Source of the DNA: Jannaschia pagri
Lineage (GTDB): Bacteria; Pseudomonadota; Alphaproteobacteria; Rhodobacterales; Rhodobacteraceae
Assembly: GCF_019655435.1 (NCBI RefSeq)
Contig: NZ_BPFH01000004.1
Location: 1 to 64,000 of the forward strand
DNA: 64,000 nucleotides
Direction: 5' to 3'
Below the pieces are notes generated by a model. That model worked only from the letters and a program-made list of their open reading frames with translations, was not told the origin of the DNA and did not search any database. Made by a program: the position numbers and the translations under genes. Below, one piece after another: positions 1 through 64,000 of this stretch (position 1 is its first letter; each line of letters starts with the position of its first letter).

Positions 1-939
1 CTCGTTTGGAGAACAGGCTAACTTCAAACCGCGGACCTTTCAGGGGAGCAGGTCATCGGTTCTCGGAGTTTTTCGACGGTGATGGGCCCCTCGATCTCTG
101 CAACCCCTTCGGTAAAGGGTGGTCTAGGCTGAACCACCAATCCGGTTTCCTCATCTTCCGTGCCGGGAACCGCATTGGTGTCGAGGGGCGGTTGCGATGC
201 GTGTTGTACCGGCGGATGAGTGACAACCATCGGATGCGGTTCAGGATGCCGCGTTGCCATCGGGTGAATGAGTCCCTGTGAAGAAACCAGTTCTTTAGCG
301 CGGTCTTCGAACACCTTCGCCCGGATACTCTGACCTTCGTGCTCCGCTCCCAAAGCTGCAAGTCGTGCATGCAGGTGGGCTTCGACTACCTGATACTCGT
401 GTTCGGAAGACCGGGGTTTCAATCCTGTGAAAGCCTCGAATTCGCTTACTATGGCTCTGCGAGATGCAGAAGAACGGAGGATCTCGACCTCCCTGGCGTA
501 GACGCTGACTGCGGCCTTCACTTCGTTGGAAGACCAGGTCGCATCGAGACGCGACGCTGGAAGGGCATCGCCAAGTCCGTCGGTCAGAAGGCTGGTCAAA
601 ACGACACGTTGGATAGGAACGGACATAGCCAGGGTGCCTTTCCGCTCCGACATCCGTTCCATCCGGGATTGCCGACGCAAGGTATCCAAAGCCTGCTTCA
701 GTCGCGCATCAAAGTAATGCGCGATCAGCTCTTCGGGGAGCGGGTCGATGACGAAAAGAAAGGCGTCCAGCATGGCTTCGAACTCTGTAATCAGCGTTCG
801 GGACCACGTATGCGCCGTTTTTTTCATCTGTCGTCCCCAGGGCGATACGCACAGGACGGATAGATGTGGATAACCCCGGAAAGCGCCGCCGAAAATGATA
901 GTGGCGGCCCTGGCGGTAGAGGTATGTTTGAGTTCGCAT
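1..939 (-). pseudogene. Broken tyrosine-recombinase (DUF6538-type N-terminus) gene, frameshifted and cut by the window edge
   Basis: The minus-strand start at 939 gives an N-terminus (MRTQTYLYRQGRHYHFRRR...) like the YRxGxxYxFRRR head of integrases used by alphaproteobacterial islands. This frame is lost after about 40 residues, at a run of seven A on the coding strand (plus 818-824). Reading six A instead of seven joins it smoothly (TDEKTAHTWSR) to a second frame that stays open down to a TGA at 24-26. That second frame carries the long helical linker region of such integrases. No catalytic R-H-R-Y core is visible before the window ends, and a further frame change near position 25 would be needed to continue. 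Either the gene is a decayed remnant of an older island at the same tRNA-Asn site, or the A7 run is a sequencing error. Family assignment comes from the N-terminal motif only. Confidence 0.55.
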
Positions 940-1088
940 GATGCCCTCCTGATGAGGGACACCGATGGGCTGACCTGATCACCCGAAGTGCGCGCGTTGT
1001 GACATCTGTGTGTCAGCAGAGCGCAGAAACTTCAAAAGGCGTTCGGAGCTAAATCCGAAAGACACACGTTTTCAGTAGCTTGAAGGGA

Positions 1089-1137
1089 TTTTGGCTCCGG
1101 CGGTAGGGATCGAACCTACGACCAATTGATTAACAGT
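1089..1137. repeat. attL: displaced tRNA-Asn 3' fragment
   Basis: These 49 bases are identical to 12058-12106. They start with TTTTGGCTCCGGCGGTAGGG and run through the T-arm into the anticodon loop of tRNA-Asn, then diverge from the real gene at 1138. No 5' half of a tRNA follows, so this copy is the displaced end created by integration. The integrase start codon is 173 bases inside. Confidence 0.93.
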
Positions 1138-1309
1138 TATGATTTTGGTCTCTTTCCGCTTTCTGCCCATACCCTCCAAAAGCCTCCCATACCCCTATAA
1201 ATAAAGTAAAATCAGCATCTTGTACCATGTTCGGTGCGACCCTATGTTTTCCCATAGGTTCACAAAACCTGCTTACTAACTGCTTACTTTTTTTGAGGGG
1301 CTGAGGGCC

Positions 1310-2497
1310 ATGGCCAAACTGACGGCACAAGGCGTGCGGGATATGCCGCTCACAACGGCGGGGCAGAAATTCGTCTGGGATGATGGCCAGCCCGGTCTGG
1401 GCGTCCGTATTGGGAGGGCCTCAAAGGCTTACATCGTGCAAAGCCGCGTAGGGGCCAAGACCCGCCGCGTGACGCTGGCCAAGACGGACCACCTAACCCT
1501 GAATGATGCCCGCAAGCTGGCAAAGAAGGCGCTGGCCGAAATGGCCGATGGCAAGGACCGCAACGCGCAACTCAGGCAGGACCGGGCGAAACTCATGACC
1601 CTCGGCCAAGCGGTAGACGGGTGGCTTTCCGAACGGTCGCACCGTGAGCGCACCGCCGTGACCTACCGGGCCACCATGGCCCGAGAATTTGGCGATTGGC
1701 TGAGTATGGAAATGCGCCGGATCACGCCAAAAGTGTTCCAAGCCCGTTTTCATGAGATCATGGCCCGCACTCCCGCCGGGGCCGCGCTGGCCGTGCGCAC
1801 TTTCAAGAGTTGCTGGAATTGGGCACGGGTTGACGTGACCGATGCAGAGGGAAACCCGCTCTTGCCCGAATGCCCCGCTGACATTGTGAAGCGCAAAAAG
1901 ATCATGCCCAAGCCAAAGCGCCGCCAGACATTCGTGAGTGACTGGAAAGAGTTTTTTGAGGCTTTGGACAACCTTGAAACCAATTCCAATCGCCACCCCG
2001 AGGCTGGGGAGAAATTCAAGGTATACGTCGAATTGCTGGCCCGCACTGGGTTGCGCATGACTGAGGCCGCATATTTGGAATGGGCCGATGTGGACCTTAA
2101 GGCCAAGACGCTCACCATTGTGGCCGAGAGGGCGAAAAACGGGGAAGCCATAACCCTGCCATTGGCTGAGCAAACCGTGAGGCTCTTAGAGGCTCAGAAA
2201 GAGCGCACCGGGGGCGAAACCTATGTCTGGGGGGCTTCGCCCTACGGCGACCCACGCAAGACGCTCACGGCCTTTCGTGAGGCTCTTGGCTGGCCTATCG
2301 GCTTCCATGATTTGCGCCGCAGCTTTTCAACGGTGGCAACCCGCCTTGATGTCCAACAGACGAAGCTGAAACGCTTGATGAACCATGCCACGGGCAGCGA
2401 CGTGACCGCCGGATACCAGATTTTGACTGACCCCGAGATGATGCGGGGGGCTACACAGGCCGTAAGTGACTACATGGATCAACAGAGGACGGCTTGA
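1310..2497 (+). CDS. int: Tyrosine-recombinase integrase of the tRNA-Asn island
   Basis: This 395-aa site-specific recombinase catalyses integration and excision between attL and attR. The N-terminus (about 1-80) matches the Arm-DNA-binding DUF4102-type domain found in P4-like integrases. A SAM-like core-binding domain spans roughly 95-190 and the catalytic domain roughly 205-385. The catalytic set is visible: R249 (ARTGLR), H333-x-x-R336 (FHDLRRSF), H359 (LMNHA) and nucleophile Y369 (TAGYQIL). The start is ATG 1310, after a purine-rich GAGGGGCTGAGG stretch. The gene is full length, sits just inside attL and reads into the element, as expected for an element-borne integrase. No excisionase other than the AlpA-like gene downstream is visible. 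Confidence 0.95.
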   Translation: MAKLTAQGVRDMPLTTAGQKFVWDDGQPGLGVRIGRASKAYIVQSRVGAKTRRVTLAKTDHLTLNDARKLAKKALAEMADGKDRNAQLRQDRAKLMTLGQAVDGWLSERSHRERTAVTYRATMAREFGDWLSMEMRRITPKVFQARFHEIMARTPAGAALAVRTFKSCWNWARVDVTDAEGNPLLPECPADIVKRKKIMPKPKRRQTFVSDWKEFFEALDNLETNSNRHPEAGEKFKVYVELLARTGLRMTEAAYLEWADVDLKAKTLTIVAERAKNGEAITLPLAEQTVRLLEAQKERTGGETYVWGASPYGDPRKTLTAFREALGWPIGFHDLRRSFSTVATRLDVQQTKLKRLMNHATGSDVTAGYQILTDPEMMRGATQAVSDYMDQQRTA

Positions 2498-2552
2498 AAC
2501 ATCGCCGCTAGCGGGCCATACTCAAAGCAGCGTCAGAACAAGGATGTTTGAT

Positions 2553-2572
2553 CGTCACCCGCTCAAGTGACG
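2553..2572. promoter_or_regulatory. Inverted repeat between int and the AlpA-like gene
   Basis: CGTCAC (2553-2558) and GTGACG (2567-2572) form a perfect 6-bp inverted repeat with an 8-bp spacer in the 142-bp gap between int and the AlpA-like gene. It could be an operator for the AlpA-like HTH protein. No clear -10/-35 pair was recognised, so the role is inference. Confidence 0.3.
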
Positions 2573-2639
2573 GGCAGCGCGAAACCCGCAACCCGGTGCG
2601 TCGATGAAAGGGACGTGCCAACATCCTTGGAGAACGCCA

Positions 2640-2867
2640 ATGCCAATCAAACTCAAAAAGCCCGCACCAATTGTGTCCGATATGCTCACGGTTGACCAAG
2701 CCGCGACCGTTCTAGGCGTCAGCCGCCGTTATCTGGACAAAGACCGATATGAGGCACGTGCCAACGGCACACCACCCAAAGTGCCTTTCTCCGTGCTGGG
2801 GCACCGCACCATTCGCTACAGCCGCACCGATTTGCTGGCATTCCTTGAAGCCAAGCGCATTGCGTGA
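2640..2867 (+). CDS. AlpA/excisionase-type helix-turn-helix protein
   Basis: This 75-aa basic protein has a MerR/AlpA-like fold: MLTVDQAATVLGVSRRYLDKD (about 15-35) is the HTH, followed by a beta-wing and a C-terminal segment ending RYSRTDLLAFLEAKR, the usual ending of helix_turn_helix_17 proteins. In PICIs the equivalent gene (alpA) turns on the island and assists excision. I choose ATG 2640 over the in-frame ATG 2604 because GGAGAA (2629-2634) lies 5 nt upstream. It follows int and precedes the replication gene, the usual control position in satellites. There is no CI-like repressor nearby, which supports an AlpA-driven rather than phage-like switch. Confidence 0.8.
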   Translation: MPIKLKKPAPIVSDMLTVDQAATVLGVSRRYLDKDRYEARANGTPPKVPFSVLGHRTIRYSRTDLLAFLEAKRIA

Positions 2868-2875
2868 GGTGACAC

Positions 2876-3118
2876 ATGAGCAAATGGCAAACACATGCCG
2901 AGATGTGCGGCATAAAGGCGGCTGAGCGTCTCTATGAAGTAGATCCTAGTGCCACCCGCGAAATACGCGACACAGACATGTGGGGCGCTGGGGTGGTTCT
3001 TCTGACGTTTCTCAGAGATCACCACGCGCCTGAGTATGAAATAGCCGAGGCAATGTCGATTATGCTCAGGGCATACGTGACGCGCTTTCAATCACTGAAA
3101 AGCGGGGGCGTCCCGTGA
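2876..3118 (+). CDS. Small hypothetical island protein
   Basis: This 80-aa protein starts at ATG 2876, eight bases after the AlpA-like gene, and its stop overlaps the GTG start of the next gene (GTGA), so it is probably translated from the same message. It is predicted to be helical, with a hydrophobic stretch near MWGAGVVLLTFL. No known motif, zinc site or HTH is visible. Position between the regulator and the replication initiator suggests a role in induction or replication, but the function is unknown. Confidence 0.6.
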   Translation: MSKWQTHAEMCGIKAAERLYEVDPSATREIRDTDMWGAGVVLLTFLRDHHAPEYEIAEAMSIMLRAYVTRFQSLKSGGVP

Positions 3119-3726
3119 CCTTTCTCAAATCAGCCAAAGCCAAGGCCGAACTGGCCAGCGATATAGCCAAGGATCACGCGGCCCAGACCGCTCAGGCGAA
3201 CTCGCCTATCCAGACCCGCAAAGACATTCGGGGCTTTTGGGTGCAGCACCCCAAGAGCCGAGATTTGTTTGGAGCGATCTACAAGACTTGGCGCAAGTCC
3301 AACGCGGTTCGTCCCGGCCATGCTGGGTATTGGGCGGCTTATCCCTATCCATGGTGGAGCGACCTTACGGGCATTGCCGTTGCAACGCTCAAGCGCCACC
3401 TAGATCGTCTGGAAAACCTCGGGCTGATAGAGCGTGAGCGCGGCAAGTTTGGGGGCAACAGGGTGCTGACCTTTATCCGGCCCACGATCCTCGGCCTAAG
3501 GTTATCCAACCCAAAGAGCCAAGACTGGCAGCACCTTGGGCACGACCCCAACACCCCGCCAAACGGGCCAGCCCAAGGCGTGAAGCCGAACACTGCGCAC
3601 AAGGTTGCTGGCCCCCAGTCTACCGATGAAAAGCCTCTCACCATGGCTGAGCTATTGGCGATGGAAGAAGCCGAAAAGCCTCTGACGTTGGCAGAGGTGC
3701 AGGCAATCTTGGCCGAGGATGATTGA
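3115..3726 (+). CDS. Winged-helix replication-initiator-like protein
   Basis: This 203-aa protein starts at GTG 3115. Its middle (about 40-125) reads as a winged helix: GYWAAYPYPWWSDLTGIAVATLKRHLDRLENLGLIERERGKFGGNRVLTF contains the typical 'attempt, recognise, wing' pattern of RepA/DnaD-type N-domains. The C-terminus is low-complexity and holds two similar segments (EKPLTMAELLAMEE and EKPLTLAEVQAILAE), which may be short interaction repeats. Four tandem 12-bp iterons begin 50 bases downstream, which fits an initiator that binds its own origin. No primase, helicase or AAA+ domain is present, so host replication proteins would be needed. A purely transcriptional role is the alternative. Confidence 0.6.
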   Translation: MTFLKSAKAKAELASDIAKDHAAQTAQANSPIQTRKDIRGFWVQHPKSRDLFGAIYKTWRKSNAVRPGHAGYWAAYPYPWWSDLTGIAVATLKRHLDRLENLGLIERERGKFGGNRVLTFIRPTILGLRLSNPKSQDWQHLGHDPNTPPNGPAQGVKPNTAHKVAGPQSTDEKPLTMAELLAMEEAEKPLTLAEVQAILAEDD

Positions 3727-3753
3727 AGGAATGGGCGGGAATGAAACGAATTG

Positions 3754-3880
3754 GACTAGCTCATTCTCGGCCCGAAATGGCCTAATCAGTGAGCTAGTCG
3801 ATGAGCTAGTCAGTGAGCTAATCCATACACAGAAATACTCATTACATTCGTATTTCTATCCCATCTCTCTAAAGAGAGAT
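3754..3880. other. Candidate iteron-type replication origin of the island
   Basis: Four 12-bp units lie head to tail: 3777-3788 ATGGCCTAATCA (degenerate), 3789-3800 GTGAGCTAGTCG, 3801-3812 ATGAGCTAGTCA and 3813-3824 GTGAGCTAATCC (consensus RTGAGCTARTCN). An inverted copy, GACTAGCTCAT, is at 3754-3764. An AT-rich stretch follows with two perfect hairpins: AGAAATAC/GTATTTCT (3831-3838/3850-3857) and ATCTCTCT/AGAGAGAT (3863-3870/3873-3880). Iterons beside an AT-rich unwinding zone, directly after an initiator-like gene, are the textbook form of a satellite or plasmid origin. An ORF of 72 aa (3719-3937) crosses this region and may be a by-product. Confidence 0.65.
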
Positions 3881-3937
3881 GATCCGAAGAACCCCATCCC
3901 CTTTGTCAAGGTGACGGGTGGAGATTGGGCTATCTGA

Positions 3938-4259
3938 ATAGATCACCCCGGAATACCCTCCACCCCCCCATAGCCCCCCGCCTCTCAAGGCCGGAATTGA
4001 CAGGCCGAATGAGCCACCGTATTTTGTGATTGTTGTTGCCCGTCGGCCCTACATGGTCGGCGCTCGCACTTAGCGGGCGGGCACCACAAGCGAATGAAAC
4101 CCACGCTTGAGGTGCGCCCGTGCAAACCCTGCACAAGATCACATTGCCCCAGACCCCTAGGGGACCCCTGCCCGCCGAAAGGGGGAGGCCCGCATCTATC
4201 GGAGGGGGCGGAGCGGAGGCACTCGAGCGGGTGACGGTTTTCGAGCGGGGGGCGTCCGC
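3938..4259. other. 322-base non-coding gap before terminase; candidate packaging (cos/pac) region
   Basis: No convincing gene fills this gap. It is GC-rich and contains the perfect palindrome CCCCTAGGGG (4154-4163) and a direct repeat CGAGCGGG (4224-4231 and 4242-4249). A 46-codon ORF (4094-4234) rich in cysteine is open but has no clear ribosome-binding site. In cos phages and in PICIs the packaging site lies just upstream of the terminase genes, so this is the best place for it. That role is inferred from position. Confidence 0.35.
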
Positions 4260-5789
4260 TTGATTACGATCCGCCGCAAACCCAAGCTGGAACCTGTTGA
4301 CGCGCTGGCGAACTGGCTGGCGCGTGAGTTTACCATTCCGGCTGGTATCTCTCGCGGCGAACCTTTCGTGCTGCATGACTTCCAGCGTGAGATTGTGGCG
4401 GCGTATCTCAGCCAAGATTATGACGGCCCCACGTTTCGGACCTGCATCTTTTCCACCCCGCGCAAGCTGGGCAAGTCCACCCTGCTAGGCGCGATCCTTC
4501 TGGGTCTCATGTGCCCGGATAGCCCCATCCACATTCCCCACTTTTGCGGCGCTATCGCGGCCCCAACCGAAAAACACACGGGCTACATTGCTGCCGCGAT
4601 GTTCGCCCTTCTGGAAACGGCGGGGCGTGAGGGGGAGTTGCACAAGCGGGTAGACCCCAAGCCGGGGCGGCTACTCATGGGCAATGGCGTTTGCCACCTC
4701 AGCACCGGGAACATGAAACAAGGCCACGGTGCTGACCTTGACCTAGCGGTGATTGACGAAACGGGCCTTATCTCGGCTGGGCAAGGGGAACTCATAAACG
4801 CCTTCTACGATGCCCTTGCCGCCAAGGATGGCCAGTTGATCCTCACGGGCACCCGTGGCGACAGCCCCGAGTATAACGAACTCATTTCCCGCCCTGACAA
4901 GCGCACCCATGTGACCCTCTGGGGCGCTGATCTGAATGACGATGCCAGCGACCCGGCGGTTTGGGAAGCGGCAAACCCCGCCCTGGGCACGATCAAATCC
5001 CGCCGTTTCATGCAGGATGCGCACGACAAGGCCGAGCAAGGCGGCTCGCTCACCTCTTTCAAGGCGTGGCACCTCAACATGCCGCTCAGCCCTAGCCGCC
5101 AGTTGCTGGTGGAGTATGGCCAGCTACAACGGGCTTACGATGTGAACGCCAAACCTATTCCGGGTGAGCAGTGCTTTGTTGGGCTGGACCTCGGGGGCAG
5201 CGCGGCCATGACCGCCGCCGTGATCGTCTATGCCGAAAGCGGCGTGATCCGCCCGATTGCCGCGTTTCCGGGTGAGGGGGAGTTGGACCTTGCGCAACGG
5301 GGCAAACGCGATGGCGTGGGCAACCTTTATGTGAGCCTAGCCGGGACGGGCGAACTCTTTGAGACAAGTGGCCAAGTCACCGATGTGGCCGAGTTTCTGG
5401 CGCGGCTGAGGGAAGAAATCGGGGATCACCCCGTGCAATCCATTTCTGGCGACCGTTACCGGGATGCCGAGTTTCGCACTGCCATGGCACGGGCCAAGAT
5501 TGATTGGCCAGTTGTGACCCGTGGCACCGGGCCGAAAGACGGCGATAACGACATTCGGGCAACCCGCCGCATGTTCCTGAGCGGCAAGGCCAAGATGCAG
5601 CGCAGTCTTTTGATTGAGGCCGCCGTTGCCGAGGCCGATGTGAAGGTTTCCGCTACCGGGGCCTGCCAACTCGACAAGTCGCACCGCAATGCCCGCATTG
5701 ACGTTGCTCAGGCCCTCACGCTGGCCTGTAGCGCCTACGTCTCGGCCATGGACGCACCTCAGCCGGAATATGAGGTGCAGCTATGGTGA
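4260..5789 (+). CDS. terL: Phage terminase large subunit (packaging ATPase/nuclease)
   Basis: This 509-aa motor protein loads DNA into the capsid. The ATPase domain shows a variant Walker A at 65-74 (STPRKLGKST, the 'RK.GKT/S' form of HK97/P335-type terminases) and Walker B at 161-168 (DLAVIDET). The C-terminal RNase-H-like nuclease is seen from D310 (CFVGLDLGG) with the late acidic motif near DVAQALTLACSA. Full length for the family. The only start before the conserved region is TTG 4260; the frame is open further upstream but has no ATG/GTG. No small terminase was recognised next to it, which is odd for a cos or pac phage; the HNH gene follows with a 7-base overlap. A satellite-encoded TerL makes packaging independent of helper capsid. 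Confidence 0.92.
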   Translation: MITIRRKPKLEPVDALANWLAREFTIPAGISRGEPFVLHDFQREIVAAYLSQDYDGPTFRTCIFSTPRKLGKSTLLGAILLGLMCPDSPIHIPHFCGAIAAPTEKHTGYIAAAMFALLETAGREGELHKRVDPKPGRLLMGNGVCHLSTGNMKQGHGADLDLAVIDETGLISAGQGELINAFYDALAAKDGQLILTGTRGDSPEYNELISRPDKRTHVTLWGADLNDDASDPAVWEAANPALGTIKSRRFMQDAHDKAEQGGSLTSFKAWHLNMPLSPSRQLLVEYGQLQRAYDVNAKPIPGEQCFVGLDLGGSAAMTAAVIVYAESGVIRPIAAFPGEGELDLAQRGKRDGVGNLYVSLAGTGELFETSGQVTDVAEFLARLREEIGDHPVQSISGDRYRDAEFRTAMARAKIDWPVVTRGTGPKDGDNDIRATRRMFLSGKAKMQRSLLIEAAVAEADVKVSATGACQLDKSHRNARIDVAQALTLACSAYVSAMDAPQPEYEVQLW

Positions 5790-6160
5790 GGCGTCAGGAT
5801 CGTTCCACAATCGACACGCGGGAATGGAAGCGCAGCATTCGGCCCGCCATTGCGCACCGGGCGAATTACCGTTGCGAGTGTTGCGGGAAATTCTGCGGAA
5901 TGCACGGGCACGTTGACCATATCGTGCCCCGCTCAGCATGTGCCGAGGCGCTGATTGACCCCCGCGACAAGGCCAACCTGCAATACCTCTGCCCCGCCTG
6001 CCACAACGCCAAATCCGCCAAGGAAAAGTGGAGCGGCCACAAGCGCCGTGACCGCACGGGCGAAATCCGCCGTTCGCACGTGCCGGGGCGTGAGGCGTTC
6101 CAGTCCGCCCTTGCGAGTGCAGTGGATTGCAAATTCTCGGGGCTATCGGGGGGTAAATGA
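5783..6160 (+). CDS. HNH endonuclease associated with DNA packaging
   Basis: This 125-aa protein has the HNH beta-beta-alpha-metal fold: Zn ligands C31/C34 (CECC) and C70/C73 (CPAC), the catalytic core HGHVDH at 41-46, N65, and H74 in CPACHNAK. Established knowledge: HNH proteins encoded beside terminases (HK97 gp74 type) work with TerL in cos cleavage. Its ATG lies inside the end of terL and its stop abuts the next start, so it is part of the head operon. It may replace or assist the missing small terminase in making ends; this is inference. Confidence 0.88.
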   Translation: MVRRQDRSTIDTREWKRSIRPAIAHRANYRCECCGKFCGMHGHVDHIVPRSACAEALIDPRDKANLQYLCPACHNAKSAKEKWSGHKRRDRTGEIRRSHVPGREAFQSALASAVDCKFSGLSGGK

Positions 6161-6655
6161 ATGAATAGGACAATTCGGGAGACAATTCTGGAAACCCTGC
6201 ATCTCTCTTTGGCTGACATTTCAGGGGGTGTCCCGGCGTCTGACCCGTATCCGTTTTCTATCTCAGAGGTGGTGCGCGGCCCCTTGCCTCCGACAAGCCC
6301 CAAACGGCTCACGGCGGGGCTGGTGCCGATGAAAGAGAACAAGACGCAAGGCACGTCCTTTGTGGAGTGTTTCTTGGAGGTGAGCGTTGATTTTCGCTAT
6401 CGCGCTCAGCCGGGGGAGGTGCCCGCCACGATCATTGAAACCGTGGCCGGGATGATCCAGCGCCGCCTTCTAGTGGATACGACAGTGAAAGGGTTGGCCG
6501 TTGATCTGTATGACGCTGGCAATGTCGTGGACCTCGATCACCCCGAGGATTTGACAGCCGAGGGCAGCGTTTTCTTTGTCGTGCGGTATCGCCACGACCT
6601 GAACGACCCCCGCACATATCTCGGCCAAGCGGCCCCAGCACCGGGGGCCACATGA
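6161..6655 (+). CDS. Putative neck or tail-terminator-like connector protein
   Basis: This 164-aa protein begins directly after the HNH stop (ATG 6161). Its central part (SFVECFLEVSVDFRYRAQPGE...ETVAGMIQRRLL...LDHPEDLTAEGSVFFVVRYRHDLNDPRTY) resembles the ring-forming minor tail/terminator proteins that sit between head and tail: a central helix pair, then a beta-sheet ending in a 'vRYRhd' strand. Assignment is by fold pattern and by position next to a gp10-like protein. In a satellite without tail genes, such a protein would make heads compatible with helper tails. Confidence 0.5.
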   Translation: MNRTIRETILETLHLSLADISGGVPASDPYPFSISEVVRGPLPPTSPKRLTAGLVPMKENKTQGTSFVECFLEVSVDFRYRAQPGEVPATIIETVAGMIQRRLLVDTTVKGLAVDLYDAGNVVDLDHPEDLTAEGSVFFVVRYRHDLNDPRTYLGQAAPAPGAT

Positions 6656-7302
6656 CTGACACGCACGACGTTGGCCTTTCCGTAAGCTACGGCAATCGGC
6701 GGTATCAGGACGCCCGCCGGGGCTTGGATGCTCTGGCCGCGACCCTCGGCAAGAACGTGGATGACTTTGCCCACGTGGTGGCCCGTGAAATGCGGGTTTT
6801 CATCGCACGGGAAACCGACAAGCTGGCCGCACGGCATTCCGGCACCACGACAACTGACAAGGCCCTTGCCAAGCGCACCGGGCGGCTGGTGCGTGAGCTA
6901 CAGCACGGCAGGGTGGTGCATGAGGCCGCAAAGGTGGCCGATGTGTATGGCGAAGTCACCTTGCCGGGTGAGTATCGTATTCAGGAATACGGCGGCACGA
7001 TCACGCCCCGAGAGGGCCAATATCTGTTTGTGCCATTGCCCGCCGCGCTCAAGGCCGATGGAAGCCCGAAAAAGCTCAATCCTCGGCAATGGCAACACAC
7101 CTTAATTGCTGAAAGCCGCAAGGGAAACCTTCTGCTTTTCCAACGCTTAGGGCGGAAGGTTACACCGCTCTACGCCCTCAAACCTCAGGTGCGGGTGCGT
7201 CCCCGGCTTGGGTTTGTCGCGCAAATGAAACGGGGCTTCCCCGAGTTTGCCGACCGTGCGCTTGAGGCGCTTTTGGACGCGCTCACGAAAGACATAACCT
7301 GA
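6652..7302 (+). CDS. HK97 gp10-like head-tail joining protein
   Basis: This 216-aa protein starts at ATG 6652 overlapping the previous stop (ATGA). It has a long N-terminal helix (GLDALAATLGKNVDDFAHVVAREMRVFIARETDKLAAR) followed by a beta-rich region with YRIQEYGGTITPREGQYLFVPLP, a pattern common in gp10/neck-type proteins ('e.GG.i....k.l.iP'), then RPRLGFVAQMKRGFPEFADRALEALLDAL at the C-terminus. Together with its neighbour it forms a probable neck module placed before, not after, the capsid gene. No tail gene follows, so its partner is probably a helper phage protein. Confidence 0.6.
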   Translation: MTDTHDVGLSVSYGNRRYQDARRGLDALAATLGKNVDDFAHVVAREMRVFIARETDKLAARHSGTTTTDKALAKRTGRLVRELQHGRVVHEAAKVADVYGEVTLPGEYRIQEYGGTITPREGQYLFVPLPAALKADGSPKKLNPRQWQHTLIAESRKGNLLLFQRLGRKVTPLYALKPQVRVRPRLGFVAQMKRGFPEFADRALEALLDALTKDIT

Positions 7303-7311
7303 GAGGCTACC

Positions 7312-8574
7312 ATGTTGAAATCGCAAGAAATCCAACTGGCGCAAAGCAAGCGCCGTGAGAAAATGGCCGAAATCCAGAAGGCCGATGAAATCACCGACGA
7401 CGCCCGCACCGAATTGCGGTCCCTGACCTCGGCATACGAAGGGGCCGAGGTGGAGTTGCGGGCCGCGCTTCTGGTGGAGGGGGCCGAACGTGACAAGATC
7501 AAAGAGCCTGACCGGGCCGAGAGCGATTTTGGCCGGGAATGCCGCTCGTTCAATCTCTCGGGCATGGTGGCAAGCCTGACCGAGGGCAAGCCGCTGACGG
7601 GACGTGAGGCCGAGGTTTCCGCCGAACTGGAAAACCGTCACGGGGATGGCCAGAAGGGGGTGCGCTTCCCATGGGAGAGCCTCTTGGAAACCCGTGCCGA
7701 TGTGGCAACGGATGCCAGCACCAGCGTGAGCGGCAATCTGGCGTCTCACCCCACGATGAACGCCCTTGAGCGTTTCTTTGAGGCCAGCGCGGCACAACGC
7801 TTTGGCGTCTCGGCTCTGCAAGTCACGGGTGCCCCCAGCTTCCCCGAGATCACCGGGGGCACGGGCCTGTCATGGGTGGCCGAGGGTGCCGGGGCCGATG
7901 CCGCCGCAATCTCCACAACCGCCGTCAGCCCCGCCATTCACACGGCAACGGGCCGCTACCTTCTGACCCGCCAAGCCATTCGCCAGAACTCGGCCCTTGA
8001 GGCGATCTTGCGCCGTGACCTTTCCGAGGTGCTGCGTGAGGGCATGGATTTGGCCGTGTTGCAAGGCACCGGGGCAGATGAGCAACCGGCGGGCTTTGAA
8101 ACCGTGCTGACCGGGGGCCGCACAGCGGCGCTGGATGACGTGGCCAGTTTTTCCGAGTTTCTGTTGCGGGCAACCGAAATTCAGGAAACGGCCAAGCTGA
8201 GCGACCCCTCGGGCGTCCGCATCGCGGGTGCGCCGATTGTCCACCAGACCCTTGCCGACACTTTGGTGAGCGGCACCGCCGTTTCGGAACTGGACCGCCT
8301 CAAGGGGGCGGGTTTCGGCATGATGTGGTCCAGCCAAGTCAGCACCCGAGGGGCGCGTGACGGCACCGATAAAGGGGCGTCCAGCGTCTACTTTGGGGCC
8401 GGGGCGAACAACGCATTCGTGCCCACGTGGGGAAGCCCGGAATTGCTGGTGGACCCCTACAGCGAAAGCAAGACGGGCAAGGTGGCCCTCACCATGTTCG
8501 CTTTCGTTGATGTGCTGATCCAGCGCACCGCCACCCACTATTTCAAGCTGACGGGGGTGCAAGACCGCGCATGA
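7312..8574 (+). CDS. HK97-fold major capsid protein
   Basis: This 420-aa protein builds the icosahedral shell. Residues about 1-100 are a charged, coiled-coil-like delta domain (scaffold), removed by the protease in HK97-type phages. The capsid domain follows from around 120, with typical features: an N-arm/E-loop region, the spine helix (ARRDLSEVLREGMDLAVLQGTG, about 235-260, with the usual 'l.GtG...pp.G' ending), and a C-terminal P-domain ending FVDVLIQRTATHYFKL. Length is normal. ATG 7312 lies 10 bases after the gp10-like gene. The gene is intact, so the element should make its own heads. It is followed by an ATGA overlap with the protease gene. Confidence 0.9.
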   Translation: MLKSQEIQLAQSKRREKMAEIQKADEITDDARTELRSLTSAYEGAEVELRAALLVEGAERDKIKEPDRAESDFGRECRSFNLSGMVASLTEGKPLTGREAEVSAELENRHGDGQKGVRFPWESLLETRADVATDASTSVSGNLASHPTMNALERFFEASAAQRFGVSALQVTGAPSFPEITGGTGLSWVAEGAGADAAAISTTAVSPAIHTATGRYLLTRQAIRQNSALEAILRRDLSEVLREGMDLAVLQGTGADEQPAGFETVLTGGRTAALDDVASFSEFLLRATEIQETAKLSDPSGVRIAGAPIVHQTLADTLVSGTAVSELDRLKGAGFGMMWSSQVSTRGARDGTDKGASSVYFGAGANNAFVPTWGSPELLVDPYSESKTGKVALTMFAFVDVLIQRTATHYFKLTGVQDRA

Positions 8575-9164
8575 GTGTCCGCCGCATGATCTGGGAAGCT
8601 GACGGCCTTGAGGTGCGTCAGCTAGACAAGCGCCCGGTGATTGCGGGCCGCTTCCCATACAACTCACTGGCCGTCCTCTCTGATCGGGGGACGGTCCGCA
8701 AAGAAACCATCATGCCGGGGGCTTTCAGCTTCACCCTTGGCGACCCCAGCCGAGAGGTGAACCTGCTTTTCGGCCATTCGTTTGACCGTCCGCTTGCCTC
8801 ACGATCCTCCGGCACCCTTGAGTTAAAGGATACTGAGCGTTTCCTTGATTTTGTGGCCACCATTCCCGAGGGGGCAGACCGCGCAAGCCATGTGGTGGAC
8901 GCCCTGGCATTGATCGGCTCAGGGCTTGCCCGAGGTATCAGCCCCGGTTTCCGGGTGCCGCCGTCTGACGTGGTGCCGGGGGCGGAAAAACTGGTGCCTG
9001 AGCCGGGAAATCCGAGCGTCAAAATCCGGCAACTTTGGGCGCTCTTGCTCTTTGAACTCTCGATTGTGACGCGGCCCGCCTATCAGGACAGTGAGGCCGA
9101 ACTCAGGGCACTGACGGCAAGCGCGAACGATCCAGCCAAGCGGGAAAGGATCGTGTTGCCATGA
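8571..9164 (+). CDS. HK97 family prohead protease
   Basis: This 197-aa serine protease matures the prohead by cutting capsid delta domains. The herpesvirus-type assemblin fold is indicated by NLLFGHSFDRPLAS (H69) and the nucleophile region GLARGISPGFRV (S124), with ELSIVTRPAYQDSEA at the end of the domain. Starts inside the capsid stop codon (ATGA) and ends inside the start of the next gene, so the genes are translationally coupled. Unlike HK97 and the Rhodobacter GTA (portal, protease, capsid), here the protease follows the capsid. Confidence 0.92.
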   Translation: MSVRRMIWEADGLEVRQLDKRPVIAGRFPYNSLAVLSDRGTVRKETIMPGAFSFTLGDPSREVNLLFGHSFDRPLASRSSGTLELKDTERFLDFVATIPEGADRASHVVDALALIGSGLARGISPGFRVPPSDVVPGAEKLVPEPGNPSVKIRQLWALLLFELSIVTRPAYQDSEAELRALTASANDPAKRERIVLP

Positions 9165-9724
9165 TTACGCTTTTGGAAACCTCATTCACGCTGGGGGATG
9201 ACCCGGCAACCTCGCTTCTGGCCTCTGAGGTGGCCTTTGAGGCCGATGGGACCGAAACTGAGGCCACGGCCATGCTCACGGCCTCTTGGGCCATGGTGGA
9301 GGCGTTCACGGGCAAGACATACCGGGAAATGACCGCTGGCAAGGTGATCGTCAAAGCCGATACGCCCATCACGTTCACATGGTCCCGCTATCCGTTCCCC
9401 GTGACGATTGGCGTCAGCATCTATCAGGGGGGATCATGGGTAAGCCTTTCGGCCCCCTATGTGGCCGAGGTGGGCATGATTGACCTTGAGCCGTTCCAAC
9501 TCACCCGCCTGACCCAAACGGGCACCGTGGCCGGGGCACCCGTCACGGCCAACGTGACAAGGGCCGTCCACCAGCTGGCGCTTTATCAGCTCATGCAAGG
9601 CCCCAGCCGCCGGGAATACAGCTCACAATCCTCTGGGGATTTTTCGTTCACCCGTGAAAGCCTGATGCCCGTATTTCGCGGCTCTGGGGCGGGTGCCTTG
9701 CTTGCATCGGAGGTGCGGGGATGA
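9161..9724 (+). CDS. Head-tail connector (gp6-like adaptor)
   Basis: This 187-aa protein starts at ATG 9161 (ATGA overlap). The opening (ITLLETSFTLGDDPATSLLASEVAFEADGTETEATAMLTASWAMVEAFTGKTYREMTAGKV) matches the helical start of gp6/YqbG-like adaptors, with the usual 'A...ie.yTgr.f' motif, followed by a beta-strand pair (ITFTWSRYPFPVTIGVSIY) and a C-terminal helix. Such adaptors form the ring below the portal. The gene overlaps the portal start by four bases. Confidence 0.75.
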   Translation: MITLLETSFTLGDDPATSLLASEVAFEADGTETEATAMLTASWAMVEAFTGKTYREMTAGKVIVKADTPITFTWSRYPFPVTIGVSIYQGGSWVSLSAPYVAEVGMIDLEPFQLTRLTQTGTVAGAPVTANVTRAVHQLALYQLMQGPSRREYSSQSSGDFSFTRESLMPVFRGSGAGALLASEVRG

Positions 9725-10731
9725 TGTGGCCATTCAAGCGAAAGTCCGAGATTGAACAACGCGCCTCTTTGGGGGTGACGCTGGAATACATGGATCACCG
9801 TCGCCGGGGCCTTCTTACTGACGGCAAGGTGCCCCTGAGCGCGACCGTGGGCACGGCTCTGCATTTCTGGACCTCGGGCTTTGCCATGCTGGAGCTTGCC
9901 CCCGTGCCTGTTGATCCTGCCACGCTGGCCGCAATGGGGCGTGACCTTCTGTTGAAGGGGGAAACGTGCTGGCATATCCGGGCCGATGGCTCAGCCCTCA
10001 AGCTGGATCACGTGGCCTATTGGGATGAATTGGCCTCGGGCCGCTTTCACCTTCACATTGCGCACCCGCATGAAACTGAAACCCGCAAGGCGCTTGCGGG
10101 TGAGGTGTTGCGGCTGACGATCAATGCCGACCCCGCCACCCCATGGCAGGGGCGTTCCCCGTTCAAGATGATGGGCCTCAGCCCCGCGCTTCTGGCCGAG
10201 ATTGAAAAGGCCGTGAGCAACGCCACCAGCTATACGGGCAAGGGGCTTCTTCCCATGCCGTCCACCATCCCCGAGGATCAACAACAAAAGGCGGCTACGG
10301 GCCTGCAATCGTCCTCTTTGGCCGTGGTGTCCAGCAAGGCCGATTTTGCGCACCAGACCGGGGGCCATGCTTCTGAGTTTCGGCGGGTGGACCTGACGCC
10401 AGACCTTGGCAAGGCTGACCTCAACACGTTCACGGCTGACCTGCATAATCGCCTCTTGGCAGGGTGTGGCGTTCCCCCGGCACTGGTAACGGGCAACGGC
10501 AATGCCGGGGCCATGCGGGAAGGGTATCGGCTCTTTGCCCTGCAAACGATCTTGCCGCTTGCCCGCCAATGCCTGCCGGAACTGACGCGAAAGATTGGCG
10601 TCCAGACTGTCAGCATTGACCAGATGATGAGTGCCGATGTGGCGGGCCGTGCCCGTGCCGTGGGTGTCCTGACAGGGGCCGGGGTGCCCCTTGATAAGGC
10701 CATGCGCCTCGTGGGGTGGGACCATGAGTAG
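9721..10731 (+). CDS. Phage portal protein
   Basis: This 336-aa protein is the dodecameric DNA gate at the head vertex. Typical features are the N-terminal MWPFKRKSE, the wing region, and the clip/stem part DLGKADLNTFTADLHNRLLAGCGVPPALVTGNGNAGAMREGYRLFALQTILPLARQ, which matches the HK97 portal core ('...ia...gvPp.llg....n..e...f....i.P...'). Slightly shorter than usual (about 400 aa), with a reduced C-terminus. It follows the capsid, protease and connector genes, an inverted order compared with most tailed phages. ATG 9721 or 9724 are both possible; the overlap with the connector stop favours coupling. Confidence 0.85.
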   Translation: MMWPFKRKSEIEQRASLGVTLEYMDHRRRGLLTDGKVPLSATVGTALHFWTSGFAMLELAPVPVDPATLAAMGRDLLLKGETCWHIRADGSALKLDHVAYWDELASGRFHLHIAHPHETETRKALAGEVLRLTINADPATPWQGRSPFKMMGLSPALLAEIEKAVSNATSYTGKGLLPMPSTIPEDQQQKAATGLQSSSLAVVSSKADFAHQTGGHASEFRRVDLTPDLGKADLNTFTADLHNRLLAGCGVPPALVTGNGNAGAMREGYRLFALQTILPLARQCLPELTRKIGVQTVSIDQMMSADVAGRARAVGVLTGAGVPLDKAMRLVGWDHE

Positions 10732-11113
10732 GCTCAGCCCCCTACAGACCGCCAAGAGGGCGGCGAAATCCAACCCCGCGTTCAAACGGGCGCTTGTCTA
10801 CATCACAGCAACCGATAGCGGGGTGCCCGTCTATGATGCCGCCGGGGAACTGCAATACGACCGGGCCGAGGATACCTTGGGCTATGTGGACAAGAGCAAG
10901 GAAACCGTCCTGACCCTCTCGGCCACATATCAGGGCAGTCACCTTGTCACCGTCCTGAGTGAGGTGGCCCCGAACGGTGCGGCTCTGATCCTGATTGACG
11001 GGGTGTTCTACGAGATTGTCACCGTCCACTCGGCTAACGTGCTGGCCACGCTTGTGACGTATGACTGTAAGTCCCTCGGCCCGAATGACGCACCGGTGAT
11101 CCGCAATGCCTAA
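10724..11113 (+). CDS. Putative head closure/joining protein
   Basis: This protein of 129 aa (from ATG 10724, which overlaps the portal stop by 8 bases) is mainly beta: YITATDSGVPVYDAAGELQYD... TLSATYQGSHLVTVLSEVAPNGAALILIDGVFYEIVTVHSANVLATLVTYDCKSL. A small beta-barrel with a 'i.i.g..yeI..v' strand pair is the form of head-completion (stopper) proteins such as SPP1 gp16 or HK97 gp7. The position behind the portal supports this. The call rests on secondary structure pattern and context only. Confidence 0.5.
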   Translation: MSRLSPLQTAKRAAKSNPAFKRALVYITATDSGVPVYDAAGELQYDRAEDTLGYVDKSKETVLTLSATYQGSHLVTVLSEVAPNGAALILIDGVFYEIVTVHSANVLATLVTYDCKSLGPNDAPVIRNA

Positions 11114-11372
11114 ACCGATGCCAGCACCGCCCCCGATGCCCCGAGAGGGGGCAACCGCCGATGAGATTGGCCAGACCCTTGCCGCGTTGCTGGAATGGAT
11201 TGTGAAGGCCCGCCTAGCCGATTTGCTGGACGCGGGCCTTACCCATGCCGATGTGTTCAAGCTGGTGCGCGTGGCCGATGATTACCGCAAGGGGGAGTTT
11301 GGTCCCGAGACCTTGGCGACGATCCACGACCTTGCCCCCAAGCTAGACCGGATGAGCGTAGAATTGCGTTAG
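11106..11372 (+). CDS. Hypothetical last gene of the head operon
   Basis: This 88-aa protein starts with a proline-rich leader (MPKPMPAPPPMPREG) and continues as helices (ADEIGQTLAALLEWIVKARLADLLDAGLTHADVFKLVRVADDYRKGEFGPETLATIHDLAPKLDRM). It overlaps the upstream gene by 8 bases, so it belongs to the head operon. I do not recognise the family. A small terminase-like DNA-binding or chaperone role is conceivable because no TerS is visible elsewhere, but no HTH can be demonstrated. Confidence 0.6.
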   Translation: MPKPMPAPPPMPREGATADEIGQTLAALLEWIVKARLADLLDAGLTHADVFKLVRVADDYRKGEFGPETLATIHDLAPKLDRMSVELR

Positions 11373-11384
11373 CACTTTAGGAAG

Positions 11385-11912
11385 CTACTCGGGCCAGTGC
11401 CGGTCTTCTAACTTCGCTTTTTTGGTGTAGTGGGCGCGATTGTATAAAGCCGAGACGAGGCTCGTTGTAACCATGCCAAAACGCTGCTTTGGGTCATCGG
11501 CCCGCGAAGGGTGAGCCTTGTCAAGCGCGTCAAGCGCCGACATGCCAGTTTTGAGTGCAGCGGCCCAACTGCGTATCTTTTGATCTTCAAACGAGACCAG
11601 AACGCTATGCGCAAATGCGTTTCGTATTTTGCGCACAGCTTCTATGTCCTGATACTCTGATCCCGAGATTAGGCCGAGTGCGCGGCTTGCGCTCGACTTT
11701 GCGGAGAAGGTCGAAAGTGGAGCGTTGGGACCATCAAAGAGGCTTTTGCTCGCAGCGCCCTCTAAAAGAAAGCCACGCAAGACCTCTTCCAGCATTTCTT
11801 CGATGAGTGACGCTGCAACTAAGGCTCGCCCACGGTCTGTCTCGCTGTTGGAAGCGTCAAGAAATGTCCTCAGCCGTTGATAATAGGGATCGTCAAATTT
11901 CATGGATGTCAC
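11385..11912 (-). CDS. MtlR (mannitol repressor)-family protein, island cargo
   Basis: This 175-aa all-helical protein matches the MtlR family: DRGRALVAASLIEEMLEEVLRGFLLEG (about 23-49) and FSAKSSASRALGLISGSEYQDIEAVRKIRNAFAHS (about 70-104), the two diagnostic blocks including the 'iR..FAH' motif. E. coli MtlR represses the mannitol operon, but many homologues lie far from sugar genes, and here there are none. It is on the opposite strand from the structural operon and lies between the last head gene and attR, the usual place for satellite cargo. A defence, toxin-like or helper-interference role is inference. The 'R..FAH' helix pair also resembles HEPN-type folds, which supports looking for RNase-related activity. 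Confidence 0.75.
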   Translation of the reverse strand: MTSMKFDDPYYQRLRTFLDASNSETDRGRALVAASLIEEMLEEVLRGFLLEGAASKSLFDGPNAPLSTFSAKSSASRALGLISGSEYQDIEAVRKIRNAFAHSVLVSFEDQKIRSWAAALKTGMSALDALDKAHPSRADDPKQRFGMVTTSLVSALYNRAHYTKKAKLEDRHWPE

Positions 11913-12057
11913 ACCGACCTGCGGGATTGCTGCGTTCTATTAGCAAGCAAAGCGACCGGCTGTGAGGGCTGACTTGCTTACTATGTGCTTACTAACGCCA
12001 GAACCCCCCTATGACGCCTCTCTGAGGTGTCGCGCAAATCTCTGATTTACTTGGGGT

Positions 12058-12106
12058 TTTTGGCTCCGGCGGTAGGGATCGAACCTACGACCAATTGATT
12101 AACAGT
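12058..12106. repeat. attR within the tRNA-Asn gene
   Basis: These 49 bases are identical to attL (1089-1137). They cover the 3' end, T-arm and part of the anticodon arm of the functional tRNA-Asn, so integration leaves an intact gene. The identity stops at 12107, inside the anticodon stem, which is the expected crossover limit for a tyrosine integrase that uses the anticodon stem-loop. Confidence 0.93.
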
Positions 12107-12135
12107 CAACTGCTCTACCGCTGAGCTACGCCGGA
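12061..12135 (-). tRNA. tRNA-Asn(GTT)
   Basis: This 75-nt gene has encoded CCA (TGG at 12061-12063 on plus). The acceptor stem TCCGGCG pairs with CGCCGGA, with discriminator G. The D-arm (TAGCTCAGCGGTAGAGCA), an anticodon loop CTGTTAA with anticodon GTT (plus AAC 12101-12103) and the T-arm GTTCGATCC are all present. It is the integration target of the element; its 3' part is attR. Confidence 0.97.
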
Positions 12136-12193
12136 ACACACTGCGGGGCTTTAGAGAAGCTCTGGGGGGGGCGCAAGGGGTTTTCTGGCATTT

Positions 12194-13081
12194 TCAGATC
12201 AGATGCCAAAGGGCACCGGGGCTAACCTCGGGGGCGGCTGCAACGCGTCCTGTCTCCCAAAGGTGGATCAAGTGCGCCAGGACGTTTCGCCCGGCCGCCG
12301 CATGGAGCGCCCTTGGCGTGTCCGTGTAGATTTCGTGAACCAAGTCCGAAACGCGCCGTGGGTGGCGGAGGGCGCCCAGGATGTCTGCCTCTCTCATAAG
12401 GCGATGGGCGCGCAACTCTGCACAGCGTCCCGACGGGTCTGTGATCATGTCCCCGTGCCCCGGCCAAAAGCGCTCGGCGCCAAGGTCAGCGAGTCGATCA
12501 AGGCTCGTCAGGAACTGCCCCAGGTCACCGTCGGGCGGTGAAATCAGAGTGCTGGCCCATCCCATGACAGTATCGCCTGTGAAGACGAGCCTCGCGTCGG
12601 GCCATTGGAACGACAGATGGTTCGACATGTGGCCCGGTGTGTGAACCGCCCGCAGGCACCAACCGTCACCCTGGACTTGATCGCCGTGGGACAGCATCTG
12701 ATCGGGGGCAAACTCGGCATCAATGCCCTCACCGCCCTTAACCTGAGGCGCGAGCCTGGCCATAATCTCACTGCGTCCCGCCACGGCTGGACCGAACGCC
12801 AGGACGGGCGCTCCGGTGATTTCCGCGAGAGGGCGGGCCCCAGCGGAATGGTCCAGATGGGCGTGTGTCACGAAGATCCCACGCACCTGGCGCCCCGCGA
12901 TGACGTTTTGGATCGCATCGAGATGGGCGGGCAAGGCAGGGCCCGGATCGATAACCGCAAGGTCTCGATCCCCAAGTATGAAGGTATTCGTCCCAGGCCC
13001 GGTCATCGGCGAGGGGTTGGGGGCGAGCAGGCGTCTCAAGCCACTTTCGTCGTCGCTGCCTGCGCGGTAGCCTTTGGTCAT
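12194..13081 (-). CDS. MBL-fold metallo-hydrolase (LACTB2-like)
   Basis: This 295-aa hydrolase has the metal-binding motif THAHLDH (72-78), HTPGH (147-151), FTGD (167-170) and a late GHG near GAERFWPGHGDMI, the full set of two-zinc ligands. The C-terminal part (AHRLMREADILGALRHPRRVSDLVHEIY) is a winged-helix extension typical of the LACTB2/YflN branch, some members of which act as nucleases or thioesterases. Start ATG 13081 is chosen; an ATG at 13111 would add ten residues. Its start codon overlaps that of the divergent kinase gene (shared CATG at 13079-13082), which leaves no intergenic space. Substrate unknown. Confidence 0.85.
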   Translation of the reverse strand: MTKGYRAGSDDESGLRRLLAPNPSPMTGPGTNTFILGDRDLAVIDPGPALPAHLDAIQNVIAGRQVRGIFVTHAHLDHSAGARPLAEITGAPVLAFGPAVAGRSEIMARLAPQVKGGEGIDAEFAPDQMLSHGDQVQGDGWCLRAVHTPGHMSNHLSFQWPDARLVFTGDTVMGWASTLISPPDGDLGQFLTSLDRLADLGAERFWPGHGDMITDPSGRCAELRAHRLMREADILGALRHPRRVSDLVHEIYTDTPRALHAAAGRNVLAHLIHLWETGRVAAAPEVSPGALWHLI

Positions 13082-14372
13082 GTCATCCCCATCCGATCTT
13101 GCATCGTCCAAAGCCGTCCGTGCCCGCCTAGCACGCCGCGCGTGGTCCCGCCGTTGGTTGCCACGCAGCTTCTATGCCCGCGCCGCCCTGATCTTGATCC
13201 TGCCGGTCATCGTCATCCAACTTGCCGTGGCGGTGATGTTCCTGCAACGCCACTACGAAGATGTCACCGTTCAGATGACCTCCAACATGACACGGGAGAT
13301 TGCGCTCGTTCGCGCGCAACCCGCGCTTGCGGAGCAATTGGGCGTTCGGCTGGACCTCTCCGAGGTCGAAGATCGTGTTTTGCTCTGGGATCTCTCCGCG
13401 GAGGCGATGCGCGGGGTTCTGTTTTCGCGGTTTGCCGATGTGGCGGCCATCGACACTGTCAGTCAGGACAAAACTGTCTTGGTGGGGTTCAGCGACGGAA
13501 CCCGGCTGGTGTTTCCACGGTCTAAGGTGTCCGCGTCGAACCCGCACCAACTGCTTGTGTTGATGGTCGGTACGGCGCTCGTGATGACGGCGATCTCCAT
13601 CCTGTTCATGCGTGGCCAGATCAGACCGATCCGGCGCTTGGCCCGCGCAGCCGAAGCCTTCGGGCGGGGGCAAAACGTATCCTATATCCCTGGCGGAGCG
13701 ACCGAGGTCCGGGCGGCCGGGACCGCATTCCTGGACATGCGCGCGCGGATCGAACGGCATATGGAGCAACGGACGCTGCTGCTGTCTGGCGTGAGCCACG
13801 ATCTGCGCACGCCGCTTACGCGCATGAAGCTGGAACTGTCCATGATGGATGCTGCGGAGGTCGCGGATCTGCAGCGCGACCTCGCGGCCATGGAGCGTAT
13901 CATCGACACGTTTTTGACGTTTGCCCAGCAGGATGCCACGGACACGCGCGCCCGCGTTGATGCTCTGGCCTTGCTGCAAGACGCGGCGCGCATGGCAGCC
14001 CCCCAGCAGGATATTCCCGTGACGGGGCAATCGGTGACCGTAGACCTATATGCCGATGGCATCCAAAGGGCCCTGTCAAACCTCATTCGCAATGCCTTGA
14101 CCTACGGCAACAGGGCGCGCGCCTCGGTGACGGCGGGTGACACGTCTTTGACCTTCACGGTGGAGGACGACGGGCCGGGTATTCCCGAGGCCCAGAGAGA
14201 CGCCGCCACCCGACCCTTTGCCCGGTTGGACCGCGCCCGCAGCAATACCAACGGCAATGTGGGGCTGGGCCTGTCGATCGTCCAAGACGTGGCCCGCGCG
14301 CATGGCGGACTGCTGCGGTTGGGAACATCGGATCTGGGGGGCCTAAAGGCCGAGATTGTGATTCCCCTCTAG
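13080..14372 (+). CDS. EnvZ-like sensor histidine kinase
   Basis: This 430-aa membrane kinase has TM1 about 33-55, a periplasmic region, and TM2 about 158-178, followed by a HAMP domain (RGQIRPIRRLARAAEAFGRGQ). The HisKA H-box is SHDLRTPLTRMK with phosphoacceptor H240. An N-box (ALSNLIRNALTYG), G1 box (VEDDGPGIP) and G2 (NVGLGLSIV) follow. This is the EnvZ architecture and length. No response regulator is next to it, so it is an orphan in this window; in related bacteria the partner is usually OmpR-like. The only plausible start is ATG 13080 (TTG 13074 adds two residues). The stimulus is unknown. Confidence 0.92.
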   Translation: MSSPSDLASSKAVRARLARRAWSRRWLPRSFYARAALILILPVIVIQLAVAVMFLQRHYEDVTVQMTSNMTREIALVRAQPALAEQLGVRLDLSEVEDRVLLWDLSAEAMRGVLFSRFADVAAIDTVSQDKTVLVGFSDGTRLVFPRSKVSASNPHQLLVLMVGTALVMTAISILFMRGQIRPIRRLARAAEAFGRGQNVSYIPGGATEVRAAGTAFLDMRARIERHMEQRTLLLSGVSHDLRTPLTRMKLELSMMDAAEVADLQRDLAAMERIIDTFLTFAQQDATDTRARVDALALLQDAARMAAPQQDIPVTGQSVTVDLYADGIQRALSNLIRNALTYGNRARASVTAGDTSLTFTVEDDGPGIPEAQRDAATRPFARLDRARSNTNGNVGLGLSIVQDVARAHGGLLRLGTSDLGGLKAEIVIPL

Positions 14373-14839
14373 GTGGCTGAGGCGCCTGCGTGTTTCACGA
14401 AAAACCACTCCTGCCGTCGCTCCGATAGGCGGCATCGCCAGCGGCGAGCGGGCAGAGGCCCAAACAGACCTACCGGCAAAGCCAGATCAATTGCGAGATG
14501 GCGGCCCTCGCAACCTACCAACACCAAGCGAGACCCGATCCAACCGCCGCGCGGTACCGACGACCTGAACACGCCCGCGACCGATCAAATCAACACCGTT
14601 TGACAAGCGTTCGTCTCCCGTAGTGATGAATATCCCCGTTTCGATGTTCCTCAAATATGCCAAATCAACCGGTACAGCCTGCGCCCAAGCCTCGTCAGCG
14701 CACAAAGCTCTGAAAGCCCGGATTCGAACCGTTCGGTTCCTAACAGATGCCTGGGACGTCCAATGCACCGGCTCCCGCGAAGACGAGCCGCCCAATTGAT
14801 ATGCGTCTCGGACAGACCAGTGATCCCCGGCTCGTCACC
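14373..14839. other. 467-base gap with no confident gene
   Basis: Only weak overlapping frames are open here, none with recognisable motifs or a good ribosome-binding site. The minus frame 14487-14795 (VDLAYLRNIETGIFITTGDE...) may be a decayed coding remnant. The segment contains TTCGATGTTCC at 14640-14650, shared with another intergenic site at 44520. A T-loop-like GGATTCGAACC (14720-14730) has no tRNA around it. Confidence 0.4.
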
Positions 14840-15295
14840 CTAAGAGGCAGCCCGCGGAACGTTGATTTCACCCAACCGGGCCCGCTCGCATCCCAGTCGA
14901 GCAAGACTGCTCCCGAAGTAGGCTGCGGCGACCTGATCCTGACGCAGACGGACGTAGTAGGGCTGGTAGCCAACATAGCCGCCAAAGCCGTTCTTGGCAT
15001 TGTATTCACCGCAGACGATGCGATCGCCCGTCACGGTGCGAAACCCCTCGGCGTGCCGAAACCGAAGGCTTTCCGGGTCCCTTAGACTTGCTTCCAGATG
15101 GGTCTGAACAATCGATAGATCCGCCGGCCCCACTGCCGCCGGCACGACCGAAACAGGTTCAGTCGGAACACATGCACACAAAACCAACACAGCGGCAAAC
15201 GGGGCCAGACGTCTCGTACCGTAGTCTTGCCAAGGGATCGTTACCAAAGGGTTAACCGGCGAACGGCATGTCGGGAGGGCCGCAAGATGATCCAA
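14840..15295 (-). CDS. Small putative lipoprotein
   Basis: The mature part is about 125 aa. A basic-hydrophobic leader (RRLAPFAAVLVLCAC) with a lipobox-like LCAC suggests an exported lipoprotein. The rest contains DPESLRFRHAEGFRTVTGDRIVCGEYNAKNGFGGYVGYQPYYV, a beta-rich segment with the 'vCGevNaKN..GgY.gf..F' pattern often seen in small secreted proteins of Proteobacteria. The start is unclear: no ATG precedes the leader. TTG 15295 gives the longest form; TTG 15247 gives a shorter signal peptide and is equally likely. Function unknown. Confidence 0.6.
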   Translation of the reverse strand: MDHLAALPTCRSPVNPLVTIPWQDYGTRRLAPFAAVLVLCACVPTEPVSVVPAAVGPADLSIVQTHLEASLRDPESLRFRHAEGFRTVTGDRIVCGEYNAKNGFGGYVGYQPYYVRLRQDQVAAAYFGSSLARLGCERARLGEINVPRAAS

Positions 15296-15364
15296 AACCG
15301 GAAGGCGTAGCGCAGCGTGCAGACCGCGTGAACGGGGCCGACCGGGGCGTCGGTTTTAAAAATG

Positions 15365-15441
15365 TGGTAGGCCCGGCAGGACTTGAACCCGCAACCAAAG
15401 CGTTATGAGCGCTCTGCTCTAACCAATTGAGCTACAGGCCC
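15365..15441 (-). tRNA. tRNA with CAT anticodon, probably tRNA-Ile2 (lysidine type)
   Basis: This 77-nt gene has encoded CCA. The acceptor arm GGGCCTG pairs with CGGGCCT (G-T at 1-72), the D-arm is TAGCTCAATTGGTTAGAGCA, the anticodon loop is CTCATAA (anticodon CAT) and the T-arm is GGTTCAAGTCC. Bacterial tRNA-Ile2 often starts with GGRCCTxTAGCTCAGTTGGTTAGAGCA, while elongator Met in alphaproteobacteria has a different acceptor (GGCGGAG). I therefore prefer Ile2, which TilS would convert to lysidine; a Met elongator label remains possible. Confidence 0.85.
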
Positions 15442-15497
15442 CCAACGGTGTAACGAGCGATAGCAGACCGCCCCCTGTGGTCAAGTCGGAGACGCCC

Positions 15498-15926
15498 ATG
15501 CCCCTAGATTCCCCGCGCACACCCTATCTGGGACGCTACCTTGCCGTATCTGCGGCGGTTATGGTCGGGATCGGTGCGGTCAACATCTCGCTCCGGATCT
15601 TTACGGGGTATTCGCTGCCGAGCGGGGCGGCGTCGATCATTCCGCCGATGATTGCCGCGCTGCACGTGGGGCAGGTCTGGGGGCGGGATCGCGGCTCCGT
15701 CCCCGACAATCGAACCGCTTGGCGCTGGGCGGGGGTGGCTGGCCTCGTGTACCTCGCGCTCCAGATGCTGATCGTGCCGGTGGTCATCGCGCGGGCCAAT
15801 CACACGCCCGAGATCATTGCCCTGGTGGCCGTGATTATCGCTGGGGTGACGCTGGCGGCGATCGTCATCAATCGCCTGTTCCTGACCATGGGGGCCAAGG
15901 GCGCGGTTGCCGGTCCGCGGACCTGA
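15498..15926 (+). CDS. Small four-helix membrane protein (ABZJ_00895-like)
   Basis: This 142-aa integral membrane protein starts at ATG 15498. Four hydrophobic segments are visible: about 11-33 ([21 protein letters not shown]), 42-60 ([17 protein letters not shown]), 74-95 ([21 protein letters not shown]) and 103-127 ([22 protein letters not shown]). The 'GaasiiPpm.AA...G..w..r.gr.p' block matches a small conserved family of unknown function. Its stop is 35 bases before purM, so they may share a transcript. Confidence 0.7.
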
Positions 15927-15960
15927 TGCTAGGGCGCGGCCACCAACCATGGGGGCGCAG

Positions 15961-17010
15961 ATGACCGAGGGCAAAAACGGCCTGACCTATGCGGATGCGG
16001 GCGTAGATATTGACGCGGGCAATGCCTTGGTCGATCGCATCAAACCGGCGGCTAAGGCGACGGAGCGGCCCGGAACGATGGCGGGCCTCGGCGGGTTCGG
16101 CGCGCTCTTTGATCTCAAGGCAGCGGGCTACGAGGATCCGATCCTTGTCGGCGCGACGGACGGTGTCGGGACCAAGCTGCGCCTCGCCATCGACACGGGG
16201 CACCTGGGCACGGTGGGGATCGACCTTGTGGCCATGTGCGTCAACGACTTGGTTTGTCAGGGCGCCGAGCCGCTGTTTTTCCTCGACTACTTCGCGACCG
16301 GCAAGTTGGAGACCGAGGCGGCCGCTTCGGTGATCGAGGGGATCGCTGCGGGCTGCAAGGCGTCGGGTTGCGCCTTGATCGGGGGCGAGACGGCCGAAAT
16401 GCCGGGCATGTATGGGGCAGGGGACTTTGACCTGGCCGGGTTCGCCGTTGGTGCAATGGAACGGGGCGCTGCCTTGCCTGCCGATGTCGCCGAAGGGGAC
16501 GTCTTGCTTGGTCTGGCGTCGGATGGGGTCCACTCCAACGGGTTTTCCTTGGTGCGCCGCGTCGTGGAACGGGCGGGCTTGTCGTGGCAAGATCCTGCGC
16601 CTTTCACCGAGGGTCCGTTGGGGGCCGCCTTGCTGACGCCGACGCGGCTTTATGTGCTGTCAGCCCTGGACGCGGTCCGGGCGGGCGGCGTAACGGCGTT
16701 GGCCCATATCACGGGCGGCGGTCTGACGGAGAACCTGCCCCGTGTCCTGCCCGAGGGCCTTGGCGCAACCATCGATCTGGGGACCTGGCGACCGAACCCG
16801 GTCTTTGGATGGTTGGCGCGCGAAGGCGGTGTGTCTGACGCAGAGATGCTGAAGACCTTCAACTGCGGCGTCGGGATGGTTGTGGCCTGCTCAGCGAGTC
16901 GGGCAGAGGCCCTGACGAACCGCTTGACCGAGGCGGGCGAGACTGTCGCGCGCCTTGGCACGGTCACGCAGGGGACCGGCGTCACCTACACAGGAACCCT
17001 CACCTGGTGA
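15961..17010 (+). CDS. purM: Phosphoribosylformylglycinamidine cyclo-ligase
   Basis: This 349-aa AIR synthetase catalyses ATP-dependent closure of the imidazole ring (FGAM to AIR), step 5 of purine synthesis. Family landmarks are [22 protein letters not shown] at the N-terminus, [17 protein letters not shown] (ATP-binding), [34 protein letters not shown] and the late [13 protein letters not shown]. Full length. I choose ATG 15961 because conserved PurM sequence begins there; 15949 and 15907 are in-frame alternatives. The stop overlaps the GTG of purN (GTGA). Confidence 0.97.
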
Positions 17011-17612
17011 GCAGGGACGACCACAAACGCGTGGCGATCCTGATTTCGGGCGGTGGCTCTAACATGCTGCGCCTCGTGGAGGATATGGCCGGGGATCACC
17101 CCGCACGTCCCGTTCTTGTGGCGTCCAACGACCCGACGGCGGCGGGGCTGCGCCGGGCTGCGGACCTGGGGATCGAGACGGCTGCGGTGGATCACCGCCC
17201 GTTCGGCAAGGACCGCGCGGCGTTTGAGGCGGCCTTGCAGGCACGCCTGATTCAATCGGCTCCCGATATCGTCTGCTTGGCGGGGTTCATGCGGATCTTG
17301 ACCGCGCCATTCGTCGATGGGTGGCGGGGCAGGATGTTGAACATCCACCCCTCGCTTCTGCCGAAGTACCGTGGCCTCAACACCCACGGACGCGCCATTG
17401 CGGCGGGTGATGCGGAGGCGGGATGCACCGTCCACGAGGTGACCGCCGAGTTGGACGATGGCCCTATCCTGGGCCAAGCGCGGGTGCCGATCCTACCAGA
17501 CGACGACGCAGAGACCCTGGCCGCCCGCGTGTTGGTGCAGGAGCATCGGCTCTATCCGGCGGTTCTGCGTCGGTTCGCCGCTGGATGTACCGATCCGCTG
17601 ACCTTGACATGA
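17007..17612 (+). CDS. purN: Phosphoribosylglycinamide formyltransferase
   Basis: This 201-aa GAR transformylase uses 10-formyl-THF, step 3 of purine synthesis. It has [10 protein letters not shown] (phosphate-binding loop), [34 protein letters not shown] with the catalytic Asn-His of the NIHPSLLP motif, and [13 protein letters not shown] with the catalytic Asp. Full length. Starts at GTG 17007 overlapping purM, so the two are coupled. Followed by rnd in the same reading frame after the TGA. Confidence 0.97.
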
Positions 17613-17675
17613 CGTCTTTTCCTAAGGGCGGACCTGGGCTACACCAGAAAGCACGCTAGGCGAAGGGGTCCTCCT

Positions 17676-18848
17676 ATTTCTTCTGACATCACGACGATCA
17701 CGACAACCGAGGACCTCGCTGCCTTCTGTGCTGCCGCAGCCAAGACGGCCTATGTCACGGTTGATACGGAGTTTCTGCGCGAGCGAACCTATTACTCCAA
17801 ATTGTGCCTGATCCAACTGGCCTTTGCCGGTGATGGTGAGACAGATGCCGTGTTGGTAGACCCGCTTGTCGAAGGGCTGGACCTTCAGCCGCTCTATGAT
17901 CTGTTCATGGATCCTGGCGTGATCAAAGTCTTTCACGCCGCACGCCAAGACCTTGAAATCTTTGCCATCGACGGCGATGTGATCCCCGCGCCGTTGTTCG
18001 ACACGCAGGTCGCGGCCATGGTCTGCGGCTTTGGCGAGCAGGTCGGCTATGAAACGCTGGTCCGCAAGGTCGCCAAGTCCCAGGTAGATAAATCCAGCCG
18101 GTTCACGGATTGGTCCCGCCGGCCCCTGTCAGACGCGCAGAAGAAATATGCGCTGGCGGATGTGACCCACTTGCGGGTGATCTACGAATATCTCTCCCAG
18201 GAACTGGCGCGCTCGGGCCGCACCGCTTGGGTTGAGGAAGAAATGGATGTGCTGCGCGACCCTGCCACCTATCGGGTGGAGCCGCGCGAGGCCTATGCGC
18301 GCCTGAAGATGCGCAATCCCTCTCCGCGCTACCTGGCCGTGGCGCGCGAGTTGGCAGCCTTCCGGGAGCATTACGCGCAAACCCACAACGTGCCCAGATC
18401 GCGCGTGTTCAAGGATGACGCCCTGCTGGAGTTGGTCGCCAACAAGCCGAAGGACTTGGGTGAGTTGGGCAAGGCGCGGCTTCTGCTGCGGGAAGCGCGC
18501 AAGGGCGCCATCGCCGATGGTATTCTCCAGGCCGTTGCCGATGGTCTTGCCACGCCGCGCGAAGCAATGCCGATCCCGCCCAAGCCCCGAACCCGGGACC
18601 AGATCAATGGGGCCTTGGCCGACCTGCTACGGGTGTTGTTGAAAGCCAAGGCGGAGCAGGCCGGTGTGGCCCAAAAGCTGATCGCGACGGCGGCCGACCT
18701 GGATGACATCGCGTCCGGTCAGCGGGATGGGGATTGGACACGGGGCTGGCGGCGTAAGGTCTTTGGCGCCGATGCCCTCCGCCTGTGTGAGGGTGAGATC
18801 GCCCTGGCCTGCGAAGGGCAAGACGTGCGGATCGTGGAACTGTCCTGA
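17676..18848 (+). CDS. rnd: Ribonuclease D with non-canonical start codon
   Basis: This protein of about 390 aa is a 3'-5' exoribonuclease for tRNA maturation. The DEDDy set is visible: VTVDTEFLRERTYYSKL (D, E), FHAARQDLEIF (D), and YALADVTHLRVIY (Y...D). HRDC helices follow (about 210-285 and a second near 300-375). Conserved sequence extends well upstream of the first ATG/GTG/TTG in the frame (TTG 17802), which lies after the DTEF motif, so a truncated product would be inactive. The best start is ATT 17676, 7 nt after AAGGGG; ATC 17688 and CTG 17634 are alternatives. Non-ATG/GTG/TTG starts are rare and known mainly for infC. A sequencing error in the first codons is the other explanation. 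Confidence 0.88.
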   Translation: MSSDITTITTTEDLAAFCAAAAKTAYVTVDTEFLRERTYYSKLCLIQLAFAGDGETDAVLVDPLVEGLDLQPLYDLFMDPGVIKVFHAARQDLEIFAIDGDVIPAPLFDTQVAAMVCGFGEQVGYETLVRKVAKSQVDKSSRFTDWSRRPLSDAQKKYALADVTHLRVIYEYLSQELARSGRTAWVEEEMDVLRDPATYRVEPREAYARLKMRNPSPRYLAVARELAAFREHYAQTHNVPRSRVFKDDALLELVANKPKDLGELGKARLLLREARKGAIADGILQAVADGLATPREAMPIPPKPRTRDQINGALADLLRVLLKAKAEQAGVAQKLIATAADLDDIASGQRDGDWTRGWRRKVFGADALRLCEGEIALACEGQDVRIVELS

Positions 18849-18852
18849 CGTC

Positions 18853-18961
18853 AAAGGCTCTTTGTGAAAGAGCCTTTCTGGAGTTTTAGGAAAACTCCCC
18901 CGCAGGCTCGCCGCGTGTTTTTACCAAAAACACGGGAAAGACCTTTCAAGCGAAAGGTCTT
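18853..18961 (+). terminator. Run of four adjacent hairpins after rnd
   Basis: Four perfect inverted repeats follow each other: 18853-18863/18867-18877 (AAAGGCTCTTT, loop GTG), 18880-18887/18891-18898 (GGAGTTTT, loop AGG), 18914-18922/18926-18934 (CGTGTTTTT, loop ACC) and 18938-18947/18952-18961 (AAGACCTTTC, loop AAGC). The first could terminate rnd. Four in a row is unusual and suggests an intergenic palindromic element or a strong bidirectional barrier before the convergent SH3 gene. Confidence 0.7.
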
Positions 18962-19049
18962 CTGGTGCTATTGCGCGACCAATTTGGGTTTGTGTGGACT
19001 TCCGTGGATGCTCGCGCTCGTCCTGAGACAGCCTTTACCTTTGCGCCCC

Positions 19050-19511
19050 TCAGGGCCGCAGGTGCACCCCATAGGCCCACCCTTCAGCGCCAGAAACATG
19101 GCGCACGCGCACCCAGGCCCCGTCGCGGGCAAGTTCGTCCAGGCGATCACCGGGATACATCCGCCTAAGAACATCATGTTGCGTGCCAGGCCCGCGCCGA
19201 AGGTTCAGGTAGCCCTCGCCGGTCTGGGCCACGAACAATGGCCCGCCAACGGGTTCGGCCCGGCGCTCCAGATACCTGAGAGAGGCCCAACCGCGCTCCC
19301 CCGAAGGCAGGCGTACGCGCGCCCAGGTCCCCAACTCCTCCTCGACGGACACCCTGTCACCCGGGGACAAGCGGCGCAGCACCTCATGCTGTGTCCCAGG
19401 ACCCGCGCGTAGGTTCAGGTACCCTTCGTCGGACTCGGCGACGACCAACCCCTGGGCCAGGGCTGTTCCGGGAAGCAGGATCAGGGCGGCAAGCAAGGCA
19501 AGGCGGCGCAT
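19050..19511 (-). CDS. Secreted protein with two bacterial SH3 domains
   Basis: This 153-aa exported protein has a signal peptide (MRRLALLAALILLPGTALAQG, cut after ALA). Two tandem SH3b repeats follow (about 22-82 and 90-150), each with the pattern YLNLR.GPGTQH.VLRR..PGDR....... WARVR..SGE.GWA. SH3b domains bind peptidoglycan or periplasmic partners. No catalytic domain is present, so it is probably an accessory or scaffold protein of the cell wall. Monocistronic; converges with rnd. Confidence 0.88.
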   Translation of the reverse strand: MRRLALLAALILLPGTALAQGLVVAESDEGYLNLRAGPGTQHEVLRRLSPGDRVSVEEELGTWARVRLPSGERGWASLRYLERRAEPVGGPLFVAQTGEGYLNLRRGPGTQHDVLRRMYPGDRLDELARDGAWVRVRHVSGAEGWAYGVHLRP

Positions 19512-19640
19512 GGGGTCTCCGGGCAGTTGGGGGCGTTGGTGGGACCGTGCCGTCGCCTGTCACGCCGTTCAAGGTGAAACGAGCCCTACCAGTCGGTCAG
19601 AGCCACACCTGTGACAGCTGCGCGACCAAGGGCTTGGCCG

Positions 19641-20717
19641 CTACCGGAACAAGACCAATGCGCCGGGCGACCAGGCAACCCGCGCTGCTGCGCCGATCTC
19701 CAGGACGGGACGGCCAAAGACATTCCGCATGGACAAGCGGACGGTTGCCTCCGTTCCAGACAGGGCCACGTCGTAGTAGGTCATGTCGCCATAGTAGACG
19801 ACTTCGGCCACATGCCCCGAGGCGACGTGGTCGGTATCGGCTTGGCCGTCGAACAACAGCGTGGCCGTTTCGGGCCGGAACCCAACGACCGTCTCCCCAT
19901 CGGTCGTCGCCGTGGCCTGCACGGCGGCCAGGGGCACCTCGCCCAGGCCCGGTACGGACACGCGATCGCCCGTAACGGTGGCGGGCAAAAAGTTCATGGT
20001 CCCGATGAATTCCGCCACACGGCGGCTGTTCGGGCGGCGGTATAGGTCTTCGGCTTCGGCGATTTGAGCGACGCCGCCCTCGAACATCACCGCGATGCGG
20101 TCCGACATGACCAGCGCTTCCTCCTGATCATGCGTCACCAGAATAAAGGTGATGCCCACCTGCCGTTGGAGACGGATTAACTCCACCTGCATGTGTTCGC
20201 GCATCTTTTTGTCGAGGGCGCTGAGGGGTTCGTCCAACAACAGGACCTTAGGTTTCAGAACCAGCGCGCGGGCCAGAGCCACCCGTTGTCTCTGACCACC
20301 CGATAGGGCGTGGGCGGCGCGGTCGGCATAGCCATCCAGGCCGACCATGGCTAAGGCCTCGGCAATCAGCCCATCCTTTGCATCTGCCGTCAGATCCCGG
20401 CGCTTTCGCAATCCGAAGCCTACGTTTTGCCCAACGCTCAGATGGGGGAAGATGGCATAGGACTGGAACACCATGTTGGTGGGACGCTTGTTCGGCGCCA
20501 CCCGCGTCATCTCCTCTCCGGCCAAGACGACCGTCCCTTCGGAGACATCTTCGAAGCCCGCGATCACGCGCAAAAGCGTGGTCTTGCCGCAGCCCGATGG
20601 GCCGAGCAGCGAAAAGAACTCCCCGCGTTCAATGTCCAGGTCGATCCCGCGCAGGGCGTGGTAATCGCCGTAGTATTTTTGCAGGCCGCGCAGGCGGATG
20701 AGGGGGGCGTCGGTCAC
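19641..20717 (-). CDS. ABC transporter ATP-binding protein (spermidine/putrescine type)
   Basis: This 358-aa ATPase has Walker A GPSGCGKTT (39-47), Q-loop FQSYAIFPH, signature LSGGQ (138-142), Walker B LLLDEP (159-164) with DEPLSALD, and the switch H in LVTHDQEEA. The C-terminal 100 residues form a TOBE domain, as in PotA. Start GTG 20717 is chosen because it overlaps the stop of the upstream permease (GTGA) and conserved sequence begins here. It forms an operon with the two permeases upstream. No periplasmic binding protein is in the cluster, so the exact substrate cannot be read; polyamine is the most likely class. Confidence 0.9.
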   Translation of the reverse strand: MTDAPLIRLRGLQKYYGDYHALRGIDLDIERGEFFSLLGPSGCGKTTLLRVIAGFEDVSEGTVVLAGEEMTRVAPNKRPTNMVFQSYAIFPHLSVGQNVGFGLRKRRDLTADAKDGLIAEALAMVGLDGYADRAAHALSGGQRQRVALARALVLKPKVLLLDEPLSALDKKMREHMQVELIRLQRQVGITFILVTHDQEEALVMSDRIAVMFEGGVAQIAEAEDLYRRPNSRRVAEFIGTMNFLPATVTGDRVSVPGLGEVPLAAVQATATTDGETVVGFRPETATLLFDGQADTDHVASGHVAEVVYYGDMTYYDVALSGTEATVRLSMRNVFGRPVLEIGAAARVAWSPGALVLFR

Positions 20718-21511
20718 AGGAACCCTCCGCTGTCTTTGGCGCCGGTTCGGGCCAGGCCCCGGCGGCGGTTCCATTCCGCCAGGACGAGGATCCCGATGGA
20801 GACGATCATGAGGATAGTGCCCAAGGCCATGACGACCGGGATCAGTCGCGGGAACCGCAAGAGAGACCAGATGTAGACCGGCAGCGTGGGGTCGGATCCC
20901 GTCAGGAAAAAGGCGATGATGAACTCGTCCAGCGAGATGGTGAAACTGATCAGGAGGGCCGCGACAATCCCAGGCATGACAAGGGGCAGGGTGATGAGGC
21001 GAAAGGTTTCCGCCCGCGAACAGCCCAGGTCGATGGCGGCTTCTTCCAGGCTGGGATCCAGCGACTGAAAGCTGGCGTTCAGGATCGCGATGGCGAAGGG
21101 CGTGCAGATCAAGACATGGGCGGCGACCACCGTCCAGAGCGACAGATCCAGCCCTAGCATCCGCACCGCCACCACCAGCAGTGAAACACCGACGATGATT
21201 TCCGGCAGAACGAGCGGCAGCATGATCAGGCCCATGGCCGCCGCCTTGGCTGGGAAGCGATACCGGATGTTCGCCCGCGCCGCCGCCAATCCGAGGAGGA
21301 CCGCCAGGACCGACGAGGTTCCCGCCACGAACAGGGAGTTCATCAGCGCCGCGTGCAACTCGTCATTGGTCCAAAGTTCGGCGAACCACTTGGTCGTGAA
21401 GCCGTCTAAGGGAAAGGCGATCACTGTCCCGTCATTGAAGGCGAAGACCGGTAACAACAGGATCGGCGCATACAGAAACGCCAGAAACAGAATGACATAG
21501 GCCCGCAACAT
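20714..21511 (-). CDS. ABC transporter permease, PotC-like
   Basis: This permease of 265 aa has six predicted TM helices, starting with MLRAYVILFLAFLYAPILLLPVFAF. The EAA loop that contacts the ATPase is EEAAIDLGCSRAETFRLITLPLVMPGI. Length fits PotC. ATG 21511 is one base after the stop of the upstream permease, a GTG 21526 would overlap. The stop overlaps the ATPase start, so translation is coupled. Confidence 0.88.
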   Translation of the reverse strand: MLRAYVILFLAFLYAPILLLPVFAFNDGTVIAFPLDGFTTKWFAELWTNDELHAALMNSLFVAGTSSVLAVLLGLAAARANIRYRFPAKAAAMGLIMLPLVLPEIIVGVSLLVVAVRMLGLDLSLWTVVAAHVLICTPFAIAILNASFQSLDPSLEEAAIDLGCSRAETFRLITLPLVMPGIVAALLISFTISLDEFIIAFFLTGSDPTLPVYIWSLLRFPRLIPVVMALGTILMIVSIGILVLAEWNRRRGLARTGAKDSGGFL

Positions 21512-21512
21512 C

Positions 21513-22382
21513 TCAGCGCGCCCCACCCGACAGCTTCCGTGCGATCAAGACCGTGGCTAGGGCGATGATCGTCACGATCCCCATGGCCAGGATCGCCAGC
21601 GTGGCCCCCATTGGGGCGTTGTTAAGCCCCCCGAAATGGGCCTGGATCAGATTGGCAATCATCAGCCCGCCGGGGCCACCCACTTCGGCGGGGGTGACGT
21701 AGTCGCCCACCGTTGGGATGAAAACAATCAACAGCGCTGCAATCACGCCTGGCATGGCCAAGGGCAGGGTGACCCGAAGAAAGGTCGTCACGGCCGTCTC
21801 ACCCAGGTCACGCGCGGCCTCCAACAAGCTGCGGTCGATTTTTTCGAGCGCCACAAAGATCGGCAGAATCGCAAAGGGGGCAAACGCATGGGACAGCGTC
21901 AGCACCACCGCGTTCGCATTATAGAGCAGGAAGGTCAGAGGCGCGTCGATCAGGCCCAGCCCCGTCAAAGCGGAGTTGATGACCCCATTGAACCCCAGCA
22001 TCACTTTCCACAGGAAGATCCGCAGAAGATAGCTGGTCCAGAACGGAATGGTGATCAAAAACAGCCAGAGGCTCTTGCGGTCGGGTCGGACGTGAAAGCT
22101 GACGTAATAGGCGACCGGGAAGGCCAGGATCACCGTGACGATGGTGACCACGCCCGAAATGGCGATGCTGCGCCCCATGATCGTGCGATAAATCGGGTCG
22201 GTCAGCGCCTCGGCGTAGTTGGCCAGGGTCGGCGTGCGGTCGATGGTCAGGTAGTCTTGTGTCCAAAAGCTGAACACGAGGACGGCCAGTAGGGGCCCCG
22301 CCAAAAGGGCTAAGGCATAGACCAGGGGCGGCGCAATCAGAGTCAGCCCGCGTTTCGTGTCTTGATCCAACGGCACCCCCAT
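21513..22382 (-). CDS. ABC transporter permease, PotB-like
   Basis: This permease of 289 aa starts at ATG 22382 (MGVPLDQDTKRGLTLIAPPLVYALALLAGPLLAVLVFSF). The family block WTSYLLRIFLWKVMLG ('w.s.lvR.yaw..ilg') and the EAA loop LEAARDLGETAVTTFLRVTLPLAMPGV are typical of PotB. An upstream extension of the frame to 22817 has no support. It is the first gene of the potB-potC-potA-like operon. PotB normally works with a PotD/PotF binding protein, missing here. Confidence 0.9.
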   Translation of the reverse strand: MGVPLDQDTKRGLTLIAPPLVYALALLAGPLLAVLVFSFWTQDYLTIDRTPTLANYAEALTDPIYRTIMGRSIAISGVVTIVTVILAFPVAYYVSFHVRPDRKSLWLFLITIPFWTSYLLRIFLWKVMLGFNGVINSALTGLGLIDAPLTFLLYNANAVVLTLSHAFAPFAILPIFVALEKIDRSLLEAARDLGETAVTTFLRVTLPLAMPGVIAALLIVFIPTVGDYVTPAEVGGPGGLMIANLIQAHFGGLNNAPMGATLAILAMGIVTIIALATVLIARKLSGGAR

Positions 22383-22444
22383 CGACCCGTCTGGGGACGA
22401 TGGCGCGAGGGCTTCCGGGGGGCAAGCCCCGTTGGCGGTCTTCG

Positions 22445-22780
22445 CTATGGTTTCCGGCGCCCCAGGGTCGGTTCTGCACGGTCCTGACGCGGCGCCGCCG
22501 CAACGGCGGGCGGTGTTTGGTCCGGCCCCGGCCGGGTGCCGCTTTCCATCAGGGCGCGCATGGCGTGGGTGTCCCGCGCCGTGTCGACCTGCGCCCGCGC
22601 GCCAACGGTCAAGGCCACGACCAACAGGCCGCCGACCGCCAGGCCGCCGCCCGTTCCCATGAGCACCGGGTCCGCCGCATAGAGCACGACCCCGCGATAA
22701 GCGATCCACCCCCCAAAGAAGAGCACCGCCCAGCCGCAGACGGCCACCAGGAAGAGCGCAATGCGCGAAAAGACATACAT
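22445..22780 (-). CDS. Hypothetical membrane protein with two TM helices
   Basis: This small protein of about 111 aa starts at ATG 22780 (an ATG at 22825 would add 15 residues with no signal). TM helices are at about 6-30 (IALFLVAVCGWAVLFFGGWIA) and 38-60 (VLMGTGGGLAVGGLLVVALTVGA). The tail is hydrophilic and proline-rich. Located 62 bases upstream of the PotB-like gene and on the same strand, so possibly co-transcribed with the transporter. Function unknown. Confidence 0.6.
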   Translation of the reverse strand: MYVFSRIALFLVAVCGWAVLFFGGWIAYRGVVLYAADPVLMGTGGGLAVGGLLVVALTVGARAQVDTARDTHAMRALMESGTRPGPDQTPPAVAAAPRQDRAEPTLGRRKP

Positions 22781-22859
22781 GGGCCAGAGTGTGCCGCGCC
22801 CGTGGGGCCGGGGGCAAGCCATCAAACGGCGTGCAGGCGGCGCGCGCGACTCGGAGCCG

Positions 22860-23524
22860 TTATCCGTCGCCTAGGACATACCAATCATCGAAGGCCGATG
22901 CTTTTTCCAAGACGCGGGTGTAGCCCTGCGCCGCCAAGAGATCATGGATCTGTTCCCGCGCGGGGGTGTAGTTGTGCTCCACCGTCATGACGCGGATCTT
23001 GCGCGGCCCAAAGTCGAAGGCCCGTAAGATGTCCAACTCGCTCCCCTCGGTGTCGATAGACATGTAATCGATGACCTCTGGCGCATCGTGCCGGTCCAAC
23101 AGATCGTTCAAAGAAACCGTGGTGACCTTATACCGGTCACTGCGGAGCTTTTTGCGCGGTGACAGGGTCCGGTCCGCAAAGGTCGCAATCGATCCGAACT
23201 CCGACCCTGCGTCGCGCGGGCTCACGAATTCAAGCGAGGCGCCCGTCTCCGACCACACGCAATCCGTGTCGATCGCCGCCGCTCGGTTGTTTCGGAGGTC
23301 TGCGTGCCACAGCTGCGCGGGTCCGCCAAGATCCCCGACCAGCCAAAGGACATCTCCAGCAGCCATGTGTTGGACAGCGTGACACCGTCGGTGGCGCCGA
23401 ACTCCACAAAGTAGCCGCCCCGCTTGAACCCCGTTTGCATGAGGGCAAAGACATCTTGTCTCAATTGGCTTCGGCTTGGCCCGGCATTGTGTTGGGCGAG
23501 GACCATATCAAACAGCTGAAACAC
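22860..23524 (-). pseudogene. FkbM-family methyltransferase, frameshifted
   Basis: The N-terminal half (start 23524, MFQLFDMVLAQHNAGPS...) reads SRSQLRQDVFALMQTGFKRGGYFVEFGATDGV...LSNTWLLEMSFGWSGILAD, including the SAM-binding 'G.fvEiGA.dG...sNt..lE...gW.GiL.EP' motif. The frame then breaks near 23319-23321 (a CCC run). A second frame (22860-23366) carries LWHADLRNNRAAAIDTDCVW...VTTVSLNDLLDRHDAPEVIDYMSIDTEGSELDILRAFDF, the conserved C-terminal half. One missing C would explain the break. The family methylates polysaccharide or glycolipid. Either a recent pseudogene or a sequencing error. No surface polysaccharide cluster is nearby. Confidence 0.75.
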
Positions 23525-23681
23525 ACCCGTCTGACAGTCCAGAGCGCGGCGATACTTCTCGTCTCGGACGACGGACTACCCAAAAACTGGCAAAAACTCT
23601 CTCTCCGGCAACACCACGGTGTGCCGGTTCTACAGGATAACACCCGCAAGAAAAGGCACCAGCGCCGGGTAAGGCGCTGGG

Positions 23682-24188
23682 TCAGCCGAGAAAGCGTATG
23701 GTCATCACTGGCGTATAGTTTTCGCCGAACCCACGGGGTTGCACGGTGATCGTCTCGCCGCGCAACAGGGTGTTGCCAACGATCTCGTCCACAGACAGCG
23801 AAGACTGACCAACACTGTTGGTCAGGAAACCAGCGGTCATGGACATGCGCAGCCGACCACCCACGGAAAAGAACCCTTGGAAATCGGTGTAGTTTTCGCC
23901 TGCGGTCAGATCGTCGACAGCCAGCAACGACATCTCACCGCGTTGGGTGCCGAGGGTCAGGGTTGCCAAGCGACGCAAGGAGGGGGTCGAGCCGTCGGGC
24001 TCCAGCCCGTTGCGCAGCCTGTTGACTACCACACGGTAGCGCCCGTCAAAGGCATCGGTCAGGATACGGTCGCCGTCATCGCTGGAGGACCCGGCAACGG
24101 TGTTACATGCCGCCAACATCGGCGCGACTGCCATCGCTGCCAAAAGCCGTCGGCGATACGGATTGGGTGTCAAATCGTCGGAAGTCAT
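23682..24188 (-). CDS. Hypothetical lipoprotein
   Basis: This 168-aa protein starts at ATG 24188. The leader PYRRRLLAAMAVAPMLAAC ends in a lipobox LAAC, with a twin-basic start. The mature part (about 140 aa) is predominantly beta: DAFDGRYRVVVNRLRNGLEPDG... LGTQRGEMSLLAVDDLTAGENYTDFQGFFSVGGRLRMSMTAGFLTN. It resembles no family I can name. Downstream and in the same direction as rpsI but separated by 80 bases. Confidence 0.65.
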   Translation of the reverse strand: MTSDDLTPNPYRRRLLAAMAVAPMLAACNTVAGSSSDDGDRILTDAFDGRYRVVVNRLRNGLEPDGSTPSLRRLATLTLGTQRGEMSLLAVDDLTAGENYTDFQGFFSVGGRLRMSMTAGFLTNSVGQSSLSVDEIVGNTLLRGETITVQPRGFGENYTPVMTIRFLG

Positions 24189-24267
24189 GGTGCCTGCTCT
24201 GTCCGCTTCTAGGTCGGTACATTGTTGGGGGCCGCCACGGGGGCAGCCCCACACCATGTTTTGTAGC

Positions 24268-24780
24268 TTAACGCTTCGAGAACTGGAAGGACTTACGTGC
24301 CTTCGCCTTACCGTACTTCTTCCGCTCGACCACACGGCTGTCGCGGGTCAGGAAGCCAGCCGCCTTCAGGGCGGAGCGCAGGCCGGGCTCGTAGAGTTGC
24401 AGAGCCTTGGACACGCCGTGCTTTACCGCACCAGCTTGGCCAGACAGACCGCCGCCCTTGACCGTGGCCATGACGTCGAACTGACCTTCGCGGTCGGTGA
24501 TCTGGAACGGCTGCTTCAGGATCATCTGGAGCACGGGGCGGGCGAAGTACTTGTTGATGTCCTTGCCGTTGACCGTGACCTTCCCGGATCCGGGCTTGAT
24601 CCAAACGCGGGCGACCGCGTCCTTCCGCTTGCCGGTGGCGTAGGAGCGGCCCAGCTCGTCGCGCACGGGCTCGCGCGGCGCAGAGGTGTCCAGCAGGATC
24701 TCTTCGCCAGCGGCAGGCGCGGCGGCCGAGGTGTCGACGGCGCCCTTGAGATCTTCGAGGGAGTTGAGTTGTTCGGCCAT
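24268..24780 (-). CDS. rpsI: 30S ribosomal protein S9
   Basis: This 170-aa protein is a small-subunit head component whose C-terminal tail reaches the P-site tRNA. Conserved blocks are [28 protein letters not shown] and the C-terminus [25 protein letters not shown], ending in the canonical K/R tail. The N-terminal 40 residues ([22 protein letters not shown]...) are an acidic extension common in Rhodobacterales. It lies 4 bases after rplM, the universal rplM-rpsI operon. Confidence 0.97.
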
Positions 24781-24784
24781 GCGA

Positions 24785-25243
24785 TCAGCTCCGCGTGTTC
24801 TTGGAGTTCATGGACTTAACGTCCAGCACTTCGGGGGACTGGGCCTCATGCGGGTGCTCGGCACCGGCATAGACGCGCAGGTTGGTCATTTGCGTGCGGG
24901 ACAGCTTGTTGCCCGGCAGCATCCGCTTGACGGCCTGGGTGACGACCCGCTCGGGGTACTTGCCTTCCAGGATCTGGCCGGTCGTGCGCGACTTGATCCC
25001 GCCCGGATAGCCGGTGTGCCAGTAGTTTTCCTTGTCACGCTTCTTGCCGGTCAGTTGCACCTTGTCGGCGTTGATGACGATGACATTGTCGCCCATGTCC
25101 ATGGACGGCGTGAAGGTGGCCTTGTGCTTGCCGCGCAGGCGCATGGCGATGATCGAGGCGAGGCGACCCAGAACCACGCCTTCGGCGTCGATCAGGATCC
25201 ACTTCTTGTCGATCTGGTCGGGGGTCATGGTGAAGGTTTTCAC
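24785..25243 (-). CDS. rplM: 50S ribosomal protein L13
   Basis: This 152-aa early-assembly large-subunit protein begins at GTG 25243 ([29 protein letters not shown]), the expected family N-terminus. Core motif [21 protein letters not shown] and C-terminal [26 protein letters not shown] are present. TTG 25252 would add three residues. First gene of rplM-rpsI. Confidence 0.97.
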
Positions 25244-25401
25244 GGGTCCCAATCCTATCTGATCGTATGTGGAAACAAGAGGGCATCGCCCCCGGATGCG
25301 CGGCTTATATAGAGTTCATGCGCCGGGTCAACGGCGCGCGATCTGCGAAAATAAAGAGATTACAGCTGCTTAATTATAAGGTATTATTTTACCCCATATA
25401 C

Positions 25402-26835
25402 TTAGACGTCCAAACCACCCTGAGGATTGTCCAGCAACTCTTTCAGGCGTCGGATCGCGCTGCGAAAGCTGTCGAGGCTGACGCCCGCGTTGATTGCAAA
25501 GCGCACCGCATGGGGGGCGTTGGTGTCGCGCCCTGCATATTCCTCAGCCGCGCGCAGCTTGACGCCCGCGGCCTCCGCCGCGCGACAAAAGGCCGAGGCC
25601 CGCCACCCCACGGGCAAGGTCAGCCACAGGAACGAGACGTCCTGCCGCCACACAAGGTCATAGCCCGACAGGATGTCTGCGGCGGCTTCGGCATAGGTGC
25701 TGACCATGCGCCGAGTCTCATCCATCAACTCCGGCAGATCGGGGTGGACCAGCAAACGCGCCATCAGATCGCTCAGTGGCGTTGCCATGCCAAAGGAATT
25801 GTATTCCGCCGCGCGGCGCAGCGCGACCTGCCGTCCAGATGGCGCAATGGCAAAGCCCAACCGCAGGGCTGGCGTGATCGTCTTTGCGATGGAGGCGATG
25901 TGCCAAGTCCGTTCCGGCGCCAGCAAGCGATAACTGGGCAGGGGACCCGGCTCCATCCGGTAGCAATCGTCTTCCAGGATCTGCAGGTTGGTTTCCCGCG
26001 CGACCGCTACAATCTCGCGCCGCCGGGCCTCGGGTGTGACACGGGCCGTGGGATTGTGCACTTCGGGCGACGTACAAAGAAGTTGCGCGTCCACCTGGCG
26101 GGCGGCCGCCTCAAGGGCATCGGGGCGAAGTCCGTCCGAATCCATGGCAATCGGCACCACCTCGGCACGCATCGTCTCGGCCATGCGGCGAAAACCGGGG
26201 TAGGTCAGTTCCTCCACCAGAACGACGGGGCGCCGCCCGGTCAGGACCGATTGCATCACCATGGCGATCCCGTGTTGCCCGCCGTGGGTCAGGGCGATGT
26301 CATCGGCCTCAACCGGGCCCAGTGACGGATGGGACAGGAATTGCGCGGCCGCCGCCCGCGCGGGGCGTTCGCTGGCAAAGCTGGGATAATGCATCATGCC
26401 CGAGGGCGGATCTTCGGCCACCTCCTTTAGCAGGTCACGGATGAGGCGCGCCTGCCCGACCGATGGCAGGTGCGGGGACAGCAGATTGACTTCATAGACA
26501 TCGCCGCCGGTATTGTGCGGGGTCGAATCCACTTCGAGCGCCTGAAACTCCCGATAAATCGGGGCCGGTCCCGAGGGTTCTGCCACAAAGGTTCCGCGCC
26601 CCACCTGGGCCTCCAACTCGCCGCTGTCGGTCAAGCGCGCGTAAGCGCGTGCGATGGTGCCCGGTGTGACGCCGATCCGCCACGCGAGGTCACGTACCGG
26701 CGGCAAGCGCGTGCCCGGTGTCAGGTCGCCCCGGGCGATCGCCGCACGCACGGCGCTTTCGACCACGACATATTTGGGGCGGTCATCGCCACCGAAGTCG
26801 ACTTGGATGATATTCGATTCCGTTATTGTACCCAT
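25402..26835 (-). CDS. MocR/PdxR-family transcription factor (GntR HTH + aminotransferase)
   Basis: This 477-aa regulator has an N-terminal GntR winged helix (about 15-80: YVVVESAVRAAIARGDLTPGTRLPPVRDLAWRIGVTPGTIARAYARLTDSGELEAQVGRGTFV) fused to a class-I aminotransferase-like domain (about 120-470). The PLP lysine is in SIAKTITPALRLGF. Such proteins use PLP as effector or cofactor. Start ATG 26835; 28 more in-frame residues upstream lack support. It is divergent from a DUF1127 gene, with three AATTGTATC-type repeats between them that fit MocR binding to direct repeats. The controlled pathway is unknown. Confidence 0.92.
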   Translation of the reverse strand: MGTITESNIIQVDFGGDDRPKYVVVESAVRAAIARGDLTPGTRLPPVRDLAWRIGVTPGTIARAYARLTDSGELEAQVGRGTFVAEPSGPAPIYREFQALEVDSTPHNTGGDVYEVNLLSPHLPSVGQARLIRDLLKEVAEDPPSGMMHYPSFASERPARAAAAQFLSHPSLGPVEADDIALTHGGQHGIAMVMQSVLTGRRPVVLVEELTYPGFRRMAETMRAEVVPIAMDSDGLRPDALEAAARQVDAQLLCTSPEVHNPTARVTPEARRREIVAVARETNLQILEDDCYRMEPGPLPSYRLLAPERTWHIASIAKTITPALRLGFAIAPSGRQVALRRAAEYNSFGMATPLSDLMARLLVHPDLPELMDETRRMVSTYAEAAADILSGYDLVWRQDVSFLWLTLPVGWRASAFCRAAEAAGVKLRAAEEYAGRDTNAPHAVRFAINAGVSLDSFRSAIRRLKELLDNPQGGLDV

Positions 26836-26838
26836 GAC

Positions 26839-26907
26839 AATGTATCGCTGGTTTTGTGTGACGACGAATTGTATCTCTATCTCACGGCCTAGCCGAAAAA
26901 TTGTATC
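26839..26907. promoter_or_regulatory. Three direct repeats, candidate MocR operator
   Basis: AATGTATC (26839-26846), AATTGTATC (26867-26875) and AATTGTATC (26899-26907) lie in the 117-bp gap between the MocR gene and the DUF1127 gene. MocR/PdxR and TauR regulators are known to bind direct repeats in divergent promoters. Spacings of about three helical turns fit dimer binding on one face. Confidence 0.6.
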
Positions 26908-26952
26908 AATGCAATCCACAGCCTAAAGGTTACACTCGAAAGGACACATGTC

Positions 26953-27180
26953 ATGACCTCCCTCGCCTTCGACCATCCCGCCCTCAACGCCCATGCTGCT
27001 GCCCCGGCCTCGCCGCTCAGCCAGGCTTTGATGACCCTCGCGGTGACCGTGTCCGTCTGGGAGATGCGCGCAAAGACCCGCCAGGCGCTGCGTGACATGG
27101 ATCCAAACCGCTATCCCGACATTGGCCTGACCACAGCAGAAGTACTGCACGAGGTTGGCAAGCCGTTCTGGGTGGCCTGA
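26953..27180 (+). CDS. Small DUF1127-containing protein
   Basis: This 75-aa protein has the DUF1127 motif in its C-terminal half: VSVWEMRAKTRQALRDMDPNRYPDIGLTTAEVLHEVGKPFW, close to the family form 'W..R..tr..L..L.d..L.DIGl.r..i..e...PFw'. Small DUF1127 proteins of alphaproteobacteria can bind RNA and affect phosphate, polysaccharide or stress control. Divergent from the MocR regulator and followed by a strong terminator, so it is probably the single target gene of that regulator. Confidence 0.85.
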   Translation: MTSLAFDHPALNAHAAAPASPLSQALMTLAVTVSVWEMRAKTRQALRDMDPNRYPDIGLTTAEVLHEVGKPFWVA

Positions 27181-27208
27181 CGCCCCATTCCTGATCTCTT
27201 CCCCACTA

Positions 27209-27245
27209 AGGCCGGATATCCGAGAGGATCCGGCCTCTTTTTTTT
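27209..27245 (+). terminator. Rho-independent terminator
   Basis: A perfect 9-bp stem AGGCCGGAT (27209-27217) / ATCCGGCCT (27228-27236) with a 10-nt loop is followed by C and eight T (27238-27245). It ends the DUF1127 transcript. Confidence 0.95.
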
Positions 27246-27313
27246 GACCGCCACGCGCCTTGCGTCAGGTCGCAGGGTCCTGGGCACAATCTTCGTGAAC
27301 TATCCCACCGTCG

Positions 27314-27775
27314 TCAGATCTTGGCGGTGTTTGACGCCACCGCAGCGTCACGGGCCGGGATGGAATAGGTCAGACTGGCGCGCGCCACGGGGGCGGTATT
27401 GCCTTCGGAGAAAAGCAAACACTCCCCCACGGCCAGAACCCGTCCCAGCTTCAGCAGGCGGACATGGCACAGAATATCCGCGCCCGCCGCAGGTTTGCGC
27501 ATGAAGTCGATGGAACAATTGGTCGTGACCGCCAAGGCAACGGGCCCGATCCGCGACAGGATCGCCAGGTAGACACTCACATCGGCCAGGGCAAACATCG
27601 ACGGGCCAGAGACGGTCCCGCCCGGCCTCAGATGTTTGTCCGACACGCGCAAGCGGACCACTAGGCGGTCCACCGTGACCTCATCCAGCGTGAAATCCTC
27701 GGCCACCTGCAAGAACTCCGCATCGAGAAATCGCTCAAGCGAGGCCGCATCCATGGCGAGCGTTGTATTGACCAT
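27314..27775 (-). CDS. PaaI-type hotdog thioesterase
   Basis: This 153-aa acyl-CoA thioesterase of the hotdog fold has the block LRPGGTVSGPSMFALADVSVYLAIL ('rpGg.vsG..l..laD.a...a...'), the active-site region of this family, then LAVTTNCSIDFMRKPAAGADILCHVRLLKLGRVLAVGECLLFSEGN. Divergent from the enoyl-CoA hydratase (52-base gap), consistent with acyl-CoA metabolism for both. Substrate not predictable. Confidence 0.85.
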   Translation of the reverse strand: MVNTTLAMDAASLERFLDAEFLQVAEDFTLDEVTVDRLVVRLRVSDKHLRPGGTVSGPSMFALADVSVYLAILSRIGPVALAVTTNCSIDFMRKPAAGADILCHVRLLKLGRVLAVGECLLFSEGNTAPVARASLTYSIPARDAAVASNTAKI

Positions 27776-27826
27776 TGCATTCCCTCCAACCGCTCCGCAG
27801 TTTTGCGGCGGGTGAGGGGGATCGCA

Positions 27827-28609
27827 ATGACCGACATTTTGTTACGTGACGACTCGGACGGCATCACAACGTTGACCTTGAACGATCCGGGGACGTTGAA
27901 CGCGCTCTCCGATGAGATGCTGGCCGCTCTGTCGACCACCCTGGCCGAGGTGGGCGACAGCGACAGCCGCGCCGTCGTTCTGGCCGCCGAGGGGCGGGCC
28001 TTCTGCGCGGGCCATAATCTGCGCCAGATGCAAGCCATGCGCCAAGCCGAAGACGGCGGGGCCGCGGCCTTCGGGGATCTGTTCGACCGTTGCACCGCCG
28101 TCATGGCCCAAATCCGGGATCTGCCCCAACCCGTGATCGCCCAGGTGCAGGGCCTCGCCACAGCCGCCGGATGCCAGTTGGTTGCAACCTGTGACATGGC
28201 AATCGCCGCCGAGGATGTGCGGTTTGGGGTCAACGGCGTGAACATCGGTCTCTTCTGTTCTACGCCGATGGTCGCGCTTTCGCGCAACGTGCCGCGAAAA
28301 CAGGCGATGGAGATGTTAACGACGGGTGCGTTTCTGACGGCGTCCCGCGCGACAGAGGTCGGTTTGATCAATCGAGCGGTGCCCGCAGACCAGCTAGTGG
28401 CGGAAACCCGCGCATTGGCGGAGACGGTGGCAAGCAAGCTGGCGGCGGCGCAGCGCATCGGAAAGGCGGCATTTTATGCACAGCTGGAGCGTCCCCTCGA
28501 CGCCGCCTATGCGCTGACCCGGGATGCGATGGTGGCCAATCTCGCCGACGCCGATACGGCGGAGGGGATACAGGCTTTCTTGGAAAAGCGCCCGCCCCGC
28601 TGGACATGA
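27827..28609 (+). CDS. Enoyl-CoA hydratase/isomerase family protein
   Basis: This 260-aa crotonase-fold enzyme starts at ATG 27827. It has ITTLTLNDPGTLNALSDEMLAALSTTL at the N-terminus, oxyanion-hole segment AAEGRAFCAGHNL (about 65), and VIAQVQGLATAAGCQLVATCDMAIAAEDVRFGVNGVNIGL (the second hole-forming region). The normal glutamates of true hydratases are not all present (SGPSM... lacking); the family form 'F.aGhnL..m' places it with the ECHDC3-like subgroup. It probably acts on an acyl-CoA with the divergent thioesterase. Separated by 46 bases from surE. Confidence 0.88.
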   Translation: MTDILLRDDSDGITTLTLNDPGTLNALSDEMLAALSTTLAEVGDSDSRAVVLAAEGRAFCAGHNLRQMQAMRQAEDGGAAAFGDLFDRCTAVMAQIRDLPQPVIAQVQGLATAAGCQLVATCDMAIAAEDVRFGVNGVNIGLFCSTPMVALSRNVPRKQAMEMLTTGAFLTASRATEVGLINRAVPADQLVAETRALAETVASKLAAAQRIGKAAFYAQLERPLDAAYALTRDAMVANLADADTAEGIQAFLEKRPPRWT

Positions 28610-28655
28610 CGCGACGCACCCCGCACAAGGCCCTGACGGCAAGGGGGCAGTGGGT

Positions 28656-29450
28656 ATGCGTATTCTTATTACCAATGATGACGGCATAGCGGCCCCCGGT
28701 TTGGTGGCGCTGACCGAGATCGCCGAGGCGGTCGCGGGGCCTAGTGGCGAGGTTTGGACCGTCGCACCGGCCTTTGAGCAGTCGGGCGTCGGCCATTGCA
28801 TCAACTATGTTAAGCCGTCGATGATGACCAAACTGGCGGAGCGCCGTTTCGCCATCGAAGGCAGCCCGGCAGATTGCGTCCTCGCCGGGATTGGAGAGAT
28901 CGTGGACGGTCCCATCGATCTGGTTCTGTCGGGGGTCAACCGGGGCAACAATGCCGCCGAGAACACGGTCTATTCCGGCACCATCGGCGCCGCGATGGAG
29001 GCCGCTTTGCAGGGCCTGCCGGCCATTGCCCTGTCGCAGTTTTACGGTCCTTTGAACGTCGATTTGGCCGATCCGTTTGAGGCATCGCGCGGCCATGGCG
29101 CGGCCCTCGTGCAAGAGCTTTTGGATGCGGCGCCCTGGGGCGGGTCCGACTATAAGCTCTTCTATAATGTGAATTTTCCGCCCGTTCCCTCGGCCAAGGT
29201 CAAGGGGTTCGCGGCCGTGGCCCAAGGGTACCGCGGCGACGGCCGTATGGGTGTCCATCCACAGACCTCACCCTCGGGGCGCAAATACCTCTGGATCAGC
29301 GGATCGGCCCAGGGTGAGCGGACGGCCCCCGGCACGGATGTGCGCGCGAACGTGGATGGATGGGTCTCGGTCACGCCCATGCGCTGCGACCTGACCGACC
29401 GCGCGGCCTTGGAAGATCTTCGGGCTGTGATGCCCGATTACCAGGACTGA
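28656..29450 (+). CDS. surE: 5'-nucleotidase SurE
   Basis: This 264-aa metal-dependent nucleotidase acts on 5'- and 3'-nucleoside monophosphates. It begins MRILITNDDGIAAPG (D8, D9 metal ligands), continues with GEVWTVAPAFEQSGVGHCI and GTPADCV-like GSPADCVLAGI, and has VLSGVNRGNNAAENTVYSGTIGAAMEA (Asn ligand). Start ATG 28656, where conservation begins. It is followed directly by pcm and nlpD, as in enterobacteria. Confidence 0.96.
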   Translation: MRILITNDDGIAAPGLVALTEIAEAVAGPSGEVWTVAPAFEQSGVGHCINYVKPSMMTKLAERRFAIEGSPADCVLAGIGEIVDGPIDLVLSGVNRGNNAAENTVYSGTIGAAMEAALQGLPAIALSQFYGPLNVDLADPFEASRGHGAALVQELLDAAPWGGSDYKLFYNVNFPPVPSAKVKGFAAVAQGYRGDGRMGVHPQTSPSGRKYLWISGSAQGERTAPGTDVRANVDGWVSVTPMRCDLTDRAALEDLRAVMPDYQD

Positions 29451-29453
29451 CCT

Positions 29454-30092
29454 GTGACGCCCGAAGACACCATGCGGATGCTTGTGACCCTGCGCTCGCG
29501 CGGGGTGACGGAGCCGCGTGTTCTGACGGCGATGGAGCGGACGGACCGGGGCGACTACGTCTCCGACACGTTTAAGGCGCGGGCCTATGAGGACGTGCCC
29601 CTGCCGATTGCCAGTGGCCAGACCATCAGCCAGCCGTCGGTTGTCGGGCGCATGACCCAGGCGCTGAACGTGCAGCCTCGGGATAAGGTGCTAGAGGTAG
29701 GGACGGGCACCGGCTACCAGGCCGCGATCCTGTCTCACCTGGGCCGCCGCATCTACACGGTGGAGCGTCACCGCGCCCTGGCGCGCATCGCAACCGAGAC
29801 GCATGTGCGCCTGGGTCTGACCAATATCACCGTCATCTCGGGCGATGGCAGCCACGGGCTGCCGGAGCAGGCGCCCTTCGACCGCATCCTTGTGACAGCC
29901 GCCGCCGAGGACCCGCCCGGCCCGCTGTTGGCACAGTTGCGAGAGGGGGGTAGCATGGTGGTGCCTGTGGGCGTATCCGACCACATGCAGCAGCTTGTCA
30001 TCGTCACGCGGACGGCGTCTGGCTACGACTATGAGGATTTGAACATGCCGGTGCGCTTTGTGCCGCTGGTGGAAGGGGTTGAACACGGCTGA
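29454..30092 (+). CDS. pcm: Protein-L-isoaspartate O-methyltransferase
   Basis: This 212-aa repair enzyme transfers methyl from SAM to L-isoaspartyl residues. It has the active-site stretch [23 protein letters not shown] (about 50-70), SAM motif [13 protein letters not shown] (79-91) and [32 protein letters not shown]. Full length. GTG 29454 lies 3 bases after surE stop. Often linked with surE for stationary-phase maintenance. Confidence 0.95.
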
Positions 30093-30134
30093 AGACCGCG
30101 TCGACCCGCAGATGGGCAGGACGGAGGGACAGGG

Positions 30135-31331
30135 ATGTCCAGACGGATGGGTGTGACACGCTGGGCAGGCCTTTGGGTCGCGACAGCGCTCCTGACGGGG
30201 TGCAATGGTGCCTTGCAAAACCTCGATCTAGATTTGCGGAACAATGCGCCTGGGGGGCTCGACACCTCCAGTGCGGCGCGGCAAGCGGCGGCGGATCGAC
30301 CGCGCCCCGATGGCAATGGGTTGATCACATACCCGAACTATCAGGTGGCTGTGGCCCGGCGCGGCGATACCGTCGCGGATGTGGCCGCCCGGATCGGAAT
30401 CTCAGCGGACGAATTGGCGCGCTTCAATGGGCTGGCGCCCCAGTCGGAACTGAACCGCGATGCGGTCCTGGCCATGCCGCGCCGGATCACGCCCGGGGCA
30501 GGGGGCGGGGCAACCCGTCCGGACATCACACAGATCGCAGGCGCCGCGATTGACCGCGCCGATGGGGCGACGCCGGCGGCGGCTCCGGTAGCTGTGCAGA
30601 CCGGTCAGGAGCCCGTGCGCCACCGGGTTGCGCGGGGCGAGACCGCGTTCTCGATCTCGCGCCTCTATGGGGTCAGCCCGTCCAGCTTGGCGGAATGGAA
30701 CGGCCTCGACAGCGATTTGCGCGTCCGTGAGGGACAGTTCCTGTTGATCCCGCTGGTCATTGGCGACGATGGTGCGTCCGAAATTGCGGCGCCCGTGCCT
30801 GGCAGCGGAACGGAAACGCCGGTGCCTCCATCCGCCAGCTCGGCTTTGCCCGAAACGGTTGAGGAGGTCGCGCTGCCGGAGAGCCCGAACCTGGACCAGT
30901 TCCGAACCGAAGCCACCGCCGACGCCACACCAGAGGCCGAGCCGGAGCCGGTCGCGGCCTCGACCCCCGACACGAGCGCGGAGCCGAACCGCCTGCGCCG
31001 TCCCGTCTCGGGCGAGGTGTTGCGACCGTTTTCTTCCCGGAATGAAGGGGTGGATTTCCGCGCCTCCGAAGGCAGCGCGGTGGTTGCCGCCGCCTCGGGC
31101 GAAGTTGCGGCCATCACGCGCGATACGGATCAGGTGCCCATCCTGGTGTTGCGCCACGACGGTGGCCTGCTGACGGTTTACGCGAATATCAAGGATATCC
31201 AGGTCCAAAAGGGCGACAGCATCCGCGCAGGCCAACGTCTGGCCAGCGTCGGTGGCGGCGACCCGGCGTTCTTGCACTTCGAGGTGCGGCGCGGCTTCGA
31301 TGCCGTCGATCCGGAGCCGCTTCTGCGCTGA
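30135..31331 (+). CDS. nlpD: NlpD-like lipoprotein: two LysM domains and a degenerate LytM domain
   Basis: This 398-aa lipoprotein has signal MSRRMGVTRWAGLWVATALLTGC with lipobox LTGC. LysM domains are at about 70-115 (VARRGDTVADVAARIGISADELARFNGL) and 157-205 (HRVARGETAFSISRLYGVSPSSLAEWNGL), then a Pro/Glu/Ala linker, then an M23 LytM domain (about 290-398: RRPVSGEVLRPFSSRNEGVDFRASEGSAVVAAASGEV...FLHFEVR). The metal ligands H.(x)nD and HxH are incomplete (NEGVDF and LHFE), so it should be an activator of an amidase, like E. coli NlpD. The surE-pcm-nlpD order is the same as in E. coli. Confidence 0.9.
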   Translation: MSRRMGVTRWAGLWVATALLTGCNGALQNLDLDLRNNAPGGLDTSSAARQAAADRPRPDGNGLITYPNYQVAVARRGDTVADVAARIGISADELARFNGLAPQSELNRDAVLAMPRRITPGAGGGATRPDITQIAGAAIDRADGATPAAAPVAVQTGQEPVRHRVARGETAFSISRLYGVSPSSLAEWNGLDSDLRVREGQFLLIPLVIGDDGASEIAAPVPGSGTETPVPPSASSALPETVEEVALPESPNLDQFRTEATADATPEAEPEPVAASTPDTSAEPNRLRRPVSGEVLRPFSSRNEGVDFRASEGSAVVAAASGEVAAITRDTDQVPILVLRHDGGLLTVYANIKDIQVQKGDSIRAGQRLASVGGGDPAFLHFEVRRGFDAVDPEPLLR

Positions 31332-31477
31332 CCCCCGACGTTTGGACCATCTGTCACGACCCTATGCAGCGGAAAAAACCCTGCGGACGCTTTCACATCC
31401 GCCGGGCAATGCGTAAGTAGAGCGCAGGGAAATGCGACAAGGCCCCGGAGGGGTCTGTTTATGGGAGTGTTATCGAG

Positions 31478-31708
31478 ATGCTGAACAATATTGGCCTGCC
31501 TGGCCTGCTGCTCATCGCCGTCGTCGTGCTGGTTCTGTTTGGACGTGGCAAGATTTCTTCGCTCATGGGCGAAGTGGGCAAGGGAATCACTGCGTTCAAG
31601 AAGGGCGTCAGCGACGGCTCCAAGGACGACGACAACGATCCGGCCCTGGCCGACGGCGCGGCCGCGCGGGATGTCACGCCCGAGACGACCGACAAAGACA
31701 AAGCCTGA
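31478..31708 (+). CDS. tatA: Sec-independent translocase TatA
   Basis: This 76-aa pore-forming Tat subunit begins [47 protein letters not shown]: a short N-terminal TM helix, the FGRGKI hinge, and an amphipathic helix ending in a charged tail. It is the first gene of tatABC, with tatB 29 bases downstream. Confidence 0.96.
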
Positions 31709-31737
31709 TCCCTCGCACGGCCCCGGAGGGCTGAGCC

Positions 31738-32208
31738 ATGTTTGATATCGGTTGGAGCGAGATGCTCGTGGTGGGCGTCGTGGCGCTGATCGTGGTGGGC
31801 CCCAAGGACCTGCCGCGCATGTTCCGTGCGGCCGGTGAATTCATGGGCAAAGCGCGGCGCATGGCGCGCGAGTTTCAGTCCGCCATGAACCAAGCCGCCG
31901 ATGATAGCGGCGTGGGTGATATCGCGGGGGACCTGCGGAAGGCTGCAAACCCCAAGCAGTTCGGCATGGATAAGATCAAGGAAGCGACCGACGATCTGAC
32001 CAAGTGGACGCCGGACGACACGACCGGCCCGAACACCCGCGACTTGGCCGAGAAACGGGCCGCCGCCAAGGAAAAGATCGCCGAAAATGCTGCGCGTATG
32101 ACCGAGGAACGGAAGGCCCGCGAAGCGGCTGAGGCAGCTGAGGCCTCCGCCGAGCCAGAGTTGCTGCCCGATCCGGTGGCACCGGCCCCTGAAAGCAAGA
32201 AGGCATGA
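31738..32208 (+). CDS. tatB: Sec-independent translocase TatB
   Basis: This 156-aa TatB has N-terminal MFDIGWSEMLVVGVVALIVVGPKDLPRMFRAAGEFMGKARRMAREFQSAMNQ: E8 in the TM helix and the GPKDLP hinge, both typical, followed by a long amphipathic region and an Ala/Glu-rich tail. It forms the substrate receptor with TatC. The stop overlaps tatC (ATGA). Confidence 0.96.
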   Translation: MFDIGWSEMLVVGVVALIVVGPKDLPRMFRAAGEFMGKARRMAREFQSAMNQAADDSGVGDIAGDLRKAANPKQFGMDKIKEATDDLTKWTPDDTTGPNTRDLAEKRAAAKEKIAENAARMTEERKAREAAEAAEASAEPELLPDPVAPAPESKKA

Positions 32209-33116
32209 CGACCCGCGACGACATCGAAGACAGCTCTGCCCCCTTGATCGAACACCTGGCGGAGCTTCGGACGCGGCTGATCCGCTCCGTCGCGGCGTTC
32301 CTGGTGGCGATGATCGCCTGTTTTGCCTTCGCGCAGGAGATCTTGGCCTTTCTGCTCGGGCCCATCGAAGACACCATGCGCGCGCTGGGGGATCCGAACC
32401 CCCGGATGCAGTACACCGCCCCGCAGGAGTACTTCTTTACCCAGATCCGCGTGTCCGTCGTCGCCGGGCTGGTCGTGGCCTTCCCCGTGATCGCCCATCA
32501 GCTTTGGCGCTTCGTCGCCCCGGGTCTTTATAAAAACGAGAAGAAGGCCTTCCTGCCGTTTCTTATCTCGTCACCGGTCCTGTTTACCCTGGGCGCGGCC
32601 TTTGCGCATTTCATCGTTGTGCCCTTGGCGATGCAGTTCTTCCTGGGGTTCGCCGATGTGCGTGAGGTGATCGTCCAGGCCATTCCGACCGAAGTGCCGG
32701 ACGGCGTCATCATCACGGTGCCCGAATTGCCCGCCACGCCCGGTGCCTTGGCCCCGCCGGTGGATGAAGGGATCGACATCGTCTTCGACGGTAAGGTCAA
32801 TGAGTCCCTGGATATCACGCTTAAGATGATCGTGGCCTTTGGGTTGTGCTTCCAACTTCCGGTCCTGTTGTCGCTGATGGGCGTTGCCGGGTTGGTCTCT
32901 GCCGAGGGGCTGGGCACCGTGCGGAAATACGCCGTTGTCGGCATCTTGCTGCTGGCCGCCTTGGTCACGCCGCCGGATGTGATCACGCAGGTCATCCTGT
33001 TTACGGTGGTCTATGGCCTGTATGAGATTTCGATCTTCCTCGTGTCGATAATCGAGAAGCGGCGACTGAAGCGGATGCGGGCCGAGGGCCTTCTGGACGA
33101 GGACGAAGAGCTTTGA
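32205..33116 (+). CDS. tatC: Sec-independent translocase TatC
   Basis: This 303-aa six-TM receptor for twin-arginine signal peptides has LIEHLAELRTRLIRS (family N-terminus) and QEYFFTQIRVSVVAGLVVAFPVIAHQLWRFVAPGLYKNEKK, the conserved TM2-loop. It is longer than the usual ~250 aa because of about 40 extra residues (IPTEVPDGVIITVPELPATPGALAPPVDEGIDIVFDGKVNESLD..., about 160-205) in the periplasmic loop before TM4. Coupled to tatB and overlapping the next gene. Confidence 0.96.
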   Translation: MTTRDDIEDSSAPLIEHLAELRTRLIRSVAAFLVAMIACFAFAQEILAFLLGPIEDTMRALGDPNPRMQYTAPQEYFFTQIRVSVVAGLVVAFPVIAHQLWRFVAPGLYKNEKKAFLPFLISSPVLFTLGAAFAHFIVVPLAMQFFLGFADVREVIVQAIPTEVPDGVIITVPELPATPGALAPPVDEGIDIVFDGKVNESLDITLKMIVAFGLCFQLPVLLSLMGVAGLVSAEGLGTVRKYAVVGILLLAALVTPPDVITQVILFTVVYGLYEISIFLVSIIEKRRLKRMRAEGLLDEDEEL

Positions 33117-33943
33117 ATGACGCCGCGTTGGAGCGGATCGCAGACGCCCTCGACCGCCTTGCTCCGCTCCCACAACCCGCCCCGGCCTGGGATGCCTCTG
33201 CCTATGTGTGGGACACGGCGCCGGATCGTCTGGTGCCGGTGCCAGAGGTCAATCGGATCGCGCTGGACCTTTTGCTTGGGATTGACCGGGCGCGGGACAC
33301 GCTGCTCGACAATACGCGACGGTTCGCCCAGGGTTTGCCCGCAAATAACGCCCTGCTGTGGGGTGCGCGCGGGATGGGAAAATCGAGCCTTGTGAAGGCG
33401 ATACACGGCGAACTTGAAGCAACGGGCCTGAAGCTCGTCGAATTGCAGCGCGAAGACATTCAGACCGTCGGTCGCCTGCTTGCGCTGCTGCGGGCGGCGC
33501 CCCACCGCTTTGTGCTTTACTGCGACGATCTCAGCTTCAGCCACGATGACGCGGCGTATAAATCGCTGAAGGCCGTGCTGGATGGGGGTATCGAGGGGCG
33601 CCCCGACAACGTGATCTTTTATGCGACCTCCAACCGTCGCCACTTAATGCCCCGCGATATGATCGAAAACGAACGGGGCAGTGCCATCAACCCTGCGGAA
33701 GCCGTTGAGGAGAAGGTCTCGCTGTCGGACCGGTTCGGCTTGTGGCTAGGGTTCCACGCCTGCGATCAGGACAGCTATCTGGCGATGATCCAAGGCTACT
33801 GCGATGCCCATGATCTGGTGATCGACGGCGACACCCTGCGTGCCGAAGCAATCGAATGGCAGGCGACGCGTGGCAGCCGGTCTGGTCGTGTGGCCTGGCA
33901 ATTCTTTACTGACCTTGCGGGCCGACACGGCATTTCCGTTTGA
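33113..33943 (+). CDS. DUF815-family AAA+ ATPase
   Basis: This 276-aa protein has a central P-loop WGARGMGKSSLVKAIHG (about 81-97), Walker B-like FVLYCDDLSF (about 134-143), and sensor-1 VIFYATSNRRHLMPRD (about 163-178). DUF815 proteins match this fully. Function is unknown; they are common next to tat genes in this group. TTG 33113 is the start and overlaps the tatC stop, so it is in the tat operon. Confidence 0.88.
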   Translation: MNDAALERIADALDRLAPLPQPAPAWDASAYVWDTAPDRLVPVPEVNRIALDLLLGIDRARDTLLDNTRRFAQGLPANNALLWGARGMGKSSLVKAIHGELEATGLKLVELQREDIQTVGRLLALLRAAPHRFVLYCDDLSFSHDDAAYKSLKAVLDGGIEGRPDNVIFYATSNRRHLMPRDMIENERGSAINPAEAVEEKVSLSDRFGLWLGFHACDQDSYLAMIQGYCDAHDLVIDGDTLRAEAIEWQATRGSRSGRVAWQFFTDLAGRHGISV

Positions 33944-34066
33944 CTGCCTGAAATCTGTGCAGGGAGCCCAAGGGAAACCGGCTGCATCCCTTTTCAACGG
34001 CTGAGCATCATCCTACCGTCCCGGTGGAACGGTCCGTGACAGGGCCGCCAAACAGGGAGAATCAGA

Positions 34067-35257
34067 ATGAAAAAGCTGCTACTGGCCTCTGCTGCCGTCT
34101 TGGCATCGACCGCTGCCTACGCTGACGGGCATTCGCCGATCAAACTTGGTGTGATCCTCGGGTTCACGGGGCCGCTGGAATCGCTGGCCCCCCAGATGGC
34201 TGCGGGTGCGGAGATGGCGATGGCCGAGGTCTCCGCCTCGGGTCTGCTGCTGGACGGTTTGACGGTCGAGCCCGTGCGCGGGGACAGCACCTGTATTGAC
34301 GCCGCCGCGGCCACCTCTGCCGCAGAACGGCTCATCACGGGTGACGGCGTGTCGGGGATCGTGGGGGCAGATTGCTCAGGCGTGACAGGTGCCATTCTAC
34401 AGAACGTGGCTGTGCCCAATGGGACCGTGATCATTTCGCCGTCGGCCACGTCGCCCGGCCTGTCTACCGCAGAGGACAACGGCCTGTTCTTCCGCACGGC
34501 CCCGTCCGATGCCCGTCAGGGGGTCATCATGACCGAGATCCTGATGGAACAGGGGATCGAGTCCGTTGCCGTGACCTACACGAACAACGACTATGGCAAG
34601 GGCCTCGCCGACAGCTTCCAAGCCGCTTACGAGGCCGCCGGTGGTGAGGTGACGATTTCCGCGGCCCATGAGGACGGGAAAGCCGATTACTCCGCCGAGG
34701 TGGGCGCGCTGTCGGCTGCTGGCGGAGACCGCCTCGTCGTGGCCGGCTACGTGGATCAGGGCGGCTCCGGCATTGTGCGCGCGGCGCTCGACTCGGGGGC
34801 CTTCGACACCTTCCACTTCCCAGACGGCATGATTTCCCAGGCGCTGGTCGATAACTTCGGCGATGAAATCGACGGCTCCACGGGGCAGAACCCTGGCACC
34901 GACAGCCCAGGCGCCATGCTCTATCAGGAGATGGCGACCGCCGCAGATTATGACGGGACGTCCCCGTTCTCGGCAGAGGCCTATGACGCCGCCGCGCTGA
35001 TCATGTTGGCCATGCAGGCCGCAGGCTCCACCGATCCGGCGGCTTATAAGGATGCTGTCATGGACGTGGCCAATGCGCCCGGTGAGCCGATCCTGCCAGG
35101 CGAATTGGGCAAGGCGCTGCAAATCCTATTGGACGGGGGCGACATCGACTACGTCGGTGCCTCGGCCGTGGAATTGATCGGACCGGGCGAATCCGCCGGG
35201 AACTACCGCGAAGTGACCTTTGACGGTGGCGAGTTGCAGGTGGTCGGCTTCCGCTAA
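34067..35257 (+). CDS. livJ: Branched-chain amino-acid ABC transporter, periplasmic binding protein (LivJ-type)
   Basis: This 396-aa protein has signal peptide MKKLLLASAAVLASTAAYADG and a type-1 periplasmic binding fold, with IKLGVILGFTGPLESLAPQMAAGAEMAMAEVSASGLLLDG at the start and VSGIVGADCSGVTGAILQNVAVPNGTVIISPSATSPGLS... at the first lobe. Good ribosome-binding site (GGGAGAAT). First gene of the liv operon, with a stem-loop behind it. Whether leucine, amides or another substrate is bound cannot be read. Confidence 0.9.
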   Translation: MKKLLLASAAVLASTAAYADGHSPIKLGVILGFTGPLESLAPQMAAGAEMAMAEVSASGLLLDGLTVEPVRGDSTCIDAAAATSAAERLITGDGVSGIVGADCSGVTGAILQNVAVPNGTVIISPSATSPGLSTAEDNGLFFRTAPSDARQGVIMTEILMEQGIESVAVTYTNNDYGKGLADSFQAAYEAAGGEVTISAAHEDGKADYSAEVGALSAAGGDRLVVAGYVDQGGSGIVRAALDSGAFDTFHFPDGMISQALVDNFGDEIDGSTGQNPGTDSPGAMLYQEMATAADYDGTSPFSAEAYDAAALIMLAMQAAGSTDPAAYKDAVMDVANAPGEPILPGELGKALQILLDGGDIDYVGASAVELIGPGESAGNYREVTFDGGELQVVGFR

Positions 35258-35277
35258 GGCAGCCTTTCGATGCCATG

Positions 35278-35303
35278 CGCGGCCCCTATGTTGTGGGGCC
35301 GCG
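35278..35303 (+). promoter_or_regulatory. Stem-loop between livJ and livG
   Basis: CGCGGCCCC (35278-35286) and GGGGCCGCG (35295-35303) form a perfect 9-bp stem with loop TATGTTGT, without a T run. Such intercistronic hairpins often stabilise the binding-protein message and reduce downstream expression, giving more LivJ than LivGFHM. Confidence 0.8.
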
Positions 35304-35323
35304 TCATTCAAAGGACATCACGC

Positions 35324-36100
35324 ATGATCGAGGTCGAGGACCTTCACCGCCATTTCGGTGGCTTCCGGGCTGTCGACGGCGCCTCCTTACGGATCGAGGC
35401 CAGGTCGATCACCGGTTTGATTGGTCCAAATGGTGCGGGAAAAACGACACTTTTCAATGTGATCGCGGGTGTTCTTAAACCCACGTCCGGTCGCGTGACC
35501 ATGGCGGGCGAAGATATCACGGGCTTGCTGCCCCACGCGCTCTTTCACAAAGGCCTATTGCGGACGTTTCAGATCGCCCATGAGTTCAGCTCCATGACCT
35601 GTCGGGAAAACCTGATGATGGTGCCCGGCGGTCAATCGGGTGAGACCCTGTGGAACACATGGTTTGGACGCAAGCGGATCGCCGACGAAGAACGGGCGCT
35701 GCGCGCAAAGGCCGACGAGGTGTTGGAGTTCTTGACGATTTCTCATCTTGCGGACCAGCGGGCGGGTCAGGTGTCCGGCGGGCAAAAGAAGCTGCTGGAG
35801 TTGGGGCGCACCATGATGGTGGATGCCAAGATCGTCTTCCTGGATGAGGTGGGCGCTGGCGTGAACCGGACGCTTCTCAACACGATTGGCGACGCGATCC
35901 TGCGCCTAAACGCGGAACGGAACTACACCTTTGTGGTGATTGAGCACGACATGGATTTCATTGGGAAGATCAGCGACCACGTCATCTGTATGGCCGAGGG
36001 CCGCGTCCTGGCCGAAGGATCCCTGGCCGACATCAAGGCCAACGAACAGGTGATCGAGGCCTATCTGGGCACCGGTCTCAAAAACAAAGAGAGCGCGTGA
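35324..36100 (+). CDS. livG: Branched-chain amino-acid ABC transporter ATPase LivG
   Basis: This 258-aa ATPase starts at ATG 35324 (MIEVEDLHRHFGGFRAVDGASLRIEARSITGLIGPNGAGKTTLFNVIAGVLKPTSG). Walker A GPNGAGKTT, signature VSGGQKKLLELGRTMM, Walker B KIVFLDEVGAGVN and switch VIEHDMDFI are all clear. LivG differs from LivF by the long loop before the signature, seen here. The stop overlaps the start of livF. Confidence 0.93.
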   Translation: MIEVEDLHRHFGGFRAVDGASLRIEARSITGLIGPNGAGKTTLFNVIAGVLKPTSGRVTMAGEDITGLLPHALFHKGLLRTFQIAHEFSSMTCRENLMMVPGGQSGETLWNTWFGRKRIADEERALRAKADEVLEFLTISHLADQRAGQVSGGQKKLLELGRTMMVDAKIVFLDEVGAGVNRTLLNTIGDAILRLNAERNYTFVVIEHDMDFIGKISDHVICMAEGRVLAEGSLADIKANEQVIEAYLGTGLKNKESA

Positions 36101-36813
36101 TGGGCGCCCCGTTCCTGATTGGCGAGGCGATGACCGGCGGCTATGGGGCCGGGCCGGACATCCTGCATGACTGCACAATCGCCGTAGACCCCGGTGAGAT
36201 CGCCGTGATCGTCGGCCCAAATGGCGCTGGCAAATCGACTGGTATGAAGGCCGTGTTCGGGATGCTGACCCTGCGCAAGGGCTCGGTCCGCCTGAATGGG
36301 GAGGACATCACGGCGCTGACCCCCCAGGCGCGCGTCGGCAAGGGCATGGGCTTCGTGCCGCAGACGTCGAACATCTTCACCTCCATGACCGTCGAGGAAA
36401 ACCTGGAGATGGGCGCTTTCATCCGGCGCGACGATTTTTCGGACACGATGGCTCAGGTGTATGACCTGTTCCCAATCTTGAAGGAAAAGCGGCTGCAACC
36501 GGCGGGCGAGTTGTCCGGTGGTCAGCGGCAGCAGGTGGCGGTGGGCCGTGCCCTGATGACCCAGCCGTCGGTTTTGATGCTGGACGAGCCGACAGCGGGT
36601 GTCTCCCCCATTGTCATGGATGAGCTGTTCGATCGCATCATCGAGGTGGCCCGGACAGGGATTTCTATCCTGATGGTGGAGCAGAACGCCCGGCAAGCGC
36701 TGGAGATCGCAGACAAGGGTTACGTGCTGGTGCAGGGGCGGAACGCGCATACGGGCACGGGCAAGGACTTGCTGGCGGACGAGCAGGTTCGCCGCAGTTT
36801 TCTAGGGGGCTAA
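36100..36813 (+). CDS. livF: Branched-chain amino-acid ABC transporter ATPase LivF
   Basis: This 237-aa ATPase has Walker A GPNGAGKSTGMKAVFG, signature LSGGQRQQVAVGRALM, Walker B VLMLDEPTAGVSP and switch LMVEQNARQA, the short LivF form. Starts at ATG 36100 (TGATG overlap with livG). It pairs with LivG on the LivHM permease. Confidence 0.93.
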   Translation: MGAPFLIGEAMTGGYGAGPDILHDCTIAVDPGEIAVIVGPNGAGKSTGMKAVFGMLTLRKGSVRLNGEDITALTPQARVGKGMGFVPQTSNIFTSMTVEENLEMGAFIRRDDFSDTMAQVYDLFPILKEKRLQPAGELSGGQRQQVAVGRALMTQPSVLMLDEPTAGVSPIVMDELFDRIIEVARTGISILMVEQNARQALEIADKGYVLVQGRNAHTGTGKDLLADEQVRRSFLGG

Positions 36814-36814
36814 G

Positions 36815-37162
36815 ATGATCGGTCATCCATGGCATAGGGGCCTTTTGGCCGTCGGCGCCGCCGGGCTACTGGCATCGATTGCGAGCCCAGCCTCGGCGCA
36901 AATCTGCACATTTCAGACCGAGTGTTTGGAAGACGAGACCTGCATGGACAGTACGTTCTCGGTCGATGTCTCTGAGGAGGCCATCGCGACGGAGTTCGGA
37001 GATTTGGACATCGTCGCCAGGGTCGACGGGCGCCTGGTGGCCGAAGGGCAGGGGATGACGATCCTGTTTACCCGCGCCGAAGACGGCGCTGCGCGGGCCT
37101 CAATCCATATGGCTGGTCCAGCGGTCATTACCTATTTCGGGACCTGTGAGGGCGCTGAATGA
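36815..37162 (+). CDS. Small secreted protein inserted in the liv operon
   Basis: This 115-aa protein has a signal peptide (MIGHPWHRGLLAVGAAGLLASIASPASA, cleaved after ASA) and a mature domain with three cysteines near the start (ICTFQTECLEDETCMD) and one late (YFGTCEGAE), possibly disulfide-bonded. It lies between livF and livH with no gaps (ATGA overlap into livH), so it is co-translated with the transporter. No known family. It may modulate or be exported with the Liv system. Confidence 0.7.
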   Translation: MIGHPWHRGLLAVGAAGLLASIASPASAQICTFQTECLEDETCMDSTFSVDVSEEAIATEFGDLDIVARVDGRLVAEGQGMTILFTRAEDGAARASIHMAGPAVITYFGTCEGAE

Positions 37163-38172
37163 TCGATCTGCTGAACGCCTTGGTTGTCCTTGGCAACTTC
37201 GTCATCGTCCCCGCAGTGTCCTACGGAGCGCAGCTGGCGCTCGGGGCGCTCGGGGTGACGCTGATCTACGGGATCTTGCGGTTCTCCAACTTTGCCCACG
37301 GGGACACCATGGCCTTTGGGACCATGGCCGTCATTCTGACGACCTGGGGCCTGCAATCGATTGGAATTGGGTTCGGACCCTTGCCCACAGCGCTGCTGGC
37401 CTTGCCCGTGGGCATTGCGGTCACCGCTGCGCTGATGCTCGGGACCGACAGGTTGGTTTACCGCTTCTACCGGCGAGCAAAGGCAGTGCCTGTGACCTTC
37501 GTCATCGCCTCGCTGGGCGTGATGTTCGTGATGAACGGCCTGGTGCGGTTCATCATTGGGCCGGATGACCAGCGCTTTGCCGATGGCGAGCGCTTCCTGA
37601 TTTCCGCGCGGGACTTCCGCACCCTCACCGGCTTGGACGAGGGGCTGGCCATTCGCACGACGCAAGTGATCACCGTCGTCGTCGCGGTGATCGTTGTGGC
37701 GGCTTTGTTCTGGTTCCTGAACAAGACCCGAACTGGGAAATCCATGCGGGCCTTCAGCGACAATGAGGACCTGGCCTTGCTGTCCGGCATCAATCCGGAA
37801 CGGGTGGTCGTCATCACCTGGCTGATCGTGGCGGCCCTGGCGACGATTGCGGGGACGCTCTATGGCTTGGACAAGTCTTTCAAACCGTTCACGTACTTTC
37901 AACTGCTGCTGCCGATCTTTGCGGCGGCCATTGTCGGTGGGCTGGGGTCGCCCCTGGGCGCCATCGCGGGCGGCTTTGTGATCGCCTTCGCCGAAGTCAC
38001 GATCACCTATCCACTCAAGAAAGTGCTGGGCTACTTGCTGCCCGAGGCGTGGGAGCCGGCGAGCCTCGTACAATTGCTCAGCACCGATTACAAATTCGCG
38101 GTCAGTTTTGTGATCCTGCTGATCGTTCTTCTGTTCCGACCTACGGGCCTGTTTGCGGGGAAATCGGTATGA
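37159..38172 (+). CDS. livH: Branched-chain amino-acid ABC transporter permease LivH
   Basis: This 337-aa multi-TM permease has the family motif GAQLALGALGVTLIYGILRFSNFAHGDTMAFG at the start and GLDKSFKPFTYFQLLLPIFAAAIVGGLGSPLGAIAGGFVIAFAEV, the EAA-like GG.GS..G motif, near the C-terminus. Full length or slightly long (about 290 usual). The stop overlaps livM. Confidence 0.92.
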   Translation: MIDLLNALVVLGNFVIVPAVSYGAQLALGALGVTLIYGILRFSNFAHGDTMAFGTMAVILTTWGLQSIGIGFGPLPTALLALPVGIAVTAALMLGTDRLVYRFYRRAKAVPVTFVIASLGVMFVMNGLVRFIIGPDDQRFADGERFLISARDFRTLTGLDEGLAIRTTQVITVVVAVIVVAALFWFLNKTRTGKSMRAFSDNEDLALLSGINPERVVVITWLIVAALATIAGTLYGLDKSFKPFTYFQLLLPIFAAAIVGGLGSPLGAIAGGFVIAFAEVTITYPLKKVLGYLLPEAWEPASLVQLLSTDYKFAVSFVILLIVLLFRPTGLFAGKSV

Positions 38173-39470
38173 GCACGCTACGCCCCATTGATCTTGCCCT
38201 GTTTGCGTTTGTCGCGGTTCTGTTCATCGGAACGGGGTTTGCCCAATCCTGGAACGTGACGCTGACAATCCTCAACATGGGGCTGATCTCGGCGATCATG
38301 GCGCTCGGCGTGAATATGCAATGGGGCTACGCCGGGCTGTTCAACGTGGGCATCATGGGGTTCGTCGCCTTGGGCGGCCTAGGCGCCGTCTTGGTGTCGA
38401 TGCCCCCGGTCGGTGAGGCCTGGGCCCAGGGCGGCATTCGGCTTTTGGCGGGGCTGGTCCTGGGCGCGGCCACGGTGACGGCTGCGATTTTGGCTTGGGC
38501 GCGTCTGACGCGGTTTCGTGGCCTGGCTGTTGCTGGCATTCTGTTGATCGGGTTCTTTGTCTTCCGCAGTGTATTCGACGGTGGAGTGCAGGCGGTGGAG
38601 GCCGTTAATCCGGCTGTGACGGGGTATCTGGGCGGGCTTGGCCTGCCGGTTGTCCTGTCTTGGCCGGTGGGCGGTCTGCTGGCGGCAGGGGCGGCCTGGG
38701 TGATCGGCAAGACGGCCTTGGGCCTGCGGTCGGATTATCTGGCCATTGCAACGCTGGGCATCGCCGAGATCGTGATCGCCATCCTGAAGAATGAGGACTG
38801 GTTGGCGCGGGGCGTTAAGAACGTCATCGGTCTGCCGCGCCCCGTTCCCTATGAAATCGACCTCCAGAATTCTGAGGCGTTCGTGGCTCGAATGACGGCT
38901 TGGGGGTTCGATCCCGTGACGGCGTCCTCGATCACTGTCAAACTCGGGTATACGGCGTTGTTCCTCCTGGTCCTGGCGATCCTGCTTTGGTTGGCGCAGG
39001 CGGCCCTTGCGTCGCCTTGGGGGCGCATGATGCGGGCGATCCGAGACAACGAGACCGCCGCCGAGGCCATGGGTAAGGACGTCACGCGGCGCCATTTGCA
39101 GATCTTTGTCCTCGGGTCGGCGGTTTGCGGTCTGGCAGGCGCCATGATGACGACCCTGGATGGCCAGTTGACGCCGGGCACCTATCAGCCGCTGCGCTAT
39201 ACCTTCTTGGTGTGGGTCATGGTGATTGTCGGCGGGTCCGGGAACAACTGGGGCGCGGTCCTTGGTGGCTTTCTTGTGTGGTGGCTTTGGGTCCAGGTGG
39301 AGCCGATTGGCGCCATGCTGATGGAAGCGATCACCTCCGGAATGGCGGATGGATCCTGGCTCAAGGCGCATTTGCTGGAGGCGGCGGCACATATGCGCCT
39401 GCTGACCATGGGGATTATCCTATTGCTCGTGCTGCGTTTTTCCCCGCGCGGGTTGATCCCGGAGCGGTAA
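38169..39470 (+). CDS. livM: Branched-chain amino-acid ABC transporter permease LivM
   Basis: This 433-aa permease starts at ATG 38169 (overlap ATGA). It has GVNMQWGYAGLFNVGIMGFVALGGLGA, the LivM signature ('Q.G.aGlfn.G...f...GaY'), YLAIATLGIAEIVIAILKNEDW, and FVLGSAVCGLAGAMMTTLDGQLTPGTYQPLRYTFLVWVMVIVGGSGNNWGAVLGG. It has about 100 extra residues in the loop around 85-165. Final gene of the operon. Confidence 0.92.
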   Translation: MSTLRPIDLALFAFVAVLFIGTGFAQSWNVTLTILNMGLISAIMALGVNMQWGYAGLFNVGIMGFVALGGLGAVLVSMPPVGEAWAQGGIRLLAGLVLGAATVTAAILAWARLTRFRGLAVAGILLIGFFVFRSVFDGGVQAVEAVNPAVTGYLGGLGLPVVLSWPVGGLLAAGAAWVIGKTALGLRSDYLAIATLGIAEIVIAILKNEDWLARGVKNVIGLPRPVPYEIDLQNSEAFVARMTAWGFDPVTASSITVKLGYTALFLLVLAILLWLAQAALASPWGRMMRAIRDNETAAEAMGKDVTRRHLQIFVLGSAVCGLAGAMMTTLDGQLTPGTYQPLRYTFLVWVMVIVGGSGNNWGAVLGGFLVWWLWVQVEPIGAMLMEAITSGMADGSWLKAHLLEAAAHMRLLTMGIILLLVLRFSPRGLIPER

Positions 39471-39641
39471 GGTGAGCGTCTGTCGCAGCAGAGGAGTCCC
39501 GATTGAGATCATCACGACCGAAGTGACCGAAGTGTACGGTGTCTCAGAAGAGCGGCTATAGCAGATTGTAGGGGCGTTGAAGGCTGCTCCAACTCTGACG
39601 CAACAGACGGGCGTTGGCGGGGCAACAGGAGTTTGATCGCC

Positions 39642-39929
39642 ATGACTTTTGATGAGTATCGTGCACTTTCACGGGAAGAGCAGGTCCGTCTGGGCGCGGA
39701 AGCCATGGCGATTTCGGTGGCCGTCGAAGGCGAGAATCTGGTTCGAAGTGTGCAGCGTGTTCGTCGGGCGGGAGCCGCAAAGACAACGTCGTCGGGCAAG
39801 TCGACAAGCGAAGTCATCGATAGGCCTCGGAACAGTGGCCTCTGGGCAAAGCACACCACGAAACGGTCCAAAGCCACGGGTCGGGGACGGGCGCGGAATT
39901 TGCCAACGCCTGCCGTCAAAAACAGTTAA
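39642..39929 (+). CDS. Hypothetical protein between livM and ispG
   Basis: This 95-aa protein from ATG 39642, after AGGAG at about 39628-39632. It is basic in its second half (RSVQRVRRAGAAKTTSSGKSTSEVIDRPRNSGLWAKHTTKRSKATGRGRARN) with an N-terminal helix MTFDEYRALSREEQVRLGAEAMAISVAVEGE. The basic, Ser/Thr/Gly-rich tail resembles small DNA- or RNA-binding proteins. A 29-codon frame ending at 39561 just upstream reads IEIITTEVTEVYGVSEERL and may be a decayed remnant. No family recognised. Confidence 0.45.
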   Translation: MTFDEYRALSREEQVRLGAEAMAISVAVEGENLVRSVQRVRRAGAAKTTSSGKSTSEVIDRPRNSGLWAKHTTKRSKATGRGRARNLPTPAVKNS

Positions 39930-39932
39930 GCC

Positions 39933-41066
39933 CTATTCGGCCGCCGTCTGTTCCGCGGCCCCGGCGGCTTCCAATTCCTCAGCCTTCTTCTCGACTTGTT
40001 CCACGATGTGATCGACCATCTGATCATTGCTCATCTTGTGGCTCTGCTTGCCCGCCAGATAGATCATGCCCGACCCGTTTCCGCCGCCGGTGAAGCCCAC
40101 GTCGGTCATAAGCGCCTCGCCCGGGCCATTCACGACGCAGCCGATGATCGACAGGCTCATGGGCGTTTTGATGTGCTCCAGCCGTTTCTCAAGGGTTTCG
40201 ACTGTTTTGATAACGTCGAAGCCCTGACGCGCGCAGGATGGGCAGGAGATGATGTTTACGCCCCGATGGCGCAAGCCGAGCGACTTGAGGATCTCAAACC
40301 CGACTTTCACCTCTTCCACCGGATCGGCGGATAGGCTGACGCGCATGGTATCGCCGATCCCCATCCACAACAGGTTGCCCAACCCAATGGCTGATTTGAT
40401 CGTTCCTGAGGTCAGGCCGCCCGCCTCGGTGATGCCTAGGTGGATCGGCGCGTCCGTGGCCTCGGCCAGGCCCTGATAGGCGGCGGCGGACATGAAGACA
40501 TCGCTCGCCTTGCAGGAAATCTTGAATTCGTGAAAGTCGTTGTCTTGCAGGATGCGGATATGGTCCAACCCGCTCTCGATCATCGCATCGGGGCAGGGTT
40601 CCCCATATTTTTCAAGTAGATGCTTTTCCAAGGACCCCGCATTCACGCCAATGCGGATGGAGCACTTGTGGTCCCGTGCCGCCTGAATCACCTCTTTGAC
40701 GCGGTCCGCACTGCCGATATTGCCTGGGTTGATCCGCAGACAGGCGGCGCCTGCCTCCGCCGCCTCGATCCCCCGTTTGTAGTGGAAGTGGATATCCGCG
40801 ACGATGGGCACCGGGCTCTCGGCGACGATCTCTTTGAGCGCTTTGGACGACGCCTCGTCCGGGACGGAGACACGCACGATGTCGGCGCCCGCTTCGGCGG
40901 CGGCTTGGACCTGTGCGACGGTGGCGGCCACATCGGTGGTCAACGTGTTCGTCATCGTCTGGACAGAGATCGGCGCGTCGCCGCCCACGGGCACATTGCC
41001 CACCATGATCTGACGCGACGGACGGCGATCAATCTGGCGCCAAGGGCGAATGGCGTGAAGGGACAT
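39933..41066 (-). CDS. ispG: 4-hydroxy-3-methylbut-2-enyl diphosphate synthase (flavodoxin)
   Basis: This 377-aa enzyme makes HMBDP in the MEP isoprenoid pathway. N-terminal TIM barrel begins [28 protein letters not shown]. The [4Fe-4S] ligands are C275 and C278 (ISCPSCAR), C310 ([12 protein letters not shown]) and E317. Full length for the alphaproteobacterial short form. Downstream of the RodZ-like gene in the same direction, a common arrangement. Confidence 0.96.
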
Positions 41067-41133
41067 GGGCGGCCTCTGACGTTAGCGGATCACGTCAGAC
41101 AGCTAAGCCTCGACGCGCCGCCATGCAACAGGG

Positions 41134-42423
41134 TCACTGGCTGTCTGACTGTCCTGGGGTAGCGGCCTCTGAGGTGAGTTCTGCAACCACGCGGGCAATA
41201 TCGCTCCCGTCGGTTAGGTCGGCCAACGCGTAGGTCTCGGTCACCAGATCGGACGAGATTTCCCGCGTCGCAACCTGCGCCCCGGGCGCAATCGGCCCGT
41301 AGGTTTGACCCGCAACCGAGAAATAGACAGCCCCCGTGTTCCCCGTGCGCAGCGACACCGGCGCCTCGGTGGCGGGGATCTCAAAGGTCTCGCCGGGGGC
41401 GAGTTCACGCTCCAACAATTCATTCCCGTCCGCAGTGCGCACACGTACCCACGCCCGTCGGGCCGCCACGATAACCACGGCATCTGGGGCGGACGCTAAG
41501 ACCTGCGGTGTCGCAGGCGCCGCCTCCTCCGTTCCAGCCAGCGCGTCGGCGACGGCAACATCCACGGCCGCCGCGAGGGTTTGCGCATCAGGCCCGTTCA
41601 GACCAGCGGGCTGAGCGGTCCGAAGCGCACCTACGGTCCCCGGTTGGATTGTCGAGATCGGCGCATCACGGGCCGTCAAAATAGGCGCATCCAGCGCCTG
41701 GGGCCGATACAGTCGCGACAAGGCTTCTGAGGTGGGGATGTCCACGCCAGCAACCTCGGGCGCGTCGGTCTGGGGCAGGGCAGGGGCCAGTGGGTCCAAC
41801 TCTGCCACAAGCTCGGGCGCTTGTTCCACGGGCGCGACCTGAACGCGCTGAATTTCCTGGACGAGGGTCCAACCGCCATATCCCAAGCCGCCAACCAGCA
41901 AACCCAGCACAGCGATTGACCCGAGCGCACCGGGTTCAAACCCTGCAAAGACGGGTGTGGCCTTGTTCGCAAACGGATTGCCAGACCCCAGCAATGGGTC
42001 ACTTTCTATGGCGGCTTTCTTCGTTTTCGGGGCCAGCGCACCGCGCGGCACGTCGCCGAGGCTCCCCAACGGGCCGCTGCGCGGCAGCTCCGATTCCATC
42101 GGTTTGAGCGCCGAAATCCCGCCGAAGCCCGCCTCTTCGCAGAAGCGCGCGAAGACGATTTCGGGGTCCATGTTGAGATATCGCGCGTAGCTCCGCACGT
42201 AACCCGCAACGAAGGACTGGCTGTCGAAGGCCGTCAGATCGGCGTTCTCAATGGCGGCGATATAGCTCGCTTTGATGCGCAATTCCCGTTGCACATCCAT
42301 GAGCGATTTTCCCAGGGTCGCGCGTTCACCGCGCATTTCATCCCCAAGACGCATGTCGAATGAGTCAAAACCCCGCGACGGGCTCTCGACTTTGGATAGA
42401 AATCTAGACTTTCGGCCAAACAT
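41134..42423 (-). CDS. RodZ-like membrane protein with cytoplasmic HTH
   Basis: This 429-aa protein starts at ATG 42423. An N-terminal HTH_25 (about 22-95: MRLGDEMRGERATLGKSLMDVQRELRIKASYIAAIENADLTAFDSQSFVAGYVRSYARYLNMDPEIV) is followed by a linker, a TM helix (SIAVLGLLVGGLGYGGWTLV, about 175-195), and a periplasmic DUF4115 domain near the end (RAWVRVRTADGNELLERELAPGETFEIPATEAPVSLRTGNTGAVYFSVAGQTYGPIAPGAQV). RodZ links MreB to the rod-shape machinery. The N-terminal extension of the ORF is not supported. Confidence 0.85.
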   Translation of the reverse strand: MFGRKSRFLSKVESPSRGFDSFDMRLGDEMRGERATLGKSLMDVQRELRIKASYIAAIENADLTAFDSQSFVAGYVRSYARYLNMDPEIVFARFCEEAGFGGISALKPMESELPRSGPLGSLGDVPRGALAPKTKKAAIESDPLLGSGNPFANKATPVFAGFEPGALGSIAVLGLLVGGLGYGGWTLVQEIQRVQVAPVEQAPELVAELDPLAPALPQTDAPEVAGVDIPTSEALSRLYRPQALDAPILTARDAPISTIQPGTVGALRTAQPAGLNGPDAQTLAAAVDVAVADALAGTEEAAPATPQVLASAPDAVVIVAARRAWVRVRTADGNELLERELAPGETFEIPATEAPVSLRTGNTGAVYFSVAGQTYGPIAPGAQVATREISSDLVTETYALADLTDGSDIARVVAELTSEAATPGQSDSQ

Positions 42424-42556
42424 GGGCCTGCCCCTTGAAGGTTGTGGCCACACCTCTCCGGGCGCGGTTCCGTCCTGTCTACCAGGGCCGACTCCCCATC
42501 TGCCCTGCACTGCCCCCTTAGCTTAGCATCCTAAGGCTCACAATGCACGGGTTCTC

Positions 42557-43783
42557 TTATCCGGCGGCTTGAGCGCGATTTAGCGCGCAATGGGACCACA
42601 GATCATCCATGGCCCGAACCAATGCGTCAATCATGGGCGGAGTGTGTACCGGCGAAGGCGTAAAGCGCAGCCGCTCCGTCCCACGGGGCACGGTCGGGAA
42701 GTTGATCGGCTGCACATAGACACCGTGATCCGACAGCAACCGATCCGAAATCATCTTGCATTTGACCGGATCCCCCACGTGCACGGGCACGATGTGGCTG
42801 CCGTGGTCGATGATCGGCAGGCCAAGACCCCGCAGGCGCAGTTTAAGAACGGCGGCCCGTTCTTGGTGCAGATCGCGCAAGGCCTGATCCGATTTCAGGT
42901 GCTTGACCGATGCGGCGGCGCCTGCTGCCACAGCCGGGGGCAGGGATGTCGTAAAGATAAAGCCAGGCGCATAGCTCCGGATGGCATCGCACATCTTGGC
43001 CGAAGCAGCGACATAGCCCCCCATGACGCCATAGGCCTTGGCCAAGGTGCCGTTGATGATGTCGATCCGGTGCATCAAGCCATCACGCTCCGCCACGCCT
43101 GCGCCGCGGGGGCCATACATGCCGACGGCATGCACCTCGTCGATGTAGGTCAGGGCGCCGAATTCCTCGGCGAGGTCGCAGATCGCTTCGATCGGCCCGA
43201 AATCGCCATCCATGGAATAAATCGACTCAAAGGCGATCAGCTTCGGCGCTGCCGGATCGTCGGCCTCCAGCAGTTCCCTAAGATGCGCGGTATCGTTGTG
43301 GCGGAAGATGCGCTTCGCCCCACCGTTCCGGCGCACCCCTTCGATCATCGAGGCGTGGTTGAGCGCATCCGAATAGATGATCAACCCCGGGAACAATTTG
43401 GGGAGCGTGCTCAAAGTCGCGTCATTGGCGATGTAGGCAGAGGTAAAGATCAGAGCGGCGTCCTTTTGGTGCAGGTCCGCAAGCTCCGCCTCCAGCAACT
43501 TGTGGGAGACCGTCGTGCCCGAGATATTGCGCGTCCCGCCCGACCCGGCGCCCGTCGCATCCAAGGCGTCGTGCATCGCGCTCAGAACTTCGGGATGTTG
43601 TCCCATCCCAAGGTAGTCGTTGCCGCACCACACGGTGATGTCCTGGGTCGACCCGTCAGGCTTTTTCCACGTCGCATGGGGGAACTGACCCCGACGCCGT
43701 TCGATGTCGATGAACGTCCGATAGCGGCCCTCGTCGTGCAAAGCGGTCAGGGCTTGATCCAGCGCCATCGTATAGTCGGTCAT
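42557..43783 (-). CDS. hemA: 5-aminolevulinate synthase
   Basis: This 408-aa PLP enzyme condenses glycine and succinyl-CoA to ALA, the Shemin (C4) entry to heme and bacteriochlorophyll. It begins with the typical helices, then [14 protein letters not shown] and [16 protein letters not shown] (substrate), [11 protein letters not shown], and Schiff-base lysine K249 in [15 protein letters not shown]. Length matches Rhodobacter HemA. Good support for an alphaproteobacterial origin of the window. Monocistronic. Confidence 0.97.
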
Positions 43784-43876
43784 GACGTGCCTTTCGGTCT
43801 AAGGGCGGCAGGCGCCCGTCGCGTGTTCCTAGCCACAGGCCCCCGTGGCGCCTAGGCTACAGATTGTCGCGCGAAC

Positions 43877-44443
43877 TTAGTTCGCCACGGCCACTTCGCA
43901 ATCCCGCGCGCCCCCGGCGGCGCAGGCAGCCAGCGCCGCATCTCCTCCGTCCCCAAGGCCCCAGGCCCCGGTGGAGGGGCTCAAGGCCAGCGCGGCATTG
44001 GCGCCCGCCCGCCGAAAATCACGGCCCGCAACCGCCCGGCTCGCGTCCTGGCTCAGTGTCAGACTGCGGCCTTCCCGGAACCTGCGCGGTGTAATTTCTG
44101 CGACCACGACACAGCTGCGCCCCCCCGCCTTGGCGGAACACCCCTCGACGGCTGCTGCCCGCGCAGCCTCTAGACTGTGGTAATTGAACGCCCCCGTCGA
44201 AGCCTCGTTTTGCAACCCCGCGTCCGGGTCGACCGCCAAAGCCCCGTAATACTTCAGCGACGCCAGTTTCGGCATCTCCCGCAGGGTGGCCAGATCCAAG
44301 TCGCTTAGGAAGGGCTGGGGGGTCACCTCCAGGGTCGAGGTGCGCGTGCCGAACAGATCTCGCTTGGCCTGGGCTTGGTTTGGCACCTCTTGCGCCATCG
44401 CTGGGCAGGCGATCACGAGGCTCATCAAGGCGGCGCGGATCAT
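43877..44443 (-). CDS. Secreted protein with two DUF4189-like units
   Basis: This 188-aa protein starts at ATG 44443 (GGAG upstream); a TTG at 44449 is also possible. Signal peptide MIRAALMSLVIACPAMAQE. Two related units follow: about 60-115 (YYGALAVDPDAGLQNEASTGAFNYHSLEAARAAAVEGCSAKAGGRSCVVVAE) and 145-188 (NAALALSPSTGAWGLGDGGDAALAACAAGGARDCEVAVAN). DUF4189 has the pattern 'ygAia.d...ga.G.s.....ea...Al..C...gg..C.vv...'. Function unknown. Confidence 0.75.
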   Translation of the reverse strand: MIRAALMSLVIACPAMAQEVPNQAQAKRDLFGTRTSTLEVTPQPFLSDLDLATLREMPKLASLKYYGALAVDPDAGLQNEASTGAFNYHSLEAARAAAVEGCSAKAGGRSCVVVAEITPRRFREGRSLTLSQDASRAVAGRDFRRAGANAALALSPSTGAWGLGDGGDAALAACAAGGARDCEVAVAN

Positions 44444-44563
44444 TGGCAAACTCCCTCAAGTCTACAGGTTGCCCTGACCTATCACGGGACAGACCCGGCC
44501 TGCCAGAACGACCTCCCCCTTCGATGTTCCATAAATATTGCCGGGGGGGCGAGCGAAGCGAGC

Positions 44564-44578
44564 GGGGGCAGAGCCCCC
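44564..44578. repeat. GC-rich palindromic hairpin (REP-like)
   Basis: GGGGGC (44564-44569), AGA, GCCCCC (44573-44578) form a small hairpin next to the sequence TTCGATGTTCCATAAATAT (44520-44538). The latter shares TTCGATGTTCC with 14640-14650. Elements of the form 'GGGGGCAGAGCCCCC' are common intergenic repeats in this bacterial group; either repeat or part of a terminator for tetR on the minus strand. Confidence 0.5.
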
Positions 44579-44606
44579 TGCGCAGACCGTATCAAAGTGC
44601 CGCGCC

Positions 44607-45224
44607 CTATGTCTCCGCCGGGACCAACCCAAGGCCGCGCAAGTAGACCCCGATTCCCGCTTCCAACAGGTCCTCTGGCGGAAAGGGTGTGTTGGCCCCG
44701 GGCTTGCCACGGGCGAACAACTCGACGACGCCGTGGCTCATGGCCCAGATATGACTGCTGACCATGGCCGCTGGGGGGCGCCGACCTTCGGGGATATGCT
44801 GTGATAGATCTTCCGCCGCCCGCTCCAGCACGCCTCGGGACCGGTTGACCGCGCGGCTTAATTCGGGCGTGGCATGGCGGGATAGGCCGCTTTCGAACAT
44901 CGCCATGTAGTGACCCGGGTATTTGCGCGCAAAGGCCAGATAGGCACGGCCCGTCGCCTCGAATGCGGCCAGCGCCGAGGGCTGCCCGCTCTCGAAGGCG
45001 TATTCCATAAGGTCGCCAAAGATCGCGTGCCCTTGCAAGGCGCATTCGATGATCAGGTCTTCGCGCCCCTCGAAATGGCGATAGACGGCGGCGGGGGTCA
45101 CCCCGGCCTGTTTCGCCGCCTCCGACAGGGTGAAGCCCGTTGGCCCCTTCGCTTCGATCAGGGCCAGCGCCGCGTCCACCAGCGCCTGGCGCAGGTTCCC
45201 GTGGTGATAGCCGCGCTTAGGCAC
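44607..45224 (-). CDS. TetR/AcrR-family regulator
   Basis: This 205-aa repressor has the N-terminal TetR HTH (about 8-58: YHHGNLRQALVDAALALIEAKGPTGFTLSEAAKQAGVTPAAVYRHFEGREDLI) and a ligand-binding helical domain (TetR_C, about 80-200). The AYRAYLAFARKYPGHYMAMFES region is typical of the WHG-type TetR C-terminal domain. It starts within the end of ppk2 (8-base overlap), so ppk2 and tetR form one unit. The palindrome upstream of ppk2 is a good candidate operator. Confidence 0.9.
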   Translation of the reverse strand: MPKRGYHHGNLRQALVDAALALIEAKGPTGFTLSEAAKQAGVTPAAVYRHFEGREDLIIECALQGHAIFGDLMEYAFESGQPSALAAFEATGRAYLAFARKYPGHYMAMFESGLSRHATPELSRAVNRSRGVLERAAEDLSQHIPEGRRPPAAMVSSHIWAMSHGVVELFARGKPGANTPFPPEDLLEAGIGVYLRGLGLVPAET

Positions 45225-46089
45225 CGTTCAACCACAGCTCTGGCCCGCCCGCGACCTTGGCGTCCACATCCAAAACGGAGGCATCGCGCCCGTCATAGGG
45301 AATGCGCGACAGAACGGCCCGAATGGCATTCACCCGCGCCCGACGCTTGTCGTCGGACCGAACGATGGTCCAGGGCGCGACGGCGCTGTGGCTGCGGTCG
45401 AAGGTCTCGCCGATGGCCGCCGTATAGGCGTCCCAGCGGGACAGCCCTTTGACGTCGATGGACGACAGCTTCCAGTGTTTGAGGGGGTCATTTTCCCGCG
45501 CCAGGAAGCGCCGCAGTTGCTCCGCCCGCCCCACGTTCAGCCAGAGCTTCACGAGGATCGTCCCCGCCTCGACCTGCATCCGCTCGAAATCCTGGACCTG
45601 ACCAAAGAAGACCTCTCGCTGCTCTGGCGTGCAAAACCCAAAAACATGTTCAACGACGGCGCGGTTGTACCAGGACCGGTCGAAGAGCGTGAGTTCACCC
45701 GCCGTCGGCAAATGCTGCACGTAGCGTTGGAAGTACCATTGCGCGCCCTCCCGATCCGACGGTTTTGACAGCGCCACGATCCGCGCGATCCTTGGGTTTA
45801 GGTTTTCCCGGATCCGCTTGATCGTGCCGCCTTTGCCCGCGGCGTCGCGGCCCTCGAAGACCACGGCAACCTTGGCACCGGTCTCTTTGATCCAGGTCTG
45901 GCACTTGACCAATTCGATTTGCAGCGCCTCCAGCGCGGCTTCGTAGTCGTCTTTGTCCATCCAGCGGTCGTAGGGGTAATCCGGGGTCAGGATATCCTTC
46001 TTGCTGCCGTCCTCGATTGCGCGACGGACCTCGTCCGGGGCCTCTTCTTCGAAGAAACGGGTAATGGCGGCATCGAACGGCTTTTGCAT
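45217..46089 (-). CDS. ppk2: Polyphosphate kinase 2
   Basis: This 290-aa PPK2 uses polyP to phosphorylate nucleoside diphosphates or monophosphates. Walker A GRDAAGKGG (80-88), lid-region R residues, and Walker B LFDRSWYNR (135-143) are present. The 'PYDRWMDKDDYEAALEALQIELVKCQTWIKETGAKVAVVFEG' start is characteristic of class I PPK2 (NDP kinase-type). ATG 46089; the frame upstream to 46359 has no supportive features. Followed by tetR with an 8-base overlap. Confidence 0.94.
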   Translation of the reverse strand: MQKPFDAAITRFFEEEAPDEVRRAIEDGSKKDILTPDYPYDRWMDKDDYEAALEALQIELVKCQTWIKETGAKVAVVFEGRDAAGKGGTIKRIRENLNPRIARIVALSKPSDREGAQWYFQRYVQHLPTAGELTLFDRSWYNRAVVEHVFGFCTPEQREVFFGQVQDFERMQVEAGTILVKLWLNVGRAEQLRRFLARENDPLKHWKLSSIDVKGLSRWDAYTAAIGETFDRSHSAVAPWTIVRSDDKRRARVNAIRAVLSRIPYDGRDASVLDVDAKVAGGPELWLNGA

Positions 46090-46163
46090 CGGCGGGTCCT
46101 CTTTACGCCTTCTATATGGTGAGATAGCGGGGCGAGGGCCAGCCCCGCCGCCCAAGGTCCTCC

Positions 46164-46177
46164 ATTGGTTGACCAAT
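46164..46177. promoter_or_regulatory. Palindrome upstream of ppk2-tetR, candidate TetR operator
   Basis: ATTGGTTGACCAAT (46164-46177) is a perfect palindrome with a 2-bp centre, 75 bases upstream of the ppk2 start. It includes a TTGACC -35-like segment. TetR regulators bind such 14-18 bp palindromes in their own operon promoter. Confidence 0.5.
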
Positions 46178-46282
46178 TGGCGGTCCGTTTTGCTGGCCCA
46201 TGTCAGCGGTACCTGGCTCACGTGCCAGCCCGCTAAGGCGGGGTCTTCGCCTTGCCCCGCAGTCCTCAAGGCGGTCTCGGTG

Positions 46283-47257
46283 TTACGCCCTGGCCAAGCG
46301 GTCCACGGCAGCCACCACCGCCTCGGGCGCGGCATGTTGGGGCATATGGCCGACGCCATCGAGCATCGTCAGATTGGTATGCGGTACGAGTTTCTGAAAC
46401 GGTCCGGCGTGGACGGCAGGCGGCACGATGGTGTCCACCGTTCCATGCAGCCACTCGATGGGCAGGGTCAGATCCGACGCATAGCGTGCCTGCATGTGGG
46501 TGATGTGCGGTTTCAACCCGTTGACCTGGCGCGCATTGGCACGAAGTGACCGCCGCCGGAGGGTCAGTTGCCCGCCGATGTGATCCAGGTATCCGGCGGG
46601 CACCGGGTTCGGCGCAAAGATCCGGCGTGTGATCTCGTCCAGTTTGGAGTCCGGGACCAGGGCCGTCATCATCGGAATGGCCAGCGCGCCGCCAGGTGCC
46701 GAAGCGTTCAGCGCATAGAGCGGCCCCAACCCGCCTTGCCACCGCATCGCCGCCGGGGCCAGCAGCACCAGCCCCCGTGCGGCGTGGTCCAGCGCCCAGG
46801 CCAGCGCGACCGTGCCGCCAAAGCTATGGCCCAGAACCAGGGGGGCGCCCTCGCCGATTTGCCCATAGGCTGCGGCCAGTAGGGTTGCTTGTTCTGCCGG
46901 GGTCTCTGCGGCGCTGCTGAACGCCGCGTCATAGGTGGGGTCCGTGCGCCCGGTATAGCCCAGCCCCGGTCGGTCGAAAGCGATACAGCGATACCGTCCC
47001 GACAAGCGGGCGATCAGGTCAAAGGTGAACTCCCGCGCGTTGCCCGAGGCCCCGTGGATCATGACCAGATCCGGCCCCGTGCCCCGCACCACTGCGTGGA
47101 CGGGCACGCCGCCCACATCCAAGATGTCGCCCTCGGGGGGATAGGCGGCCTCGATCCGGGCCTCGCGCGCGGTGGCACGCGCGGTCACGGCCAAGCCGCC
47201 ACCGGCCACCGCCAGCCCTGCCGCCGCGCTGCCAATCAGCATTCTGCGCCGATCCAT
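46283..47257 (-). CDS. Alpha/beta hydrolase
   Basis: This 324-aa hydrolase has a TAT/Sec-like start (MDRRRMLIGSAAAGLAVAGGGLAVTARA), suggesting export or membrane anchoring, the oxyanion motif MIHGASGNA (about 66-74), nucleophile elbow GHSFGG with S145, and a late acid/His pair (LHGTVDTIVPP, GVGHMPQHAAP). The lid region is short. Substrate unknown; the fold fits esterase or haloperoxidase-like activity. Located 4 bases after metA stop (47262) in the same direction. Confidence 0.88.
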   Translation of the reverse strand: MDRRRMLIGSAAAGLAVAGGGLAVTARATAREARIEAAYPPEGDILDVGGVPVHAVVRGTGPDLVMIHGASGNAREFTFDLIARLSGRYRCIAFDRPGLGYTGRTDPTYDAAFSSAAETPAEQATLLAAAYGQIGEGAPLVLGHSFGGTVALAWALDHAARGLVLLAPAAMRWQGGLGPLYALNASAPGGALAIPMMTALVPDSKLDEITRRIFAPNPVPAGYLDHIGGQLTLRRRSLRANARQVNGLKPHITHMQARYASDLTLPIEWLHGTVDTIVPPAVHAGPFQKLVPHTNLTMLDGVGHMPQHAAPEAVVAAVDRLARA

Positions 47258-47261
47258 GGGG

Positions 47262-48212
47262 TCACAACGGCTCCGGTGCGCCGCCCAGCACTTGGCGATG
47301 GGTGCCGATCAGCGCGGGGTCAAAGGGCGTCGTCTGGTAGATCTCGTTGATCCAGTTCCCGTACAGCAGGTGAGCATGGCTGCGCCACCGGTTCGAAGGC
47401 TGTCGCGTCGGGTCGTCATCGGGATAGTAATTCCCGGGCACGTTGATTTCTGTTCCATTGGCCATGTCGCGTTCAAACTCCTTTTGGAGTGTGTCGCTGT
47501 CATACTCGAAATGGTTGAAAATATGGATCGCCCGGCGTGTCCTGTCTTCGATCAGGCAGGGACCCGTTTCCTCGGAGCCGAGCAGGACCTGCATCCCAGC
47601 CGCCTCGACCGCGTCCCGCCGCACCTCGGTCCAGCGGGAGACGGGGATGACGCAATCGTCCGAGAAGCCCCGTAAAAGGGGCGACGAGGGCGCCTCGTTC
47701 TGGACGCGGAAACAGCCGAAGTGCTTGGCGGGCAGGATGTGCTTTTCCACCCCATGGAAGTGCCAGACCAGAGCCATCCCGCCCCAGCAGACACCGAAGG
47801 TGGAATGCACATTGGTCTGCGTCCAATCCATGATCTCGCGCAGCTCATCCCAATAGGTGACCTCTTCGAACGGCAGATGCTCGATGGGGGAGCCTGTGAT
47901 GATGAAGCCGTCGAACTTCTGGTCCTTCACCTCCTGGAAGGTGCGATAAAAGCTCTCCATATGCGCGGGGCTTGTGTGCCGCGACTGATGCTCCGTCATG
48001 CGGATCAGGGTGAATTCGATCTGCAAGGGCGTCGCCCCGATCAGGCGGGCGAATTGCGTCTCGGTCGTGATCTTCATGGGCATCAGGTTCAAAAGCCCGA
48101 TGCGCAAGGGGCGGATGTCCTGCCGGGTCGCATCTGCGTCCGACATGACCATGACGCCCTCGGTCCCAAGGACGTCATAGGCAGGCAGGTCGCGGGGCAG
48201 GGTGATGGGCAT
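47262..48212 (-). CDS. metA: Homoserine O-acyltransferase MetA, predicted acetyl-CoA specific
   Basis: This 316-aa enzyme activates homoserine for methionine synthesis. The catalytic Cys is C142 ([12 protein letters not shown]), and H234-F-E236 lies in FNHFEYD. The residue that separates acetyl from succinyl specificity, Glu111, is present ([12 protein letters not shown]), so acetyl-CoA use (MetAA) is predicted. The name metA in E. coli refers to a succinyltransferase. No SAM-II riboswitch is possible: the 30-base gap upstream is too short. Last of a minus-strand run, before the hydrolase. Confidence 0.95.
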
Positions 48213-48242
48213 GGGATCTTCCGAGTGGTTGGAACGGCAGAG

Positions 48243-49127
48243 TTATGGGGTGGGACGGCCCCTGCCAAGGGCGGCGGCCACAAGGTCGCTCACATCCGCG
48301 GCATCGCGCACGGTGGCGACCTCGGCGGCGGTGGTCTTGACGCCCCAGTTGCGGGCCATGGCGACATAGCGCGGCTGCCGCTCGGCGATGGCGGCGGCAT
48401 AGGCTGCGACCGCGAACTCTTTGGGGTTCACCCTGTCGGCGGGGGTGCCGGTGCGATCCAGGTAAGCCTGCCACTGGGCGGCCAAGAAGGCGGGCCGGTA
48501 GCACATGGGCTTCGGGTCCCGGGAAAAGCGGTCGATCAGGGTCTGGGCGTGATCGGGCGTGCCCTCGATCCAGATCATCAAGGTATTATCCGATAGGGCC
48601 GTCAGCGCCGGGTCCTCTGGGTCCTCTGGGTCAACCACCTCGCAGATCGACCCACCCGTGTCGCAGATGAAATGGTCGTAGCCATAAATGTCCCGCGCCC
48701 GTTCGATGAAATGGGGCGTGTCCAGCAGGGCATTGATCTCGGCCCTGACATGCAACTCCTGCCGTCGTTCGTATTCGGCCATGGGCAGGCCGCCTTGGGC
48801 AGGGTCGCCGGGTTGACCCAGATAGGCCGACAGGGGCGACAGGTTCTCGAACGTCATGTTGGAGCCGATGTAGATACTGTCGGTCCGCAGCAGCTTGGCC
48901 AGGAACGGGACCTTCATCGCCTCGCGCTTGAGATTGTCGTTGATATGTTCGCCCATGTAGGCCGTGCCAATGCGATAATCGATGGAGTAGTGGAACCACT
49001 CGCCCGCGTCCTCGCGCCCACCGCGCAGGATCTGGCTGACGTGGGTCTTGCCCAGGCCAGACATCCCGAACAACGTGATGCGGCGACGGGTGGCGGAGCG
49101 CCAATCGGCTTCGGTCTCATAGAACAT
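48243..49127 (-). CDS. P-loop ATPase of unknown function
   Basis: This 294-aa protein starts at ATG 49127. It has Walker A FGMSGLGKTH (about 20-29) followed by VSQILRGGREDAGEWFHYSIDYRIGTAYMGEHI, then FLAKLLRTDSIYIGSNMTFENLSPLSAYLG. The 'GmSGlGKT.vs..LR...eWfhysiDyrIGTryM.E.I.Dn.k' pattern belongs to a conserved proteobacterial ATPase family of unknown role. A late DTGGS (D-x-G switch) is in HFICDTGGSICEV. Separated by 30 bases from metA. Confidence 0.8.
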   Translation of the reverse strand: MFYETEADWRSATRRRITLFGMSGLGKTHVSQILRGGREDAGEWFHYSIDYRIGTAYMGEHINDNLKREAMKVPFLAKLLRTDSIYIGSNMTFENLSPLSAYLGQPGDPAQGGLPMAEYERRQELHVRAEINALLDTPHFIERARDIYGYDHFICDTGGSICEVVDPEDPEDPALTALSDNTLMIWIEGTPDHAQTLIDRFSRDPKPMCYRPAFLAAQWQAYLDRTGTPADRVNPKEFAVAAYAAAIAERQPRYVAMARNWGVKTTAAEVATVRDAADVSDLVAAALGRGRPTP

Positions 49128-49159
49128 GGGGCGCGGCCTAGCCCCGCACCCGGCACCCG

Positions 49160-50059
49160 TCAACGGCGGATCAGGCGCAGCACCCGCCCGTCGATCACCA
49201 ACAGTCCCGCCGCCAAGAGGCCAAAGCCCAGATAGACCGTGGTCGCCAGGACCTCATCCCGGACCCAGGCGCCCAGCAGGATCGCCACCGGTGGGATCAG
49301 CAACGTACAGAGCAGCGCATTCCCGCTGCCCGCCATGGCCAGAACGCGGAAATAGAGCAGGTAGGCAAAGGCCGTAGCGATCACCGCGTAGTAGCCCACC
49401 GCCAAGATCGTATCCGTCTGCGTCGGGATCACCGGCCCGTCGACCAGCAACGCCAGGGGCACCATGACCAGCGACGATCCCGTCAGCATCCCGGCGGCCT
49501 GAACCTGGGGTCGCAACCCGGCCAGTCGGATCCGCGCCCAGACACCGGCGAAGGCGTAGCTGACGGTCCCGGCAACGACGGCCAGTTGGGCTGCGGATCT
49601 CAGGTCGAAGTTGGCGAGGTTGTGCAAACCGATGGCCGTTGCCACGCCAAGAAAGCCAAGACTAACACCAAAGGCGCGGCGCGCCGACAACCGTTCGTCC
49701 GCCAGGAGCGCCGCCGCCACCAACACCCCAAATATCGCGGTGCCCGCGTTCAGGATCGAGGTGAGCCCGGTCTCGATATGCAGCTGTCCCCAGGCCATCA
49801 GAAGAAAGGGCAGTACGTTGTTGAGCACACCCATGACCAGCAGGCTGCCCCAGACGCCACGGTCCCGGGGGATGGGCAGGCGCTTCACAAGGACCCAGGC
49901 CCATAGGATCAGGGCCGCCACGCCCACGCGATAGGCGACCGAGGTCACGAATGGGATCTCGTCCAGCGCGACCCGGATCGACAGGAAACTGCCGCCCCAG
50001 ATCAGGGCCAGCAGGCTCAGTTCGGCCCAGGCGCGGGCGGGCATATCCGTCGTACTCAT
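49160..50059 (-). CDS. EamA-family (DMT) transporter
   Basis: This 299-aa membrane protein has ten predicted TM helices in two EamA repeats (about 1-140 and 150-292). The first, MPARAWAELSLLALIWGGSFLSIRVALDEIPFV, is typical: ALIWGG.F...R. Substrates of this group vary (amino acids, metabolites). Directed away from the small secreted gene at 50228. Specificity unknown. Confidence 0.9.
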   Translation of the reverse strand: MSTTDMPARAWAELSLLALIWGGSFLSIRVALDEIPFVTSVAYRVGVAALILWAWVLVKRLPIPRDRGVWGSLLVMGVLNNVLPFLLMAWGQLHIETGLTSILNAGTAIFGVLVAAALLADERLSARRAFGVSLGFLGVATAIGLHNLANFDLRSAAQLAVVAGTVSYAFAGVWARIRLAGLRPQVQAAGMLTGSSLVMVPLALLVDGPVIPTQTDTILAVGYYAVIATAFAYLLYFRVLAMAGSGNALLCTLLIPPVAILLGAWVRDEVLATTVYLGFGLLAAGLLVIDGRVLRLIRR

Positions 50060-50227
50060 GGGATCGGGGTTAGGTCGGGTCCGGGGCCTTCGCCACCCGT
50101 TTCTTGTGCTAAGTGCACCGGCTGCGGCCCTTTGGGGATAAAACCAGTGTTGGCCCTCGCCGGATGCCAGACCCTATGCGTATGATGGTGGCGGGCCACG
50201 CCTGGCCTGCGACCGAGGGGGAGTGTC

Positions 50228-50614
50228 ATGAAACGGTTTTTGTCTGGGATCGCCTGTGTCTTAGCCTTGTGGTCAGGGCCAGCGGCGGCTGAAACCCTGC
50301 TGTTCGACTATTATGCGACCCTAAGCCCCCGGGATACCTATAACTCCAAGGGGCAGCCTCTGACGGATGTCTGCGCCATCGTCCAACAGGACCGCGCCAA
50401 TGTTCACCGTTTTGGCAACCCGGATCGGGAGCAGCCCGACAGTTTCTTTACCACACCAGAGCGGCGGGCGATGATTGCTGGTCGCTGCGATTATCAGCGC
50501 GGCTATCACACGGTCGAGCGGATCCGCAGCCAGGTCATCGGTTTTGTGCTGGTCCGCGTGTACGGCTCGGGTGGGCGTGTCACTCGGGTGCAGATCTTAG
50601 AGGCGGCGGGTTAG
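50228..50614 (+). CDS. Small secreted hypothetical protein
   Basis: This 128-aa protein has a signal peptide (MKRFLSGIACVLALWSGPAAAE, cleavage near AAA) and a mature domain with TLLFDYYATLSPRDTYNSKGQPLTDVCAIVQQDRANVHRFGNPDREQPDSFFTTPERRAMIAGRC. Two cysteines (DVCAIV and GRCDYQ) may bond. The fold resembles no family I can name. Monocistronic. A terminator for the convergent FadL gene follows. Confidence 0.6.
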   Translation: MKRFLSGIACVLALWSGPAAAETLLFDYYATLSPRDTYNSKGQPLTDVCAIVQQDRANVHRFGNPDREQPDSFFTTPERRAMIAGRCDYQRGYHTVERIRSQVIGFVLVRVYGSGGRVTRVQILEAAG

Positions 50615-50670
50615 GGCACGGCTCTGACCTGGGCGTTACAGGACAGCGGGTAATGCCTGCGGCTACCACC

Positions 50671-50708
50671 AAATAAAAGGACCGTCCCGCATCTGCTGCG
50701 GAACGGTC
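50671..50708 (-). terminator. Terminator of the FadL-like gene
   Basis: On the minus strand a 12-bp stem (plus 50680-50691 and 50697-50708, one mismatch, loop of 5) is followed by CTTTTATTT. This is a good intrinsic terminator 23 bases after the porin stop (50732). Confidence 0.88.
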
Positions 50709-50731
50709 ATGCACTGGTTACCCAAAAGGGA

Positions 50732-52015
50732 TCAGAACTTATAGGCGACCTTGAAGCCCACACCGATGGCGCTGTTGTCGGTAAAGCTTGCCACCGGCTG
50801 CCCCCCGACGCCTGCAAAGGCGCTGCCGACCTTGGTGTAGTTGATGCCGCCGGAGATATCCAAATTGCCCGTTGAATACCGTGCCCCGACCGAGACGCCG
50901 ATCTGACCATCGGTTGGCCCGAGCGGTGACAGCGTGGCGCCGCCGTTGTCCTTCTCGTAGGTGATCGAGGCGAGACCGACCAGTTCATCCGAGAACCGCC
51001 GCGCCACACCGAGCGTCCAGCGATAGCTGTCGTCGATGTTCGCTAGGTCCGACCCAAGCTGCGTCGGGATCACGTCGAAATCGTCCCAATCCGTCCAGCG
51101 CATGGAGGCCAGAAGCAAGGTCTTCGGATTAATCCCGGTCTGGAAGTCGATGTTCACCGACTGGGGAGACTGGAACGCGATCCGGCCCGGGATCGGCGCG
51201 CCCGCACCGGCCGCGGTAAAGCCGAAACGTTCGGTCGCATCGCCTTCGTGGGTCACCTCGGAATGGTAGGTCACGGCCAAACGCAGGGCGATTTCCGGGA
51301 TCTCATAGGCCGCGCCTAGGGTGACGCCGACGCCCCAGCTTTGCTCGATCTCCACATCGTAGCCGGTGAAGCCCCCGACGCCTGGGGTCAGGAATTGCGT
51401 GCTCAGCGCCTGGACCTGTGCCCCAAGGGCTTGTGCGTTGGCAGGTCCCCCCACTGCCGCCACGGCCGTTGGATCCCCCTGAAGCGCCGCGCCCAGGGTG
51501 GCAAAGCCCACACCCGCGCCACGGGCCACGGACGAGACGCTGATCGCCTGGGCATAGGCCTGTCCGTTCAGCGCGACCGTCCCACCGGCGCGTTCCGCCC
51601 GCAGACCGCCGAAAACGCTCACCCGGTCGCTGAGTTGGTACTTCCCGATAAAGCTGACGGCGTCCGACGACAGGTCAGCCTTTGTGCCGCCCAGGGCGGA
51701 GGTTTGCGGCGTGTCGTTGTAGAAAATGTCCGCGCCGAAGGGTTGATCGCCGATAATGGCGTAGCTGAAGCGGTCGTTGATCTGATTGCTGTAGCTGAAG
51801 CTGTACTGCGTGTAGGACCCACCGGCGTCGTAGCTTCCGGTGCCGCGAACGTCTGTCCCGGTGAGATCGGGGGTGACGTGGCTCAGCCCGAACGACAGCG
51901 TGCCTGGATCGTCAAAGATCGCCAGTACCGATTGGCCCGATCGATCAAGGCCGCCGGCGGACGCCGCGCCGACAGTTGAAAAGGCCGCCAGAACGGCGAC
52001 CGTGAAGCGTGTCAT
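50732..52015 (-). CDS. FadL-family outer-membrane transport protein
   Basis: This 427-aa porin starts at ATG 52015 with a signal peptide (MTRFTVAVLAAFSTVGAASA). The FadL/OmpP1 barrel pattern is present: N-terminal plug GLDRSGQSVLAIFDDPGTLSFGLSHVTPD, later repeated aromatic-ended strands, and C-terminal SAIGVGFKVAYKF with terminal Phe. The family carries long-chain fatty acids or aromatic hydrocarbons. Monocistronic with its own terminator. Confidence 0.9.
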   Translation of the reverse strand: MTRFTVAVLAAFSTVGAASAGGLDRSGQSVLAIFDDPGTLSFGLSHVTPDLTGTDVRGTGSYDAGGSYTQYSFSYSNQINDRFSYAIIGDQPFGADIFYNDTPQTSALGGTKADLSSDAVSFIGKYQLSDRVSVFGGLRAERAGGTVALNGQAYAQAISVSSVARGAGVGFATLGAALQGDPTAVAAVGGPANAQALGAQVQALSTQFLTPGVGGFTGYDVEIEQSWGVGVTLGAAYEIPEIALRLAVTYHSEVTHEGDATERFGFTAAGAGAPIPGRIAFQSPQSVNIDFQTGINPKTLLLASMRWTDWDDFDVIPTQLGSDLANIDDSYRWTLGVARRFSDELVGLASITYEKDNGGATLSPLGPTDGQIGVSVGARYSTGNLDISGGINYTKVGSAFAGVGGQPVASFTDNSAIGVGFKVAYKF

Positions 52016-52215
52016 ATGTCCCTCTCCCCTGGGCTTGGCGGTCTGTGAGGTGACCACCGCCGGAACCTCCTTCCGGCAACGCATCAGATGTGAAAGCCAC
52101 GATGCGACATTAGGTCCGCATCGGTCAAATCGAACGCTACGTCAGAGGCCAGACAGCGGTCTAGATCCCCGCAGCGGTGGCCCAGGGGCAACATTTTTCC
52201 AGCCGTGACGCCACG

Positions 52216-53088
52216 TTACGACCGTTCGGCCAGTTTTAGGTTTGCCCAAGCCGCCGCGATGATGACCGCCCCACCGATCAGAATCATCGGCTCTAGCACC
52301 TCGTTGTAGACGAGCACCCCAATCAGCGCGATCAACGGAAGACGCGCGAAGTCCACGGGCATCACCGTCGAGGCAGGGGCCAAGGCCAGGGCGTTCGTCA
52401 AACAGAAGTGCGCACAGAGCCCCGCAAGCCCAATCGCCGTCACCCATGGCAGCGTGGCCCAAGTCGGCAGCGCGATGTCGCCATCGTAACCCGCGCAGAC
52501 CAACCCAAAGATCAATTGGAGAGTCGTCAGCCAGAACAGGATGCCCATCACCGTTTCATCCCGCGTCAGACGCCGGGTCATGAGGTTCGTCAGAGCAAAG
52601 AAGACCGCCGCCAGCCCGGCCCAGATCAGGCCCGTGTCGAACTGCCCAGAAAACGGCCGCGCCACCAAAAGGACGCCCGCAAAGCCCAGGGCCGCGACGG
52701 CGTATTGAATGGGTCGGACCCGTTCCCCCAGGATCAGAGGCGCAAGGACCAAGACCCAAAGCGGTGAGGTGAACTCCAAAGCGAAGACCTGCGCCAGCGG
52801 GATGAGCGTCACCGCCAGGATCCACAGGTTTTGCCCCGTGAAGTGGGCCATATTGCGCAGGATCTGAAACCGCAGGTTCCGTGTGGTGACCTCGCCCAGC
52901 TTCCCCATTAGCGCGCCGACACCGACCACTAGGATCACCCCGACGACCGACCGGTAGAGCATAATTTCAAAGGTATCGTGTACGTCGGCGACGGCACGAC
53001 CACCCACCGCCATGAAGGTGAAGGACGCAATGCTGCCCACCATCCAAAGGGCCGCCCGCAGGGTGGACGACCGGTCCTGGCGCGACAT
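52216..53088 (-). CDS. EamA-family (DMT) transporter
   Basis: This 290-aa transporter has two EamA repeats. The N-terminal repeat begins RSSTLRAALWMVGSIASFTFMAVGGRAVADVHDTFEIMLYRSVVG and the second GLIWAGLAAVFFALTNLMTRRLTRDE. Ten TM helices predicted. It follows ccmE by 6 bases in a four-gene run (plsC-like, murI, ccmE, this gene), so it may share their transcript. Substrate unknown. Confidence 0.88.
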   Translation of the reverse strand: MSRQDRSSTLRAALWMVGSIASFTFMAVGGRAVADVHDTFEIMLYRSVVGVILVVGVGALMGKLGEVTTRNLRFQILRNMAHFTGQNLWILAVTLIPLAQVFALEFTSPLWVLVLAPLILGERVRPIQYAVAALGFAGVLLVARPFSGQFDTGLIWAGLAAVFFALTNLMTRRLTRDETVMGILFWLTTLQLIFGLVCAGYDGDIALPTWATLPWVTAIGLAGLCAHFCLTNALALAPASTVMPVDFARLPLIALIGVLVYNEVLEPMILIGGAVIIAAAWANLKLAERS

Positions 53089-53094
53089 GGGAGC

Positions 53095-53538
53095 TTAGCT
53101 TTCGGGCGTTTGGTAGACGCCCTGTTCCTTGAGGGCGTCGATCACTTCCTTGGGCATATAGGTCTCATCGTGGCGGGCCAGCACTTCGGTCGCGACAAAG
53201 ACACCGTCCACATAGCTGCCGGTGCCGACCATGCCTTCGCCCTCGTTAAAGAGATCGGGCAAGACGCCGGTATAGGTCGCTGGGATCGACGCGCCCCCAT
53301 CGGTGACGCGGAAGGTCACCGATGTGCCTTCCCCCCGCACGATGGAGCCTTCCTCGACCAGGCCCCCGATGCGGAAGACTTCGCTCGGCGGGGGCGGGGC
53401 CTCGGCCACCTGGCTGGGCGACCGGAAGAAGTTAATACCGTCCCGAAAGCCATATCCGATCAACGCCGCTGACCCGGCGAGCGCCACTGCGGCCAGCACA
53501 AGGACTTGGATCCGGCGGGTCTTTTTCAGCGAACGCAT
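53095..53538 (-). CDS. ccmE: Cytochrome c maturation protein CcmE (heme chaperone)
   Basis: This 147-aa periplasmic heme chaperone has an N-terminal TM anchor (RIQVLVLAAVALAGSAALIGYGF) and an OB-fold. H123, the residue that covalently binds heme, is in LARHDETYMPKE, with Y127. Full length. It sits 7.2 kb from ccmF-ccmH rather than beside them, and lies 14 bases after murI. Confidence 0.95.
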   Translation of the reverse strand: MRSLKKTRRIQVLVLAAVALAGSAALIGYGFRDGINFFRSPSQVAEAPPPPSEVFRIGGLVEEGSIVRGEGTSVTFRVTDGGASIPATYTGVLPDLFNEGEGMVGTGSYVDGVFVATEVLARHDETYMPKEVIDALKEQGVYQTPES

Positions 53539-53552
53539 GGTCGGGCCCTTTC

Positions 53553-54362
53553 TCAGGCGGCTGTGAAGGTAAGCCCGCGGCGCAGGAACTGCGTGGCGCG
53601 GGCCGAGACTTGGTCCGGGTCGCCGGTGGTCAGCATCTCACCGCTGCCATCTGCGCCCATCTCTGGCTTGCGGGAAAGGTAATCGGCCAGGCTTTCGGCC
53701 ACAATATCCGCCTGACTGAAAACCTTGACGTTTTCGCCAAGCGCCTTCTGAAACGCCTCCTGCACCAGCGGATAATGGGTGCAGCCCAAGATCGCGGCAT
53801 CGGGCGTGGGCATCTTGCGGGTCAGCGCATCTACATGGGATCGCACCAACGCTTCGGCCAGGATCATGTCGCCGTCTTCGATGGCATCTACCACCCCGCC
53901 GCAGGCCTGTGCCTCCACGTCGACGCCGATGGCGCGAAAAGCGAGCTCTCGCTGGAAGGCCCGGCTGGCCACGGTGGCGGGGGTCGCGAACAGAGCCACC
54001 TGTTTCACCGCGACCTCGCGCGGGGGAGAGTTGTCGCCCCACTGCCGTTCCGTCAGCGCCTCGATCAGGGGTACAAACACGCCCAAGACACGCTTGCCCT
54101 CTGGCACGCCGTCTTCCTGCATCCGACGCAGGGCAGCGGCGGAGGCCGTGTTGCAGGCCAAGATCACAAGATCCGTGCCCCGGTCCCACATATCCTCCAC
54201 CGCGCGCTTGGTAAGGCGATGCACATCTTCGGCGGTGCGCACGCCGTAGGGCGCGTTGGCGTTATCTCCGTAGTAGCTGACCGGCAGGTCGGGCAAACGC
54301 TCCGTCACGGCTTGCCACACGGTGAGGCCCCCCAATCCGCTGTCGAAAATACCAACGCTCAT
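53553..54362 (-). CDS. murI: Glutamate racemase
   Basis: This 269-aa enzyme supplies D-glutamate for peptidoglycan. Key parts: D7-S8 ([13 protein letters not shown]), C70 (ILACNTASA), and C194-T-H (ILGCTHYPL). The start ATG overlaps the stop of the plsC-like gene by four bases; ccmE follows 14 bases later. Confidence 0.95.
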
Positions 54363-55231
54363 GTGCAGCCCGCCTTTTGGGTGTCGAAGTTAAAGCCGAG
54401 GTCATCGCTATCGCGCCCGGCCGCATATGTCTTGGCGCGTAGCCAGGCCATCAGGTCGCTTTGGGTGCCGGGCACTGCTGCGATCTCCTCCGGCGGAATC
54501 GGGGTGCCGACGGACAGGCGGACGGGTTTATCGGTCCGGCTTTTGAATTCACGCACCAACAGGCCCAGGCGCAGGGTTTCGTGCAGATGACTGGCCAGGT
54601 GGAACAGACGCGAATTGGCGCCCTCGAAATGGATAGGCACCACGGTTGCGCCCGACTGACGGATCAACTTGGCCGAAAAGCCCCGCCAATAGGGGTCCTT
54701 GGCCGGGCCAAAGGGTTTGACGGGCGTGCTGACCGCGCCACCCGGGAAAACCCCGATCAGCCCGCCCTCGGCCAGGTATCCCAGCGCTGCCCGCCGCATG
54801 GCCAGGTTCACGGCCTGGGCGGCTCGGGTTTCCTCGAAGCTGACGGGCAAGATGACATCCGCCAGATCCGGCGCCCGTAGAAAGACGTCATTGGCGATGA
54901 TCTTAAAGCCGCTAGGCCGCGCCCGGTTCAGGATCAGCGAGAGCGTTAGCCCATCCAAAATGCCATAGGGATGATTGGCGACGACAACCACGGGACCGTC
55001 CGAGGGAATGGCGGATAGATCGCCATGGACCACGTCCGGTTGCAGCCCGTAGCGGACGGCCATTTCCTCCCAGAAGACGGCTCCATTGGCCACGGCCTGA
55101 TCATACCCGCGCGCCCGCCGAAGCAGCGATCCGCGCCCGGTAAGCGTCTCAAGCCCCCGGATCAGAAAGCGCCCCCGGCGGCTGCGCGCTCCGGTGGCAT
55201 AGGTGATGTCGCGCGCGATATCCCGTTTCAT
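54359..55231 (-). CDS. Lysophospholipid acyltransferase family protein (PlsC-like)
   Basis: This 290-aa acyltransferase starts at ATG 55231. The catalytic HX4D is NHPYGILD (about 86-92), and the acceptor-binding motif is FPGGAVS (about 165). It fits glycerophospholipid acyltransferases of the GNAT-free PlsC fold. Some relatives make ornithine lipid (OlsA). The N-terminal extension of the frame is unsupported. First gene in the run before murI. Confidence 0.85.
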
Positions 55232-55339
55232 GCCGTCACCATACCAGAGCGGTGGGCGGGGGGACCATGACGATCTTGTCGCGATACACATGGTTGGCAC
55301 GGTCTCTGGCGCCGGCTGCAACGGCTGCCACGCCCCTTA

Positions 55340-55370
55340 AAACGACAAAGGCGCCCCGCAGGGCGCCCCA
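55340..55370 (-). terminator. Terminator after acpP
   Basis: The minus strand reads GGCGCCC-TGCG-GGGCGCC (plus 55350-55356 and 55361-55367) followed by TTTGTCGTTTT. Located about 30 bases after the acpP stop (55397). Confidence 0.85.
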
Positions 55371-55396
55371 TCTTAGCGATGTCCAGCAGAGGACGA

Positions 55397-55633
55397 TCAG
55401 CCGTTGTTTTCAGAGATGAACTTGACCGCATCGCCGAAGGTCTGGATCGACTCGGCTGCGTCATCGGGGATCTCGATCCCGAACTCTTCTTCGAAAGCCA
55501 TCACCAGCTCGACCGTGTCGAGCGAGTCGGCGCCCAGATCGTCGATGAAGGAGGCGTTCGGAACGACCTTGTCTTCGTCTACGCCCAGATGCTCGACGAC
55601 TTTCTTGCGGACGCGGTCCTCGATGTCGCTCAT
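55397..55633 (-). CDS. acpP: Acyl carrier protein
   Basis: This 78-aa acidic helix bundle carries acyl chains in fatty-acid synthesis. The phosphopantetheine site is S37 in [13 protein letters not shown]. Full length. Separated by 170 bases from the RidA gene upstream, so it probably has its own promoter, and followed by a terminator. Confidence 0.97.
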
Positions 55634-55803
55634 GTCTCTACCTCATATCGGTGCCCCTGCTGGGGCCGTTAAGCATGTCCCTCGCCCGGATCATCGGGCT
55701 GCTCACTCACATGTGAACACCGGAGATGCGTTCAACCCCCCCGGATTTGTGCGCCGCCTATATCACGCGGTCCGGCGATGGCAAATCCTTTGTCAGGGGA
55801 CAC

Positions 55804-56190
55804 TCAGGCGGGGTCTTCGGTGCCGCCGATGATGGCATCCACCTCTGTTTCCACCCGCCACCCTGGCTCCACGAAGGCAGAGACCTGCATCACCGTGATG
55901 ACAGGGCGAATGTCACGGAAGATTTCCCCATGGGCGCGGGCGGCGTCCTCCCAATCTGCGATGTCGGTCAAGAGGATACGCGTGCGTACCACGTCCTCCA
56001 TGGTCGCGCCCGCCTCCGCCAACGCCGCGCGCGTGATCTCAAAGCAGCGCACCAATTGGCCGTAGGTGTCGGTCGCATCGGTGCCGATGGGCCCGGTGCC
56101 CGCGACCGCAACATGATTGCCGATCCGCACGGCGCGGCTAAAGCCCATGATCGGTTCAAGATAACTGCCGGAGGGGATATTCTTCCTCAT
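55804..56190 (-). CDS. RidA-family protein
   Basis: This 128-aa RidA-like protein may clear reactive enamines/imines. Motifs: GSYLEPIMGFSRAVRIGNHVAVAGTGPIG, ...YGQLVRCFEITRAALAEAGATMEDVVRTRILLTDIADWEDA, and GWRVETEVDAI at the end, where canonical RidA has RxxVExxxxA; here the Arg is in 'WRVE'. Its ATG overlaps the fabG stop (ATGA). Placement inside the fab cluster is not seen in the standard fabD-fabG-acpP order. Confidence 0.85.
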   Translation of the reverse strand: MRKNIPSGSYLEPIMGFSRAVRIGNHVAVAGTGPIGTDATDTYGQLVRCFEITRAALAEAGATMEDVVRTRILLTDIADWEDAARAHGEIFRDIRPVITVMQVSAFVEPGWRVETEVDAIIGGTEDPA

Positions 56191-56924
56191 AGCATCGCCA
56201 TCCCACCGTTCACATGCAGCACCGTGCCGGTCACATAGGCGGCCTCTGGGCTTGCCAGATAGAGCGTCGCGGCGGCGATCTCCTCGGGCGTGCCCATGCG
56301 ACCGGCCGGGATTTGGACGTTGATCTTGTCCTTCTGGTCATCGGTCAGCTTGTCGGTCATGGCCGTGGCGATGAAGCCTGGCGCCACGGCGTTCACCGTG
56401 ATCCCACGCGAGGCCACTTCGTAGGCGAGCGACTTCGCCATGCCCACCATCCCGGCCTTCGAGGCGGCGTAGTTCGCCTGGCCCGGATTGCCCGTGGCGC
56501 CAACGATGGAGGAGATATTCACAATCCGACCCCAGCGCGCCTTCATCATGCCGCGCATCACACCTTTGGACAGGCGGAAGGCCGAGGTCAGGTTGACGTC
56601 CAGCACCGACTGCCATTCGTCGTCGGACATGCGCATAAACAGGTTGTCGCGCGTGATCCCCGCGTTGTTCACGAGGATATCGACGGCGCCCATCGCTTCG
56701 GTCGCTTGTTTGGGCAGGGCCGTCACCGCGTCGGCGTCGCCCAGGTTGCAGGGCAGCACGTGGGCGCGTTCGCCCAACTCATCGGCCAGGGCCTGGAGCG
56801 GGTCGACCCGCGTGCCCGACAGGCCGACGGTAGCGCCCGCGCCATGGAGGCTGCGCGCAATGGCGGCACCGATCCCGCCAGAGGCTCCGGTCACGAGCGC
56901 CGATTTTCCAGTTAGATCAAACAT
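56187..56924 (-). CDS. fabG: 3-oxoacyl-[ACP] reductase
   Basis: This 245-aa SDR reduces 3-ketoacyl-ACP with NADPH. Cofactor motif TGASGGIG (12-19), NNAG (86-89), and the S-Y-K triad S138/S139, Y152 and K156 (NISSIVGATGNPGQANYAASKAG). Start ATG 56924, one base after the fabD stop. It is coupled to the RidA gene. Confidence 0.96.
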   Translation of the reverse strand: MFDLTGKSALVTGASGGIGAAIARSLHGAGATVGLSGTRVDPLQALADELGERAHVLPCNLGDADAVTALPKQATEAMGAVDILVNNAGITRDNLFMRMSDDEWQSVLDVNLTSAFRLSKGVMRGMMKARWGRIVNISSIVGATGNPGQANYAASKAGMVGMAKSLAYEVASRGITVNAVAPGFIATAMTDKLTDDQKDKINVQIPAGRMGTPEEIAAATLYLASPEAAYVTGTVLHVNGGMAML

Positions 56925-56925
56925 C

Positions 56926-57876
56926 TCAAGCCTCTTCCTGAAGGGATTGCACCGCCGCCGTGACATCGGCTGGGGCACCGACCGCGCGACAGGCAATGGT
57001 CTTGTCGATCCGACGGATCATGCCCGAGAGCGCCTTGCCAGCCCCGATCTCCCAGACCTCGGTCACGCCAGCGGCGGCCATTGCAGCGACGCTTTCGCGC
57101 CAGCGGACGGAGCCGGTGACCTGATCTACCAAGAGCGCGCGAATCTGCGTCGGGTCACTCACAGGCGCCGCCGTGACATTTGCCACAACCGGGACGGAGG
57201 GGGCTGCCAGATCGACCGTGTCGAGGGCCTGGGCCATGGCGCGAGCCGCAGGTTCCATCAAATCGCAGTGGAACGGCGCGGAGACGGGCAGCATCACAGC
57301 CCGCTTGGCACCGGCTTCTTTGGCCAGAGGCAGGGCGCGCTCAACGGCGTCCTTGTGCCCAGAGATCACCACTTGGGTCGGGTCATTGTCATTGGCAGCC
57401 TGGCACACTTGGCCTTCTGCGGCGGCCTGGGCCACGGCGCGGGCGTCGTCGAAGCCCAGACCCAGCAGCGCCGCCATGGCGCCTTGGCCTACGGGCACAG
57501 CCGCTTGCATGGCCTCGCCGCGCAGGCGCAGCAGGCGGGCCGCATCGCCCAGATCGAGGGCACCCGCCGCCACCAGAGCGGTGTATTCCCCCAGGGAGTG
57601 TCCGGCCACGAAGGCCGCATCGCGCGCGACGTCCACGCCTTCGGCCTCCAAGGCGCGCAGGGCCGCGATGGAGGTCGCCATCAGCGCGGGCTGGGCGTTG
57701 CGTGTCAGGGTCAGTGTCTCGGCCTCGCCGGACCAAATTAGACCGGACAGGTCTTCGTCCAAGGCCGCATCCACGGCGTCGAAAACGGCGCGGGCCGCCG
57801 GATAGGCCTCGGCCAGGTCGCGGCCCATGCCGATGGTCTGGGCGCCCTGGCCCGGAAAGACGAATGCGCGGGTCAT
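56926..57876 (-). CDS. fabD: Malonyl-CoA:ACP transacylase
   Basis: This 316-aa enzyme transfers malonyl to ACP. Catalytic S94 in AGHSLGEYTA, the arginine region LRLRGEAMQ, and His in SAPFHCDLM (about 203) are present. The start VFPGQGAQ is canonical. Opens the fabD-fabG-ridA unit. Confidence 0.96.
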   Translation of the reverse strand: MTRAFVFPGQGAQTIGMGRDLAEAYPAARAVFDAVDAALDEDLSGLIWSGEAETLTLTRNAQPALMATSIAALRALEAEGVDVARDAAFVAGHSLGEYTALVAAGALDLGDAARLLRLRGEAMQAAVPVGQGAMAALLGLGFDDARAVAQAAAEGQVCQAANDNDPTQVVISGHKDAVERALPLAKEAGAKRAVMLPVSAPFHCDLMEPAARAMAQALDTVDLAAPSVPVVANVTAAPVSDPTQIRALLVDQVTGSVRWRESVAAMAAAGVTEVWEIGAGKALSGMIRRIDKTIACRAVGAPADVTAAVQSLQEEA

Positions 57877-58070
57877 ATCCCCTCCGATATCTGCGGTTGG
57901 CGCGGTCTATAGCGATTTTGACGCGGCGTGAATTGGGATTTGCCGTTTTTTCGTGCGGTAAGGCGCTGTTTTGCGATCCTCGCACGATGTCTGTGCGGGG
58001 ATGCCTGTGGTGTCGCCGTGATGGCCCTCTACGTTTTTGACACACCAGTTCATCGCCACGGAAGCTTGCC

Positions 58071-59282
58071 ATGACAGCCACCCATACCGCCGCGACCAAC
58101 ACCGCATCGACCTACGGCTGGGTTGAGCGCGCGTTTCATTGGTCCATCGCCCTGCTGATCGTGACTGCCATCGCCCTCGGCGTCGTCGCCTATGATTGGT
58201 CCTATGACACAGATGCCGCCTTGGCGACCAAAGCCACGCTGTTCAGCGCCCATAAGACCGTCGGGATCGCAATTTTCTTCATTGCGCTGGCCCGGATCGC
58301 TTGGGCGCTCAGCCAGCCGCGTCCCGCGCCGCTGCATCCGGATCGCAAGGCCGAGACCTTTGCCGCCGCGGCGGTGCATTGGCTGCTCTATGGCTCCCTC
58401 GTGTTGGTGCCCGCGTTTGGGTGGGCACACCATGCCACCGCCGAAGGGTTTGCGCCCATCTGGTGGCCATTTGGCCAATCCCTGCCGTTCCTGCCCAAAG
58501 ACCCGGAGCTGTCGGCGACCCTCGCCACCCTGCACATGGTGTTCGAGCGCGTGATGGTCGCGGCCCTGCTGCTGCACATCTTGGGCACCGTGAAGCACAG
58601 CCTCATCGACAAGGATTCGACCTTTGGGCGGATGTGGCGCGGGGTTGATCCCGGCCCCTTGTCGGGTGCCAAGGCCCATGTGGCCCCGGTAGGTGTCGCG
58701 CTCGTGGTCTGGGCCGGTGCCCTGGGCGTTGGGTTGGCGCTGGGGCCCAAGACGGCCACGGCGGTCCCGGTTCAAGCTGCCGAGGTGTCTGGCGTGTCCA
58801 CCTGGACGGTCGAAGAGGGAACGCTATCGATCACGGTGCAACAGCTTGGGGCGGCGGTCACCGGCTCCTTCTCGGAATGGCAGGCCGCCATCGACTTTGA
58901 CGAGACGCCCCGCGCCGACGGCACCCATGGGACGGTCGAAGTGGGTGTTTCGACGGCGTCGCTGTCCCTGGGTTCGGTGACACAACAGGCCACAAGCGGC
59001 GATTTTTTGGCCTCGGAGGCCCATCCGCAGGCGACCTATACCGCGACGCTCCTGTCCGAGGGGGAGGGCTATGTCGCCGATGGCACGCTTTCCGTACGTG
59101 GCGTCGATGTGCCCCTGCGCCTTCCGTTCACGCTGGAGCTAGAGGGCGACCGCGCGGTGATGGCCGGAACTGGCACGCTGGATCGTCGCGATTTCGGCAT
59201 GGGCGAAAGCTACCCCGACGAATCGAGCGTTGGTTTCACGGTGGAGGTCACGGTTGCCCTGACGGCCAGTCGGCTCGAGTGA
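58071..59282 (+). CDS. Cytochrome b561-YceI fusion protein
   Basis: This 403-aa fusion has an N-terminal four-helix cytochrome b561 domain (about 14-225), with heme-ligand candidates H23, H61, H103 and H169, and a C-terminal YceI lipocalin-like domain (about 243-400: STWTVEEGTLSITVQQLGAAVTGSFSEWQAAIDFD...DFGMGES). YceI binds polyisoprenoids such as ubiquinone; b561 shuttles electrons with quinone. The fusion probably couples periplasmic quinone-like ligands to membrane electron transfer. Monocistronic; divergent from fabD. Confidence 0.9.
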   Translation: MTATHTAATNTASTYGWVERAFHWSIALLIVTAIALGVVAYDWSYDTDAALATKATLFSAHKTVGIAIFFIALARIAWALSQPRPAPLHPDRKAETFAAAAVHWLLYGSLVLVPAFGWAHHATAEGFAPIWWPFGQSLPFLPKDPELSATLATLHMVFERVMVAALLLHILGTVKHSLIDKDSTFGRMWRGVDPGPLSGAKAHVAPVGVALVVWAGALGVGLALGPKTATAVPVQAAEVSGVSTWTVEEGTLSITVQQLGAAVTGSFSEWQAAIDFDETPRADGTHGTVEVGVSTASLSLGSVTQQATSGDFLASEAHPQATYTATLLSEGEGYVADGTLSVRGVDVPLRLPFTLELEGDRAVMAGTGTLDRRDFGMGESYPDESSVGFTVEVTVALTASRLE

Positions 59283-59320
59283 CGGTGTGGGTAGACTGAC
59301 CGTGCGGGCGGTCGGGGTCG

Positions 59321-59375
59321 TTAACCATCTCTTAACGCCCCGACCGCGTCGCCCCGAATGGTAACCTTTCGTTAA
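59321..59375. promoter_or_regulatory. Two CtrA boxes upstream of the endolysin-holin operon
   Basis: TTAA-N7-TTAA at 59321-59335 (TTAACCATCTCTTAA) is a perfect CtrA site. A second, GTAA-N7-TTAA at 59361-59375, has one mismatch. They are 40 bases apart (centre to centre) and 52-106 bases upstream of the endolysin start. Established knowledge: in Rhodobacter capsulatus, CtrA is needed for GTA release genes. Confidence 0.75.
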
Positions 59376-59426
59376 CTGCACTAACGAACTCCTGCCCCCT
59401 CGCCACAGCATCAAAGGGGGCAGGCT

Positions 59427-60038
59427 ATGCCGACGGTCCGATCCATCGCAGAACAGATCGTCGCTCGAGAGGGCGGCTACGTGAACGACCCTGACGACCC
59501 CGGAGGCGCCACCAATTTCGGTGTCACGATCCACACCATGCGCCGCTTGGGGCTGGACCTGGATGGCGACGGGGATATCGACCCCGCCGATGTCCGTCGT
59601 CTGACACGGGTCCAGGCCACGGATATTTTCGTCGAACATTATTTCAAGCGTCCGCGCCTGGCTGAGTTGCCCGAGACGCTGCAGGCCAGCGTGTTCGACA
59701 TGTATGTGAACGCGGGCGCGAATGCGGTTCGTATCCTGCAACGTCTGCTCAATCGCATGGGGCAACGGGTGGCCGTCGATGGGACGATCGGCCCGCAAAC
59801 CATCGGTGCAGCTAGGGCGGCGGCCGCAGCGGCCCCGGACCATATCGCGGACGCCTATGGGATTGCGCGTCGGAATTACTACTACGCTTTGGCCGACCGC
59901 CGGGCCGCGTCGCGCAAATATGCGCGCAGGCGGGATGGCGGGAAGGGCGGATGGATCACCCGGGCCGAAGAATTCATCAGCCCGAGGTTTCACCTGAGCG
60001 CGGCGCAGCATCGGGAAAGGACCGCGAAATGGGGATGA
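59427..60038 (+). CDS. GTA-type endolysin (N-acetylmuramidase, GH108)
   Basis: This 203-aa lysozyme-like enzyme has the GH108 catalytic motif VAREGGYVNDPDDPGGATNFGVT, with E15 as catalytic residue, and a C-terminal PG_binding_3 domain (about 115-185: VDGTIGPQTIGAA). Good ribosome site (AAAGGGGGCAG). Established knowledge: the homologous R. capsulatus gene lyses cells to release GTA. Here it is followed by a 3-TM holin with a 10-base overlap. There is no phage head or tail gene near it, so it is a host lysis cassette rather than part of a prophage. Confidence 0.85.
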   Translation: MPTVRSIAEQIVAREGGYVNDPDDPGGATNFGVTIHTMRRLGLDLDGDGDIDPADVRRLTRVQATDIFVEHYFKRPRLAELPETLQASVFDMYVNAGANAVRILQRLLNRMGQRVAVDGTIGPQTIGAARAAAAAAPDHIADAYGIARRNYYYALADRRAASRKYARRRDGGKGGWITRAEEFISPRFHLSAAQHRERTAKWG

Positions 60039-60652
60039 TTGGCAGCCTTGTGCGCGGGGCAGGCGCCGTCAGTGGTCTCGGCGATGCGGCCAAGGGCCTG
60101 TCGGAGGTCTTCGTGCCCAATGCGACGGCGGGTCAGGCCCTGGAACATGCCGCCCACCGCGCCGCCTTAGAGCAGCTTTCAGCCGAAATGGGGCGCACCG
60201 CCCGTGGCCCATTTGATCGGCTGGTCGACGGTCTCAACCGCCTGCCGCGCCCGATGCTGGCGTTGGGCACCTTAGGACTGTTCATTTACGCAATGGTTGC
60301 GCCCGTTCCCTTTGCGGCGCGTATGGAAGGCCTGGGGTACGTCCCAGACCCCCTGTGGTGGTTGCTGGGCGCCATCGTAAGCTTCTATTTCGGCGCGCGA
60401 GAGCTGCACTACCTACGGGGGCCGCGCGTGCCGCGACCTGTGCATCAGCCGAGGCCCCCCCGGCGGACGGCGTCTTGGTCGGCTGCTCTGGATGGGGCAG
60501 GCGCAGCGTCGCCTGATGTTTCTGGCGGGACGGACGGTGCGACGCCTGAAATCGACGCTCAGGATGCGCTCGACACCCCCTCGGACGCCCGTGCCGCAGA
60601 TATGGCTGACAATCCAGCGCTCGCGGATTGGATTACGGCCCAACGACGGTGA
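60029..60652 (+). CDS. GTA-type holin (3TM family)
   Basis: This 207-aa holin-like protein starts at ATG 60029. Core: RLPRPMLALGTLGLFIYAMVAPVPFAARMEGLGYVPDPLWWLLGAIVSFYFGARELHYLR, matching GTA_holin_3TM. TM helices about 72-94 and 105-130; the C-terminal 60 residues are polar and low-complexity. In R. capsulatus the holin partner lies right after the endolysin. Together with it, this gene would control GTA release. Its stop is 100 bases before ccmF. Confidence 0.8.
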   Translation: MGMIGSLVRGAGAVSGLGDAAKGLSEVFVPNATAGQALEHAAHRAALEQLSAEMGRTARGPFDRLVDGLNRLPRPMLALGTLGLFIYAMVAPVPFAARMEGLGYVPDPLWWLLGAIVSFYFGARELHYLRGPRVPRPVHQPRPPRRTASWSAALDGAGAASPDVSGGTDGATPEIDAQDALDTPSDARAADMADNPALADWITAQRR

Positions 60653-60752
60653 CAGCGGAGCGTCAGATCGCCGCAAAAAGAGGCAGATGTTAACAGGGGC
60701 GTGACGCCGCACCCCATTGGCGATCCATGGTCCGGGGGATATACACAGGGCC

Positions 60753-62726
60753 ATGATTATTGAGCTCGGTCACTTCGCCCTGATCCTCGCCTTCGCGGTC
60801 GCAATCGCGCAGACGGTTGTGCCGCTGGTCGGCGCCCATTATCGTTGGAGCGGGTGGATGGCCATGGCCTCGCCCGCGGCGACGATCCAGGTCTTGCTGG
60901 TCGGGTTCAGCTTTGCCGCGCTGACCTATGCTTTTGTGACCTCCGACTTCTCACTGAGACTGGTGGTCCTGAACTCGCACACGGACAAACCGATGCTCTA
61001 TAAGATCTCGGGCGTCTGGGGGAACCACGAGGGATCGCTTTTGCTCTGGGTGCTTATTCTGGCGCTGTTCGGAGCAGCTGCGGCCTGGTTCGGACAGCAA
61101 CTGCCTGAGACGCTGCGCGCCCGCGTTTTGGGTGTGCAGGCAAGTGTGGGCGTGGCGTTTTACGCGTTCATCCTGTTCACCTCTAACCCGTTCGAGCGGC
61201 TGGCTTTTCCCCCCTTCAACGGGGAGGATCTGAACCCGCTGCTCCAAGACCCTGGCCTGGCCTTTCACCCGCCGTTTCTGTATCTCGGCTACGTCGGCCT
61301 TTCGATGGCCTTCAGCTTCGCCGTGGCCGCCTTGCTCGAAGGGCGCGTAGACGCGGCCTGGGGGCGCTGGGTACGGCCTTGGACGCTGGCGGCGTGGTTG
61401 TTCCTGACCATCGGGATCGCGTTGGGGTCATGGTGGGCCTATTACGAGCTTGGGTGGGGCGGCTTCTGGTTCTGGGACCCGGTCGAAAACGCGTCGTTCA
61501 TGCCTTGGCTCATCGCCGCTGCGCTCCTGCACTCCGCCATCGTGGTGGAGAAGCGCGAGGCGCTGAAGGCCTGGACGATCTTGCTCGCAATCCTGGCGTT
61601 TGGCTTTTCGCTGGTAGGGACGTTTATCGTTCGGTCTGGCGTCCTGACGTCGGTCCACGCCTTCGCGAATGATCCGGAGCGCGGGGTCTACATCCTGGCG
61701 ATCCTGGCGATTTTCACCGGTGGCGCCTTACTCCTCTACGCGGTCCGCGCACCGGTCATGCAGGCCAAAGGCGTGTTTGGCGTGGTTAGCCGCGAAAGTG
61801 CGCTTGTCGCCAACAACCTGCTCCTCGCTGTGTCCTGTTTCGTTGTGTTCATCGGGACGATCTGGCCGCTGGTGGCCGAAGTGGCGTTTGATCGGAAGCT
61901 GTCCGTCGGCCCGCCGTTCTTCAACGCAGCCTTTACGCCTTTCGTGATCGCGCTGGCGGCGTTGCTGCCCCTGGGATCCATCTTGCCGTGGAAGCGTGGG
62001 GGCGGCGCCCATTGGGGCAAACTTGTGCCCGTCGCCGTTCTGTCCGTCGCTGTGGCCGGTCTCATTTGGGCCATGCAGACGGGTCAAAGCCTGGGCGGGC
62101 CGCTTGGGGTTGCCCTGGGTGTTTGGCTGGTCGTCGGTGCGGGTGTTGACCTGGCCACGCGGACGGGCCGCGGATCGGTTGGGGATCGTTTGCGGCGCTT
62201 GACCCGGCTGCCGGGTGCAGATTGGGGCAAAGCGCTGGCCCATGGCGGGTTGGGGATCACGATCTTCGGGGTCGCTGGTCTGACCGCATGGGAGCAAGAG
62301 AAGATCGAGATCATGGCCGTGGGCGACCGTATGGAGCTTGGGCGCTATGAGGTCGTTCTAGAAGACGTCAGCCGCGTGCAGGGACCGAACTACATCTCGA
62401 CCATGGCGCGAATGCATGTCTACGAGGGCGGGCGCGACATTGGCGTGCTCATTCCTGAAAAGCGCATTTACCCTGTGGCGCAAATGCCCACCACCGAGGC
62501 CGGCATCGACAATGGGTTCCTGCGCGACGTCTATGCCGTCATCGGTGATCCGCAGCAGGGCGGTGGCTGGGCGGTTCGCGTCTATATCAAGCCATTTGCC
62601 AACTGGATTTGGGGTGGCGCAATCATCATGGCCCTGGGTGGCCTCGTCTCCCTCGGGGATCGCCGGTATCGCGTGGCGGGGGGTGCCCGGCGCAAGGCGC
62701 CCGTGGCCGGGGTGCCCGCAGAATGA
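60753..62726 (+). CDS. ccmF: Cytochrome c-type heme lyase CcmF
   Basis: This 657-aa membrane protein attaches heme to apocytochrome c. It has WGNHEGS (89-95) and the WWD domain (WWAYYELGWGGFWFWDPVENASFMPWL, about 228-254), with conserved periplasmic His residues. About 15 TM helices. Start ATG 60753; the upstream frame is unsupported. The stop overlaps ccmH (ATGA). Confidence 0.96.
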   Translation: MIIELGHFALILAFAVAIAQTVVPLVGAHYRWSGWMAMASPAATIQVLLVGFSFAALTYAFVTSDFSLRLVVLNSHTDKPMLYKISGVWGNHEGSLLLWVLILALFGAAAAWFGQQLPETLRARVLGVQASVGVAFYAFILFTSNPFERLAFPPFNGEDLNPLLQDPGLAFHPPFLYLGYVGLSMAFSFAVAALLEGRVDAAWGRWVRPWTLAAWLFLTIGIALGSWWAYYELGWGGFWFWDPVENASFMPWLIAAALLHSAIVVEKREALKAWTILLAILAFGFSLVGTFIVRSGVLTSVHAFANDPERGVYILAILAIFTGGALLLYAVRAPVMQAKGVFGVVSRESALVANNLLLAVSCFVVFIGTIWPLVAEVAFDRKLSVGPPFFNAAFTPFVIALAALLPLGSILPWKRGGGAHWGKLVPVAVLSVAVAGLIWAMQTGQSLGGPLGVALGVWLVVGAGVDLATRTGRGSVGDRLRRLTRLPGADWGKALAHGGLGITIFGVAGLTAWEQEKIEIMAVGDRMELGRYEVVLEDVSRVQGPNYISTMARMHVYEGGRDIGVLIPEKRIYPVAQMPTTEAGIDNGFLRDVYAVIGDPQQGGGWAVRVYIKPFANWIWGGAIIMALGGLVSLGDRRYRVAGGARRKAPVAGVPAE

Positions 62727-63178
62727 GGGCCGCGCTCATCGGAGCGTGCTTGCTCCTCTTCGCGGGACCCGTGGCAGCGGTGCAGCCAGATGAAGTGCTC
62801 GATGATCCGGTGCTTGAGGAACGGGCGCGCGAGCTATCCAAGGGTCTGCGCTGCCTCGTGTGCCGAAACGAGAGCATCGACGAAAGCAACGCTGGTTTGG
62901 CGCGCGACCTGCGGCTCCTGGTGCGTGAACGCCTGGTCGCTGGGGATACCGACGAAGAACTGATCGATTACGTCGTGGATCGATACGGGGAATACGTGCT
63001 GCTGAACCCGCCAGCCTCCGGCTCAACGCTGTTGCTGTGGGGCGCGCCGCTCGCGCTGCTTTTGCTGGGGGCAGGTGTCGCCACGGCCCATATCACGCGC
63101 CAGCGCCGCGCCGTGCCCGATGGGTTGTCTGACGCGGAAGAGGCGCGCGTGCGGGAACTGCTCAAGGCTGAGGACTGA
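62723..63178 (+). CDS. ccmH: Cytochrome c maturation protein CcmH (CcmL-type thioredox)
   Basis: This 151-aa protein has a signal peptide (MRAALIGACLLLFAGPVAAV), the redox pair C44 and C47 in LRCLVCRNESIDES, and a C-terminal TM helix (STLLLWGAPLALLLLGAGVATAHI) followed by a short basic tail. It keeps the CxxCH of apocytochrome c reduced. Coupled to ccmF. No separate ccmI is visible behind it. Confidence 0.95.
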   Translation: MRAALIGACLLLFAGPVAAVQPDEVLDDPVLEERARELSKGLRCLVCRNESIDESNAGLARDLRLLVRERLVAGDTDEELIDYVVDRYGEYVLLNPPASGSTLLLWGAPLALLLLGAGVATAHITRQRRAVPDGLSDAEEARVRELLKAED

Positions 63179-63384
63179 GCGACCGGCCCTGGACCTTTGG
63201 CTGTGTCCTGCGGTATGAGCTCCACACGGTCCGCAGTTCACCGAGGCACCGCCGCCCCGCTTGGGGTACGCTGAACCTGCTTTGAGACGTTGATAGATCA
63301 ACGATCCACTCCGCCTTCCGGCGGGCAAGGGCGGTCCCCCGACACTCCTCTATGGGGTGGCGCGTTGGCGGCAGGAGATCGACC

Positions 63385-63894
63385 ATGCCGAGGGAAGCCT
63401 TCCCACTCGTCCTAGAGGACGTGACACAATTCACCCGCAGCCTGCGACATCAGGTGCCCGGTGACATCCCCCATCAGACGATGCTCAACCATGTGGCGCG
63501 CGCGGCGGGCTATCGCAATTTCCAACACCTCAAGGCCGCCAGCGGGTGGGGCGAAGCACCGACCGAAGCGCCCCCGAATCTGGCTCAGGTGCGCCGGGCT
63601 GCTGCCCGATTCGACGCCGAAGGCCGCTTCACCGGTTGGCCCACTAAGCGGTCGCTTCGCATGTTGTGCCTCTGGCCCATCTGGGCGCGGTTGGATCCCC
63701 GCGGCGTGCGGACGGAGCGGCAAATCTCCGATGAGATTCATGCGCTCTGTACGTTCCGCGATGCGGCGGGCATCCGCCGCGAGATGGTGGGTGAGGGGAT
63801 GCTGACCCGGACCCGGGATGGCAGCGAATACCGCCGGATCAACCGCGCGCCAACATCGACTCAACGGGCGCTGATCCGGCTTGTCTTGCCGTGA
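63385..63894 (+). CDS. DUF2087-like protein
   Basis: This 169-aa protein starts at ATG 63385, after GCAGGAG. The C-terminal half (FDAEGRFTGWPTKRSLRMLCLWPIWARLDPRGVRTERQISDEIHALCTFRDAAGIRREMVGEGMLTRTRDGSEYRRI, about 85-155) is the DUF2087 motif ('fd..Grl...P.K...k...l..la..f.....ytE.evn..l.....D...lRR.Lvd.g.l.R..dG..Y'). The N-terminal part holds a GYRNFQHLKA segment. DUF2087 is often found in small regulators. Function unknown. Confidence 0.8.
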   Translation: MPREAFPLVLEDVTQFTRSLRHQVPGDIPHQTMLNHVARAAGYRNFQHLKAASGWGEAPTEAPPNLAQVRRAAARFDAEGRFTGWPTKRSLRMLCLWPIWARLDPRGVRTERQISDEIHALCTFRDAAGIRREMVGEGMLTRTRDGSEYRRINRAPTSTQRALIRLVLP

Positions 63895-64000
63895 TGTCGC
63901 GCTTTCCTGCGGGCAATTGTTTGCCTAAGCCTTAAGGGACGGCCCCTGGGTATTATGTCCGGGGGCCTTGCCACAGCGGGCCAAGGGTCCGTCGCAACCC

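Follow-up and report, generated by a model that had tools for sequence, protein, structure and literature searches.

We show that positions 1089-12106 of the window, by which we mean the whole analysed stretch of 64,000 nucleotides from Jannaschia pagri contig NZ_BPFH01000004.1, are an intact-looking integrated element of ~11.0 kb at tRNA-Asn. Judging from its sequence, this element is probably an integrated capsid-forming phage satellite, one that would build its own head and take a foreign tail. The best reading is of a satellite that would work like a capsid-forming PICI (cf-PICI) and have an independent origin, with its own gene order, a smaller genome and a fuller neck. Its features along the window are as follows.

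1089..1137, attL, 49-bp repeat of the tRNA-Asn 3' end, exact copy of 12058-12106
1310..2497, + strand, tyrosine integrase, 395 aa (PF00589 E=3e-15, phrog_1 E=3e-41)
2604..2867, + strand, AlpA-like HTH protein, 87 aa, candidate activator/excisionase (HTH_17 E=3e-7, phrog_66 E=3e-5)
2876..3118, + strand, 80-aa protein kept in L014-L016
3115..3726, + strand, replication-initiator-like (Rep/O-like) winged HTH protein, 203 aa (phrog_270 E=2e-7)
3777..3824, + strand, 12-bp iterons, candidate origin
4161..4174, + strand, conserved box GGGACCCCTGCCCG, candidate cos/pac packaging site
4260..5789, + strand, terminase large subunit (TerL), HK97 type, 509 aa (PF20441 E=2e-17, phrog_9 E=2e-51)
5783..6160, + strand, HNH endonuclease, 125 aa (PF01844, phrog_333)
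6161..6655, + strand, neck protein with tail-terminator fold, 164 aa (AlphaFold and Foldseek)
6652..7302, + strand, neck protein, DUF6441 relative, 216 aa (through PF20039 in family members)
7312..8574, + strand, major capsid protein, HK97 fold, 420 aa (PF05065 E=2e-12, phrog_617 E=1e-19)
8571..9164, + strand, prohead protease, 197 aa (PF04586 E=6e-17)
9161..9724, + strand, putative adaptor/connector, 187 aa (from its place and a weak match)
9721..10731, + strand, portal protein, 336 aa (PF04860 E=3e-7, under the curated cut-off)
10691..11113, + strand, stopper/head-closure-like protein, 140 aa (AlphaFold and Foldseek)
11106..11372, + strand, 88-aa conserved protein
11385..11912, - strand, accessory protein, 175 aa (phrog_22031 E=5e-23; MtlR/DUF4145-like below cut-off)
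12058..12106, attR within tRNA-Asn (12061-12135, - strand)

The 49-nt att direct repeat, which reaches 53 nt if one mismatch is allowed, spans the 3' end of tRNA-Asn, and its two copies are exact, as the earlier note had reported. The note had also proposed looking for relatives that precisely lack the element, and congener G013 has such a vacant site: window positions 51-1137 match it at 90.9%, interrupted by a single small gap, and an alignment of the joined flanks extends over 2,031 bp at 78%. Integrase and att repeats together represent the site-specific integration feature of cf-PICIs. An AlpA-like regulator adjoining the integrase is a further cf-PICI feature, and it is present here. The integrase is 93% identical to that of L014 and 70% to that of L012, while the Rep-like protein has relatives in L016 and L017, which share the 12-bp unit of the iterons standing after the rep gene. 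Domain and PHROG scans recovered the integrase, AlpA-like HTH and initiator-like gene that had been described before, and the Pfam/PHROG scans of the element named no repressor above cut-off, in agreement with the claim that a CI gene is lacking.

The element encodes a capsid, protease, portal and connector of its own, which is another cf-PICI feature. The terL, HNH, capsid, protease and portal genes already named in the note lie in stop-free frames with Pfam/PHROG matches, and no frameshift, the damage it had held to speak against its reading, interrupts capsid, portal or terL. An HMM of the satellite TerL matches HK97 TerL at 3e-104, and the conserved box precedes terL by 99 nt. HNH and TerL are present among the element ORFs scanned, in which no terminase small subunit (TerS) was recognised. 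Searches of solved structures with the capsid and portal profiles gave one weak match each.

Head, packaging and neck genes together look like a complete set. The AlphaFold model of the 164-aa protein (mean pLDDT 64, modest confidence) was matched by Foldseek to the Pa193 neck (E=5e-5), T5 p142 (3e-4), lambda gpU (4e-4) and the R4C terminator (5e-3) at a TM of about 0.4-0.6, and the protein matched phrog_4204 (tail terminator) at E=0.013. PF20039 was matched by six of nine members of the 216-aa family, the window protein itself being unmatched, and the head-tail adaptor family phrog_442 by two of 12 members of the 187-aa family (best E=0.011). The 140-aa model (mean pLDDT 76, modest confidence) resembled neck proteins including those of SaPI1, SPP1 (gp16) and GTA (best E=2e-3). 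Neck profiles yielded no credible match to solved structures. Of the two genes before the capsid, where the note had placed neck proteins, one thus encodes the terminator fold and the other the DUF6441 relative; the portal is not the last gene, as the note had it, since the stopper-like and 88-aa genes come after it.

Pfam/PHROG scans recognised no tube, tape-measure, baseplate or lysis gene in the window's element, nor was a receptor-binding gene recognised there, which bears out the note's claim that tail and lysis genes are lacking, save for the one terminator-fold neck protein. In this it differs from a tailed prophage, which is marked by tail tube, tape-measure and baseplate genes. Across the 20 att-bounded elements described below, 103 of the 107 non-core ORFs were compared with PHROGs, and the 25 families listed out of 57 include none for tails, whereas seven positive controls do show tail families; ten large ORFs viewed singly had no tail match either. 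The remaining loci were checked with 22 tail reference proteins from four phages and the GTA, which matched none of 116 satellite loci; the same references missed three of six comparison loci (L255-L257) and therefore do not cover all tails. Within the capsid clade, searched by PHROG in the 20 elements and by the 22 references elsewhere, we saw no tailed prophage; the note had named a full prophage from which the tail genes were deleted as the finding that would count against it. At L257, a weakly related terL (E=6e-13) adjoins a 764-aa frame with a weak tape-measure match, unrepeated at E<=1e-5; this locus has no capsid match of the satellite clade and was left out of the counts. Given head genes without recognisable tail-shaft genes, the element therefore probably borrows the tails of another virus.

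The element is one of many. Related capsid and terminase genes within 4 kb of each other occur in at least 37 of 394 family genomes (own included), a count that used 57 of the 83 listed terL matches; genus, family and class searches took one genome per species, and part of the matches was mapped. More than 20 relatives at tRNA or tmRNA sites have head-without-tail content. The 20 att-bounded elements measure 9,722-11,147 bp (mean 10,554, SD 430), their sites being tmRNA and eight kinds of tRNA, and three further elements measure 10,232, 9,738, and 10,661 or 10,882 bp. All 20 have terL and capsid; the portal was found in 19 by clustering and in the remaining one via phrog_12. Protease clustered in 15 and HNH in 14 under a greedy ORF choice, the others having, we think, been missed by the method. 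Loci were named from Pseudotabrizicola, Cypionkella, Tateyamaria and Pelagimonas, and from these and the GTA we take the family searched to be Rhodobacteraceae. The locus of Pseudotabrizicola alkalilacus DJC has a capsid gene with a stop, and that of Cypionkella aquatica NBRC 111766 a truncated capsid gene. The contigs of L077 and L078 were viewed over 14,292 of 21,531 and 20,959 of 34,339 bases, and none of 12 viral contigs was circular.

Such elements could instead be leftovers of tailed prophages whose tail and lysis genes are gone and which are being domesticated or are decaying. The part of PMC8224337 consulted gives this account of why Rhodobacteraceae prophages peak at 10-15 kb, a peak that is missing there from the high-/medium-quality subset. 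Some relatives are indeed damaged, with a stop in the L008 capsid and in the L017 164-aa gene, or truncated (L011, L013/L061). Decay is nevertheless hard to reconcile with a shared gene core kept within 9.7-11.1 kb across two deep capsid clades and many different tRNA sites, with intact att sites and the element's absence in G013, or with the different head lineage to which the family's tailed prophages L171 and L172 belong in the capsid tree. Moreover, the structural genes are, on these sequence comparisons, under purifying selection: when the packaging, head and neck genes are compared with those of L014, L016, L017 and L006, dN/dS is 0.04-0.33, with synonymous sites near saturation for the last three. 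We set the decayed prophage aside on dN/dS, constant size and the vacant site, and regard it as improbable.

The capsid tree was built with 46 satellite rows picked out of about 109 matching ORFs, and 45 of these capsids group in a single clade (support 100/100). Joining EcCIEDL933 (locus L074 30330-44761), which we take to be the cf-PICI prototype, to this clade was rejected (p-AU 0.0034), the cf-PICI side of the tree being EcCIEDL933 plus two distant capsid relatives of unverified cf-PICI status. Both elements have an integrase and a small HTH at one end, capsid before portal, no annotated tail gene, and their own capsid, protease, portal, closure, connector, HNH and TerL. They differ in order, which is capsid-protease-portal-closure-connector-HNH-TerS-TerL in EcCIEDL933 and TerL-HNH-terminator-216aa-capsid-protease-adaptor-portal-stopper in the window, and in size (a gene span of about 14.4 kb against an element of 11.0 kb). 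EcCIEDL933 has a P27 TerS, whereas none was recognised in the window element, and a DUF927 protein where the latter has a Rep/O-like protein and iterons; the satellite TerL profile is closer to HK97 TerL than to that of EcCIEDL933. Because capsid before portal is common to both, only the place of the terminase is unusual relative to the E. coli cf-PICI, and the unusual order that the note had proposed is narrowed to that point. It had left open whether this is an alphaproteobacterial cf-PICI or a lineage of its own, and the capsid tree, the gene order and the more than 20 relatives favour the second. The cf-PICIs, which it had mentioned for Gammaproteobacteria, are not limited to that class: the consulted part of PMC10803314 lists them also in Lactobacilli, Enterococci, Bacillaceae and Streptococci. 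The average given there is about 14 kb, above the satellites' 10,554 +/- 430 bp (n=20).

Among other satellites, as described in the portion of PMC13230959 consulted, cf-PISP TG54 of Vibrio crassostreae has head genes, HNH and terminases and no tail, but is episomal with plasmid genes and has a capsid that groups with those of gammaproteobacterial cf-PICIs. PICI, P4-like, PLE and PICMI satellites (the PICMI model being integrase, AlpA and primase) are likewise described, in the sources as far as consulted, as small and helper-dependent; they use helper capsids, whereas the window element encodes its own. The closest phage capsids by satellite profile are those of Mano (Achromobacter; E=4e-42), CRP-821 (1e-41) and R4C (2e-25), with hhalign values of 2e-19 for CRP-821 and 3e-10 for R4C. 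Unlike the element, these (the last two from the Roseobacter group) are complete tailed phages with portal before capsid, and their capsid proteins are long (629-974 aa against 420 aa).

The host's own gene transfer agent (L146), about 57-70 kb downstream, is likewise an HK97-fold head cluster, but has tail genes and the order portal-protease-capsid. No sequence relation between the element's capsid or neck and this GTA was detectable with hhalign. The element further departs from a GTA in having an integrase and att sites and no tail, and GTA origin was rejected for want of any capsid or neck relation. A satellite might still use GTA tails rather than phage tails. In family searches of the host genome, the one PF05065 capsid besides the element's and the one Terminase_6C terminase lay in the GTA cluster, whose tube, tape-measure and hub frames are open; these searches are insensitive, PF03354 having missed the element's own TerL, and do not cover all phage types. 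However, element and GTA neck proteins are unlinked (hhalign E 0.016 or worse) and the terminator fold is nearer those of T5, lambda and R4C than the GTA's, so that we consider this source of tails unlikely for the element.

More doubtful still is a small tail-independent virus, whose closed-neck heads would exit and enter by another route, e.g., vesicles. That no tail gene was recognised in scanned members and that the neck is complete to the terminator in one sub-clade would suit it; portal, stopper and terminator are, however, tail-joining parts, and the window's element shows no recognisable lysis or receptor-binding gene. A domesticated head module serving as an anti-phage or decoy device, immobile in particles, is very unlikely: many satellites have defence genes (PMC11389934, in the part consulted) and purifying selection alone would fit, but integrase, att sites, iterons, terminase and HNH are all retained, and defence cargo was rejected since the window's 175-aa protein has no PADLOC match and one of ten accessory proteins (L008) a weak CARF-type one (E=9e-4).

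For a satellite with its own head and a foreign tail, helper infection or induction would lead AlpA and Int to excise the element, and Rep would start replication at the iterons. TerL and HNH might then cut at the conserved box just upstream of terL, and DNA would fill a small HK97-fold head made by the element itself, whose capacity may be what keeps the length so close to 10.5 kb. The neck would be completed by adaptor and stopper, joined in this sub-clade by the terminator, after which the finished head would take a foreign tail and exit via helper lysis. We may speculate, at long odds, that Rhodobacteraceae hold a large independent group of such satellites, some of which finish the neck to the terminator, and would therefore attach to naked tail tubes, which in some hosts would be those of the resident GTA (GTA satellites).

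The clade suggests that capsid-forming satellites have arisen a further time. We found no report of them in Rhodobacteraceae in the parts of the literature searched, and with at least 37 of 394 genomes (own included) they are common in the family. The Rhodobacteraceae prophage survey, in the part consulted, found a taller size peak at 10-15 kb, ascribed short regions to domestication and counted 22 of 173 prophages as GTAs (PMC8224337); the peak read there as decay may partly consist of intact satellites. Constraint by head capacity could be tested on the narrow 10.5-kb size, and a family in which tailed phages and GTAs both occur is well suited to asking whose tails satellites use.

Exact 49-bp repeats of the tRNA-Asn 3′ end bound the element at window 1089-12106, as the earlier note had claimed, and the integrase, AlpA-like HTH, initiator-like gene with iterons, terL, HNH, capsid, protease and portal that it had named were all found with their frames open. 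The two fold matches among the neck genes listed below are of modest confidence (mean pLDDT 64 for the 164-aa and 76 for the 140-aa protein; TM ~0.4-0.6).

Genes of the element
Integrase, open frame
AlpA-like HTH protein, open frame
Replication-initiator-like gene, open frame, with 12-bp iterons after it
HK97-type terL, open frame
HNH protein, open frame
Capsid, open frame
Protease, open frame
Portal, open frame
164-aa protein, likely tail-terminator fold (structure model)
216-aa protein, relative of DUF6441 (likely role)
187-aa protein, adaptor-like (weak match)
140-aa protein, stopper-like by structure model
Window 11385-11912, opposite strand, adjoining attR: 175-aa MtlR/DUF4145-like protein, kin of phrog_22031

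The earlier note had also proposed looking for the precise absence of the element in related genomes, and an empty site was found in a congener, G013. Window 51-1137 matches G013 at 90.9% with one small gap, running into the tRNA, and the flanks joined across the element site align with it over 2,031 bp (78%); the element is precisely absent there. Across 20 genomes of the genus (the host included), the left flanks fall into several groups, mutually dissimilar at the sensitivity used, as at an integration hot spot. Left of attL, window 24-962 is 91% identical to the left flank of G013; its frames gave no match in a Pfam scan and resemble a broken DUF6538-type integrase, perhaps the remnant of an older element at the same tRNA. 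In another genome (G004, contig C8 178500-198900), the tRNA-Asn end recurs as copies of 47-49 nt at distances of ~13 and ~19 kb from the tRNA, accompanied by integrase-like frames, and the site carries stacked islands of other kinds.

Relatives of the element were abundant. Scans of named genomes and of viral contigs yielded 8 and 12 loci, respectively, and a profile scan of 600 stretches turned up at least 473 relatives; the best 80 were retained. Among these 80 contigs, 29 measure 9.5-12.5 kb. In the portions seen, the longest contig (34,339 bases) has a satellite and a second integrase, and the next longest (21,531 bases) has a satellite with an integrase-like frame after it. In the Rhodobacteraceae sample, 59 of 394 genomes match the capsid (E ≤ 1e-3), the weak matches including the tailed prophages L171 and L172, and 66 match terL. 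At E ≤ 1e-25, terL lies within 4 kb of 40 of the 43 capsid matches (39 genomes) and the capsid within 4 kb of 41 of the 44 terL matches; the paired capsids fall in 37 of the 394 genomes. The class sample of 385 genomes gave 10 matches; seven lie outside the family, and most of these are weak. Among the seven, L253 and L254 were mapped: the former carries the same module adjoining tRNA-Met, and the latter is a third kind of element, like L056.

A repeat of the tRNA or tmRNA 3′ end was present at 19 of the 26 tRNA- or tmRNA-bearing loci tested; it was not seen at L007, L011, L013, L018, L025, L061 and L071, some of which are short or truncated, nor on retesting L011 and L071. L060 and then three of three loci tested later were added to the repeat-bounded set. 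The first 20 att-bounded elements span 9,722-11,147 bp (mean 10,554, SD 430), all with terL and capsid, and with the portal in 19 by clustering and in the remaining one by PHROG match. The integrase either adjoins the tRNA or is distant from it. Tandem insertions occur, with two satellites in L009 (one close-tier, one distant-tier) and in L090, and a satellite with a second integrase in L060/L078. Near tRNA-Asn (~4 kb), L013 (10001-13005) and L061 hold a half element that shares 98% identity with the window in the portal and 100% in the capsid C-terminus; this is a recent loss or interruption. At L008, a premature stop lies near the start of the capsid gene.

Comparisons of the window with L014, L016, L017 and L006 gave dN/dS of 0.04-0.33 for terL, HNH, capsid, protease, portal and neck genes, and 0.18-0.31 against L058 for those genes it has, with synonymous change close to saturation in all but the L014 comparison. 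One stop falls in the alignment of the L058 HNH, and one, a premature stop, in that of the 164-aa terminator-like gene of L017 (3256-3747).

The reported absence of tail genes held among the families listed and in a direct protein search, a terminator-fold neck protein being present. From the 20 elements, 103 of 107 non-core ORFs of ≥100 aa were scanned against PHROGs, the other four (an integrase, two AAA_25 and a Prim-Pol) having already been identified. They matched 57 families; none of the 25 listed is a tail family, all being of replication, of head closure, of adaptors or of unknown function, while seven control proteins from the host gene transfer agent (GTA) and a tailed prophage matched families of tails, baseplates and terminators. 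When ten large ORFs were scanned one at a time, each hit a replication family, a portal family, one unknown family or nothing, and none hit a tail family. Finally, 22 tail proteins (R4C, HK97, CRP-821, Mano and GTA) matched none of 116 loci with relatives, a test of limited reach because they matched only three of six comparison loci, one being the GTA that supplied some queries. At L257 (6524-10435), a weakly related terL adjoins a frame of 764 aa that weakly matches a tape-measure protein, and the stretch carries an integrase beside tRNA-Arg; L257 is another kind of element.

Upstream of terL by 99 nt lies the box GGGRACCCTGYCCG, a candidate packaging site. Derived from six loci and sought at ≤1 mismatch, it recurred in 9 of 18 further close-tier loci, in every case on the terL strand and 81-1,177 nt upstream of terL (shuffled-sequence control: mean 0.9 of 18, maximum 3, 40 rounds). 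It occurred in none of 10 distant-tier elements, and the one match in L056 lies outside its element.

The likeliest helper is an outside or unseen phage. Within the host's own genome, the PF05065 family matched the element and one GTA, PF17289 matched the GTA only, and PF03354 matched nothing; since the last missed even the element's own TerL, other host prophages may have been missed. A bold and unlikely alternative is that the GTA itself (contig C4, ~68.9-82.5 kb; L146 4908-18457), located beyond the window, would serve as helper; its terminase, portal, protease, capsid, neck, tail tube, tape measure and hub genes are all open.

The element probably works like a capsid-forming PICI (cf-PICI). 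The earlier note had left open whether it is an alphaproteobacterial cf-PICI or an independent lineage; the latter stood, and a place in the capsid clade of the E. coli cf-PICI EcCIEDL933 did not. In a capsid tree of 59 rows, a single clade (support 100/100) unites 45 of the 46 satellite capsids and leaves that of L056 outside; in a quick tree it splits into two deep halves. Placing EcCIEDL933 inside this clade was rejected at a cost of 57.8 log units (p-AU 0.0034), in a tree with long branches and by a test that shares the weaknesses of its model. By profile, Mano, CRP-821 and R4C have the nearest phage capsids; those of EcCIEDL933 and the GTA have no detectable relation to the satellite capsid profile, and the terL profile matches HK97 at 3e-104 and EcCIEDL933 at 4e-45. 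L056, L254, L258 and L259 are alike in gene content, tailless-looking and with HK97-like portals; elements of this third kind sit at tRNA-Arg and tRNA-Asp, no tRNA being found in L254.

In published accounts, cf-PICIs comprise three capsid clades (PMC11389934), occur in Enterobacteriaceae, Pasteurella, Morganellaceae and Gram-positive groups (PMC10803314), and in some cases have putative tape-measure genes (PMC12987554). Another study places a peak of Rhodobacteraceae prophage lengths at 10-15 kb, interpreted there as domestication (PMC8224337). No alphaproteobacterial cf-PICI was found in the literature searched, which leaves out most subscription papers. Compared with cf-PICIs, the element has its own module order and a smaller size, and in the window's sub-clade the neck is carried to the terminator. 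It is an independent variant, widespread in Rhodobacteraceae.
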